44,706 bases of DNA from Candidatus Poribacteria bacterium (lineage in GTDB: Bacteria > Poribacteria > WGA-4E > WGA-3G), in contig VXMD01000012.1 of the NCBI GenBank assembly GCA_009841255.1, positions 1-44,706 on the forward strand, read 5' to 3'. The notes beneath the pieces were generated by a model. It made no database searches. It was given only the letters and a program-made list of their open reading frames with translations, and had not been told where the DNA came from. A program made the position numbers and the translations under genes. Positions within the stretch are counted from its first letter, which is position 1; each line of letters starts with the position of its first letter. Positions 1 to 44,706 of the stretch are shown here, piece after piece.

Positions 1-1820
1 ACAAAACTTGGATTAAATTTGCGAAATTGTGGTCTGAATAAACGGTGGCACTTCACTTTCATTGCAACGAACACTAAAAATCTTGGTGTGCTAAGGCACA
101 AATTAAAGATATGCAACCAGATAGAAAATGTTGTTCCCGATCCTATTGTTTTAACAATACAGAGATTCTCCACTTTTTCATCCCAAGATGAAAAAAGTGC
201 TAAATTGTTATCAGAATGTGGTATAAGTAATTCATCAGATTGGAATATCTCATTCAAACTCATAGAATCCGTAATAGTATCTATCCACTGTGCTTGGATA
301 AGGGAATCAATCTTGTTAGCAATATCCGACATGCTACAATTTTCTACTGAACCACTCTCTTTGGATTCGGGCATGAATAACATAGAATATGGGGTATTCA
401 TGTCGGGTGTTGCTTTACCCTCCCTCGCTAAGTCGCGGATATTATTCAATTCCATCTGCGTATGGGACACAAATTCTGATAAGAATGTGTGTGCCTGTTC
501 TGCATATATCGGACATTTCACAGATTCAGCCATTTCTGTGGCAATACGGACTCCTTCATTGTCATATATCCTGCTCGTAACAACGGCATCTACCCATTGA
601 TCAATCGGCATAATGTTACATACAATTTGAGCATTTAAGGCATCTTCCGCAGTGTTAATATCATCTCGTTTTGCCACACGCAACGTCATACTTGAGCCGT
701 CGTTAGACTCATGCATTCTAAAGAATACAGTTGCCATGCCCTTTGACAAAAAATGTTTAATGTTTACGCTTGTAAGTTGGGACACCTCCCGTGTGATCTC
801 TATGAACTTGTCTAAACTTAGTGGGCTACGTCCATCGTAATTCTCATCATGTACAATGCACATTGCGTATATGTCAGATTTAATATCGCTTATTGTTTTT
901 TCTATGTAGTCTGATGCTTCTTTTTCTGCGTCATCAGGTGTGTGTTTTTCTGTTATGTGGAAGATTAGGTCAGTATTTAAAGGGTTAATGATAGTAGGGT
1001 TTTTTTGTAGCCATATTTCTATCATTTCATCTATCCCTTTATTTCTTAAATCTTTAATCGGAATTTCACTGATCCCATTATGTATTTTTAAATCCCAACT
1101 GGGAAAATATACAAATTGCCTACTATGTAATAGAAGCATTGTGTTGATTTGTGGTACAGATGGATTAAGAGTATCTAAAACTTCTTTTGAAGAACAGCCG
1201 TATAAGCATAGATTTTTATGTAAAGGGAAACATAAGTGCAACTCGTTATCATAAGTTGCTGTAAAATCAATGACATCTGGGCAAATAAAGAAATTATCAT
1301 CGCTTGCAGTAAATGCTTTGAATCCAATGTTGCTTCCCATATTTCTAATAATCCCTAAATATGTGAAATAAGAGGCTATATGCATTGGAATAGACTCTAC
1401 ATCGTCCTTATTGGTAATATCTTCAGGTGCTATCATTTTGGCTGCTTGAATTATGCCATCTCTTACTGCAGGATCAAAAGCCATCATGTGTGCCATAAAA
1501 CGCAACATCATTTCTGTTTTGTATTCGTATTCAGCTTGGTTTCTGAATGTCATTTGATTTTCTGAAACAATTTCAGAGAATATGTGGCTCGTTATACCAT
1601 CCAATTGTGATACTTGAGGCTCTATACCCGAAAAATCATCTGAAACTCTATAAAAATCCTTTTGGACAGCCAGATTTTTTACATGAGTATTATATATTCC
1701 TTGACCTGATACAACATTAAGTGCGTGGCAATGCTTTGGATTATCTGGTATAGAAAATCCATCTAAATACCATTGTGATCTCCAATGATGTCTTCTTGGA
1801 CCTTTTTGTTGTTTATTCAT
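1..1820 (-). CDS. DUF4238-like protein, partial (3' end beyond the window)
   Basis: The reading frame starts at an ATG at 1818-1820 and stays open for more than 600 codons to the left edge, so its stop lies outside the window. The N-terminus (R-R-H-H-W-R-S-Q-W-Y-L-D-G-F, about residues 9-22), the following segment ending in a K-D-F-Y pattern, and a middle segment around D-N-F-F-I-C-P and C-F-P-L-H-K look like DUF4238, a family of unknown function often found in accessory and defence regions. Known DUF4238 proteins are nearer 300 residues, so the second half is either an extra domain or a fusion. The start overlaps the stop of the upstream gene (ATGA), which implies translational coupling. Base composition is visibly more AT-rich than the core genes, suggesting transfer. 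Family assignment is moderate; function unknown. Confidence 0.7.
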   Translation of the reverse strand, partial: MNKQQKGPRRHHWRSQWYLDGFSIPDNPKHCHALNVVSGQGIYNTHVKNLAVQKDFYRVSDDFSGIEPQVSQLDGITSHIFSEIVSENQMTFRNQAEYEYKTEMMLRFMAHMMAFDPAVRDGIIQAAKMIAPEDITNKDDVESIPMHIASYFTYLGIIRNMGSNIGFKAFTASDDNFFICPDVIDFTATYDNELHLCFPLHKNLCLYGCSSKEVLDTLNPSVPQINTMLLLHSRQFVYFPSWDLKIHNGISEIPIKDLRNKGIDEMIEIWLQKNPTIINPLNTDLIFHITEKHTPDDAEKEASDYIEKTISDIKSDIYAMCIVHDENYDGRSPLSLDKFIEITREVSQLTSVNIKHFLSKGMATVFFRMHESNDGSSMTLRVAKRDDINTAEDALNAQIVCNIMPIDQWVDAVVTSRIYDNEGVRIATEMAESVKCPIYAEQAHTFLSEFVSHTQMELNNIRDLAREGKATPDMNTPYSMLFMPESKESGSVENCSMSDIANKIDSLIQAQWIDTITDSMSLNEIFQSDELLIPHSDNNLALFSSWDEKVENLCIVKTIGSGTTFSIWLHIFNLCLSTPRFLVFVAMKVKCHRLFRPQFRKFNPSF

Positions 1821-2191
1821 TCTTTTTTTCTCCTGAAATAATTTGCAATAAGTTGTACTGCCATCGGAAATTCGGGGCACCCCCTAAACCAAAAAACTTG
1901 GAACCTAACTTTGCTAATTTTTGGTCTAAATAAAGGGTGGCACTTCAGTATTTTTTCATTTTGACACGTCCAGCCGTGTTGTTCTACATATTCTTGCAAC
2001 ACATAACGGATAAGATTGTCTATTCCCTTGACTATCCAACTTTTCCCTCCATTTTCCTCGTGATATTTTGCGATCATCTCTCGGAACTCGTTGACAGTAA
2101 AATATCCCTCTCCTGGATATACCAACGGAATAAGATCTCTTATAATAGGCTTATTCAAATGTTTTCCTGCGTGTGGGTATTCAGAATTCAT
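1817..2191 (-). CDS. Hypothetical protein, 124 aa, coupled to the DUF4238-like gene
   Basis: I do not recognise this family. The protein is soluble, mixed charge, with a predicted helical middle (T-V-N-E-F-R-E-M-I-A-K-Y-H-E-E-N) and a basic C-terminal part (K-C-H-P-L-F-R-P-K-I-S-K-V-R-F) that ends in R-R-K-K-E. It has no signal peptide or membrane segment. Its TGA overlaps the ATG of the downstream gene by the ATGA arrangement, so the two are probably co-translated and may act together. The basic segment K-C-H-x-L-F-R-P recurs at the left window edge in the frame of the downstream gene, which hints that this module is duplicated. It lies 90 bp downstream of a restriction-modification pair on the same strand, so a defence-related role is possible but only inferred from position. 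Confidence 0.65.
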   Translation of the reverse strand: MNSEYPHAGKHLNKPIIRDLIPLVYPGEGYFTVNEFREMIAKYHEENGGKSWIVKGIDNLIRYVLQEYVEQHGWTCQNEKILKCHPLFRPKISKVRFQVFWFRGCPEFPMAVQLIANYFRRKKE

Positions 2192-2281
2192 ACCTCTACT
2201 TGTCCCCTATGAGTTATAAATTGAATTGTGTCTACTGACCATCACCGAATTGCTTTGTTGCAGATATGAAGGCAATCTGTC

Positions 2282-3550
2282 CTATTCGCATATATGACTT
2301 GTCCTCTGACAAACGACGATGTTTTCTTCGTGCATCGTTTTAGATGTTTCGCCTGCAATATTAGAAGGGCTGTTCTTCTTCGGCATCCGTTTGTTCGGTA
2401 TGTTTCTGACGATGGTAGCCTTATGGACAAACCCATGCTGACGAAAGGCATCAACAACAAAATCGTCAGTCGGTAGCATAACTCCCTTGACTCGGCGATT
2501 CCCAACGACATAGCATATTGTCGCGTGCGGCGAACACACTTGTGCTATTGAATTGATGCTACGCTCAAGGTCAATGTAAAACGCAGACACTTCCTCCGCT
2601 CGCTTCTCATCAACCGAACGGATTTTCTCAACAGCAGACGATACCGGAGAGTTGGTCAATGTTTCTTTTGAACGAAGTCCGCCCATTGCGAGTTTGTCAA
2701 CTTTGCGAGCATTTGGTAATCCTATCCATTCTGCTGCGAGCCGAGAAAATTGCCCATACGCGACGGTGGTCTGTGAGTCCCCGTAAGGAGGGGATGTAAT
2801 CACTATATCATACCCGGCAGGTGGATGCGGTGTTGGGAGTTCACCTTGAACGGTATTTACCATAGATACCGATACTTTAACATTTTTTCGTCTTTCAAGG
2901 TAGGATGCCAATCCTTGCCGATTTCTACGCAATTTCTTGGTAAAGATGCCTAAAACGTCAGGCTTGAAGTCTTTAAGTTTGTTGGTAGGCATGCGATATA
3001 ATTTAAACTCGCCATTCCGGGTATAGGATACCTCTCGAACGGTTTCTGAAAAAGCAATGAGTATGAAGTTCTGTAATGCTTTATCTCTTACATGGCTAAT
3101 CCGAGCTCGGAGGTGGGCGAGAGTTCTGATAACTTCATCAGAGAACCAATACGCCAGATTTAGGATGTTGGGAATCGGAGGATCAGAGAGATTACTTTCT
3201 CGGTATCCAATCTCAAAGAGATACTCGTTTAATTCGGTTAGCGTTTCGTCTAAGGTGGACAAACAAACTGGAGTTGACTTGGCAGTCGCTATCAGACGCA
3301 CGAGGGGATTAATGTCACATCCAACGCTATGCATACCGAATAGAGATGCCTCCACCAGAGAAGTGCCAGTGCCACAGTAAGGATCGAGAAGCCACCCATC
3401 TTCTGTGCCGTACTCCTTAAGCAGTTTCCGTGCGATCTGCGGGATCATCATTGCGGGGTACGTGTGGAAACAGTGGGTGTACTCTTTGGTATCCGCCTCT
3501 CGAAAGTCCCACGACTCGTCTTTATATTTCTTCAGATTCAATACACTCAT
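2282..3550 (-). CDS. DNA methyltransferase with SPPY motif (modification partner of the adjacent restriction enzyme)
   Basis: A 422-residue amino-methyltransferase. S-adenosylmethionine motif I is clear near residues 53-63 (L-L-D-P-Y-C-G-T-G-T-S), followed by the acidic motif II region (G-C-D-I-N-P-L). Catalytic motif IV is T-S-P-P-Y-G-D-S near residue 253. SPPY, rather than DPPY or NPPY, is typical of N4-cytosine methyltransferases, so m4C is the best guess. Motif I precedes motif IV with about 190 residues between them, which could hold the target recognition region. The C-terminal C-Y-V-V-G-N-R-R-V-K-G segment is usual for this group. The start overlaps the endonuclease stop (ATGA), so enzyme and methylase are coupled, nuclease first. 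The partner belongs to the MvaI/BcnI family, whose known members cut CCNGG-type sites and are paired with m4C methylases; the actual site here is unknown. Confidence 0.85.
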   Translation of the reverse strand: MSVLNLKKYKDESWDFREADTKEYTHCFHTYPAMMIPQIARKLLKEYGTEDGWLLDPYCGTGTSLVEASLFGMHSVGCDINPLVRLIATAKSTPVCLSTLDETLTELNEYLFEIGYRESNLSDPPIPNILNLAYWFSDEVIRTLAHLRARISHVRDKALQNFILIAFSETVREVSYTRNGEFKLYRMPTNKLKDFKPDVLGIFTKKLRRNRQGLASYLERRKNVKVSVSMVNTVQGELPTPHPPAGYDIVITSPPYGDSQTTVAYGQFSRLAAEWIGLPNARKVDKLAMGGLRSKETLTNSPVSSAVEKIRSVDEKRAEEVSAFYIDLERSINSIAQVCSPHATICYVVGNRRVKGVMLPTDDFVVDAFRQHGFVHKATIVRNIPNKRMPKKNSPSNIAGETSKTMHEENIVVCQRTSHICE

Positions 3551-4293
3551 AGCAGTCTTTCCGTATTATTAAAGCATAGATCCAAATATCGTCGATGAAG
3601 TCTAAAACCGGTCCCATGATTTCTAACGGCCCCATTTTTGTTTATATGCATTCTTAGATCAATGGCTATAGTACCATTCTTAATATATTCTAAGAATTTT
3701 TCCACAATTATACCGGTTAGTAAATATGCCTCTTTATACCAAAATTCTTCGTTTTCCCCTACTTTACGACTCTCTGCCTCAACCAACAGCACATTCGACA
3801 ATTTCCTTTTCAAATCATCAATCAAAGAATCCAATTGCCATTCAATAGCACACAGACCGTCTATATGATAAAGCCTAACATAATCTTGCTCAACTTTGAC
3901 GTAAAACCCTCGACTGTTCGGTTTACTTTTAGCCGTGTTGTATAACGCCCATCGTCCATTTTTATAATAACCGTACTGCTTAATCAATTCCTCCTGTTCT
4001 ATTTTCCAAATGCTGTCATTGAAAGTGAACATCGTCAACAGACTGGTAGACTTAATTCTTCTGCTTTTCAGTTCTATATTTCCCAAGTCAGAATACCTAA
4101 GATTATTTTCCGCAACTCCAAGTAAGGTTTCTCTGAGTTCTATCCCCAAGTCAGGAGACCTAAGGTTATTTTCCGCAACTCCAAGTAAGGTTTCCAGTGT
4201 ATAGCCGATGCCAGTGTTCCCTTTTCGCAGTGAAATGACATAGCCCATCCGGTTAATATCAGATAGTTTTTCTTTTAACGGGGTTATATCCAT
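3547..4293 (-). CDS. MvaI/BcnI-family type II restriction endonuclease with duplicated active-site segment
   Basis: A 248-residue protein. The N-terminal G-N-T-G-I-G-Y-T-L-E-T-L-L-G motif (residues 25-38) followed by S-P-D-L-G and G-N-I-E-L-K-S-R-R is the signature of the MvaI/BcnI restriction enzyme family, which cuts DNA as a monomer using a PD-(D/E)xK fold. Residues 34-54 and 55-76 are a tandem duplication. The second copy carries D69-x4-E74-x-K76, a complete catalytic triad; the first carries D48-x3-E52-x-R54, one residue shorter and with Lys replaced by Arg. The ATG has a GAGG ribosome site 7 nt upstream that overlaps the stop of a 40-codon ORF, and its own stop overlaps the methylase start. 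Whether the enzyme tolerates the extra 21 residues in the active-site region is unknown. Confidence 0.83.
   Translation of the reverse strand: MDITPLKEKLSDINRMGYVISLRKGNTGIGYTLETLLGVAENNLRSPDLGIELRETLLGVAENNLRYSDLGNIELKSRRIKSTSLLTMFTFNDSIWKIEQEELIKQYGYYKNGRWALYNTAKSKPNSRGFYVKVEQDYVRLYHIDGLCAIEWQLDSLIDDLKRKLSNVLLVEAESRKVGENEEFWYKEAYLLTGIIVEKFLEYIKNGTIAIDLRMHINKNGAVRNHGTGFRLHRRYLDLCFNNTERLL
4066..4194 (-). repeat. In-frame tandem duplication within the restriction enzyme active site
   Basis: Two adjacent copies of about 63-66 bp encode E-T-L-L-G-V-A-E-N-N-L-R followed by S-P-D-L-G-I-E-L-R in the first copy and Y-S-D-L-G-N-I-E-L-K in the second. The copies differ at several bases and by one codon, so the duplication is not brand new. 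It keeps the frame and leaves one copy with the intact D-x4-E-x-K triad. Confidence 0.9.
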
Positions 4294-4302
4294 TGAAGAA
4301 CC

Positions 4303-4425
4303 TCAATCTATTGTCAAAACCCACATCAAGAACAGAAAAGTTAACAGTGCACAAAGCGCACTCAGAGCCGCTGCCGTTGCGCTCACATGGACTGGATCAT
4401 TCAAATACTTAACCATTTTTTCCAT
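4303..4425 (-). CDS. Small single-span membrane protein, 40 aa
   Basis: A 40-residue ORF: a short polar N-terminus (M-E-K-M-V-K-Y-L-N-D-P), then an alanine/leucine-rich hydrophobic stretch to the C-terminus (about residues 16-37), consistent with one transmembrane helix. A GGGAAA tract about 11 nt upstream is a weak ribosome site for the first ATG; an internal ATG at codon 4 is an alternative. Its TGA forms part of the GAGG ribosome site of the restriction enzyme gene 10 bp downstream, the arrangement expected for translational coupling. It might help time restriction enzyme expression as a leader ORF, or be an independent microprotein. I do not recognise a family. Confidence 0.5.
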   Translation of the reverse strand: MEKMVKYLNDPVHVSATAAALSALCALLTFLFLMWVLTID

Positions 4426-4564
4426 CTAAATTGGATTTCCCAGTTTCCAGTCCTTTCTCCCCCTGCAATGGTGGAAGGGTGGCAGAAACAGATGAGAGTC
4501 TGTTCGTTGCTGTGCCATCCAACTGGAATGTATTATTGTTATAGGGTGTTCACGTAGTTTCAGC

Positions 4565-4642
4565 AACGTAGTTCCTGATGCGACTCAGTTTCGGTAGAGA
4601 CCGCCTCAAGCGAGGCGGATCGCATTCTCTACCAACTACGTT
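4565..4642. repeat. Nested inverted repeat (about 78 bp, possible MITE or structured RNA)
   Basis: Three nested perfect inverted arms are visible: AACGTAGTT 4565-4573 with AACTACGTT 4634-4642; GGTAGAGA 4593-4600 with TCTCTACC 4626-4633; and CCGCCTC 4601-4607 with GAGGCGG 4612-4618 around a 4-nt loop. An alternative pairing exists between ATGCGA 4578-4583 and TCGCAT 4620-4625. It sits in the 330-bp gap between the restriction operon and the WD40 gene, where no convincing gene was found (4426-4755). It could be a small mobile element, a two-state RNA hairpin, or the terminator region of the WD40 transcript boundary. Confidence 0.7.
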
Positions 4643-4755
4643 GAAAATAGTATAACGGTTTATGGGCTTTTTGTCAAGGAAAGAATGTGGAAAGTTTCAA
4701 TCTAAAGCGGCTCAGTCCTATCATACATCACCATCATGTTACCCCTCTTGAGATA

Positions 4756-6867
4756 CTACAAGTAGGGGTTCAGATCCCAGAGGAGAATGGAACCATCAAA
4801 ACTCGCACTCGCCAACAGTTGGTTGTTTGGCGAAAAAGCGAGTCCCTGTACGTCCGTTGGGTGTCCCCAGAATGTGACAATATGCTTGCCTGTCTCAACT
4901 TCCCATACATGGATAGGGACCTTCTCAAAACCTCGCTCCCAAGCGGCACCGAATGCGAGGTACCGACCACAAGACGAAAACGTCAACGCATGCGTCTCCC
5001 GACACCTCGTCGGCAGCAATAGCCACCTGTAGATTTCACAACGTTCGAGATCCCACAACAGAATTCCCTTGGGATCTTCCCCACCGCACGCCACATACGA
5101 ACCACACGGAGAATAGGCAAATCTGGATGCATGCCGAAAGGGTAAGGTGGTCAGGATTTCTCTCCGTCTGACATCCCACAAACAGATAGCACCTCCATAC
5201 GATAGTTCCTCGGTTCTCGCTTCGGTGCAAGCCAGATACGAACCGCACGGAGAAAATCCTCGATTATCCCAAAGTCCCATAATTCCGCCGATTTCATCAC
5301 CCGGAAACTCGCGAATTTCTTCACCGCGCTCCACGTCCCAGAGTCGGACAGACGGACGGTGATCCGTTTCACTGAGCAGCAATTTTCCGTCTGGACTGAA
5401 TTCTAACGTCGCCATCTCAGCATCGGGAAAACGTTCGTGTAGGTGTGTGAATTGGCAGATTTTTTCCATAGTTTCCAGATTCCAGACGATCAATACACCT
5501 TCTTCGTCCAGACATGCCAGCCGGGCAACTTGTGGAGCGAACGCTGCTCGTATCCACTTTTTCCCACGCTCAGTGAACTCGGCGATTCGCACCTCTTTAT
5601 CCTCAACCTCCCATAGTCTGACGGTGCCCTTGTCAAGACTAATAACATATCGTCTTCCACAGGAATCAGGAAAGAAAAACTGCCGTGTTCCAATCGGTTC
5701 TGCTTCGACTGGTCGGCGTGAACGCTCACTTGCCAAATCCCAGAACAGAACATCACCATGAGAATACATCCGACGACCTGTTCGGTACTCAGCGATCAAT
5801 GTTTTCCCATCGGATGAAAACGCAACCGTGTTCGGAAATGAGATTGGTTGATAGCCGGATTTCTGTGTGTTTGATTTCCCAAAGTGCCAGATGTTGATAC
5901 CGCCATCTCCAGATTCGTACACCAATCGTGAACCCCTTGAGAAATCCACTATTGCATATTCTCCTATGTTTTCTTCAGTCTCATAAAGTTTCTCCCTATC
6001 TTCCAAGTTCCAAACCGTGATGATAGCGTTGTCTTTGAACATTTCGTCATAAGAGATTGCTGTGGCGTGGAGGACACCCTCTGGTGAGTAGGCGGGAATC
6101 ATGCAAGCGGCATCATAAGCCTTATACTCCCGGACCTGTTGACAATTAACCGTATCCCAGACCCGGACTGTGCCATCTTTTCTTCCACCAGAGGCAAGAA
6201 ACCGACCACACGGCGAAAAACAGAGGCTATAAATAGAACTGGTGTGTCCTGTGAAGCGGGCAATTTGTTCCTCTTGTTCCAGACTCCACAGCAACACCGA
6301 CTCGCCGCTGCTAACTACATCCTCACGCTCCGTAGACGCAACCAGATGCGCATCGGGTGAGAAGGCAATAGGCATGAAACGACCACTTTTTTCGGTTTCA
6401 CCGGTGAATTTCGTGAGCATCTCGCCTGTCTCCGGGCACCAAACGAAGATAGTAGCGGTCTCACTGTGGCTTGTAGCAAACCACCGACTGTCAGGCGAAA
6501 ACGCCAACCTCGAAGGGTAATCCCCTATTGTTATCTCCGCAAGGTACGTTCCGCGATGTATATCCCATACCTTTACGTTATCATCCCAATCGCTGGCGGC
6601 TATCCATTTCCCATTCGGCGAAAAAGCGGCTTTCCATGTCCCGCGTTCCGTACCCCATAATGCGACGGGCAACATCGTTCCCACTTCATACAACCAGAGT
6701 CCGATCCTTGTTCCAATGGCGAGATAGTTCCCATCTGCGGAAAATGCCAGCGTCTCCACAATGCCTTGTCCGAATCGCGCACTTGCGCCTTCTGGGAGTG
6801 ACCAAGTTGTCACATCCTCACCCTCTACACTATGCGGTACTGGGACAAAAGAATCTCTATTCTTCAT
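4756..6867 (-). CDS. WD40 repeat protein, 703 aa
   Basis: The protein is built almost wholly of WD40 blades. Repeated signatures are of the form A-F-S-P-x-G-x-x-L-A-S-x-S-x-D-G-x-I-x-L-W-D, seen for example near residues 40-65, 85-105, 205-240 and at the very C-terminus (L-L-A-S-A-S-F-D-G-S-I-L-L-W-D-L). About fourteen blades fit the length, which would make two seven-bladed propellers. There is no signal peptide or membrane helix and no catalytic domain, so a cytoplasmic protein-interaction scaffold is likely. An AGGAG ribosome site lies 7 nt before the ATG. It stands alone on the minus strand between a nested repeat and the divergent HIT gene, so its partner cannot be told from context. Confidence 0.92.
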   Translation of the reverse strand: MKNRDSFVPVPHSVEGEDVTTWSLPEGASARFGQGIVETLAFSADGNYLAIGTRIGLWLYEVGTMLPVALWGTERGTWKAAFSPNGKWIAASDWDDNVKVWDIHRGTYLAEITIGDYPSRLAFSPDSRWFATSHSETATIFVWCPETGEMLTKFTGETEKSGRFMPIAFSPDAHLVASTEREDVVSSGESVLLWSLEQEEQIARFTGHTSSIYSLCFSPCGRFLASGGRKDGTVRVWDTVNCQQVREYKAYDAACMIPAYSPEGVLHATAISYDEMFKDNAIITVWNLEDREKLYETEENIGEYAIVDFSRGSRLVYESGDGGINIWHFGKSNTQKSGYQPISFPNTVAFSSDGKTLIAEYRTGRRMYSHGDVLFWDLASERSRRPVEAEPIGTRQFFFPDSCGRRYVISLDKGTVRLWEVEDKEVRIAEFTERGKKWIRAAFAPQVARLACLDEEGVLIVWNLETMEKICQFTHLHERFPDAEMATLEFSPDGKLLLSETDHRPSVRLWDVERGEEIREFPGDEIGGIMGLWDNRGFSPCGSYLACTEARTEELSYGGAICLWDVRRREILTTLPFRHASRFAYSPCGSYVACGGEDPKGILLWDLERCEIYRWLLLPTRCRETHALTFSSCGRYLAFGAAWERGFEKVPIHVWEVETGKHIVTFWGHPTDVQGLAFSPNNQLLASASFDGSILLWDLNPYL

Positions 6868-7157
6868 TAAAAATCTCCTACGACGTGCTCGCAGTCTATA
6901 AAAAATTAGGAGTAAGGTTGTTCATGTTGTTTGGAAAGAAAGCTACGTCAAAGCCATTAATGGAAAAGGCAACGCAAGAGAAAGATGAGAACCGACAATC
7001 GATAATTGAAAACTAAAAACTTCTAATAAATATGTGCTTGCAAGCTTTGCGGAAATAGTATATCATATACCTATCAAAATTTAATCCCTTTTTGCCGCTT
7101 AGAAAACCCAAAAATTATAGAATACGGCGTGCTACAGAAGAAATAGGAAACCTCTTT

Positions 7158-7697
7158 ATGCGACATAACCTCTTCGTCCCGAATAAAATGCCTTATGCCA
7201 AAGGAAAAAACCGTCCAGATGTCCCGTGTATCCTGTGTGCAATTGTGGAGAAAAACGATAAAGTCGAACGACTTGAGGTCCATCGCACCGAACGCTTTAC
7301 CATCTCGCTGAATCTTTACCCTTACAGTCCGGGACACCTCCTAATTTTTCCGAATCGGCATGTGCTTGATGTCCGGGAGTTGGACCCCGAAGAGGTTCAC
7401 GAACTTCACGAACTCCAATGTCTCTGTTTTGAGGCACTCACGTGCGCTTATCAGCCGCGCGGTTTCAACGTCGGCTATAACATGGGGGATGCTTCCGGTG
7501 CGAGCATCGCGCATTTTCATCTGCACGTTGTCCCGCGATATCCGCGTGAATTGGGGTTCATGGACGTCATTGGTGGCGCGCGTATCATCATCGAAGATCC
7601 GAACGCCACCCAGGAGAAACTTGTACAGATATTTCAGGAATTGACAACCGAAAACTATCCAAGAAAGGAAACACAGAATGAACAATCCTGCTTATAA
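7158..7697 (+). CDS. HIT family hydrolase/transferase
   Basis: A histidine-triad nucleotide-binding protein. The triad H-F-H-L-H-V-V-P-R lies near residues 119-127, and an N-terminal C-I-L-C motif resembles the zinc site of the Ap4A phosphorylase-like branch. HIT proteins hydrolyse or transfer nucleotidyl groups (for example on dinucleoside polyphosphates). I chose the ATG at 7158 because AGGAAA lies about 7 nt upstream and the resulting N-terminus matches the family; a TTG at 7092 would add 22 residues without a good ribosome site. The gene overlaps the sugar isomerase by 20 bp, so the two are probably co-transcribed. The exact substrate is unknown. Confidence 0.88.
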
Positions 7698-8892
7698 TCT
7701 TTTAGCTGAAACGTTAGAGAAACAGGGAATTCAGGTAGAGACTATCAAAGCCCACCTCAAGGAACAACACATCGAAACGCCGTCATGGGGTTACGGGAAT
7801 TCTGGTACTCGGTTCGGTGTCTTTGAGCAACCCGGCGCAGCGCGAAACGCCGCCGAACGGCTGGAAGACGCCGCGACCGTTCACCGTTTCACCGGTATCG
7901 CCCCCACCGTCGCGCTCCATATCCCCTGGGATAAGACGGACGACTGGGGTGCCTTGAAACAGTATGCCGCGGATGTCGGTATCGGCATCGGCGCAATTAA
8001 TCCGAACGTCTTCCAGGATCAGGCGTATAAACTCGGCAGCGTCTGCAATCCGGATGCCGCTATCCGCCGACTCGCCATAGATCACATGCTCGAGTGTGTT
8101 GACATCATGGAGAAAACCGGCTCGGATCTGCTCAGTTTGTGGTTCGCAGACGGCACGAACTTTCCGGGTCAGTCGAACTTCAGGAAACGCAAAGGGTGGA
8201 TGGAGGCGGCGTTAGCGGAGGTCTACGATGCACTGCCCCATGCCACGCGTATGCTCATCGAGTATAAGTTCTTTGAACCCGCATTCTACCATACGGATTT
8301 AGCGGATTGGGGTACCGCCTATCTCTTGGCAACGAAACTTGGTGAGAAAGCGCAAGTCCTCATCGACTTGGGACACCACCCGCAAGGCACAAATATTGAG
8401 TTCATCGTCGCCTATCTGATTGATGAAGGTAAACTCGGTGGGTTCCACTTCAACTGCCGGAAATACGCGGACGACGATCTGACGGTAGGCTCTATCAACC
8501 CACAGGAACTCTTCCTGATTTACACCGAACTGGTCGCCGCAGAACTCGACCCCGATACGGAAACCGACATCGCTTACATGATCGATCAGAGCCATAACCT
8601 GAAACCGAAGGTGGAGGCGAGTATTCAGTCCGTGTGCAATCTGCAGAAAGCATACGCGAAAGCACTGCTCGTTGACCGAGATGCGCTCGCTGCAGCGCAG
8701 GACGCCGCTGATTTGGTTGAAGCAGAATCCATCCTCCAGCGCGCCTATGAAACGGATGTAAATCCGTTGGTGGAGCAGGTCCGCTTGGAGATGGGACGCG
8801 ATCCACATCCGTTGACAGCCTATCGGAAGAGTGGTTATTATGAGAAGATTAGTGCCGCTCGTGTCGGTGGTGAAAGCCAAGGCTGGGCATAG
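7678..8892 (+). CDS. L-rhamnose isomerase-type sugar isomerase (TIM barrel, Pseudomonas stutzeri type)
   Basis: A 404-residue protein resembling the broad-specificity L-rhamnose isomerases of the P. stutzeri/rhizobial type rather than E. coli RhaA. Recognisable blocks are [13 protein letters not shown] (about residue 157), [11 protein letters not shown] (metal-binding Glu), [10 protein letters not shown] (metal/substrate Asp and His) and [13 protein letters not shown]. These line the active site of a Mn-dependent aldose-ketose isomerase. AGGAAA precedes the ATG by 7 nt. It is followed by a strong hairpin at 8921 and then an oxidoreductase, a pairing that suggests use of deoxy or rare sugars, although the true substrate cannot be read from sequence. 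Confidence 0.88.
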
Positions 8893-8920
8893 GCAAGGTT
8901 GAAACAGTCTCACACTCGGT

Positions 8921-8948
8921 AGGCGCGGTTTCTAACCGCGCCTTTCTT
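8921..8948 (+). terminator. Perfect 10-bp hairpin with T-rich tail, member of the dispersed hairpin repeats
   Basis: AGGCGCGGTT (8921-8930) pairs perfectly with AACCGCGCCT (8934-8943) across a 3-nt loop and is followed by TTCTT. It lies just after the sugar isomerase and can act as a terminator. The same design, read on the other strand, is seen at 12421, which shows it is also a dispersed repeat. Confidence 0.7.
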
Positions 8949-8968
8949 ATGGAAAACCATTGAAAAAT

Positions 8969-9910
8969 ATGACCAAGACTAAAATCGGAATTATCGGTTC
9001 GGGCGGGATGGCACGGAATCACCTCGCGCGATTTACTTCAATTCCAGATGCCGAAATCGTAGCGATCGCCTCCAGAAACGCACAGACAGGCACCCAACTC
9101 GCTAAAGAACATAAGACCGTCTTTATGCCTGACTGGGAGCGTCTGGTTGAACGTGAAGACATAGAGGGTGTCGTTATCTGCACTCACAACGACAGTCACG
9201 GTGAGATGGTGCTCGCGGCGTTGCAAACGGATAAACACGTCTTCGTGGAATATCCGCTCGCTAGCGACGTCGGTGAAGGAGAGGTGGCAGTGCAGCTTGC
9301 TGAAGCGCGAGGTCGTGTGCTTCGGGTGTCGCATCCGGAGGCAGTCTCCAATACCCATAAAGCACTCAAGCAGAAAATAGGCGAACTCGGCGACTTACTG
9401 CTCACCTCTTTTGTGCGCCTGACACCCGGACGCGGTGCACGCCCTGAGATCCTTTTCAATTTGCCGGTGTCAGGAACCCCCGCCCATTTTTTCATCTATC
9501 ATATCTATCCGATTGTGGACTTCTTCGGGGGTGCTGCATCGGTTAAAAGGAATGCCGTCTACGAAGGATTAAGGGAGAACGGACAATACGACGGGTTTGT
9601 CAACACGCTCACCGTTGAATTCAAACGCGGTGGCATCGGACAGTGGACCTGGGCAGGTGGCATCGCCATTAACACCGCCGAAGAACACGAGCGATACGTC
9701 CTTACCGAGGGCACAATTAGCGACGCGGGTGGCGAGTGGCATTGCACGACACCTTCTGGTGTGACACCGCTCTCTATCCCGGATTCACCGCAACCAACAC
9801 TTCAGGAGTTATGGTTCTCTGAGATCCGAGAGGCCGCTGATCAGCCTCCCAATTTGGAAAATGCCGTGGTTGCGCTGGAGGCGATCCGTATCAGTCTCGC
9901 AACTGAATGA
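8969..9910 (+). CDS. Gfo/Idh/MocA family oxidoreductase
   Basis: An NAD(P)-dependent dehydrogenase of about 313 residues. The N-terminal Rossmann motif is I-G-I-I-G-S-G-G-M-A. The C-terminal domain shows the expected H-I-Y-P-I-V-D-F-F-G-G block. In most family members a V-E-K-P motif supplies the catalytic lysine; here it reads F-V-E-Y-P-L-A, so Lys is replaced by Tyr. Such proteins may be weakly active, act on other substrates, or have lost dehydrogenase activity. I favour the ATG at 8969; a TTG at 8960 sits nearer to the GGAAAA ribosome site and would add three residues. It follows the sugar isomerase, so a role in sugar metabolism is likely. Confidence 0.85.
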   Translation: MTKTKIGIIGSGGMARNHLARFTSIPDAEIVAIASRNAQTGTQLAKEHKTVFMPDWERLVEREDIEGVVICTHNDSHGEMVLAALQTDKHVFVEYPLASDVGEGEVAVQLAEARGRVLRVSHPEAVSNTHKALKQKIGELGDLLLTSFVRLTPGRGARPEILFNLPVSGTPAHFFIYHIYPIVDFFGGAASVKRNAVYEGLRENGQYDGFVNTLTVEFKRGGIGQWTWAGGIAINTAEEHERYVLTEGTISDAGGEWHCTTPSGVTPLSIPDSPQPTLQELWFSEIREAADQPPNLENAVVALEAIRISLATE

Positions 9911-10023
9911 TCTATACCAACGTGAATTAGTTGTAGTCAAACTTTTACCGAACGCGAACCTCGCTTAAAATGTTAATAGCGTGTCAAGATGCAGGACTAC
10001 GGGATTCTTCTATCGAACCCATA

Positions 10024-10803
10024 TTATGCCAATGTTTGCTGAAACCACGCAACCGATCTGGCAATTACCGCCTGCTCCCATGCAACCGTATTGAACGTAT
10101 GGTCGGCTTTATCAACGATTTCAAGCTCGGTCAAAGCATCGCGATCGCGCATCAATTCGTAGTAGCGTCTGCCGTGAGAGACGGGCACGACGTCATCACC
10201 ACTGCCGTGGATCACGAGGAGGTCACCCGTAAACTGCTGGAGGGTAACGGAAGGGGATATCTGCGGCAGATCCTCATAGAACGCCTTTCCGACGATGTTT
10301 GGGTTTAATTGCGCGATTTCTTCTGGTGTCGGTGTGTTTTTACCTCTCTCCAAAATTTCCTGTTTCCGATTCGGCGGATCGTCCGAGAGCGGTGCCCACA
10401 TCACCGTCGACTTCACACGTGTATCTTGCCCGGAGACACACGCCGCAACACAGCCTCCCATGCTCAACCCCAAAACACCGATGCGTTCAGGGTCCACCCC
10501 CTGCATAGCGGTGAGCACGTCAATTGACTTGATGGCATCCGAAACTTCGCCACCGATCGTCATCTCCGAGAAATCACCAGCACTGTCCCCGCACCCCCGA
10601 AAATCGAAGCGTAGCACATAGAACCCGATAGCAGCGAGTTCTCGTGCGGTTTTAACGAATATCCGGTGCGGCTCAACTTTCGTTCCCGTGAATCCGTGAA
10701 AAAAGGCAACCGCCGGACACAGTGCCTCGTGAGCCGTTGGTAAATGTAGTATCCCGTTCAGTTGTTGTCCCTGATTGTAAAATACGATCGGTCTCTCTAC
10801 CAT
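10024..10803 (-). CDS. Alpha/beta hydrolase (serine hydrolase)
   Basis: An alpha/beta-hydrolase-fold protein of about 259 residues. The oxyanion region H-G-F-T-G-T-K, the strand motif D-F-R-G-C-G-D-S, the nucleophile elbow G-L-S-M-G-G, the acid in H-G-S-G-D-D-V-V-P and the catalytic histidine in A-D-H-T-F are all present in order. It probably hydrolyses an ester or acyl substrate in the cytoplasm; the start used here leaves no signal peptide. I chose the ATG at 10801-10803, which is preceded by AGGAAAAG; an upstream ATG at 10875 would add 24 non-conserved residues that overlap a repeat array. Convergent with the oxidoreductase. Confidence 0.88.
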   Translation of the reverse strand: MVERPIVFYNQGQQLNGILHLPTAHEALCPAVAFFHGFTGTKVEPHRIFVKTARELAAIGFYVLRFDFRGCGDSAGDFSEMTIGGEVSDAIKSIDVLTAMQGVDPERIGVLGLSMGGCVAACVSGQDTRVKSTVMWAPLSDDPPNRKQEILERGKNTPTPEEIAQLNPNIVGKAFYEDLPQISPSVTLQQFTGDLLVIHGSGDDVVPVSHGRRYYELMRDRDALTELEIVDKADHTFNTVAWEQAVIARSVAWFQQTLA

Positions 10804-10869
10804 ATTCTTCTTTTCCTTTGAATGTTTTGGCGGATGTGGTCTGCTGAAACGTGAGAAGACGTATGAAAA

Positions 10870-11099
10870 TTTCATAGTATTTCATAGTATTTCATAGTAA
10901 GCGTTTGCAAAAGGGGCTTTGTAACCCTTTCAAAACATAGGTGGGGTATAGGTTTAGAGCCATTTGGGGAGTCTTGCATTTTTGGGTGTTTACTATGAAA
11001 CTTTAAAATTGGGACGCGATGCGATCCCTTGAAAACCCAGTCGTGGCATAGGTTTAGAGCCATTCTGGGAATTTTCTGCTTTTTGGGGTTACTATGAAA
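10870..11099. repeat. Repeat cluster: three 10-bp units plus two ~100-bp imperfect copies bounded by TTACTATGAAA
   Basis: TTTCATAGTA occurs three times in a row (10870, 10880, 10890). Its reverse complement TACTATGAAA occurs at 10991 and 11090. Between them are two imperfect copies of a 100-bp unit sharing ATAGGTTTAGAGCCATT (10948 and 11048). The stretch 10890-11000 therefore has 11-bp terminal inverted repeats, as expected for a small non-autonomous element, with a second partial copy following. This occupies most of the gap between the hydrolase and the element at 11143; no credible gene was seen in it. Confidence 0.75.
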
Positions 11100-11142
11100 T
11101 TTTTCGTTAAAATAGGAATAACAGATTAATAAGTTTTAAGTT

Positions 11143-11276
11143 AAAATGTTACACCAGTGTAACATTTGGTAGGTAACGTCCATCTACCTAAAACCCAGTG
11201 GCCGTAAGGGTTTATGGTCCCTTTTTCTTTCTCTTTCGGTTGAAAAAAAATAATTTGGCGGAAAGTGTAACATTTT
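11143..11276 (-). mobile_element. 134-bp MITE-like element, left copy
   Basis: The element starts with AAAATGTTACAC and ends with GTGTAACATTTT, 12-bp perfect terminal inverted repeats. One end carries a longer palindrome, AAATGTTACAC-CA-GTGTAACATTT. The interior contains hairpins GGTAG/CTACC and AAACCC/GGGTTT, plus a TTGAAAAAAAATAATTTGGCG block. The same length and the same ends recur in reverse orientation at 12117-12250, while the middle differs, so the two are diverged members of one family. The two copies enclose the protease pair at 11297-11916. Confidence 0.75.
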
Positions 11277-11296
11277 TCTCAGTGTTCTTTTTGAAG

Positions 11297-11689
11297 TTAG
11301 ATGAGTTCAAGAGTCCCTTTCGAAAAGGAAATATGCACATCAAAATTCATCAAAAAGTTTAAGCCCAATACGCCCTCAACGGGTGCTTCCGGGGGTAAGT
11401 CATGGCACATAACTTCAATATTTTTTATAGTTTGCCCTATGGCAGTTAGTGCCTTGATTTCAATAATTGGCACTTCTTCAACACCACTGCCTGTTACAAC
11501 AGGTTCTATCCTTTTTGGTTCTGAGATGTTGTATCCCAAGGCAGAAGCAACATATATTGGAATTGATGTAGTCGTTGCACCAGTATCCAATGCCACTTCA
11601 ATATCCCGGAAACTGTTATCATCAATACCCATCACTTTAATAGGTATCAGTATAAAATTAGATACAGGTTGAAGCCGAATTCTTTGCAT
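11297..11689 (-). CDS. Retropepsin-like aspartic protease
   Basis: A protein of about 130 residues with the single-lobed, clan AA aspartic protease pattern: catalytic L-D-T-G-A-T-T-T near residue 34, a flap-like segment in the middle, and the late hydrophobic-glycine motif V-L-G-L-N-F-L near residue 108. As in retroviral and bacterial single-domain members, it would act as a dimer. The ATG at 11687-11689 overlaps the stop of the upstream ORF (TGATG), giving coupling; a GTG one codon earlier is also possible. No signal peptide or membrane helix. Small proteins paired with retropepsins recur in bacteria, but their substrate is not known to me. Confidence 0.85.
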   Translation of the reverse strand: MQRIRLQPVSNFILIPIKVMGIDDNSFRDIEVALDTGATTTSIPIYVASALGYNISEPKRIEPVVTGSGVEEVPIIEIKALTAIGQTIKNIEVMCHDLPPEAPVEGVLGLNFLMNFDVHISFSKGTLELI

Positions 11690-11916
11690 CACAGAAGGTA
11701 AAATCTCCCTTCTGGGGGTTTGCCTGTGTAGCGTATCGCCGCGCCACCTTTATATTCCGCTGATGCCTTTTGAATCACATCACGCGAGGAACTGTGGACG
11801 GCAACTATCCCTGATATAAGTTCCGTGCTTTCACTATGTTCGCAATCGACTATAAATAGCCATTGATCAGGGTACTGCTGCACCATCTCATCGATTGTCA
11901 AGCGTTTCTGTTTCAT
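11689..11916 (-). CDS. Small DUF5678-like protein coupled to the retropepsin
   Basis: A 75-residue protein. The order Q-Y-P-D-Q-W-L-F-I-V-D (about residues 14-24), G-I-V-A-V-H-S-S-S-R-D-V-I-Q-K-A and a C-terminal R-F-Y-L-L resembles the small DUF5678-type proteins (x-P-G-x-W-V-A-I … V-x-x-G-x-D-x-x-x-V-x-x-K-A) that are often encoded just before retropepsin-like proteases. The AGGAG site 8 nt before the ATG is strong, and its TGA shares bases with the protease start. It may be the partner, substrate or adaptor of the protease; that is inference from pairing alone. Family assignment is by eye and moderate. Confidence 0.7.
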   Translation of the reverse strand: MKQKRLTIDEMVQQYPDQWLFIVDCEHSESTELISGIVAVHSSSRDVIQKASAEYKGGAAIRYTGKPPEGRFYLL

Positions 11917-11943
11917 GGCTAATTCTCCTATTTGTTAAAATTC

Positions 11944-11966
11944 TACGCAAATATAGAATTTGCGTA
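11944..11966. promoter_or_regulatory. Perfect 9-bp inverted repeat upstream of the retropepsin operon (operator candidate)
   Basis: TACGCAAAT (11944-11952) and ATTTGCGTA (11958-11966) are perfect inverted arms with a 5-bp spacer, 28 bp before the first ATG of the operon. On the minus strand a TACAAT hexamer with a TTGAAT 18 bp upstream overlaps its far side, so a repressor bound here could block transcription. A second inverted repeat, ATATATGCTA 12046-12055 with TAGCATATAT 12071-12080, lies farther upstream. Confidence 0.5.
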
Positions 11967-12116
11967 CATTGTACTATAATTTAACAAGAAAATTCAATGA
12001 GAAAAACGCCCACAGCAATAAAAAATAAATTTGCATTCCTAAATTATATATGCTATTATATATTATAGGTTAGCATATATGACGTAAACTTGGATAGACA
12101 CCCAAAACAGCAAAAG

Positions 12117-12250
12117 AAAATGTTACACTTTCGCCAAATTATTTTTTTTCGGCAGGACCTCAGTCCTGAAAACGTCTCAGAACCCAGACGGCACCTGAGG
12201 TGAGGGATACTCACCGATGTACCTACAATGTTACACCGGTGTAACATTTT
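12117..12250 (+). mobile_element. 134-bp MITE-like element, right copy (inverted relative to 11143-11276)
   Basis: It begins with AAAATGTTACACTTTCGCC and ends with CACCGGTGTAACATTTT, with the same 12-bp terminal inverted repeats as the left copy and the same AAATTATTTTTTTTC block, but in opposite orientation. The terminal palindrome AATGTTACACCGGTGTAACATT is perfect over 22 bp. The interior differs from the left copy yet again folds into short hairpins (AGGAC/GTCCT, GTCT/AGAC, GGTGAG/CTCACC). AAG occurs on both flanks and might be a target duplication. Confidence 0.75.
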
Positions 12251-12361
12251 AAGACATCAAAATCGGTAAAACGCATCGCATCTTTACGAAAAATACAAAA
12301 GCAACAGAATATCCAAAATCCGTGATTTAGACAAATAGAATAAGGCAAGTTGCTACCTATT

Positions 12362-12554
12362 TACAGACATAGCACCCCTAATGAAGATTAAGAATTTAAT
12401 CGGGTAATTTTTTACCAATGCCCGGTGCGGTTAGAAACCGCACCTACCGGGCCTGGGGAGAATACAGAATTACCCAAATATTTTCTTAAAACTCATATGG
12501 GGTGCGGTGACTCGTATAGCCATTTTCTATAGACATATCACCCCTACGGGGTGG
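12362..12554. repeat. Intergenic hairpin repeats in the 390-bp gap before the ComF-like gene
   Basis: Three repeat pieces are visible. AGACATAGCACCCCTAA at 12365 and CTATAGACATATCACCCCTACGGGGTGG from 12527 are two copies of one motif, also seen at 40351. Between them, GGTGCGGTT 12424-12432 pairs with AACCGCACC 12436-12444, flanked by CCC and GGG (12421-12451), the same kind of hairpin as at 8921. No coding capacity was seen from 12251 to 12643. A strong AGGTAGGA ribosome site precedes the gene that follows. Confidence 0.7.
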
Positions 12555-12643
12555 AAAAAGTGCCTAAAGCCCCTTATTGAAACGTCCAAAATTTTCGAGT
12601 CGTAATTTGGGTTAGAATATTATACCCTCCAAGGTAGGATTTC

Positions 12644-13393
12644 ATGGGATCAAAGCCAACTTTGAACGTCCCCCGTTTATTGCGGGATATGTCCGAAACC
12701 GCAATAACTTTCCTCTATCCGGCAGAATGTCGGGTTTGTAAGGAATTTCTTGGGGCTACGTCTGTCCCTTATATTTGCGAGAACTGTTGGCAGGATATCC
12801 AATTCCTCGAACCGCCTTGGTGCGATATATGTGGCACACCCAGCGTAGACGGACTCTGTGATGAATGTGCCACCACGCCGCCACGTTACGGTAAACTGAG
12901 ATCCATAGCGTTTTATCAGACAACACTCCAACAGGCGATACATTTCTTTAAATTTGAAAAGAAAAAGGGGCTTGCACGACACCTGATTCAACTGATAGAT
13001 GCACATATCCCATCGGATTGTGGCCTCGCCGAATACGACTTTATTCTCCCCGTCCCAATTCATAAGAAACGGCTGCGGGAACGCGGTTTCAATCAGGCGA
13101 CGCTCCTTGCCAACGGGATCGCGAAAACTGAAGGCGTTCCAGTGCTCACAGATGCATTGGTTCGGCATCGGCATACAGTCGCACAAAGTAGTTTGGATAG
13201 AGAAGCACGTCAGCAGAATCTTATCGGTGCCTTTGAAATTCGGAACCCAGAGATTCTCAACGGAAAACGACTCCTGATCTTTGACGATGTTTTCACCACG
13301 GGTGCCACGATTCGCGAAGCCGTCCACGAACTCTGGACCGCGGATCCCGTTGAGGTCGATGTGCTCACCCTGGCGAGGACTTTAAATGCGTAA
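12644..13393 (+). CDS. comF: ComF family phosphoribosyltransferase-like protein
   Basis: A 249-residue ComF-type protein. Two N-terminal cysteine pairs (C-R-V-C … C-E-N-C and C-D-I-C-G … C-D-E-C, residues about 25-85) form the usual zinc-binding region. The C-terminal half is a type I phosphoribosyltransferase fold with a K-R-L-R-E-R-G-F-N-Q-A block and the PRPP-loop motif L-I-F-D-D-V-F-T-T-G-A-T near residue 210. ComF proteins take part in DNA uptake for natural transformation in some bacteria, but homologues are widespread and often of unproved role. A separate 229-bp gap before SMC argues against an obligate operon. Confidence 0.88.
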   Translation: MGSKPTLNVPRLLRDMSETAITFLYPAECRVCKEFLGATSVPYICENCWQDIQFLEPPWCDICGTPSVDGLCDECATTPPRYGKLRSIAFYQTTLQQAIHFFKFEKKKGLARHLIQLIDAHIPSDCGLAEYDFILPVPIHKKRLRERGFNQATLLANGIAKTEGVPVLTDALVRHRHTVAQSSLDREARQQNLIGAFEIRNPEILNGKRLLIFDDVFTTGATIREAVHELWTADPVEVDVLTLARTLNA

Positions 13394-13622
13394 TTATCGT
13401 CCAGTCCAGTTACGTAAATTCCATTGGCAATTCGAGTGTCATTGACAAAATCGTGAAACTTTTTTACGGACATTGCGTTTACACATATGATTAGTTATCA
13501 GCAGTCGGTTACAAGAGGTGTTCGGAGAATCGACGAGTAAAAGGATTTTTTGAAAAAAATCTGCTCTGATAACCATTCCGCCTTGGGATAATTACCTAAA
13601 TACACAGTGGGAGGTCAAACCT

Positions 13623-16600
13623 TTGCACTTAAACAGCATTAAAATTCGTGGATTTAAGAGTTTCGCCGAAGAGATTGAGCTGATACTTGAACCCGGTATC
13701 ACAACCATCGTCGGACCCAACGGTTGTGGGAAAAGCAACGTCTCCGATGCAATTCGGTGGGTGCTTGGGGAACAGAGTGCTCGCTCACTTCGGTGTACTT
13801 CTATGCGCGACCTACTGTTCAACGGTGGTGCTAACTTCGCACCCGCACAGAAAACGGAAGTCTCACTGCATTTTTCGACGCCGCTTGCAAGCGAAAAACT
13901 TGCTTCACAAAAGCCAAATGGAAATGGCTCAGAGAATCCCGATACCTCCACAGAAGACCCCCTTAAACTTGCCCTCGCATCTCCAGAAGTTGAGGTATCT
14001 CGTCGCTTGACCCGCACTGGTGAAAGCCGCTATCTCATCAACCGGAACGCGTGTCGCCTCCGAGACATCAGCGAACTCTTCATGGACACAGGTATCGGCG
14101 TAGATGCTTACTCCGTTATGGAGCAGAGCAAGATTGACCTGATCCTGAACGTCCGTCCCGAAGAACGGCGGTTCCTCTTTGATGAGGTCGCCGGTATCAC
14201 AAAATATAAACACCGTAAGAAAACAGCACTCCGTAAACTGGAACAGACCGAGCAAAACCTCACCCGTATCAACGACGTGATTCAGGAGTTACAGCGCGAA
14301 ACCGAGTCCCTCAAGGAACAGGCGGAACAGGCACGGCACTACAATACACAACAGGCGCAATTAAAGCAACTTGAGTTAGAACTCGCGCACCGAGAATACG
14401 ATAAACTCCGCACAGACTATACCCAAGCGCAAACCGACTTGGATGAAGTCTTAACCACCGTCGCGGGGGCTTCTGAAACCCTTAAAGCCGCTGAAGAGCG
14501 TATCGAGAACGCCACAAACCGCCGCTCTGAGTTGGATGAAGCCATACGTGAAGGACAGACAGCACTTCGCGAAATTGAAACGCAGATTGAGCACATCGAA
14601 CGGCAGATCGTGCTTCACAAGGAACGCCAACTCAACATTCAACGACAACGAGAACGGGCAGTCCAAACGCTTGAATCCTTAAAAGCACAGCAAACCGGTA
14701 TACTTGCGCAGCAGCGTAAACGCACCCAAGAATACCAAAGACTTGAGGCAAACTGCAAGATAGAAGAAAGCCGATTGGCAGCGCGTCAGCAACTGCTAAC
14801 AGAACTCGCGGGGCGTATCAGTCGAGCAAAGGACTCCGTTCAGGAAACCCAAGACACCTTGCAAGAGATTACAACGGAGTTGACAGAACGCGAACGCGAA
14901 CGCCTAACGATCGAGCATCAGTTAACAAATACCGAAGGGAATCTCAACCGCCTCAAAGAAAATAAAACAGCATTAGCCGCTGAACTCAGCACTGCCACCG
15001 ATACTCGCGATGAAGTCCAGTATGCCGAAACACAATTGAAGGCAGCACTCATTCAAATCGAGACTGAGAAAAACCAGGTAGAGATAGACTTCAACGAGAA
15101 CCAAGATGCACTCCGTAAGATTGAAGTTGAAATTCAAGGCTTACAAAATACCTTAGGTGCCAACGTCTCACGGCTCAAGTCATTACAGGAATTGCAATCT
15201 GCTTATGAAGGATACTATACCGGTGTTCGGGCGATAATGCGGGCGAAAACCCACTACTCCGATCAGTTCCAAGGCGTGTGCGGCGTTGTCGCTGAACTCC
15301 TCACAACGGTTACTAAGTATGAGGTTGCAATAGAGGTGGCTCTCGGGAGTGCTATCCAGAATGTCATCACTGAAACCGCTGAGGATGCCCAAAAAGGTAT
15401 CGCTTTCCTGAAACAGCATCGCGCAGGTAGGGTAACGTTCCTCCCGCTGGATATTCTACGTGGACGTCGGTTTGATGATGATCAGCTGCTGGACCAGCCC
15501 GGTGTCATCGGAATCGCTGAGGAATTGATCGATTACGATCCCAAATACGAGATTGCGATGCGACATCTGTTGGGTAACACGCTCGTTGTTGAAAATTTGG
15601 ATTCAGCAATCGCACTGACCCGTCGGTTCCGTCCAAGTGCACGTCTCGTCACGTTGGAGGGTGAAGTCATCAATACATCGGGTGCCATCACTGGTGGTCA
15701 AACAGACCAGAAAAAAAGCGGGCTCCTGAGCCGTTCACGCGAACTTGAGACGCTTGAGGACGCGATCGGGAAGCTGACACAAAGCTCCAATCAGAAGAAC
15801 GAGAGGCGTAAGGCGTATGCTGCAACAATAGCGAACCTGCAAAAAACGCGGCAGACACTCACCGCACAATGGCAGGATAAACGGGTTGAAAAAGCGTCAT
15901 TGACGAAAGACTTAGAGCAGGCAAATCTCCAAGTTACTCGGTTCGAACAACAACTCGCTGCCCTTGAGGTCGAAAACCGTGAATTGGACACCGCAGTCGC
16001 GGCATCGCGCGAAGAACAACAGGCACTTGAAACTGAAATTGCAACATTGACGCAAAAGAGCACCCGTACCCAGCGATGGATTGAACGCATGTCCGAGCAG
16101 ATTGAGAGTGAAAACCGGAAACATACTGAGGTCGCGAGCACCTGTCAGGAGATGGAAGTCTTCTTGGCTGGACAACGTCAGAAACTTGAAAGTTTAGCGT
16201 CCGAACTCCAAACGTTCAAGGAGAGCCAAGAGCGCACAGCAAAAGATATCGCTGAACAACAGTCAATTATCGACACAGATGAACAGCGAAAAAGTGACCT
16301 CGTGGAGCAGGTAGCCGCAGCGCAACGCGAGTTTCTCCGTTTAGAAGGGGACCGCGCCGAAGCCGAATCAGACGTTGATGAACTCACGGAGGAACGTGAG
16401 ACGCTCCTTCAGGAGGTAGAGGTTCTCCAGAAGGAGATGCGTGCAACCCGTAGAAACTTTGAGAAACAGAACCGGGCGCGTCACAAACTTGAAGTCGCCA
16501 CGACACAACTTGAGATGCGCATAAAATCGGTCTCAACCCGCATCCATGATAAATATCAGGTGTCGATCGATACCCTACCCCCGCTCATGGATACCGAACA

Positions 16601-17258
16601 CGCCATGGATGAGATCGATCTGTTGGATAGCATTGAAAAGTTGAAAGCGGAACTCTCTGGAGTAGGCGCGGTAAACCTCAAAGCGATTGACGCTTACGAG
16701 GAATATAAGAAACGCCACGATTTCCTCAATGCCCAACGCGAGGATCTTCAACAGTCGATGCAAGACACGTATCAGGCGATACAGAAAATTAACCAGACAT
16801 CGAGAGAGGTGTTTCTTGAGACGTTTGAACGGGTGCAAGCGAACTTCCAAGAGATCTTCACACAACTCTTTGGCGGCGGCGAAACCGAATTGCTATTGAC
16901 GGATCCATCCGACGTGCTTGATTCGGGCATTGACATTATTGCGCGTCCGCCCGGCAAACGTCCACAGAGTATCACGCAACTTTCCGGTGGAGAACGGTCG
17001 TTGGTAGCGATCGGACTCCTGTTTGCCGTCTTTAAAATCAAGCCGAGTCCTTTTTGCGTCCTCGATGAAGTTGATGCCTCACTCGACGAAGCAAATGTCC
17101 TCCGCTTCACCAATCTTATCCGTGCCTATGCTGAGAATACGCAGTTCGTCATCATCACGCACAACCGGCGCACGATGGAAATCGCCGATGCCATGTACGG
17201 TGTGACGATGGAACAGGCGGGTATCTCGAAAATTGTCTCCGCTAAGTTTGCGGAATAG
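13623..17258 (+). CDS. smc: Chromosome segregation protein SMC
   Basis: A full-length SMC ATPase of 1211 residues. The Walker A motif G-P-N-G-C-G-K-S-N lies near residue 31. Long coiled-coil arms flank a hinge at about residues 520-660 (G-V-C-G-V-V-A-E-L-L … G-R-V-T-F-L-P-L-D). The C-terminal head has the signature L-S-G-G-E-R-S-L near 1120 and Walker B with V-L-D-E-V-D-A-S-L-D near 1148. Two such subunits form a ring that, with ScpA and ScpB, compacts and segregates the chromosome. The start is a TTG preceded by GGGAGG at 8 nt, which fits the conserved M-x-L-x-x-I-x-I-x-G-F-K-S-F N-terminus. Confidence 0.97.
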   Translation: MHLNSIKIRGFKSFAEEIELILEPGITTIVGPNGCGKSNVSDAIRWVLGEQSARSLRCTSMRDLLFNGGANFAPAQKTEVSLHFSTPLASEKLASQKPNGNGSENPDTSTEDPLKLALASPEVEVSRRLTRTGESRYLINRNACRLRDISELFMDTGIGVDAYSVMEQSKIDLILNVRPEERRFLFDEVAGITKYKHRKKTALRKLEQTEQNLTRINDVIQELQRETESLKEQAEQARHYNTQQAQLKQLELELAHREYDKLRTDYTQAQTDLDEVLTTVAGASETLKAAEERIENATNRRSELDEAIREGQTALREIETQIEHIERQIVLHKERQLNIQRQRERAVQTLESLKAQQTGILAQQRKRTQEYQRLEANCKIEESRLAARQQLLTELAGRISRAKDSVQETQDTLQEITTELTERERERLTIEHQLTNTEGNLNRLKENKTALAAELSTATDTRDEVQYAETQLKAALIQIETEKNQVEIDFNENQDALRKIEVEIQGLQNTLGANVSRLKSLQELQSAYEGYYTGVRAIMRAKTHYSDQFQGVCGVVAELLTTVTKYEVAIEVALGSAIQNVITETAEDAQKGIAFLKQHRAGRVTFLPLDILRGRRFDDDQLLDQPGVIGIAEELIDYDPKYEIAMRHLLGNTLVVENLDSAIALTRRFRPSARLVTLEGEVINTSGAITGGQTDQKKSGLLSRSRELETLEDAIGKLTQSSNQKNERRKAYAATIANLQKTRQTLTAQWQDKRVEKASLTKDLEQANLQVTRFEQQLAALEVENRELDTAVAASREEQQALETEIATLTQKSTRTQRWIERMSEQIESENRKHTEVASTCQEMEVFLAGQRQKLESLASELQTFKESQERTAKDIAEQQSIIDTDEQRKSDLVEQVAAAQREFLRLEGDRAEAESDVDELTEERETLLQEVEVLQKEMRATRRNFEKQNRARHKLEVATTQLEMRIKSVSTRIHDKYQVSIDTLPPLMDTEHAMDEIDLLDSIEKLKAELSGVGAVNLKAIDAYEEYKKRHDFLNAQREDLQQSMQDTYQAIQKINQTSREVFLETFERVQANFQEIFTQLFGGGETELLLTDPSDVLDSGIDIIARPPGKRPQSITQLSGGERSLVAIGLLFAVFKIKPSPFCVLDEVDASLDEANVLRFTNLIRAYAENTQFVIITHNRRTMEIADAMYGVTMEQAGISKIVSAKFAE

Positions 17259-17290
17259 TATTTTAAACTATTAAATCTGGACATCGTTTT

Positions 17291-17317
17291 GTAGGGGCTG
17301 GGTAACCCAGCCGCTAC
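17291..17317. repeat. Dispersed hairpin repeat with CTAC border
   Basis: GGCTGGG (17296-17302) pairs with CCCAGCC (17306-17312) around TAA, with outer GTAG and CTAC also complementary. It lies 30 bp after the SMC stop and could terminate that transcript, but it lacks a T-run and belongs to the hairpin family also seen at 8921, 12421, 22382, 22498 and 43791. Confidence 0.7.
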
Positions 17318-17435
17318 GGTTTCACGATGGTGTTTGGTTAATTCCGATGCGGATTGGAACGTTAACAGTTATTAAGGGTTTATGCAAACAACCCATCCGC
17401 CGAACCCACAGCAACATGAGCGCTAATTCGTGAAT

Positions 17436-18410
17436 ATGGATAAATTGAACCGAGACCACCTCACAATTCTTCCGCTCCCTGAACGCCAGCACAAGATGAC
17501 GGTCGCAGATATCTATCCGTTAGACGTGGAAACATCGCGCTATGAAAACCCGAACCTCTCCGCCGTTGCAGACCGTATTGTCGAGGCGCATCACGGTGGG
17601 AAACAGGTGATCTGGATGATGGGCGCGCACGTCATGCGACGCGGCAATTCCCGTTTTATCATCGATTTGATGGAACGCGGCATCCTCACGCATGTCGCGA
17701 CGAACGGGGCGTGTGCTATCCACGATTTTGAGCTTGCACACATCGGTGCAACACTCGAAGACGTAGAGGACTACATTTGGGATGGGAAGTTCGGCAATTG
17801 GGAGGAAACCGGACGCTATTTGAACGAAGCGATTGTTCGGGGTTACCGAGACGAAATCGGTTTTGGAGAAGCCGTCGGACGATTAATCCAAGAAGGCGAA
17901 ATGGACATTCCGTTTCCACATCGCGATGTGAGTATGTTTGCCGCGGCGTATCGGTTAGGGATACCCTTCACCGTTCATAAAGGCATCGGATACGACATCA
18001 TCGACCAACACCCGTCTGCTGATTACGCCGCGATGGGATGGACAACGGGTGAGGATTTTCTCCGTTTTGCGCACAGTGTCTCCCAGTTGGAAGACGGTGT
18101 CTTTCTGAACTTAGGTTCCGCTGTGATGGGACCCGAAGTCTACCTCAAAAGCCTTTCAATGGCTCGCAACATTGCAACCCAGCACGGCGAGGAGATTCGA
18201 CATTTCACGACTGCGAACTTCGACCTAATCGACTTTCCGGATTTTCAAGATGAAGGGAAACCTACCGATGCCCACTACTACCATCGTCCCAAGAAAACCA
18301 TCCTCATCCGGACAGTGAAAGACGGCGGTGAGGGTTACCATATCTCCGGAGATTTCTCGGTCACTGTTCCTCACCTATACCGCTTGGTAAACGCGGGGCT
18401 CGCCACGTAA
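17436..18410 (+). CDS. Deoxyhypusine synthase-like protein
   Basis: A protein of about 324 residues of the deoxyhypusine synthase (DHS) family, an NAD-dependent Rossmann-like fold that in eukaryotes and archaea transfers the butylamine group of spermidine to eIF5A. The block G-A-H-V-M-R-R-G-N-S-R-F-I-I-D-L (about residue 64) and the T-N-G-A-C-A-I-H-D-F-E segment are typical of bacterial DHS-like proteins. Near the C-terminus the catalytic-lysine context of true DHS (S-W-G-K) is not seen; the segment reads H-R-P-K-K, so activity cannot be predicted. Bacteria lack eIF5A, so polyamine chemistry such as homospermidine formation is more likely. GTG at 17430 is an alternative start. Convergent with RecG, 7 bp apart. 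Confidence 0.82.
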   Translation: MDKLNRDHLTILPLPERQHKMTVADIYPLDVETSRYENPNLSAVADRIVEAHHGGKQVIWMMGAHVMRRGNSRFIIDLMERGILTHVATNGACAIHDFELAHIGATLEDVEDYIWDGKFGNWEETGRYLNEAIVRGYRDEIGFGEAVGRLIQEGEMDIPFPHRDVSMFAAAYRLGIPFTVHKGIGYDIIDQHPSADYAAMGWTTGEDFLRFAHSVSQLEDGVFLNLGSAVMGPEVYLKSLSMARNIATQHGEEIRHFTTANFDLIDFPDFQDEGKPTDAHYYHRPKKTILIRTVKDGGEGYHISGDFSVTVPHLYRLVNAGLAT

Positions 18411-18417
18411 ACAGAAA

Positions 18418-21276
18418 CTAACCTACGGATGCGATCTCCAAATTGCCGCGCCAGTGTTTCTGTAACATCCGCTTCAATACCTGATGCTCATGCGCGTTCA
18501 GTGCGGGATCGGTTTTGATGAGTGACTCTGCCTCTTTCTTCGCCGCTTCTAAAAGTGTCGCATCGTGAATGATGTTTGCTATCTTGAAATTTGGGACACC
18601 CGATTGGCGTGTGCCAAAGAACTCACCAGGACCCCTGATGTTCAAGTCTGCCTCTGCAATCCGAAACCCGTTGTTCGTCCGAATCATCGCTTGAATCCGC
18701 TGAAAAGAGTCGTCTCCCCGCGGCGAAGCGACAAGGTAACACGCCGATTGATGCGCTCCGCGTCCGACACGTCCGCGCAACTGATGCAATTGGGACAACC
18801 CAAACCGTTCTGCATTCTCAATCACCATCAACGTGGCGTTTGGCACATCAATACCTACTTCAATCACTGTGGTTGAGACCAGAACATCGATGCGTCGATC
18901 CTTGAAGTTCGTCATTACTTCCTGTTTCTCAATAGATTTCATTTGCCCATGCAGAAGTCCGAGACGCAGATCGGGGAATACCTCACTTTGAAGGTGCGCT
19001 GCCATTTCTGTAGCGGCTTTGAGTTCCTCGAGTTTCTCCGACTCCTCAACGAGTGGATAGACGACGTATGCCTGTCTGCCGCGTTGAATCTCCTTCCGAA
19101 CGGTGCTGTATAATTTCTCCCGTTCTTTCTCCCTTATCCAATAGGTCTTAATCGTCTGTCTACCGGGGGGCATCTCATCGATAACAGAGACGTTCAGATC
19201 CCCATAGAGCGTTAATGCCAGTGTTCTTGGAATCGGGGTCGCAGTCATGACGAGTACGTCCGGTGTTGGAGGAGCAGTGGCACGCCGCTTTTGCGTCTCA
19301 TTTGCTGCTTGTGCCTTGTTACGGAGGGTCGCGCGTTGCATCACACCGAACCGATGCTGCTCGTCGATAATAACGAGTCCGAGTCTGTGAAAATCGACCC
19401 CTTCCTGTATCAACGCCTGTGTCCCAACGATGAGATCTGCGGTCCCCTCGGCAATTGCCGCCAGTGCTTCTTCGCGCTCTGATCTCGGTAGGTCGCTTTT
19501 AAGCAGTACAACGTTTATGTTCTCGTTCCCTGCTTGCGTCGCACCCTTGTGCAAACCCGTGAGCATCTCTGAAAGATTGTAATAGTGTTGCTCAGCGAGA
19601 ATTTCAGTAGGCACCATCAGCACGCCTTGATATCCGTTTTCGATAGCACAGAGCAACGCCATCGCCGCAACAACCGTTTTTCCTGAACCGACATCGCCTT
19701 GAATGAGTCGATTCATGACGGTTTGCTGCCGCATATCGTTTTGGATCTCAGCGAACACCCGTTTTTGTGCCCCAGTGAGTTCATAAGGCAGCGAAGCCAA
19801 GAAATCGCGTAATATTGTACCGCCGGTTTCCTCTATAGGAGATCTGCGCTCAGGAGATGTTCCAGGTTCTGCTTCCATTCCGATCCGAAACGCAATACCG
19901 TCCTCCGAGATACGCCGTTCCTTTTTCATCTCCATGCCGACGCTGAGAAGAAAAAACTCCTCAAAAGCGAGCCGTTTTTGTGCTGCTTCCCGATGTGCCT
20001 CTGATGTTGGAAAGTGTATCTCGTTAAGGGCGGATTGTCTGTCAATCAAGCGTTGGCGTTGGCGGAGTGCGAGCGGCAAGATTTCGGGTATCTGTTGTCC
20101 GTATTCATCCAACGCGGTTCGCATCCACGCCCGCAGCATCTTCGCCGTGAGCTTTGCCGTGAGCGGATATTTCGGAACGATTCGATTCGTGTGGATTAGG
20201 TTATCTTCCTCAAACAGTTCAAATTCATAGTCCGTGGCTTGGATTTCATTGTAACGGCGAGCGAATTTTCCACTGACGACAACCTCGGTATCAACGGGAA
20301 GCAGTGCTTTCATAATACCGATACGTCTACCGAAGTTAACGAGGAGTGCGACCCCCGTGCCGTCGTAAATTGAAATCTTACCGATGCGTTTCCCTTTTGC
20401 TGTCGGAGATGATGTGTGATTGACGACCTTACCTTGTATTGTTTCAGGTTCGTCATCTTCCCTTCTTCCGACTCTGTAAATCTCTACCATTTTGGATCGG
20501 TCGATGTAATCACGCGGGTAGTATGCGAGGAAATCACCGACCGTTTGGAGACTGAGCTCCCCTTGAAGCATCTCGGCGCGACGCGGACCAATCCCCTTGA
20601 GATACTGAAGCGGTTGGGATAGAAATTCAAGCGAATCGAGGTCGGTTGAAACAGGGGTGTCTGAGATTGGGACGGATTCTGAATGGCTGTCGGACGTCGG
20701 CGGTCGGCGGTCAGCGGGGCCATTGCCGGCTATTTCTTGCTGATTGCCAATTGGCTGCTGGCTATTTCGTTGTGAGGGAGGGTCTGTGTCTTGGAAAAGG
20801 GGCAAATCTTCTGTTGGTACCGTAGCGGCCGGACGTTCCTGTTTTGGAGACTCGCTTTCCGGTTTACTTTCTACTTCCGCAAAGAGAGACAACATATCCG
20901 TTTGGGCACTTTTTTTCGAACTGACACGCGGCGCCTTTGGCTGTTGACGTGTTTGCGTCGGTTCGGCACGTGTCCCGATGCTCTCCGAGGCGTTTGGTTG
21001 TCCGTGCCGGAGTGCGGTGTCAATTCGTTTTGCTGCCTCCTCAAGTATTCGTTGTCGTTGGGTGGACGACGCGCCGGTGTAATTTTCAAAGAGGTCTGCT
21101 AAACCCTTCAGGACCTCTCTCTCGGCTGTTGATAGTGTGAAGGTCTCACCATTTTTCACCCACAACCGGACATAACTCCCCAATCCGTTGACGACAACAT
21201 CGTCGCGGCACCCCTTTCGGAGCTCTTGTTGAAAGGGACGACGGATAGTGTTAAGGATTTTTGTGAAGTTGTTCAT
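18418..21276 (-). CDS. recG: ATP-dependent DNA helicase RecG with long N-terminal extension
   Basis: A 952-residue RecG. The wedge domain begins near residue 215 (L-Q-Y-L-K-G-I-G-P-R-R-A-E-M-L). Helicase motifs follow in order: G-D-V-G-S-G-K-T-V-V-A (Walker A, near 525), D-E-Q-H-R-F-G-V, T-A-T-P-I-P-R-T-L-A and Q-L-R-G-R-V-G-R-G-A-H-Q-S. RecG remodels stalled forks and branches. Typical proteins are about 680-830 residues; the extra 200 N-terminal residues comprise a short helical region and a low-complexity linker rich in Q, P, S and D (about 110-210). Part of this linker (N-Q-Q-E-I-A-G-N … A-D-R-R-P-P-T-S-D) looks like translated intergenic repeat DNA. No strong ribosome site is seen before the ATG. 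Confidence 0.95.
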   Translation of the reverse strand: MNNFTKILNTIRRPFQQELRKGCRDDVVVNGLGSYVRLWVKNGETFTLSTAEREVLKGLADLFENYTGASSTQRQRILEEAAKRIDTALRHGQPNASESIGTRAEPTQTRQQPKAPRVSSKKSAQTDMLSLFAEVESKPESESPKQERPAATVPTEDLPLFQDTDPPSQRNSQQPIGNQQEIAGNGPADRRPPTSDSHSESVPISDTPVSTDLDSLEFLSQPLQYLKGIGPRRAEMLQGELSLQTVGDFLAYYPRDYIDRSKMVEIYRVGRREDDEPETIQGKVVNHTSSPTAKGKRIGKISIYDGTGVALLVNFGRRIGIMKALLPVDTEVVVSGKFARRYNEIQATDYEFELFEEDNLIHTNRIVPKYPLTAKLTAKMLRAWMRTALDEYGQQIPEILPLALRQRQRLIDRQSALNEIHFPTSEAHREAAQKRLAFEEFFLLSVGMEMKKERRISEDGIAFRIGMEAEPGTSPERRSPIEETGGTILRDFLASLPYELTGAQKRVFAEIQNDMRQQTVMNRLIQGDVGSGKTVVAAMALLCAIENGYQGVLMVPTEILAEQHYYNLSEMLTGLHKGATQAGNENINVVLLKSDLPRSEREEALAAIAEGTADLIVGTQALIQEGVDFHRLGLVIIDEQHRFGVMQRATLRNKAQAANETQKRRATAPPTPDVLVMTATPIPRTLALTLYGDLNVSVIDEMPPGRQTIKTYWIREKEREKLYSTVRKEIQRGRQAYVVYPLVEESEKLEELKAATEMAAHLQSEVFPDLRLGLLHGQMKSIEKQEVMTNFKDRRIDVLVSTTVIEVGIDVPNATLMVIENAERFGLSQLHQLRGRVGRGAHQSACYLVASPRGDDSFQRIQAMIRTNNGFRIAEADLNIRGPGEFFGTRQSGVPNFKIANIIHDATLLEAAKKEAESLIKTDPALNAHEHQVLKRMLQKHWRGNLEIASVG

Positions 21277-21455
21277 ACTTTTTCTATGGTAGCCAGACGC
21301 TGTTGTCCGCGCTAATAATGCCTCTACCTCGCCCTCTTTAAATTTTCATTGAAGCGGTCTGCAACCCAATGATTCTGTGATCAACAGACATACATTCTGT
21401 TAATATATTAGACGCACATTCAGTAAAAACGTTGCATTTCCTTGGCAAAACGGGG

Positions 21456-21484
21456 TTGACATAGGATCGCAAATCGTCTACAAT
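21456..21484 (+). promoter_or_regulatory. Consensus sigma-70-type promoter for the PhyH gene
   Basis: TTGACA (21456-21461) and TACAAT (21479-21484) are separated by 17 bp. The expected start near 21491 leaves a leader of about 45 nt with an AAAGGAGC ribosome site before the ATG at 21536. Confidence 0.8.
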
Positions 21485-21535
21485 CTCCTTAAACCTAACC
21501 GACTTGTAACGTACGCCATTAAAAGGAGCAACACC

Positions 21536-22372
21536 ATGGTATCCCCATACTTGACAGAGGTCCAACAAAAAGAGTGGCAAACGGAGGGGTTTCTGCTTAT
21601 CAAAAACGTCCTGTCACCTACCGAAATTGATACAATTTTGACAGCCGTGGATACAGCGATTGAAACGTATGTCCAAGAAACGCCAAGCCTACAAGGCAAT
21701 AATCGGTTCGGAAAAGGTGCCTATACGATTATCCGCGCAATTGAACACACAGATGCCCTGGATCCGCTCACCGACCACCCGCGTCTCTTCGGGACTATTC
21801 TTTCAATGATGGGTCCCTATCTCCACATCATGGGAACACAAATCTACGTTCGACACCCTGATGCCGAGGCTCTGATGGCGTTTCATACGGATGCGGGTCC
21901 TTCGCTACAACGAATTCATCCGCATCCGGACAGTTTACCGCTACAGTTCAAAGTCCAATTCTTCTTAACGGATCTGACGGAACCGAATCAGGGGAACTTT
22001 ATGTGTGTGCCCGGAAGCCACAAGGTCTCTTTTCCTGAGAACGGTTTTAAAAAAGGCAAATACCCTGAAGGCGCGATTCAGGTGCTTGCGGAGGCAGGAG
22101 ACGCAGTCATTTTTCCGTGGGCATTGTGGCACGGTGTCGGTCCGAATCAGACGGAACGCATCCGCAAAAGCGTGACCTTCCGGTATGGGCAGATGTGGTC
22201 CCGACCTTATGACTATGACAAACTGCCGGCGGACGTTCTCGCGCGGATGACCCCGCGTCGTCGAAGATTGTTCGGCGACATGGGTGAAGACCATCATCCC
22301 ACCGATTACTTCAAACCCCACGATCAACTCGAAGTTATTTGTGCGGACGAGTGGGAGGTCCCACTATTGTAA
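21536..22372 (+). CDS. Phytanoyl-CoA dioxygenase (PhyH) family protein
   Basis: A 278-residue Fe(II)/2-oxoglutarate-dependent oxygenase. The iron ligands are the H-T-D motif near residues 116-118 (M-A-F-H-T-D-A-G) and the distal histidine in A-L-W-H-G-V-G near residue 199; R-I-R-K-S-V-T-F-R shortly after contains the likely 2-oxoglutarate-binding arginine. PhyH proteins hydroxylate diverse small molecules, and the family is greatly expanded in Poribacteria and related lineages. The substrate is not predictable. It has its own consensus promoter and AGGAG-type ribosome site and is followed by two hairpin repeats, so it is probably monocistronic. Confidence 0.9.
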   Translation: MVSPYLTEVQQKEWQTEGFLLIKNVLSPTEIDTILTAVDTAIETYVQETPSLQGNNRFGKGAYTIIRAIEHTDALDPLTDHPRLFGTILSMMGPYLHIMGTQIYVRHPDAEALMAFHTDAGPSLQRIHPHPDSLPLQFKVQFFLTDLTEPNQGNFMCVPGSHKVSFPENGFKKGKYPEGAIQVLAEAGDAVIFPWALWHGVGPNQTERIRKSVTFRYGQMWSRPYDYDKLPADVLARMTPRRRRLFGDMGEDHHPTDYFKPHDQLEVICADEWEVPLL

Positions 22373-22381
22373 GTAATGCGC

Positions 22382-22516
22382 GGGCAGGCACAAGACCTGC
22401 CCCTACGAGGTTTTTTGGGATAGAATTACCGGAATATTTATTGGAAATTCATGTAAGCAATTTTCGCTATTAAATATGCCCATTGCCCATCAATGACGGG
22501 CGGGGAAACCCCGCCC
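22382..22516. repeat. Two dispersed hairpin repeats with CCTACG border
   Basis: GGGCAGG 22382-22388 pairs with CCTGCCC 22396-22402, followed by CTACG. GGGCGGGG 22498-22505 pairs with CCCCGCCC 22509-22516, followed by CTACG. Stem sequences differ but border and layout are the same. They fill the convergent gap between the PhyH and nucleoside hydrolase genes and may serve as bidirectional terminators. Confidence 0.75.
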
Positions 22517-22619
22517 CTACGGGATCTACATCCAACGGAAACACGGGAAATTGATAATTTATTATTCAATATTGCTTAATCTCGCCACTCTTTACGTAGA
22601 TAGGTGTTCCAACAGCCAA

Positions 22620-23543
22620 TTAATCCGTGTGTGCCTGTAATTTCTCAAACAGATCCCGGAAAATCGCATCCCGATCGACACTCGATGCGACGCGCATGAG
22701 GTGGCGACTGTTATCGAAACTCCACGTCGCCGCTTCTGTCAAGATAGGACTGTGGACGATCTCTGTCGGCACCCACGAAGGGTTAATGAGGTACGCCGTT
22801 GCGGATATATCCCATATCACCTTTGACCAAGCGAAATGGTCGCTTGAGTAGTCTTTAAAGATTTCTACGAGGTAATCACCGACCCTGCCTCTCCCTTGCA
22901 CATAGCGTTCCATCTCTGCAACCGTCGTGTGCAGATGTGAGACGACCCCCCGTGCGGGTAACCACACGAACGGTACACCGCAATCTAAAACCACTTGCGC
23001 ACTCGTAAGGTCTTGCATAAGGTTGAACTCTCGGGTGTGTGGCCAGTACAACGGATTCCCCCCAAGCCAGATGACAACGATACGTTTGATGATTTCAGGC
23101 TCTATGAGGATCGCAGAAGCGACGTTCGTTATCGCTCCGACGGCAACGACGTAAAGCGGATCTTCAGGAATTGCTGCCATGGCGCGTTCAATCATATCGG
23201 TCGCGGCATCGCTCGGGACGGGAGTTTCTTTGTCGGAAAGGAACGTTCTGGAACCGCGATAGGCAAACCCGTCGGCAGAGACATTGAGGAAGTCCAAAAG
23301 CCGCAGGATTTCAGCGTAACTTTTTTCCATCCCATCTTCAGCACTCTCTGAGCGGTTGTTGTGGAAAGGAACGGCATACATTGCCTCAACGTTGAGGTGT
23401 TCTGGTGAGAGGAGTGCGTGGACAACGGCAAACTGGTCGTCGATTTCGTTATAGGTGTCAGTGTCAAGGACCATGCGTACCTGCCCCGTTGGGGGTTGGA
23501 GCATCTCTACACGTTTTGACGCTGACAGCGTTGGAAAGTTCAT
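22620..23543 (-). CDS. Nucleoside hydrolase-like protein
   Basis: A 307-residue protein of the inosine-uridine nucleoside hydrolase family, which cleaves the N-glycosidic bond of ribonucleosides using a bound calcium ion. The N-terminal calcium/substrate cluster reads D-T-D-T-Y-N-E-I-D-D-Q-F-A (residues 27-39), longer than the usual D-T-D-x-G-x-D-D, so the spacing of the aspartates is altered. Other family blocks are V-A-V-G-A-I-T-N-V-A-S-A (near 135), R-E-F-N-L-M-Q-D and W-D-I-S-A-T-A-Y-L-I-N-P (near 245). The altered cluster suggests a variant substrate. It stands alone; function in nucleoside salvage is inferred from the family. Confidence 0.85.
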   Translation of the reverse strand: MNFPTLSASKRVEMLQPPTGQVRMVLDTDTYNEIDDQFAVVHALLSPEHLNVEAMYAVPFHNNRSESAEDGMEKSYAEILRLLDFLNVSADGFAYRGSRTFLSDKETPVPSDAATDMIERAMAAIPEDPLYVVAVGAITNVASAILIEPEIIKRIVVIWLGGNPLYWPHTREFNLMQDLTSAQVVLDCGVPFVWLPARGVVSHLHTTVAEMERYVQGRGRVGDYLVEIFKDYSSDHFAWSKVIWDISATAYLINPSWVPTEIVHSPILTEAATWSFDNSRHLMRVASSVDRDAIFRDLFEKLQAHTD

Positions 23544-23849
23544 AGGCGGTTTACCTTCATGTAACGAGATTTTTCTTTAGTATATCACGTTTGGGAAAAG
23601 ATAGGGTTTATTTTTCTGCTATTTCATTTAATGCTTCCTCATTCTCATTATCCCCATAAATCGGTGAAAAAAAAATAAATTTTCATTTTTTTTCAAATTA
23701 TGCACGAAATCGACGTGAAAGTGCAGTCTTTAATAGTAAGAGCCGGAGGTCTCATCAAAAAACGGATTTGTTGGTGCTTCAGGTTGATGATAATACAGTT
23801 AAGTTGCTTAAAATCCAGCTTTCCTTCGGAGAGCAGAAAGGAAAAGTTT
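23544..23849. other. Intergenic, no gene seen
   Basis: About 306 bp between the divergent nucleoside hydrolase and small exported protein genes. It contains A- and T-tracts around 23665-23700 (AAAAAAAATAAATTTTC and TTTTTTTTC), probably promoter-region DNA. An in-frame ATG at 23700 would extend the downstream protein by 50 residues but is not supported. Confidence 0.5.
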
Positions 23850-24167
23850 ATGAAAGGATTAACCTCCAAATTGATTGTCGCTGTCTGTGTCCTCGTGCTA
23901 GGATTTATGGCGTTCGTGCCATTTAACCCACAGGTCGAGGCAGATCCTGTGTATTATATTGTAAAGCACACGACCGTAGATTGTTATGAACGGAGTGGTT
24001 CGTGGATGACGTTTTGTAGAAGTTTTACAGTGACGACTGCATTTCCGGTCCAGCCCTGGAGTGGACATGAAAATGACGCCGTTCACGCCAGCCATTCTCG
24101 TACGAACGATGACGTCGAGTATGGCTCCGTGACGAGAGTCTATTCAAGTTGTAGTTCCTGCTACTAA
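23850..24167 (+). CDS. Small exported cysteine-containing protein, 105 aa
   Basis: The protein begins with a clear signal peptide (basic M-K-G-L-T-S-K, then L-I-V-A-V-C-V-L-V-L-G-F-M-A-F, cleavage likely after V-E-A near residue 31). The mature part of about 74 residues is polar with several cysteines (D-C-Y, F-C-R and a C-terminal S-S-C-S-S-C-Y), which could form disulfides outside the cytoplasm. An AGGAAAAG ribosome site supports the ATG at 23850. I do not recognise a family. It precedes two further exported proteins on the same strand, separated from them by an 18-bp inverted repeat. Confidence 0.65.
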   Translation: MKGLTSKLIVAVCVLVLGFMAFVPFNPQVEADPVYYIVKHTTVDCYERSGSWMTFCRSFTVTTAFPVQPWSGHENDAVHASHSRTNDDVEYGSVTRVYSSCSSCY

Positions 24168-24206
24168 ATGTTACCCAAACTGTCATCTGTTGGGTGAAAT
24201 GCTTAT

Positions 24207-24258
24207 AATCTTCGCGTTGATGCAAGAACAACGGAACCTCTGCATCAACGCGAAGATT
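24207..24258. repeat. Perfect 18-bp inverted repeat upstream of the next gene
   Basis: AATCTTCGCGTTGATGCA (24207-24224) and TGCATCAACGCGAAGATT (24241-24258) are exact inverted copies around a 16-nt loop. No T-run follows on the plus strand. The GAGGAG ribosome site of the next gene begins 3 nt after the right arm. It could be a terminator for the upstream gene, an RNA stabiliser, or a control of translation. Confidence 0.85.
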
Positions 24259-24273
24259 CAGAGGAGAATTTAG

Positions 24274-24906
24274 ATGAAAAAACTGACTGTCGCTGCTATC
24301 ATTTTTATTATTTTCGTAAGCGGTTTTGTGGTCTACACAGAGTGGGATAAAAGAAGATTTATCAACAGCCTGCCCAAACCGCTAAAAGTCAAACAAACTG
24401 TTGAAACGCATTCCCATCATCATCACGAAACTGAACAGGCGGCTCCATCAAATATCGTCGATTTTGGGGCTGAAGTCATTGTCGAAGAGCGCACAGACTC
24501 CGCGCAGCTACCCTCCAATGATGAATCTCAACCTAATGATGAATCTCAACCTAATGATGATTGGCGATTTGATGCTGTACATATAGACGAGCCCGCACAT
24601 CAACACACCAGCCCCTCATTCGAGCAGAGGCTTGAGGTACATCCCGACGAAATGGACCCGGATGAACTCGCAGACATGCTGCTCCAGGGACTACTTCAAC
24701 GGTTTGGAGACATTCCAGAGGTCCACACATTTATGGCATTGAAACGGAGAATGTTTAAAAATGAGCATCTCACCTTGGATGAACGCATTGATTATACGAC
24801 TGCCCAATTGCATCTCTTCCCTCATCCAGAAACTCAGAAAACGCTCGATATTTTTTTAGAGAGAAGAGCCACTCAGTATCCAAGAGGGACTAAACTCGTG
24901 AGGTAA
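24274..24906 (+). CDS. Membrane-anchored hypothetical protein with FGDIP domain
   Basis: A 210-residue protein with an N-terminal transmembrane helix (residues about 4-22) and a large polar remainder, likely outside the cytoplasm. It has a histidine run (S-H-S-H-H-H-H), a tandem N-D-E-S-Q-P repeat encoded by an 18-bp DNA duplication (near residues 84-96), and a C-terminal domain R-F-G-D-I-P-E-V-H-T-F-M-A-L-K … L-T-L-D-E-R-I-D … L-H-L-F-P. That domain is shared with the next gene. Strong GAGGAG ribosome site. Seven bases separate the two genes, so they form an operon. The histidine-rich segment might bind metal. No known family recognised. Confidence 0.75.
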   Translation: MKKLTVAAIIFIIFVSGFVVYTEWDKRRFINSLPKPLKVKQTVETHSHHHHETEQAAPSNIVDFGAEVIVEERTDSAQLPSNDESQPNDESQPNDDWRFDAVHIDEPAHQHTSPSFEQRLEVHPDEMDPDELADMLLQGLLQRFGDIPEVHTFMALKRRMFKNEHLTLDERIDYTTAQLHLFPHPETQKTLDIFLERRATQYPRGTKLVR

Positions 24907-24912
24907 AATTAG

Positions 24913-25527
24913 ATGAAAACATTACTTGGGATTTTTATGCTAACACTCTTGTTATCAGGTTGTGGTGCTAGTCAAAACACAACCTCGCTTGATACCCAGG
25001 ATTCCAAAGAACCTTTTATCCTCGTCAATCCACTCAAGGATGATCCGGAAAATCCCAGCCCGCACAATCCGCTTATCAAGAAATTTGGGGATATCCCGCA
25101 AGTTCGTACGTATATGCGGTTACAGCAAAAATTGTTAAGCGGCACCCCACTGACGCGTGATGAGGCGATCGCTTTCTTTACTGCAGAGTTCCACTTGTAT
25201 CGGTCTCCATCCACGGCAGAAGCCCTAAAGCGACAAAAAGAAAGTAAAAAAAGAGACGAGAAGTTGGGATTCTCCTCTGATCTCCCTGTATTGAGGTACA
25301 CCGGGAAGAAAATAATAGATTTCAGCGGTGTCAACCGTGGCGGCAGTATCAGCGTAACGATGATCGATCCAGATGGGACTAAAACGATAATAGATCCGCG
25401 CCTGAATGACGGCGAACCCCTGCTAATTCCCCCACGAGGAAAATCCGCAGACGCAAGTAATGATAATCGACCCAGATGGTACCAAAACGATTGGGATGAA
25501 AATGATAATGGATCCACGCCTGAATAA
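24913..25527 (+). CDS. Lipoprotein paralogous to the preceding protein; C-terminus out of frame through duplication
   Basis: A 204-residue protein with a lipoprotein signal (L-L-L-S-G-C-G, Cys at residue 17). Its middle domain K-F-G-D-I-P-Q-V-R-T-Y-M-R-L … L-T-R-D-E-A-I-A-F-F-T-A … L-Y-R-S-P matches the domain of the upstream gene, so the two are paralogues. Towards the end, M-I-D-P-D-G-T-K-T-I-I-D-P-R-L-N-D-G-E-P is followed by a second DNA copy of the same segment, shifted by one base, so the last residues (S-A-D-A-S … S-T-P-E) are an out-of-frame translation of the copy. Function unknown; an outer-membrane-anchored partner of the first protein is plausible. Confidence 0.75.
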   Translation: MKTLLGIFMLTLLLSGCGASQNTTSLDTQDSKEPFILVNPLKDDPENPSPHNPLIKKFGDIPQVRTYMRLQQKLLSGTPLTRDEAIAFFTAEFHLYRSPSTAEALKRQKESKKRDEKLGFSSDLPVLRYTGKKIIDFSGVNRGGSISVTMIDPDGTKTIIDPRLNDGEPLLIPPRGKSADASNDNRPRWYQNDWDENDNGSTPE

Positions 25528-25560
25528 CGGCGAACCCCTGCTAATTTCCTCTATAAGGAT
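25360..25560 (+). repeat. Frame-shifting tandem duplication at the 3' end of the lipoprotein gene
   Basis: The segment encoding I-D-P-D-G-T-K-T-I … D-P-R-L-N-D-G-E-P-L-L-I (25360-25433) recurs about 100-118 bp downstream (25460-25550) with a few changes and an 18-bp insertion in the second copy. The offset is 1 modulo 3, so the two copies are in different frames; the second is open in its own frame as M-I-I-D-P-D-G-T-K-T-I. Confidence 0.85.
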
Positions 25561-25734
25561 ACCTTTTGTCAATTGTCTGAATCACGGATTGACGTGGAGG
25601 ACACGGAGGACGCGGATTTTTGGGATATGTCTTAGGGGGCAGCTCAGGGATGCTGTCAAAATACTTACACACCCTTTTAGGCATCAACTTTTTTTGAGTT
25701 ACGAGGTAGTCAGCAAGGCACGATAACAAGTAGT

Positions 25735-27021
25735 TCATTCATCTTCTTCGCTGGTGACCGTTACGAAGGATTCAGGGAGTTCGTCAAAGTCTTCGGATAT
25801 CCTGACTTTTCCTTTCCACTGTCCACCGCGGCGTGGTTTCTTGTTATTTTGCTTTGAGGCTACTTGATCAAGTTGCTGCAGTTGGTCCTCAACAAATACT
25901 TTGAGGCGACTACTGTTGCCCGGACGTTTTGCTAATTCTAATGCTTTCTTGAAATCTAATTTTGCTTTATTGATTCTGCCTAAGTAAGCTTTCAGTACAC
26001 CCCTATAAGCATAAGCTTCTGCATAATCGGGTTTTATGCGAATTGCTTCTGCATAATTGGCGAGGGCCTCATTGTATTGACCTAATTCACTCCGTAAAAT
26101 ACCAAGAATATTATATACTTCATATACTTCGACGAGATCCTGGTTTAACTCAATTGCCTTATCGTAGTCAGACACCGCAGCATCATATTTATCGAGAGCA
26201 GTCTTCGCGAAAGCTCTATGGCAGTAAACCTCAAAAGAATTAAGTCCTAACTCAATTGCTTTATCAAAATCAGCGATCGCAGATGTATGTTGGTCGAGTC
26301 TGGAATACGATATGCCTCGATTGTGATAGGCACCAGCAAAATCATAATTCAATTTTATTACTTGGTTAAAGTCGGTCATTGCTTCCGGATATTGTCCAAG
26401 ATCATACCGCACAATTCCTCGATTATAGAAGGCCTCCCAAAAATCGGGTTTCAATGCACTTGCCTTATCGTAAGCAAGAATGGCATTTTCTGTCCGGTTT
26501 CCTTGATAAAGCAGGTGACCTATTGAGAAAAAGGCATTCGCAGCGAGTTCAGTGTCACTCAGTTGAGGAATGTTTGAAGTGGGCTGCTTGCTTTTGCTTG
26601 CTGTCTCTATAGGGACTTCCTTTGCCAACTCTGGAAACAGTTCTGTTGGTTCTGGGACGTATTTATCCTCATAGTTATCAATGAGCTGACAAACAAATTC
26701 CATTAAGGGACGCAAAGGATGCCTCTTATTTTCACCTACCGCTCCAGTTAACTCTATGAGCAACGTATGCGCCCAGTCATAATCGTTTTCGGTCAATTCA
26801 GATACGTTGTGATTTTCGTCACGACGCATAAACTTGATTAACTTATCTAACACCCCAACAAGCCAATGATAATCGCTTCCAGCGTAGATGGGGAGTCCGG
26901 CAGGTTGTGAGGTTCGCGTCTGTAACAGTTTAGAGTTGTCCAACAATTGGGGGATACTCGGTATTTCCAAAGCTCCAGGTGGTAATACCACTTTAGGCAC
27001 AGTTTGCATACCTGTCAACAT
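25735..27021 (-). CDS. TPR protein with HigA-like N-terminus and antitoxin-like C-terminal tail
   Basis: A 428-residue protein in three parts. Residues about 48-125 (W-L-V-G-V-L-D-K-L-I … L-T-E-N-D-Y-D-W-A-H … Q-L-I-D-N-Y-E-D-K-Y-V-P-E-P) resemble the N-terminal region of HigA antitoxins, but no helix-turn-helix follows. Residues about 165-370 are about six tetratricopeptide repeats (A-F-Y-N-R-G-I-V-R-Y-D-L-G-Q-Y-P-E-A and similar). The last 30 residues (R-R-G-G-Q-W-K-G-K-V-R-I-S-E-D-F-D-E-L-P-E-S-F) match the C-terminal tail of many type II antitoxins of the DUF2281 kind. The ATG is 3 bp after the original stop of the HigB gene, whose last codons supply its AAGGAG ribosome site. It is therefore a good candidate for an unusual HigB antitoxin. 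TPR assignment is certain; antitoxin role is inferred. Confidence 0.85.
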   Translation of the reverse strand: MLTGMQTVPKVVLPPGALEIPSIPQLLDNSKLLQTRTSQPAGLPIYAGSDYHWLVGVLDKLIKFMRRDENHNVSELTENDYDWAHTLLIELTGAVGENKRHPLRPLMEFVCQLIDNYEDKYVPEPTELFPELAKEVPIETASKSKQPTSNIPQLSDTELAANAFFSIGHLLYQGNRTENAILAYDKASALKPDFWEAFYNRGIVRYDLGQYPEAMTDFNQVIKLNYDFAGAYHNRGISYSRLDQHTSAIADFDKAIELGLNSFEVYCHRAFAKTALDKYDAAVSDYDKAIELNQDLVEVYEVYNILGILRSELGQYNEALANYAEAIRIKPDYAEAYAYRGVLKAYLGRINKAKLDFKKALELAKRPGNSSRLKVFVEDQLQQLDQVASKQNNKKPRRGGQWKGKVRISEDFDELPESFVTVTSEEDE

Positions 27022-27024
27022 CGT

Positions 27025-27517
27025 TTACTCCTTCCATCTCCCTTTATCGTATTCTGCATGTGTTAGAATCTTATCGATTAACGTGAGTTTGATAAAAGCG
27101 AGATGTCGGGTTTCGCTATGGCTATTTCGTCAAAAAGTGGACGTGAAAAAGGGGATATCTGTCGAAATTTTGCGTTTTTTCGGTTGTTTTACCGCTCTAC
27201 CCGACCTACGAATTTATTTTCAAACTGGCGTTATCGATTATGACTTTCTGTTCATTTGCGGCATATTGGACAGAGGCAATAAGGCGGACATTGTTACCAC
27301 CGATGTTAAAAACTGTCCATATTTCATCTTTAGGCGGCTGGTTGAATCTGCTTTTACGCATTTTTATCTGATTCGCGTACGGAAAAATTTTGCGCAAATC
27401 AGCAAATGAAGTGAAAGTTCCTTGACGCACCAGGTTATACCAGCGATTAAGTGCGGATCTGTCATTCGGGTGTTTCTGGGCAAATTTGTTTAGTACATTT
27501 CGTCCGGTGATGCGCAT
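27025..27517 (-). pseudogene. higB: HigB-type toxin gene split by a small inserted element
   Basis: The 5' part (from ATG 27517) encodes a HigB-family mRNA interferase of the RelE superfamily: L-N-R-W-Y-N-L-V-R-Q, S-F-A-D-L-R-K-I-F-P and V-F-N-I-G-G-N-N-V-R-L-I-A. The frame then runs into a stop at 27206 (103 residues). Removing 27071-27230 joins it in frame to a perfect HigB C-terminus, V-I-I-D-K-I-L-T-H-A-E-Y-D-K-G-R-W-K-E, ending at 27025-27027: a 110-residue product of normal family length. The T-H-A-E-Y-D-K block is the conserved end of HigB and is missing from the truncated product, so the toxin is probably inactive as it stands. A consensus promoter lies upstream. Confidence 0.88.
27081..27230. 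mobile_element. 150-bp MITE inserted in higB, flanked by 10-bp direct repeats
   Basis: TTATCGATTA occurs exactly at 27071-27080 and 27231-27240, flanking the 150-bp insert. The insert has imperfect terminal inverted repeats of about 30 bp: the left end contains AGTTTGATAAAAGCGAGATGTCGGGT and the right end, read inwards on the other strand, contains AGTTTGAAAATAAATTCGTAGGTCGGGT in aligned positions. Its inside is too short for a transposase. The exact restoration of the HigB frame on removing one repeat plus insert supports insertion with target duplication. Confidence 0.85.
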
Positions 27518-27575
27518 TAGGTATTTACAGAAGATGCCTGCCCCTTGATGGTTTACATCAGGTTATTGCCTAAGT

Positions 27576-27604
27576 AGTATATCATATAGGAACTGAGTTG
27601 TCAA
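27576..27604 (-). promoter_or_regulatory. Consensus promoter for the higB/TPR operon
   Basis: On the minus strand TTGACA (27599-27604) and TATACT (27576-27581) are separated by 17 bp, about 60 bp before the higB ATG. The promoter looks intact although the toxin gene is broken, so the TPR protein may still be transcribed. Confidence 0.8.
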
Positions 27605-27631
27605 AAACAACTTATCTCGAAGAATCATGCG

Positions 27632-30600
27632 CTATACCTCCGCACCAATATCCAACCCCGACAATTTCTCAACAATCTGCCCTGTCTCTAAACTCACACT
27701 GATAACCTTCCGAATGAGATCCACGATATACTCCTCATCATCCCCACGGTTCGGATTATTCTCAATACCACTCCGCCTATCCGTTTTGACGCGATACTGA
27801 TCCACTACCCATTCCAATGCTGAGCGGTTCCCTAACCGATACTGGAACACTTCTGCGGGAATCCCCACCAATGTCAGGAAATCGTTATACCGGATCTGGG
27901 TTTTATCTTTGGAGAACCGCATCTGTTTCACACGCCAATCCAGCGGCATATCCGGTGTTTCAATCAGATCTAATTTATACTGGGGTTGGTCCTCGTAGTG
28001 GACATGAATTTCTGCCAACCGCCTTCCCGCCTCGACAAATTCCCAAAATTTGGGAGCAAAAGGGATATGGGGTAAATCCCTTTTGAGATTCACCTGATAC
28101 CGCTCGCGATACGCAGGATGATGCAGCAAGGCATAGGTATAATGAAAGATATCCCACTTGGTAATCTCGTTGTCTTCATAATGTTCTCGGAATCGCGTCA
28201 ATGCCCATTCGGTTATGTTCTCGCGACGATTTGTGCCATCCTCATCATAGATGTAAAAAGGGAAGTATTGTCCAGCTGAGCCGAAACCACCAGTCATAAT
28301 ATGCTCAGGAGTGCAGTTGGCTATAAGACAGGTAAATGGTTTCTCTTGCGAAATATTGACACAGATGACTCGGTTCCGTGCTTCAGTTTCAGGTGTCGGA
28401 AAGATAGAGGGAAATACATATACGACATCGTTGAGGATTCTGTCAAAGAAAATCTTTCTTTTCGCGAAAGGACGATAGAGGCAGGTTCTTACCTTGTGTT
28501 CATCATATTTAGCAATTCTGCCTCCCCGCAATTTCGCTTTTAAGTCGCGGCTCCAATTAATTTTCGCATTGTCATACGTCACAAAATCATCAATATTGAT
28601 GCTTGATTTGTCCACTACTCCTTGCCACTTAAACACCTGTGCATTATAGAATTCTATCATTCGCTGGACGTTTGTCGCGAGTGTGTCTTGATCAAAGTTG
28701 ATCGCCCATGCATCACGATTTGTCTTTACCCCACTGCTAAATTGATGGAAAATCACACCTGAAGCCTCGCCCTTCTCTGCTTTCGCTTGTTTACTCCCCA
28801 TCGGCAGGAAAGTTTCAAAATCCTCACGTAGCCCCCCAGTGAGCCAGGTATGGCGTGCGTCGGATTGAACATGGTCCCAGTGAACATTGCCGATGTGTTC
28901 GCACGCGTCCAGAAAGTCAAACGTCGCCTCTTTGTTCATCTCCGCAGTCTCACTGTTGTAAAAAATATCAGCAGGCTTTGATTGACCTTGACGCTTTTTC
29001 ACGAATAGGTTTATGCTCACCCCGACCTGAATGTCGAAAACATTGGAATCCCCAGCGTGACCTTTACGGACGTTGCCACCCAGATCCAGTAGATAAATTT
29101 CATCACATGCATCGGAGAGGTGTTTCCGCATCCCATCAAACGCCTGACCCGTGATAAAGTTGTGATTCGTCACAAACGCCACGATTCCCTCCATTTCAAC
29201 CCTATTCAATGCCCAGAGAATCGCTTTGACGTAGGGATCATAGAGTGATGTTTTGTTTGTCGCCGTGGAGGCTTGGGCGTACGTCTCTTGAATTTGCCTA
29301 TCCAGTTCGGGATATTTGCGATTTTTATTGGCATCGTTTTCATCCATCTGCCGCGCATTATAGGGAGGATTTCCAATTACCACAAACATCTCTGTTTGCT
29401 TTTGCCGCTCAACTCTCCGTGTGTTCTCTGGTGCGAACATGGATAGTTGACGCTCTGCTGTCAAGTCAAACGTATCCACAAGACAGAGGTTCCCGAAAGG
29501 CTGATACTGTTTGGTGGCAACGTAAAACTCATGCTCAATATTCATGCTCGCAATGTAGTAAGGCATTAACAACACCTCATTGCAGTGGAGTTCGTCCCTA
29601 TATTTCGCCTTGAGTGCGGTTTTGTCGATTTCTTGTATAAGCCGCACGATGAAATTGCCGGTGCCGACGAATGGGTCAATGAGATGTACACCACTATCGG
29701 AGAGTGAACGTCCAAACTCAGTTTCAAGTAGATATGAAATGCTTTTCACCATGAAATTGACAATCGGCTGCGGTGTGTAGACGATACCGTGCGTATCGGC
29801 GACCTTGACAGAAAAGCCTTGGAAAAACTGTTCGTATACGGTATTGAGAAAGTGTTGTTTCTGAGAGAAGTCAATAAAGGTTGCCGCGGCACCTTGAATT
29901 GCCCCATAGAAAGGAGACAGTTCCCGGAGGAATTCGGCGCGGTTATAGGCGCGCTCTGTAAGCGTGTCAATCACATTTTCAATTTCGCGTGCGATAATAT
30001 TTCGGCGTGTAAAATCTCGATTGTCAAAGACAGTAGAGAAGATTTCCTCCGTCAAGAGGTGTTGGGTAAGCATCTCCTCTACAGCAGCCTTAGCGAGGTT
30101 GGGGTTAATCGTTTCCTGACAGTGGCGGTGGAAGTCCGTAAATGTCTCCTGAAACCGAGCGTTAGTTTTCTCTTCGTTTTGAATTAACAGTGCGGCGCGT
30201 TTTCCGAGTGCTGGCACTTTGTCCTTGAACTCAACGACTGCCCGTTCCCAGTTGGCAATGTCAGACCGTTCATAACTGAAAAAGACGTGAAGCACCCGAA
30301 TAAACGCCTCCGGGTCAGCGATATCTACATCCATAACCTCTTGTCCATCTTGATAGAGAATAGCACGTTCTTGGGTTGTGAAGAGGATGTTATCCTGTGG
30401 ATAGCCTGCGTCGAATTTCTGTCTAACGGCTATAGTAAGATTGTCGTGGAGGTCCTTCGCTTCCCAGTAGCCGCGCGGCAAACCGAAGTCGTTATCGGTA
30501 AGCATACCGTCAACGTAAATTGTGGTATTTTGGGAGGTTCGGAGCGATTTTTCACAGATCAGGGTTAGATTGTTTTGCCGGGCGTAGTGTTGGAGGAGCG

Positions 30601-30712
30601 TTGCGAAGGCGAGTCGGACTTCGGTTTCGTTTGTTGCACCGAGCTCTTCATACTGTCTAAGTTCGGCGTAAAAGTTTTTTATCGGTTTGTGCGTCGGTTT
30701 GATGTTTCTCAT
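27632..30712 (-). CDS. Single-polypeptide restriction-modification enzyme (type IIG-like, N6-adenine methylase)
   Basis: A 1026-residue protein. The N-terminal region holds a nuclease-like signature, Y-V-D-G-M-L (near residue 71) followed by G-Y-W-E-A-K (near 89), matching PD-(D/E)xK. A helical linker follows. The methylase core has motif I D-P-F-V-G-T-G-N-F (near 345) and motif IV N-P-P-Y-N-A-R (near 447). The C-terminal third contains an L-D-L-G-G-N-V-R-K-G block and is probably the target recognition part. This layout cuts and methylates with one chain and is close to the methylase half of type ISP enzymes, but there are no helicase motifs and the length is far below the about 1600 residues of LlaBIII-like proteins. 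It lies 114 bp upstream of the broken higB in the same orientation, forming an accessory block. Confidence 0.88.
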   Translation of the reverse strand: MRNIKPTHKPIKNFYAELRQYEELGATNETEVRLAFATLLQHYARQNNLTLICEKSLRTSQNTTIYVDGMLTDNDFGLPRGYWEAKDLHDNLTIAVRQKFDAGYPQDNILFTTQERAILYQDGQEVMDVDIADPEAFIRVLHVFFSYERSDIANWERAVVEFKDKVPALGKRAALLIQNEEKTNARFQETFTDFHRHCQETINPNLAKAAVEEMLTQHLLTEEIFSTVFDNRDFTRRNIIAREIENVIDTLTERAYNRAEFLRELSPFYGAIQGAAATFIDFSQKQHFLNTVYEQFFQGFSVKVADTHGIVYTPQPIVNFMVKSISYLLETEFGRSLSDSGVHLIDPFVGTGNFIVRLIQEIDKTALKAKYRDELHCNEVLLMPYYIASMNIEHEFYVATKQYQPFGNLCLVDTFDLTAERQLSMFAPENTRRVERQKQTEMFVVIGNPPYNARQMDENDANKNRKYPELDRQIQETYAQASTATNKTSLYDPYVKAILWALNRVEMEGIVAFVTNHNFITGQAFDGMRKHLSDACDEIYLLDLGGNVRKGHAGDSNVFDIQVGVSINLFVKKRQGQSKPADIFYNSETAEMNKEATFDFLDACEHIGNVHWDHVQSDARHTWLTGGLREDFETFLPMGSKQAKAEKGEASGVIFHQFSSGVKTNRDAWAINFDQDTLATNVQRMIEFYNAQVFKWQGVVDKSSINIDDFVTYDNAKINWSRDLKAKLRGGRIAKYDEHKVRTCLYRPFAKRKIFFDRILNDVVYVFPSIFPTPETEARNRVICVNISQEKPFTCLIANCTPEHIMTGGFGSAGQYFPFYIYDEDGTNRRENITEWALTRFREHYEDNEITKWDIFHYTYALLHHPAYRERYQVNLKRDLPHIPFAPKFWEFVEAGRRLAEIHVHYEDQPQYKLDLIETPDMPLDWRVKQMRFSKDKTQIRYNDFLTLVGIPAEVFQYRLGNRSALEWVVDQYRVKTDRRSGIENNPNRGDDEEYIVDLIRKVISVSLETGQIVEKLSGLDIGAEV

Positions 30713-30751
30713 TCCTGTGTCGTTCTCCTAATTTATACATTTATGTGAAGT

Positions 30752-30780
30752 ATTGTATATCAGTTTGCAGTAGATTGCAA
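30752..30780 (-). promoter_or_regulatory. Promoter for the restriction-methylase gene
   Basis: On the minus strand TTGCAA (30775-30780) and TACAAT (30752-30757) are 17 bp apart. An AGGAG ribosome site follows before the ATG at 30712. It is back to back with the promoter at 30802. Confidence 0.65.
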
Positions 30781-30801
30781 GTGAAATAGACATATAATCG
30801 T

Positions 30802-30830
30802 TTGACAGAAAATCGCTTTTAGAGTATAAT
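30802..30830 (+). promoter_or_regulatory. Perfect sigma-70 promoter for the glycosyltransferase gene
   Basis: TTGACA (30802-30807), a 17-bp spacer and TATAAT (30825-30830) match the consensus at all twelve positions. The ATG is only 11 bp past the -10 box, so the transcript would have a leader of about 5 nt or none. Confidence 0.85.
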
Positions 30831-30841
30831 AATTCGAAAGC

Positions 30842-31504
30842 ATGAAAACATGTCTGCTGCTACCGGCTTACAACGAATCTAAAACGATTGGACAGATAAT
30901 TCAGGAATCCTCTGAGTTTATCAGTGAGATTGTCGTCATTGATGACGGTTCATCAGATGAAACACGGGAGATCGCGGTTGCCTGTAGTGCCGTCTGTTTG
31001 TGGAATACTACGAATTGTGGGAAAGGGAACGCCTTACGAAAAGGGTTCACCTATGCCCTCGAGCGTGGATACGAATTGGTCCTCACAATGGATAGTGATG
31101 GACAACATCAGCCCGCGGATATACCCCGTTTTTTGGAACACTTTGATAACACACGTCCCGATATACTCATAGGGGCAAGGGAAACACAGGATTTGCGGAC
31201 ATCCATGCCGCTGCATAGACGGGTGAATAACTGCTTAATTTCTTATGTCGGTTCTAAATTGTGTGGGCAACGCGTGCCCGATTTTCAATCGGGGTATCGG
31301 CTTATTCGTGCGGAAGTTCTGCGACAGGTTCACTTGGAAACAGAGCGTTATGAAACGGAATCTGAACTGCTGATAAAAGCAGGACGACTCGGGTTCCGAA
31401 TTGAAAGTTTACCGATTCAGACACGGTACGGCGACGAGATCAGTCATATTAAACCGCTTCGAGAGATATGGCTCTTTACAAAGTTATTGCTTCGCAGTTT
31501 GTGA
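30842..31504 (+). CDS. Family 2 glycosyltransferase (polyprenyl-phosphate sugar transferase type)
   Basis: A 220-residue GT2 enzyme with the GT-A fold. The nucleotide-sugar site is visible as L-L-P-A-Y-N-E-S near residue 6 and V-V-I-D-D-G-S-S-D-E-T near residue 31; the metal-binding motif is M-D-S-D-G-Q-H near residue 83. There are no membrane helices, as in soluble dolichol/undecaprenyl-phosphate mannosyl- or glucosyltransferase-like proteins that transfer a sugar to a lipid phosphate at the inner face of the membrane. The neighbour downstream is a DUF368 protein, implicated in lipid carrier recycling, which supports a lipid-linked sugar role. The start lies unusually close to a perfect promoter. 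Confidence 0.88.
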   Translation: MKTCLLLPAYNESKTIGQIIQESSEFISEIVVIDDGSSDETREIAVACSAVCLWNTTNCGKGNALRKGFTYALERGYELVLTMDSDGQHQPADIPRFLEHFDNTRPDILIGARETQDLRTSMPLHRRVNNCLISYVGSKLCGQRVPDFQSGYRLIRAEVLRQVHLETERYETESELLIKAGRLGFRIESLPIQTRYGDEISHIKPLREIWLFTKLLLRSL

Positions 31505-31653
31505 AGAAGAGTCATCAGTAATGGTCCGGCACTGTAGCGGCATCCCGTATTATTGGAATTTAGAGGATAGCACGCATAAAAAACAATCCAGGATTAACCC
31601 AAAACCATCGTGAAACGTAGTGGAACGATGATCAGGTGCCCATAGTTTAAAAA

Positions 31654-32685
31654 ATGGATTCACTCCGGCTCTTTATTAACGGTTTTCTGATAGGCATTGC
31701 CAACATCATTCCGGGCATGAGTGGTGGGACCCTTGCCCTCGTTTTAGGTATCTATGAACGGCTTATCGGTGCCTTACGGCGCATTGGGCTTTCAACGGTA
31801 AAAAAACTGTTAGGCAGCGCGACCTTAAGAAAAAACGCTTTGGAAGAAGCAAAGTCAGAACTTCGTCGAATTGACTTCGGATTTCTATCACTGTTAGGAA
31901 TCGGTGCGATCGCCGCTGTCTTGCTCACGTCAAAACTGATTGTTTATCTATTGAACCATCACCACGACGCGACTTACGGCTTCTTTAGCGGGTTAATCCT
32001 AATCTCTATCCTGATACCGATCCGGATGCTGAAGGCGTTCGGTTGGAAAGACCTGTTAGTCCTACTGATTGCTGTCGCGCTGATATTAAGTTTGTCTGTC
32101 GGTACGACCGAAAAACAGTTAGATCGGGTTGCGTATAAATCTGGAACGGAAACAACAAGCGGTAGCGAGGTTCCCGAACGCGGGACTGGGCTGCCAACGT
32201 CTTGGGAACTCGCGCTCTTCTTTGGGAGCGGTGCACTGGCGATTTCAGCGATGATTCTGCCCGGTATCAGCGGTTCATTTCTGATGCTCGCCCTCGGCGT
32301 TTATTTTCCGCTCTTGACGGCGATAAATACAGCGTTAGGGGGGATCCCAGCACTGCTCAAAGGAACCTTTGAGGCGTCGTTGGTGGGAAGTTTACTCATC
32401 ATCGGTTTCACAACAGTTGGGTGTTTGTTCGGACTTTTAGCATTTACACGCTTGCTCAACTACCTGTTGGAACGCTATCGCAATCTGACGATCAGTTTTC
32501 TCATCGGACTGATGGTGGGTTCACTCTACGGGTTATGGCCCTTCCGCGAGTTCACAATGGTAGATGGGGAACGGATAGATACGGCTCACATCTTACCGCA
32601 ATTTGATATGAACCTGCTTATCACTATGGCGGCTTTTCTTGTGGGGTGTGGTGTTATCTATTTATTTACACGTCTGGAGAATTAG
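31654..32685 (+). CDS. DUF368 membrane protein (PopT-like undecaprenyl phosphate translocase)
   Basis: A 343-residue polytopic membrane protein. Two related glycine-rich motifs mark an internal repeat: I-I-P-G-M-S-G-G-T-L-A-L-V-L-G near residue 17 and I-L-P-G-I-S-G-S-F-L-M-L-A-L-G near residue 201. Eight to ten transmembrane helices fit the hydrophobic segments. DUF368 proteins (PopT) have been shown to recycle undecaprenyl phosphate across the cytoplasmic membrane for cell envelope synthesis. A 36-bp gap separates it from NAD kinase. Assignment to the family is firm; the exact lipid here is inferred. Confidence 0.92.
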   Translation: MDSLRLFINGFLIGIANIIPGMSGGTLALVLGIYERLIGALRRIGLSTVKKLLGSATLRKNALEEAKSELRRIDFGFLSLLGIGAIAAVLLTSKLIVYLLNHHHDATYGFFSGLILISILIPIRMLKAFGWKDLLVLLIAVALILSLSVGTTEKQLDRVAYKSGTETTSGSEVPERGTGLPTSWELALFFGSGALAISAMILPGISGSFLMLALGVYFPLLTAINTALGGIPALLKGTFEASLVGSLLIIGFTTVGCLFGLLAFTRLLNYLLERYRNLTISFLIGLMVGSLYGLWPFREFTMVDGERIDTAHILPQFDMNLLITMAAFLVGCGVIYLFTRLEN

Positions 32686-32720
32686 ATGTAATAGTCATCA
32701 GCCGACGGCTATTAAAAGCG

Positions 32721-33842
32721 ATGAAGAAAATAAAGAAGGTCGGTTTATTTGTCAATACTACCAAAGCAAACGCAACGGCGGTTGTCGAAGGCGTATCTGC
32801 ATGGTTGGAAGAACGGGATATCGTTCCACTTTTGTCAGACGAACAAGGGGTTACCTTAGGACGCTCTCAAGCCGGTATCTCCAAAACAGAGGTCGTCGAG
32901 CAAGCGGATGTACTCCTCGTCCTTGGTGGCGATGGAACACTTCTGAGCGCGGCACATACACCGAAGATTGAAAATGTGCCTATCTTAGCAATCAACATCG
33001 GAACGCTTGGATTTTTGACGGACGCATCCCTTGATGAACTCTATCCGACACTGAACGCGCTTTTGACAGGAGCTTATCGGATAGAACATCGGATGATGTT
33101 GGAGGTTATTGTAAACAGCCAAGCCCAAACCGACCCGACCGAACCGCAAGAAGAAATTACTGATTCTAACAAAACCGTAGCCCGTAATGAAATGGAGGGT
33201 GGATATACGGACAAGAACGTGAATGCCCAAACCCACTTGACCGAACCGCAAGAAGAAATTACTGATTCTAACAAAACCGTAGCCCGTAATGAAATGGAGG
33301 GTGGATATACGGACAAGAACGTGAATGCCCAAACCCACTTGACCGAACCGCAAGGAAAACTTAAAAAACCGTTTCAGGCTTTCGCGCTCAACGATGTTGT
33401 GATTCGGCACTACACACATCTTATTGAATTAGACGCTTACGTCGATGGAGAACTCTTTATACCGTATAACGCAGATGGACTGATCATCGCAACGCCGAGC
33501 GGGTCGACCGGATATTCACTCTCCTGCGCTGGAACGATTGTCGCACCGCAGTTGGAAGCGATTCTATTGACACCCATCGCACCCCATAGTTTGACAGTGC
33601 GTCCTTTCATCGCCGACGGTGCTGCGGAAATCACCGTCGAAATGCGTGCTGCATATCAGAGCGTAGATGTTTTTGTGGACGGCCAACGCGAGACACATAG
33701 CCTTACTGCAGGCGCCGTCATAAGGGTGAAAAAAGCGGAACGAACCATTCAACTCATCCGTTCGCAGCACCATAGTTATTACAGAGCCTTGCGTGAAAAA
33801 CTAATGTATGGCTATCAGCCGTCGGCTATCAGCCGCCGGTAA
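32721..33842 (+). CDS. nadK: NAD kinase with repeat-derived insertion
   Basis: A 373-residue NAD kinase. Family motifs are intact: V-G-L-F-V-N at the start, V-L-G-G-D-G-T-L-L near residue 66, N-I-G-T-L-G-F-L near 93, A-L-N-D-V-V-I-R near 221, G-S-T-G-Y-S-L-S-C-A-G near 261 and P-I-A-P-H-S-L near 288. Ordinary NadK is about 290-305 residues. The excess lies at about residues 140-211, in the loop before A-L-N-D, where a 102-bp unit is repeated in tandem. Without two units the length is 305. The last residues (Y-Q-P-S-A-I-S-R-R) also look like translated repeat DNA. I chose the ATG at 32721, which gives the family N-terminus. It is followed by recN, a common neighbour. Confidence 0.95.
   Translation: MKKIKKVGLFVNTTKANATAVVEGVSAWLEERDIVPLLSDEQGVTLGRSQAGISKTEVVEQADVLLVLGGDGTLLSAAHTPKIENVPILAINIGTLGFLTDASLDELYPTLNALLTGAYRIEHRMMLEVIVNSQAQTDPTEPQEEITDSNKTVARNEMEGGYTDKNVNAQTHLTEPQEEITDSNKTVARNEMEGGYTDKNVNAQTHLTEPQGKLKKPFQAFALNDVVIRHYTHLIELDAYVDGELFIPYNADGLIIATPSGSTGYSLSCAGTIVAPQLEAILLTPIAPHSLTVRPFIADGAAEITVEMRAAYQSVDVFVDGQRETHSLTAGAVIRVKKAERTIQLIRSQHHSYYRALREKLMYGYQPSAISRR
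33115..33354 (+). repeat. 102-bp in-frame tandem repeat inside nadK
   Basis: GAACCGCAAG recurs at 33141, 33243 and 33345, giving two full 102-bp units (34 codons each) plus part of an earlier one. The unit includes CCCGTAATGAAATGGAGGG and GACCGAACCGCAAG. A further copy with many substitutions lies at 44632-44706 in non-coding DNA, showing that the unit is a dispersed genomic repeat rather than part of NadK ancestry. Confidence 0.92.
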
Positions 33843-33909
33843 AGAAAGCGGTTTCCCATGAATCCACACCCTCTTACTGATGGGTGACTGCCGATAACGG
33901 ACAACTACC

Positions 33910-35658
33910 ATGATAGACACACTTTCTATCCGCAATATTGCCCTCATAGATGAACTGGATTTGGAACTGGCACCCGGTCTGAATATCTTCACGGGTGAGA
34001 CAGGTGCTGGTAAGTCGGTTATCCTCAGGTCGATCGGATTGGTATTGGGTGAGAGAACCTCCGCTGATATTGTCCGTGAAGATGCCGATTTTGCAGAGGT
34101 AGAGGTGAGCGTTGCGCCTGACGCTGAGCACCCGATCTGGCACATAAACGGGGACGAAACTACCGATCCCACGTTGAAAAATTCTTTTAGCGAGGTCCTG
34201 GATCCATCGGACACAGTGATTCTCTCCAGAAGAATTACATCGAGCGGTAGAAGTCGTTGCCAAATCAACGGACGCTTGATGAATTTGAAGCAACTACAGG
34301 CACTCGGAACATTGCTTGTCGATATACACGGTCAACACGAACACCAATCACTGTTTAGAACCCAAACACATCTTAAACTCTTAGACGATTTCGGCGGTAA
34401 TAGCGAGGCACAACGATACATTGGTAAGATATACGCGCAGTTAGGCACACTCCAAAAAGAAGCCGCGTCCCTCGCGGAGACCTTGAAAGCATCGGAACGG
34501 GAAAAGGAACTCCTTGAATTTGAAATTAAAGAACTGACTTCGGCAAATTTGGAGGAAGGCGAGGACGAAAGACTAGCAGATGAAGCGCGTATCCTTAAGA
34601 ACGCAGAGGCACTGCGTAAGTCAGCGACCCACGTGTACCAACAACTGGAGGACGATGGTGCTGGGATGGGAAGTTACGGCAGTCCCGTTGAACGCTTGAG
34701 AGATGCCGCTAAGGAACTGATAAAATTGTCCGAAATTGATGATAGCCTCTCGGAATTGGGAGATCGGTTGGAATCCGCGCTTTACGAATTGGAGGACATC
34801 GCTTCACAGGTCCGCCATTATGCGGAAACGGTCGAATCTAACGCAATGCGGTTGGACGAAGTGACCGATCGGTTAGCGTTGATAGCGAAACTCAAACGGC
34901 GTTACGGGAACTCCATTCCAGAGATAGTGGCGTATCACGCCGATGTAGAGGAAAAATTAGAGACGTTACAACTCGGTACAGAGAAACAGGACCTGCTACA
35001 GACCGAAATCCAGAAAACGATTCAGAAAGCACAGCGTCTGTGCATCGCGCTCTCGGCGAAACGGCAGCATGTCGCGAAACATCTTTCAGAACGGATCCAG
35101 AAGGAGTTGCGCACCCTCGGGATGGACAAAGCGAAATTTCATGCGTCCGTTCAGCATATACCGGAGTATCGGGGTCCGTTTCAAATAGACGGGCAACGCT
35201 ATGCCTTCCGCGCCGATGGGATGGACGCCGTAGAATTCCTAATTGCACCGAATGTTGGATCCGAAGCGCGTCCGATTGCCAGAATCGCATCAGGGGGTGA
35301 GATCTCACGCATCATGCTCGCGTTGAAGACAGTGCTCGTTCAAGTCGATGAGATCCCTACACTGCTCTTCGACGAAATCGACAGCGGTATTGGAGGCAAG
35401 GTAGCAGATGTCGTTGGCAAAAAGTTGAAGGAACTCTCAGCATCCTCACAGGTAATTTGCATTACACACTTGCCACAGATTGCCCGTTTCGCAGATAGAC
35501 ATTTTCGGGTAGAGAAGCAGGTAATTGGTGAGCGGACCCTGATTACGGCGAAATCATTGACTGTAGAAGAACAGGTTAATGAAATCGCCCGAATGCACGG
35601 CGGTGAAGAAACTGAAATAGGCCTCGCACATGCCCGAGAGTTATTGGCTGAGAAATAG
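33910..35658 (+). CDS. recN: DNA repair protein RecN
   Basis: A 582-residue SMC-like ATPase. Walker A is G-E-T-G-A-G-K-S-V-I near residue 31; coiled-coil segments occupy about residues 170-240 and 290-370; the signature A-S-G-G-E-I-S-R-I-M-L is near residue 460 and Walker B L-L-F-D-E-I-D-S-G-I-G-G near 486. RecN acts early in double-strand break repair, holding DNA ends or sister chromatids together. Length and motifs are normal for the family. It sits 67 bp after nadK on the same strand, and repeat-like DNA separates the two. Confidence 0.96.
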   Translation: MIDTLSIRNIALIDELDLELAPGLNIFTGETGAGKSVILRSIGLVLGERTSADIVREDADFAEVEVSVAPDAEHPIWHINGDETTDPTLKNSFSEVLDPSDTVILSRRITSSGRSRCQINGRLMNLKQLQALGTLLVDIHGQHEHQSLFRTQTHLKLLDDFGGNSEAQRYIGKIYAQLGTLQKEAASLAETLKASEREKELLEFEIKELTSANLEEGEDERLADEARILKNAEALRKSATHVYQQLEDDGAGMGSYGSPVERLRDAAKELIKLSEIDDSLSELGDRLESALYELEDIASQVRHYAETVESNAMRLDEVTDRLALIAKLKRRYGNSIPEIVAYHADVEEKLETLQLGTEKQDLLQTEIQKTIQKAQRLCIALSAKRQHVAKHLSERIQKELRTLGMDKAKFHASVQHIPEYRGPFQIDGQRYAFRADGMDAVEFLIAPNVGSEARPIARIASGGEISRIMLALKTVLVQVDEIPTLLFDEIDSGIGGKVADVVGKKLKELSASSQVICITHLPQIARFADRHFRVEKQVIGERTLITAKSLTVEEQVNEIARMHGGEETEIGLAHARELLAEK

Positions 35659-35772
35659 TTATCGGAGGAAAAGTTATCGGTTAAAAGAGGGTTTTGTTAA
35701 ACGAAGACCTCTTAACTGAAAACTGATAACTGAAAGGGTTGCGTGGCAACCCGAACCGGAAACCATAAAAAA

Positions 35773-38700
35773 ATGGACGACAGGTTTACACAAGCCAGTG
35801 GAACGCATGTCTATACTGGATGCGAGTTATTGGTTAAGGGTGCCTTAGAGAGTGGTGTTAGCCTCCTCACAGGTTATCCCGGTTCCCCACTCGCCGAAGT
35901 ATTTGACACGCTTGAACGCAACGCCGCGCTGTTGAAAACCAACGGCATCGTCGCGCAAATAGCGAACAACGAGGCATTGAGTATCGCGCGACTCAACGGT
36001 TCGCAGATGGCGGAAGTCCGCGCAATTACGTTTATGAAAAGCGTCGGCTTTCATGTCGCCTCTGACGCACTGGCGATTAGTAACCTTGCCGGAACAACTG
36101 GCGGTGCCGTCGTCGTGGTTGGGGATGACACATGGTCGCACAGCACGCAGGTGCCTGCTGACTCCCGATTCTTGGCACGGCATGTCCAAACACCGCTTAT
36201 TGAACCTGGAACATTTCAGGAACTTAAGGACTGGATTAACTGCGCCTTCCAGATCTCCGCAGCATCAAACCTCTATGTCTGCTACTTAACCACCGAAAAT
36301 CAGGCAAGCGGCGGTGGCAATGTTGAACTCTATCCCAATATTTATCCCGAAATTAGCGACTTGAAACAAATCAACCTGGATACCCAACTTATCGATGCCG
36401 ATAAACGGGTTGTTCTACCGCCACATACTGCACAGATCGAAGTGGAGGCATTGAGAAAACGGATCCCGACTGCCCTTGAAACAGCACGGAATCTTGGACT
36501 TAACACAATCCAGTTCATGGGAGAAACTTCACGTCGGAAGAAGCACCGCCTTGGATTTGTCAGTGCTGGCTTAGCTTATAGTTGCCTCCTCCACGCACTC
36601 GGGGAATTGCAACTGGACGGTGAGATCCCGATTCTCAAACTTGGAATGACGCACCCGATTGACAAGGACCTCATCAGAGAGTTTGCCGCACAGGTTGACG
36701 AAATCTACGTCGTTGAGGAAAAACGTCCCCTTTTAGAGAACGAAATCAAAGCATTCATCACATCTATGTATCAGAATGGAGACCTTGACCGATACATAAA
36801 TGTGTGGGGCAAACAATTTCCCAAGGGCATGGCAGGAATCCCGGTAACCTCGGGCTTAGATACCTCTATTCTTATTCAAAAACTCATCCCACTTCTCAAA
36901 CATGTCTTCGACACAGGCGGTGCATCTGCTGTAGGAGCGAGTGCCAGCTCGCGACAGACGCCGCTAACTCATCACACCCCAGAAATCGATCTGGAACATT
37001 TTTCACGCGAAGCAACACTCCAAAAACAGGTGTCCGAACAGCAGATCGACATTCCACAACGCACTCCTACCTTCTGTCCGGGTTGTCCTCACCGTGATTC
37101 TTCGAGCGTCTTTCTTGAAATTACGGAGCAATTCATGGATGTGGACTATATGCAGAAGCACCACGATTCAGGACCCGTTGATCTCGTCTTTCATGGAGAT
37201 ATCGGTTGCTATTCGATGCTTAAATATGAACCGTTCCCACGCCTCATGCACAATCTTTCTGCGATGGCGTTAGGTGGCGGTGCGGGCGCTGGTATCGACC
37301 CGTTCATCGAAAACAAACAGGTCGTTTTCATGGGGGACTCCACCTTCTTCCACGGCGGGATGGCAGCAATTTCGGATTCAATCAAAAACAACCAAGACAT
37401 AGCCTACATCATTTTAGACAACCAAACGACAGCCATGACTGGACATCAACCGACCCCCGCTGGTGAGCTTGACCTCCTCGGCAATCCGACCTTCGCACAA
37501 GATATTGAACACGTCGCACAAGGACTCACCGGTGATTCGGATATAGAAATCGTGCGCACCAACCCGGAAGACAGGGTGAACTACAAAAAATATCTGGAGA
37601 AAACCATTCTCAAACCGGGTGTCAAAATTGTCATCGCCGATAAAGAGTGCGCGATAACCTATCAGCGTCGGATCCGACGTGAACAACGGCAAACCCTCGC
37701 GAAAGACGGTTTCCTTAAATACGAAAAACATATCAATATAACCCCTGAGGTATGTGAGTTTTGTCGAGAATGTACCACCGCAACGGGATGTCCCGGGTTA
37801 AAAATAGTCGATACCGATTACGGCGAGAAAATCGCCATTGACCAGTCAAATTGCGTCTCCGATGGTGCCTGTGCCCGGATTAAATACGCATGTCCGGCGT
37901 TTGAAGAGGTCATCGTTACACGCAAACGTTCGCCTCAAAAACAGATAACAGCATTCGGAAACCATGGTGCCCTCCTGAGTGATGAATCGTTACCACCACC
38001 ACCATTACCGACATTTGATCGGAGTTGGAACATATATGCTGCTGGTGTTGGGGGCATGGGAATCGGAACCCTCTCGAAAGTCCTTGTTGTGGCAGGCTAT
38101 CTACAGGGCTATAATGTGACATTTTGCGATAGGAAAGGATTGGCAATCCGTAATGGCGGTGTCTATACACACATCGTGTATGCGCGACCGGGTGTTCACG
38201 CTTCCCCGATGATCCCATACGGTAAGGCAGATCTTCTCTTAGGGCTCGATATTTTAGAGGCAGTCCGTGGTATCACTGGACAATCCCTCTTCCGCATCGC
38301 ATCATCGCATCGAACCACTGCTGTGGTGAATACAGCGAAAACCGAAACGATCACGACTCTCATCGGCAAGGACCATTTTGATCCTGAGACACTTGAAGCA
38401 TCACTCCAGACCTACACAAACGCGGAGAGGTATTTTGGAACCGATTTATTTACGGTCTCTGAGCAATTATTCGGCAACAAACTCTACGCGAACATGATGC
38501 TCCTTGGTACTGCTTTCCAACGGCAATTAATACCGCTCGAATTGGAACCGCTCCAATTGGCACTTAAACAGATGATGCCACATGCCGATTTGGATATCAA
38601 TATGAAAGCGTTCACCGTTGGACGTCGTCTGGCATTAGAAGAGAGTAAATCCCTTGCGGATATACGTTCAGAAAATCCGCTCGGAACTTACGCCGAAATG

Positions 38701-39426
38701 CTTTCCGCAAAAAAACAGATCTTGGAAAAAAGACGTAATGGGAAACGTTTAACGCGAGAATACGTAACACTTGTTAAAGGAATTGTAGAGACGCTTGATT
38801 TCGATTCAGACAGCATCCACCGAATCCTCGCACTCTATATCTATGATTTGATTCAGTTCGAGGATATCAACTACGCGCGGGTATACGTTGAAAAGATTAA
38901 ACAGGTCCATGCACACGACTCAGAAGTATATGACTATCGGGCGACAAAAGCCGCGATTCGCTATCTTCATAAGGTGATGCTCATCAAGGACGAAGTCTAC
39001 GTCGCACATCTGCTAACGAGCGAAGAAAAATTGCAGCGGGATAAGGAATTGTATAAGGTTGACACAACAAATGGCGATAAAATTAAATACGTTCATCTCA
39101 ATCGTCCGCACTTTACTGTAATGGGGCTTGATTTTGAAGCGGACATTGATACACGAAATTGGCAATTGCATCTGATGAAGCGGATGAAGTTTTTAAGACG
39201 TTGGCTTCCAGAATGGCACGCTAAGGAAAAAGCGTTCCGAGAGTGGTATATAACTCGCGTCATCAATACCTTCTCACCGACCGACGCAGAGACGTACGAA
39301 AAGCACCTCCAAGCGTTAGAATGTGTAGAGGAGGTCCGTGGCTACCGGGAAATTCGCTATCCAAAAATGGAAACGGCGAAACAGAAAGTTGAAGAATGGT
39401 TGGAGGAGGTTATAAGTGGTAGGTGA
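35773..39426 (+). CDS. Indolepyruvate ferredoxin oxidoreductase, fused single-chain form
   Basis: A protein of about 1217 residues that joins subunits normally separate. In order: a pyruvate-oxidoreductase-type N-terminal domain (L-L-T-G-Y-P-G-S-P-L), a middle domain (L-G-F-V-S-A-G-L-A-Y), a thiamine diphosphate domain (F-C-P-G-C-P-H-R-D near 434; M-G-D-S-T-F-F near 520), a ferredoxin-like cysteine cluster (C-E-F-C-R-E-C … C-P-G-L and C-V-S-D-G-A-C, 660-705), a gamma domain (A-G-V-G-G-M-G-I-G-T near 757) and a C-terminal DUF6537-like domain (from about 955). It oxidises aryl- or 2-oxo acids to acyl-CoA with ferredoxin. I prefer ATG 35773; a GTG at 35743 lies in the loop of a GGGTTGC/GCAACCC hairpin. 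Confidence 0.92.
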   Translation: MDDRFTQASGTHVYTGCELLVKGALESGVSLLTGYPGSPLAEVFDTLERNAALLKTNGIVAQIANNEALSIARLNGSQMAEVRAITFMKSVGFHVASDALAISNLAGTTGGAVVVVGDDTWSHSTQVPADSRFLARHVQTPLIEPGTFQELKDWINCAFQISAASNLYVCYLTTENQASGGGNVELYPNIYPEISDLKQINLDTQLIDADKRVVLPPHTAQIEVEALRKRIPTALETARNLGLNTIQFMGETSRRKKHRLGFVSAGLAYSCLLHALGELQLDGEIPILKLGMTHPIDKDLIREFAAQVDEIYVVEEKRPLLENEIKAFITSMYQNGDLDRYINVWGKQFPKGMAGIPVTSGLDTSILIQKLIPLLKHVFDTGGASAVGASASSRQTPLTHHTPEIDLEHFSREATLQKQVSEQQIDIPQRTPTFCPGCPHRDSSSVFLEITEQFMDVDYMQKHHDSGPVDLVFHGDIGCYSMLKYEPFPRLMHNLSAMALGGGAGAGIDPFIENKQVVFMGDSTFFHGGMAAISDSIKNNQDIAYIILDNQTTAMTGHQPTPAGELDLLGNPTFAQDIEHVAQGLTGDSDIEIVRTNPEDRVNYKKYLEKTILKPGVKIVIADKECAITYQRRIRREQRQTLAKDGFLKYEKHINITPEVCEFCRECTTATGCPGLKIVDTDYGEKIAIDQSNCVSDGACARIKYACPAFEEVIVTRKRSPQKQITAFGNHGALLSDESLPPPPLPTFDRSWNIYAAGVGGMGIGTLSKVLVVAGYLQGYNVTFCDRKGLAIRNGGVYTHIVYARPGVHASPMIPYGKADLLLGLDILEAVRGITGQSLFRIASSHRTTAVVNTAKTETITTLIGKDHFDPETLEASLQTYTNAERYFGTDLFTVSEQLFGNKLYANMMLLGTAFQRQLIPLELEPLQLALKQMMPHADLDINMKAFTVGRRLALEESKSLADIRSENPLGTYAEMLSAKKQILEKRRNGKRLTREYVTLVKGIVETLDFDSDSIHRILALYIYDLIQFEDINYARVYVEKIKQVHAHDSEVYDYRATKAAIRYLHKVMLIKDEVYVAHLLTSEEKLQRDKELYKVDTTNGDKIKYVHLNRPHFTVMGLDFEADIDTRNWQLHLMKRMKFLRRWLPEWHAKEKAFREWYITRVINTFSPTDAETYEKHLQALECVEEVRGYREIRYPKMETAKQKVEEWLEEVISGR
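36931..36957 (+). repeat. Dispersed hairpin repeat inside the oxidoreductase gene
   Basis: GTAGGAGCGAG … GCTCGCGAC occurs in frame and encodes V-G-A-S-A-S-S-R in a linker between domains. GCGAG (36937-36941) and CTCGC (36948-36952) form the stem. The GTAGG border matches the hairpin family of the intergenic regions. Confidence 0.6.
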
Positions 39427-39455
39427 AGAGGTGGTAAGTTAAGAGAGATATTCCA

Positions 39456-39497
39456 ATAACTTATAACTTATAACTTATAACTTATAACTTATAACTT
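39456..39497 (+). repeat. 7-bp microsatellite, six ATAACTT units, just before aroE
   Basis: ATAACTT is repeated six times without a mismatch, followed by CAC and the aroE ATG. No Shine-Dalgarno-like sequence occurs between the array and the start codon. The unit is not a multiple of three but lies outside the coding region, so changes in number would alter spacing or leader structure rather than frame. Confidence 0.95.
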
Positions 39498-39500
39498 CAC

Positions 39501-40358
39501 ATGCAGACACAACACACACTGACTGGACATACCCGCATTGTCGGTGTTATTGGGGATCCCGTTGAACACAGCCGTTCACCGCAAATGCATAATGCCGCTT
39601 TTGCCAAAGCAGGACTCGATTATGTATATGTTCCTTTTCATGTCCGTCCCGACGATTTGGCAGACGCGATTGCTGGGTTTAAGGCGATTAATGTTGTCGG
39701 TATTAACGTAACGCTCCCACACAAACAGGCAGTCATCCCGCATCTGACATCAATTTCTCGGGAAGCGGAACTCATCGGCGCTGTGAACACCCTGACGTTT
39801 GTAGCGGGGAACATACATGGCGATAATACAGACGCCCCTGGTGTTTTAAAAGCCTTAGAAGAGGACGGAAACATGTCTGGATCCGCCGTAGGCGAAAATG
39901 TCGTCGTTTTAGGAGCAGGCGGAGCTGCGAGAGCTGTGGTTGTCGCGTTCGCCCTTGGAGGTGTAGCATCGATTACAATCGCCAATCGTACGGTCGAAAA
40001 AGCGGTCTCTTTAGCAGAAGAGATGGGTAGAAAGATAGGCGTTTCCATGCAAGGAATGGGACTCACGGATGAACGATTGCCTTTAGCGATTCGCGAGAGC
40101 AAACTCCTCGTCAACACCGCGACGACGAGCATGGATGTAACACAACCTTTACTCATTTCTGCCGACTGGCTTCAACCGCATACGATGGTTTACGACATTG
40201 TGTATACGCCGCCGGTAACACCTCTGATGCAAGCTGCGACCGAGCGGGGATGTCAAACGCTTGGCGGTATCGGGATGTTAGTCCATCAGGGAGCTATCGC
40301 TTTTGAAACATGGACGGGTGTTACACCGTGTACGGAGACAATGCGCCAAGCCCTATAG
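39501..40358 (+). CDS. aroE: Shikimate dehydrogenase
   Basis: A 285-residue shikimate 5-dehydrogenase, which reduces 3-dehydroshikimate with NADPH in aromatic amino acid synthesis. Substrate-binding motifs are S-R-S-P-Q-M-H-N near residue 24 and N-V-T-L-P-H-K near 71 (catalytic Lys); D-N-T-D-A-P-G near 111 provides the catalytic Asp. The NADP site has G-A-G-G-A-A-R-A-V near 138 and A-N-R-T. Length is normal. The start is placed at the ATG at 39501 because the family N-terminus (R-I-V-G-V-I-G-D-P-V) begins soon after; the microsatellite directly upstream replaces a normal ribosome site. Confidence 0.96.
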   Translation: MQTQHTLTGHTRIVGVIGDPVEHSRSPQMHNAAFAKAGLDYVYVPFHVRPDDLADAIAGFKAINVVGINVTLPHKQAVIPHLTSISREAELIGAVNTLTFVAGNIHGDNTDAPGVLKALEEDGNMSGSAVGENVVVLGAGGAARAVVVAFALGGVASITIANRTVEKAVSLAEEMGRKIGVSMQGMGLTDERLPLAIRESKLLVNTATTSMDVTQPLLISADWLQPHTMVYDIVYTPPVTPLMQAATERGCQTLGGIGMLVHQGAIAFETWTGVTPCTETMRQAL

Positions 40359-40429
40359 ACATGGCTCTCCGCTGGAGAACTTCAAAGGAATTCCCTTTAA
40401 GCACCCCAAGGGGGTGCAAGCCCTATAGA
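40347..40429. repeat. 13-bp direct repeats around a hairpin at the aroE 3' end
   Basis: CAAGCCCTATAGA occurs at 40347-40359, including the aroE stop codon, and again at 40417-40429. Between them GCACCCC (40401-40407) pairs with GGGGTGC (40411-40417). The CTATAGACAT motif at 40353 also occurs at 12527. The hairpin may terminate aroE. Confidence 0.75.
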
Positions 40430-40487
40430 GTCACCGGACAAACTCATAGGTTCACCAAGACATACGAAAGGGGTCAATAAGGACACA

Positions 40488-40775
40488 ATGCAACAAGAAC
40501 AGGATTTTATGCCGATTCGCTTCGTTATACTCGGCACACCTTACACCATAAAACCAACAGAAGAACTAACACCAGAAGCAATTAACGAACTGGTTGAATA
40601 CGTCAAAAATTTAGTTGAATCTTATCTCAGAAAAGGCTTTGATGAACAAAGGGTTCCCTTGCTGGTCGCTTTTCACATCGCTGATGAAAAACGTCGCCTT
40701 CAGGAAAAGTATGAATTGCCCTTGTACCGAATCGTAGAGAGGTTACAATTTGCGATTGAAGAGGAGACGGATTGA
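40488..40775 (+). CDS. ZapA-like small protein (cell division protein family)
   Basis: A 95-residue protein whose order of features fits ZapA: a short N-terminal beta region (I-R-F-V-I-L-G-T-P-Y-T-I-K), an L-V-E-Y-V-K-N-L-V-E helix, then A-F-H-I-A-D-E-K-R-R-L-Q-E-K and a C-terminal helix. ZapA stabilises FtsZ filaments at mid-cell. The sequence is divergent and the match is by pattern only, so the name is tentative. A ribosome site like AAGGGG lies near 40467, rather far from the ATG; an internal ATG at codon 8 (40509) is possible. Confidence 0.55.
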   Translation: MQQEQDFMPIRFVILGTPYTIKPTEELTPEAINELVEYVKNLVESYLRKGFDEQRVPLLVAFHIADEKRRLQEKYELPLYRIVERLQFAIEEETD

Positions 40776-40938
40776 ATGGTTGTCAGTTATCAGTTAAAGA
40801 AGGGGCTGGTAACAATTCACGCGTGCCCTGGAATATTCCAAGACGGGGTAGATTGTTCCAAGAAAACCTCTTAACTGACCACTGAAAACTCTCACTGCGA
40901 GGCAAACCGATAACCAATTGAGGCATCTGTTGCCCATC

Positions 40939-42303
40939 CTAACGGAGCAACAGCACAGCGAGAATGCCAAATACCGGTAGCAAGGCGATTAAAACTTTGA
41001 CTTCAACCAGATAATTTTTGTAACGTTGAACCGCAGAATTCTGCTCTATCCACTGGTTGACGAATTCAATGCGTCGATGGATGGATGGGTGGGTGTTGAA
41101 GATTTCAAAGAAACGCTGAATCGACCTCGGTACTGAATTGAGTACTGCCAGTTTCGCCAAAGCGCCTTTGAATGCTTCTGGTTTCTCCGTAAGCCTAACC
41201 GCATATAGATCGGCTTGATGTTCGCAACGCCTTGACAAATACCGAAAGATAACTATGAAATAAATGATGAGAAAGGTCAGCGAACATAACGTCGATACGA
41301 CTGACAAAAGAGACTGTGATTCTCCGAGGTATGCTACCAGCGGTTCTTCAACAAGAAGATAGAAAAAGGGATAATTCAAGAGATAGAAGAGTGAAAAAAG
41401 CATATATGTCGGAATGTGCCGATAGCGGATATGTCCAAGTTCATGAGCGACGACAGTTTCAATTTCCTCATCCGTGAAGTATTCGAGAAGGGCGTCTGTC
41501 AAAAAAATCCGCCGATTCCACGGAAAGGTCCCTGCGACAGCCGCGTTGGCTATTAACAGGGAACCGGTTTGCCACACGACAACCTCCCGGTATTTTATGC
41601 CGCTCTGCCTCGTCAATCGGTCCAATTTCTCCTTCAACACCGAATCCGCCGCGAGTCGTTCTGTTTTCCATAGAAGCTGCATCAATAACGGAGCAAAGAT
41701 ATACACGGAAATAATTACGGGTAGAATCAGCCCAATTAGGATGTACGGATGTTCAACAATGAACACTTTTGCTGAATAGGGAAGCCAGTGAATCGCGTCC
41801 ATTATCAGCAAATAAAGGAACATCGGCAGCAGCGGGAACAGCAGAAATTTGAATTGCAGACTGAGAATTTCTCTGTAGTGTCCGGATTGCAGTTTATTCA
41901 CCCGATAAAACGCAAGTCGGATACAGATGAGTCCGACCAGCAGGGGAAGTAACGCAAGGGTCTGGCGCAGATGTGCCATTGGAAAGAATGAAAAATGCTT
42001 GTCAATCAGCATCGGCAGATTCAGCAGATACAGATTGCAGAGGTACGCCGCTAAACTGAGGCACTCAAAAACAATCATGAAGTGCCGCAGGCGATAGAGT
42101 GTTGGTAGGTTCTCCTCTTTGTGAGCCGGAAAGGTTCTCGCCACATACGCTGTCACGAAACAGGTGATAAGAATAGGGAAACCTGTTAGGACGATTGTCC
42201 AGAGGACCACCTGCGCATCACTGATGTTCAGACTTGTTTGCGGCGGCTCAAAGGAAAACAGAAAGAGCAGCCCAGCAATTAAGATAATACTTATTTGTCC
42301 CAT
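40939..42303 (-). CDS. M48 family membrane metalloprotease
   Basis: A 454-residue protein with several N-terminal transmembrane helices (about residues 5-210) followed by a peptidase domain. The zinc-binding H-E-L-G-H motif lies near residue 289 in V-V-A-H-E-L-G-H-I-R-Y-R-H, and the third ligand Glu is likely in the C-E-H-Q-A-D-L-Y-A segment. This is the layout of HtpX/Ste24-like M48 proteases, which degrade or process membrane proteins with their active site at the cytoplasmic face. Further hydrophobic segments occur after the motif and at the C-terminus. It is monocistronic on the minus strand, divergent from the RNA/OmpA region. Confidence 0.92.
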   Translation of the reverse strand: MGQISIILIAGLLFLFSFEPPQTSLNISDAQVVLWTIVLTGFPILITCFVTAYVARTFPAHKEENLPTLYRLRHFMIVFECLSLAAYLCNLYLLNLPMLIDKHFSFFPMAHLRQTLALLPLLVGLICIRLAFYRVNKLQSGHYREILSLQFKFLLFPLLPMFLYLLIMDAIHWLPYSAKVFIVEHPYILIGLILPVIISVYIFAPLLMQLLWKTERLAADSVLKEKLDRLTRQSGIKYREVVVWQTGSLLIANAAVAGTFPWNRRIFLTDALLEYFTDEEIETVVAHELGHIRYRHIPTYMLFSLFYLLNYPFFYLLVEEPLVAYLGESQSLLSVVSTLCSLTFLIIYFIVIFRYLSRRCEHQADLYAVRLTEKPEAFKGALAKLAVLNSVPRSIQRFFEIFNTHPSIHRRIEFVNQWIEQNSAVQRYKNYLVEVKVLIALLPVFGILAVLLLR

Positions 42304-42425
42304 TTTTTAATCTTTCCTTGCGGAGGAATTCGGACACGTCATAGCATTTTAACGTATCTCGTATCAAAAATCAAGAGTGTTTTAAAGCGTTATTTCAGTT
42401 GCTTTCGCATTTGTGAAAAAAACTC

Positions 42426-42455
42426 TTGACTTTTCTAAAGAAAAAGTTGTATAAT
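42426..42455 (+). promoter_or_regulatory. Sigma-70-type promoter upstream of the structured RNA and OmpA gene
   Basis: TTGACT (42426-42431), an 18-bp spacer and TATAAT (42450-42455). Transcription would start near 42462, about 365 nt before the OmpA-domain ORF, so it yields either a long leader or a separate RNA. Confidence 0.75.
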
Positions 42456-42528
42456 TTATATCAAAGCACCTGTGAGAACAAATTGCTTGCAGGTCTCCCA
42501 TATTGCGAGTTCATTTTGTATTAGCACT

Positions 42529-42810
42529 TGAACAGCCATCTCACCCCGCCCGTGAAACGGTGGACGGTGTTAGTGTGAAACCACTAAAAACATTCGGACG
42601 CGGTGTAAATCTATATCGGTAGATACCCTCTGCCACGCGCCTCGTCCGCCCTAATAATCATCGCGGTCGGCTTGGTCGAGATGTAAAACGCCTGCGGAGT
42701 CCGTGTAAGCCCGTATACAACCAGCACTACGATGCTGGCGAAGGCAGTGGACGTTGAAACAGGAACTACCTCTACAGACATAATCAGTTATCTGCAATTA
42801 TCTTCTGTAG
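42529..42810 (+). ncRNA. Putative structured RNA resembling HEARO/omega RNA (orphan copy)
   Basis: A non-coding stretch of about 280 bp with GC content higher than its surroundings. Stems visible by eye are TAGTG 42571 with CACTA 42582, CCAGCA 42721 with TGCTGG 42733, and CTACAGA 42772 with TCTGTAG 42804. Blocks such as CTGCCACGCGCC, TAATAATCATCGCGGTC, GATGTAAAACGCCTGCGG, GTGTAAGCCCGTATACAACC and GAAGGCAGTGGACGTTGAAACAGGAAC look like the conserved pieces of HEARO RNAs, the guide (omega) RNAs of IscB/IsrB elements. No IscB, IsrB or TnpB gene is near. It may be a solo element, an unrelated leader of the OmpA gene, or a remnant. The match is from memory, not alignment. Confidence 0.5.
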
Positions 42811-42828
42811 TAAAAGGAGCAGGAATCC

Positions 42829-43707
42829 ATGATAAGTAGAACCGCTTTCACAATTATCGCTCTTCTGGGTGTTGCACTTGTTGTGAGTAGTTGCGGCAAG
42901 TTGGATCAGGAAGAGTTTGAAATGTGGAAGAATGAACATGTCTCGAAGATGGAACAAGCTGAAGCAGACATGTCGAACAAAATTACAATGCTGGATAGCA
43001 AAGTCGACCAACAGGGCAACGATCTAAAAGAAGCTATTTCCAGAGCGAAGGATGAGGCGATTGCAGCGTCCCAGCAAGGGGATGCGGATACTATTGCTGC
43101 TGCGAATCAAAGTGCTAAAGAGCAGAATGCACAACTTCGCGCCGACCTCACAAAGTCTATTGATATGCAAGGGCAAAAAGCGATGGACTTTGCAAAAGGT
43201 GAAGATGCTAAACTGCAAAAACAACTCATGGCGCATGAAGATGCCGATCAAGCCCAAGACGCAGCAATAAAACAGCTGGAGTCTAAAGTCATGGCTTTGG
43301 AAGAAGGGTTAGCCATGGTGGCAGAAGAGGTTGCCGCAGCACCGACCTTGCTGGTTACTGTCAATTTTGCCAGCGGCCGAACGAGTTTATCCGGGGACGC
43401 ACAGCAGATGCTTGATGGTATTGTTGAACAACTCATGGAAGCTTCAGATGCAAAGATCAAGGTTGTTGGACACGCTGATGGCATGCCAGTGCTACAGGGA
43501 AGCTACAGAAGTAATTGGGATCTCTCACAGGCACGCGCGAACTCGGCTGCGAAGTACCTGAAATCCAAGGGAATCAATGTGGGCAGAATTGAGGCTGTTG
43601 GTAAAGCACACACCGATCCGGTTGCGCCACAGAACACTGCCGCCGGCAGAGCCATGAATCGTCGCGTCGAAGTTATTCTGGTTCCTGCACATAGCCATCC
43701 ACATTAA
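42829..43707 (+). CDS. OmpA-domain lipoprotein (Pal-like) with coiled coil
   Basis: A 292-residue envelope protein. It starts with a lipoprotein signal (A-L-V-V-S-S-C-G, Cys near residue 22), followed by a long alanine- and charge-rich helical segment (about residues 30-165) likely to form a coiled coil, and a C-terminal OmpA domain (from V-N-F-A-S-G-R-T-S-L near 179). The peptidoglycan-binding motif is recognisable as V-V-G-H-A-D … L-S-Q-A-R-A-N-S … N-R-R-V-E-V. It probably anchors the outer membrane to the cell wall. An AAAGGAGCAGGA ribosome site precedes the ATG. Confidence 0.92.
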   Translation: MISRTAFTIIALLGVALVVSSCGKLDQEEFEMWKNEHVSKMEQAEADMSNKITMLDSKVDQQGNDLKEAISRAKDEAIAASQQGDADTIAAANQSAKEQNAQLRADLTKSIDMQGQKAMDFAKGEDAKLQKQLMAHEDADQAQDAAIKQLESKVMALEEGLAMVAEEVAAAPTLLVTVNFASGRTSLSGDAQQMLDGIVEQLMEASDAKIKVVGHADGMPVLQGSYRSNWDLSQARANSAAKYLKSKGINVGRIEAVGKAHTDPVAPQNTAAGRAMNRRVEVILVPAHSHPH

Positions 43708-43790
43708 TTCCAAATCATTCATTGGGCGGAAACGATTCTAATACCTCCGGTTCAATGAGTGCAGTCCAAGTATTTTTGTATCAATATAGA

Positions 43791-43810
43791 GGCGGGTCGT
43801 TGTACCCGCC
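43791..43810. repeat. Dispersed hairpin repeat with CTAC border
   Basis: GGCGGGT (43791-43797) pairs with ACCCGCC (43804-43810) across a 6-nt loop and is followed by TACTG, close to the family border. It lies between the two envelope genes and may end the OmpA transcript. Confidence 0.65.
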
Positions 43811-43864
43811 TACTGCTATCGCATCACTGTTCTATACGCGCATTGGATAAGGACGTCACCACTC

Positions 43865-44548
43865 ATGCGTTTGGTATTCGCTTGTTGCTTGCTTCTGTTG
43901 TTAATTCCTTGCATAACGCTTGCAGATACCACCGATGTGCAACCCCTACGCCCCTCCCCTGTCCGAGAATTTTTGGCAGAACACCTGCAATCTCCGTCAT
44001 TTCAGTTGTCTCTATTCTCATACAAGCCGGAGTTGGGCAGCTTAACCGACATCCTTCAGAGTGTTGGGATAACGCGGATCCCGAGCCAACTGTTGCCCAC
44101 CTTTTCGGTTGTCTTTGAACATAGCAGTGAGTTAGATTCACGTTTGGAGATCGGCTATTGGCAAATGGAACTTAACATTCCGCCGCCTACTTCAGCGAGT
44201 CTCTCTACCACACTCATCCCAATTTCATATCAGTTTATCTATCGTCCGGTGCTTCTCTCCGAATACCTCCCAATCTACTTGGGGGGTGGTATCGGTTATT
44301 TGGGAGCAAGTTTTAGTGGCAATGCAATCGATCTTATTGAACAACAGGGCATCAGCTTCAGTAACAGCCCCGCAGGTCCAACGGGGTACGTCCTCGTCGG
44401 AGCAGAACTACTGCAGTGGGAGGATAATTTTTCACTCAGCTTTGAGGTGAAACGGATACTCAAAACAGTGGAGACAACCGGCACTATCCCACTCGACCTG
44501 ATTTTAGATGGCACTGCAATCGGCTTAGGTGTCAAAATGCGGTTTTAA
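43865..44548 (+). CDS. Exported beta-barrel-like outer membrane protein
   Basis: A 227-residue protein with a signal peptide (L-V-F-A-C-C-L-L-L-L-L-I-P-C-I-T-L-A, cleavage after residue 20). The mature part alternates hydrophobic and polar residues (P-T-F-S-V-V-F-E, L-E-I-G-Y-W-Q-M-E-L, Y-L-G-G-G-I-G-Y-L-G-A-S-F, F-S-L-S-F-E-V-K) and ends in a terminal aromatic residue (G-V-K-M-R-F), the usual C-terminal signal of outer-membrane barrels. Eight strands would fit the length. I do not recognise a family. The ATG lacks a strong ribosome site. A T-tailed terminator follows. Confidence 0.72.
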   Translation: MRLVFACCLLLLLIPCITLADTTDVQPLRPSPVREFLAEHLQSPSFQLSLFSYKPELGSLTDILQSVGITRIPSQLLPTFSVVFEHSSELDSRLEIGYWQMELNIPPPTSASLSTTLIPISYQFIYRPVLLSEYLPIYLGGGIGYLGASFSGNAIDLIEQQGISFSNSPAGPTGYVLVGAELLQWEDNFSLSFEVKRILKTVETTGTIPLDLILDGTAIGLGVKMRF

Positions 44549-44569
44549 AATGAAGATGTAGGAACTTAT

Positions 44570-44596
44570 TGGCGCAAGTTTGACGCGCCATTTTTT
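44570..44596 (+). terminator. Rho-independent terminator after the barrel protein gene
   Basis: TGGCGC (44570-44575) pairs with GCGCCA (44585-44590) across a 9-nt loop and is followed by six T residues (44591-44596). Confidence 0.85.
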
Positions 44597-44631
44597 ATTG
44601 ACGACTTTTCCTGTGAGGATAGGCGGAAACG

Positions 44632-44706
44632 CAACCCGTAATGCAATGGAGGGCGGATATATGGAAATGCGCGTTATTTACCCAACCCGCCTCACCGAAC
44701 CGCAAG
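44632..44706 (+). repeat. Intergenic copy of the nadK repeat, cut by the window edge
   Basis: From ACCCGTAATG through TGGAGGGCGGATATA to ACCGAACCGCAAG it follows the 102-bp unit found in nadK, with several substitutions. It lies outside any gene and continues beyond the edge. Confidence 0.88.

Follow-up and report, generated by a model that had tools for sequence, protein, structure and literature searches.

Background

The closest described relatives of the RNA considered here are the RAGATH-18 RNAs, reRNAs that guide the TnpB nucleases of IS607 elements, with AGGAG or GAGGG as the TAM (PMC11061315). TnpB can process the mRNA that encodes it into guide RNA (PMC10278001), and nuclease-dead TnpB proteins, the TldR repressors, likewise use guide RNA (PMC13418256). 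In the part of the literature covered, searches on TnpB with Shine-Dalgarno sequences, orphan reRNA, non-autonomous IS607 elements and TnpB in Poribacteria returned nothing relevant, and the same partial coverage included no paper describing insertion with a Shine-Dalgarno sequence as TAM or a guide RNA as a gene leader. Here we describe a locus that combines the two. Sequence comparison makes it almost certain that the leader of an ompA-family lipoprotein gene, in a 44,706-nt stretch of Candidatus Poribacteria DNA (hereafter the window), contains a solo TnpB-type guide RNA. The genomes compared (G), with their contigs (C) and loci (L), are mostly metagenome assemblies.

The ompA leader and its guide-RNA scaffold

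Between ompA and the divergent protease gene, which we take to be of the M48 type from reading its HELGH-type protease sequence, lies a gap of 525 nt (42304-42828) where an ORF check of the window found no credible ORF, so that the non-coding region reported by the initial annotation upstream of an OmpA gene is real. Its good promoter is there too, at 11/12 consensus positions, and a scan of the gap found no terminator-like site between that promoter and ompA. The extent given, 42529-42810, proved too short, as the feature runs on through a right end and Shine-Dalgarno sequence to 42822, beside the ompA start (Table 1). The multiple stems described have strong comparative structure support, and a fold energy for 42529-42810 that is only modest (MFE -87.1 kcal/mol, z = -2.16, with 7/200 shuffles equally good); the argument therefore rests on comparison across genomes rather than on folding energy. 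That no nuclease gene lies nearby is correct: the 44,706-nt window contains neither a TnpB nor an RRXRR (IscB/IsrB-type) gene, and the absence of tnpB is why the element is called orphan or solo.

Table 1. Features of the ompA leader region and the related tnpB gene (window coordinates unless a locus is named)
Feature	Position	Strand	Remarks
Divergent protease gene	42303..40939	-	Flanks the gap 5' of the ompA leader
ompA promoter	42426..42455	+	TTGACT-18-TATAAT; same block in element-free relatives
Ancestral ompA leader start	42466..42500	+	CTGTGAGAACAAATTGCTTGCAGG hairpin; pre-insertion, from comparison with element-free loci
Decayed remnant of the element's 5' pseudoknot domain	42519..42572	+	Intact in G010/G013; own promoter lost in the window
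Linker	42573..42594	+	GTGTGAAACCACTAAAAACATT; among loci examined, only in tnpB-less copies
Variable hairpin	42595..42652	+	CGGACG/CGTCCG (GAATGC/GCATTC in L102); read from sequences
TnpB guide-RNA (reRNA) scaffold	42657..42765	+	Model R1 and covariation
Scaffold stem-loop	42659-42683	+	Part of the scaffold
Scaffold helix P1	42691-42694 with 42760-42763	+	Covariation
Scaffold helix P2	42699-42703 with 42748-42752	+	Covariation; P3 lies in between
Transposon right end	42766..42822	+	Hairpin 42772-42810 and replacement Shine-Dalgarno AAAAGGAGCAG
Predicted guide place of TnpB guide RNA	42823..42842	+	GAATCC and ompA start; from the right-end junction and PMC11061315
ompA-family lipoprotein gene	42829..43707	+	PF00691; downstream of the leader
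C33 tnpB gene	L005:2385-3476		363 aa; OrfB_IS605 and Cas12f1-like TNB domains

The scaffold was recognised with R1, a covariance model whose source alignment (A1) holds 16 reRNAs of the genus, of which 15 lie beside tnpB and one (L058) comes after what is left of a tnpB gene, and excludes every ompA-leader copy, that of the window included. The sole match of R1 in 44.7 kb is at 42657-42765, with 79.7 bits and E = 2.9e-19, a value that the tool gives roughly, though not with an error of that size. In A1, 95.4% of the cells of the structure are paired and 12 pairs differ on both sides, against 82.3% and 7.0 double changes in shuffled alignments, none of 500 of which scored as high; a shift by a single column destroys the structure, and RNAalifold on A1 returned essentially the same structure. 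R1 finds matches in all 38 genomes of the genus (38/38). In the window's own genome a DNA search located the same core directly 3' of the intact tnpB on C33 and at a tnpB-less place on C82, and a pattern scan located it at tnpB 3' ends on C41, C47, C48 and C77, the reversed control pattern giving 0 matches. Among the weak Rfam matches the best of a fitting kind is RAGATH-18 (RF03064), which reaches 42691-42765 at 23.0 bits, below its cut-off of 44.9; nor does this model report the tnpB-linked RNAs of the same genome, which indicates that the Rfam model is narrow for Poribacteria.

Insertion between Shine-Dalgarno sequence and start codon

Related elements that still carry tnpB reveal where such copies land. 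At L098, L109 (G018), L099 (G031) and L097 (G035) the left end stands directly after AGGAG, the junctions being GTTGTTAAGGAG|ATGTTTC, AAAAAAGGAG|TAGTTCC, CAAAAGGAG|TAGTTGC and GATGAGGAG|TAGTTCC, and the right ends read GAAGGAACAG|; a sister genome has the empty place AAGGAA|CAGATGCCAATG, as against the filled AAGGAG|element|CAGATACGTATG. A start codon follows 5-9 nt past the right end in 12 of 14 distinct right ends (10 ATG, 2 GTG; raw counts, with one orthologous pair among the 14), and all 12 open at least 221 codons. Together, the AGGAG left junctions and the start codons after right ends place the element between a Shine-Dalgarno sequence and a start codon. At ompA, 23/23 element-free members of the genus examined have TAGGAG|GAAYCC(C)ATG; where these 23 loci read TAGGAG|GAATCCATG or nearly so, the window junction is AAAAGGAGCAG|GAATCCATG. 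Insertion directly after the TAM AGGAG is thus seen both in the empty sites at ompA and in the left ends of relatives. As judged from sequence, the Shine-Dalgarno sequence is the TAM, and the right end restores a new one (AAGGARCAG). A serine recombinase next to a related tnpB on C8 lends some support to placing the group at large in IS607; in the AGGAG-type copies tnpB is the sole gene.

History of the element at ompA

The RNA stands before ompA in 7/9 closely related species, and every ompA relative that bears a name comes from a Poribacteria metagenome assembly. Element-free relatives (L070, L075 and others) have a different long ompA leader. In G010 and G013 part of this ancestral leader remains, and after it come a second promoter-like site, TTGACAATA...TATAGT, and the full 5' domain. 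The window copy has lost the second promoter-like site, together with some of the 5' domain, and in G008, G017, G024 and G030 the beginning of the leader runs directly into GGTYGAGATG, with half of the first stem-loop deleted; the 5' domain is present in G000, G010 and G013, and the core only in the other four. The ancestral leader is itself long and conserved (L070:1250-1500, also L075, L081-L084, L089, L091, L092 and L095), with the sequence blocks GATGCAGTTTCGGGCATTGAAAA ... GACGGGATTTGAGAAGAATTCC; compared with Rfam at E up to 0.5, it falls in no family.

Trees of ompA and M48 join the seven carriers and the element-free G033 and G034 in one clade (G033 on the ompA tree only), the inner order of which neither tree resolves, so that the trees do not separate a single gain followed by losses from spread by recombination. 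The element-free G033 and G034 inside the carrier clade indicate that the element is not indispensable. The ompA match of one carrier, G010:C1:1424140-1425006 (L072), has one in-frame TAG in its aligned part.

A transposon remnant probably kept as a leader

The likely explanation is that a solo derivative of an IS607-type TnpB element came to lie between the ompA promoter and start codon and was kept as a leader. At the level of sequence, the scaffold, the right end, the AGGAG junction, the replacement Shine-Dalgarno, the occurrence in seven species and the successive 5' losses are in place. The tnpB element would have inserted on the ompA Shine-Dalgarno with AGGAG as TAM, and its right end would have provided the replacement from which ompA translation now presumably starts. 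The ompA promoter would then transcribe the solo element as the 5' leader of ompA mRNA, where the folded scaffold and right-end hairpin may act in cis on the stability or translation of the message, guide-RNA function being probably ancestral rather than current. That the leader has a present cis function at ompA is, on balance, the somewhat better supposition; that the ompA start is conserved without the element and that half a stem-loop is lost in four carriers both count against it.

From GAGATG to the start codon, the leaders of the carriers agree with one another at 94-99%, set against 62-80% at ompA four-fold sites in distant pairs, and helices P1 and P2 are for the most part preserved in 7/7. 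Compared pair by pair, the sequences differ on average by 0.055 and 0.095 per site in the scaffold, which lies 60-150 nt before the start codon, by 0.017 in the right end and by 0.007 in codons 1-20; past codon 60 the figure reaches 0.12-0.20 (0.29-0.43 at four-fold sites). We take these values to reflect selection acting on the leader and the start region, recombination around the junction being the alternative.

The same figures can be taken to describe an inert scar, an insertion rendered harmless because its right end restored the Shine-Dalgarno, whose apparent conservation comes from recombination or from constraint on the ompA start. Divergence is indeed lowest at the start codon and rises in both directions, the 5' parts are being lost, and early codons are constrained in element-free genomes as well, where four-fold changes in codons 1-20 are 0.15-0.26 vs 0.42-0.49; part of the conservation therefore belongs to the start region itself. 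Yet a scaffold differing at 0.055-0.095 per site where four-fold sites later in the gene differ at 0.29-0.43, and a P1 and P2 largely retained in all seven, sit badly with decay, and we think it unlikely that the leader is merely a scar.

Could the RNA still guide a nuclease in trans?

A TnpB encoded elsewhere might trim the RNA out of ompA mRNA, with the ompA start as guide, and the complex would then cut or bind element-free AGGAG|GAATCCATG alleles, so that the element homes by gene conversion. The predicted DNA target is AGGAG|GAATCCATGATAAG (also AGGAG|GAATCCATGATAAGTAGAAC); the element's own locus would be spared because GGAGCAG, which is not a TAM, precedes the guide (non-TAM counterpart GGAGCAG|GAATCCATGATAAGTAGAAC). 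The window's own genome has about 38 tnpB-like matches, among them the C33-type genes. The C33-type scaffold is very similar to that of the window, and the two TnpBs checked retain the catalytic motifs GIDVGI, GIETL and D(L/V)NAA. TAM and target are retained in element-free alleles, a conserved tract centred on the junction is the trace that gene conversion would be expected to leave, and self-trimming of TnpB mRNA into guide RNA offers a precedent (PMC10278001).

Several results weigh against it. Queried with the AGGAG-type TnpB P0001 at E <= 1e-90, G000, G013 and G017 yielded no AGGAG-type TnpB, the RNA persisting there; G013 and G017 gave no match of any kind at that threshold, and in G000 the full-length matches are C33-type genes of 56-58% identity, with a partial match (69%) on C41, where the element ends in a right end of the hairpin type. 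In G000 it is GGG, not AGGAG, that precedes the C33-type elements. An intermediate TnpB group, 60-71% identical to P0001, occurs in the carriers G008, G010, G024 and G030 and may include a partner there. The want of a matching TnpB in three carriers, together with the stem-loop broken in four, makes present use as a trans guide quite improbable in our judgement, and the former favours the cis-acting ompA leader over current guide use.

Other solo copies in the genus

Orphan copies recur in the genus. Copies without tnpB precede the same GHMP-kinase-like gene at L100, L101 and L105 (G014, G027, G032) and a signal-peptide-like protein at L110 (G033). At L112 (G014) a solo guide RNA, its core at 2869 (-), lies between rplK-like and rplA-like genes, and its right end replaces the rplA Shine-Dalgarno; the names GHMP kinase, rplK and rplA are our reading of the translations. 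The window's own genome has a further orphan at L006, about 2911-2998 (-) (C82:198910-198997), with a hairpin-type right end, CCCAT...ATGGGAGTGTCAA, before a lipoprotein-like gene.

The tnpB-less copies at ompA, L102/L045 (G033) and L103/L050 (G029) have in common a 5' domain and an invariant linker, the latter not seen in the tnpB-bearing loci examined. In its fold the 5' domain resembles tnpB leaders (for instance L016:1386-1500, L098:2151-2265 (-) and L099:1387-1501): checked sequence by sequence, perfectly complementary pseudoknot strands of differing sequence were found in 11/11 tnpB leaders and 3/3 orphans, counts that are suggestive rather than a calibrated test because the strands were picked by eye. 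These copies might form a Poribacterial family of RNA-only mobile elements, assembled from their own promoter, a pseudoknotted 5' domain, the linker GTGYGAAAYCACTNAAAACATT, a TnpB scaffold and a right end with Shine-Dalgarno, which would spread via gene leaders with TnpB and TnpA supplied in trans and bring host genes, ompA included, under RNA-guided or structural control; we hold this joint reading to be doubtful.

Other identities

A HEARO-type RNA working with an IscB or IsrB encoded elsewhere, as the initial annotation proposed, has next to nothing left in its favour: the genome does encode two RRXRR-domain proteins, but the HEARO model (RF02033) has no match in 42300-43000 at E up to 10 and none in the genome (a weak genome-wide negative, the search being also silent in control genomes), the stretch shares no more than a chance run of 11 nt with the RRXRR loci, and its match to a different guide-RNA family, that of R1, is very strong. 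The two proteins, of about 380 aa, are of the IscB/IsrB type (L036 and L037; C26:152736 and C72:31206), and may use guide RNAs of a type that is not listed.

What stands of the proposal is an OMEGA-type transposon guide RNA without its nuclease, now placed in the TnpB (RAGATH-18/IS607-type) family rather than with HEARO, IscB or IsrB. Its alternative, a long leader of an envelope protein, also captured part of the matter, as the RNA does lead an envelope-protein gene while being an orphan guide-RNA scaffold as well. At the ompA locus HEARO is absent and conservation goes with the OmpA gene; the scaffold recurs genus-wide.

Against Rfam at gathering score, the whole window gave nothing. Weak matches in the stretch to psRNA6, P14, MIR1120 and TB8Cs2H1 fell far under their cut-offs and were set aside, as was a phage origin, since phage records gave no match and the linker pattern is absent from viral contigs. 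Elsewhere in the window, at 19601-19675 (-), the fluoride-riboswitch model scores 22.8 bits (E 0.04), short of its cut-off of 34.

Implications and comparison with described systems

The locus joins two themes that are usually separate, the guide RNAs of TnpB as tools of transposon maintenance and the long structured leaders of mRNAs. With a Shine-Dalgarno sequence as TAM and a right end that restores it, cheap insertion before essential genes becomes possible, and such insertions could leave guide RNAs fused to host mRNAs. This would be a concrete route to guide-RNA domestication, with stages found in one genus: tnpB-bearing, solo with promoter, solo without promoter, and core only.

Set beside described systems, the window RNA resembles the HEARO/IscB omega RNA (RF02033) in being a guide RNA of transposon origin, OMEGA in the wide sense, and differs in having neither a match to that model nor an iscB/isrB neighbour. 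As far as the available portions of PMC3119063 and PMC7290912 describe them, the palindrome-associated or MITE-like non-autonomous relics of IS200/IS605 are similar in keeping an element end after transposase and tnpB have gone, whereas the window copy retains a full guide-RNA scaffold as a gene leader and is flanked by the IS607-type motif AGGAG. TldR repressors (PMC13418256) also pair a TnpB-family guide RNA with a host gene of the envelope or motility type, and regulation is conceivable here too; by contrast, no TldR gene lies alongside, the two TnpBs checked are catalytically intact by motif, and the start of the host gene itself occupies the guide place, with no TAM in cis. The nearest relative is the RAGATH-18 reRNA of IS607 TnpB (RF03064; PMC11061315), with which the window copy has in common the core helices, the motifs CCTGYGGAGTCC ... 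GGACGTTGAARCAGGAA, the AGGAG TAM and a guide place right after the right end, and from which it departs in scoring below the Rfam cut-off, in having no adjoining tnpB, and in lying within the leader of a host gene to which it provides the Shine-Dalgarno sequence.
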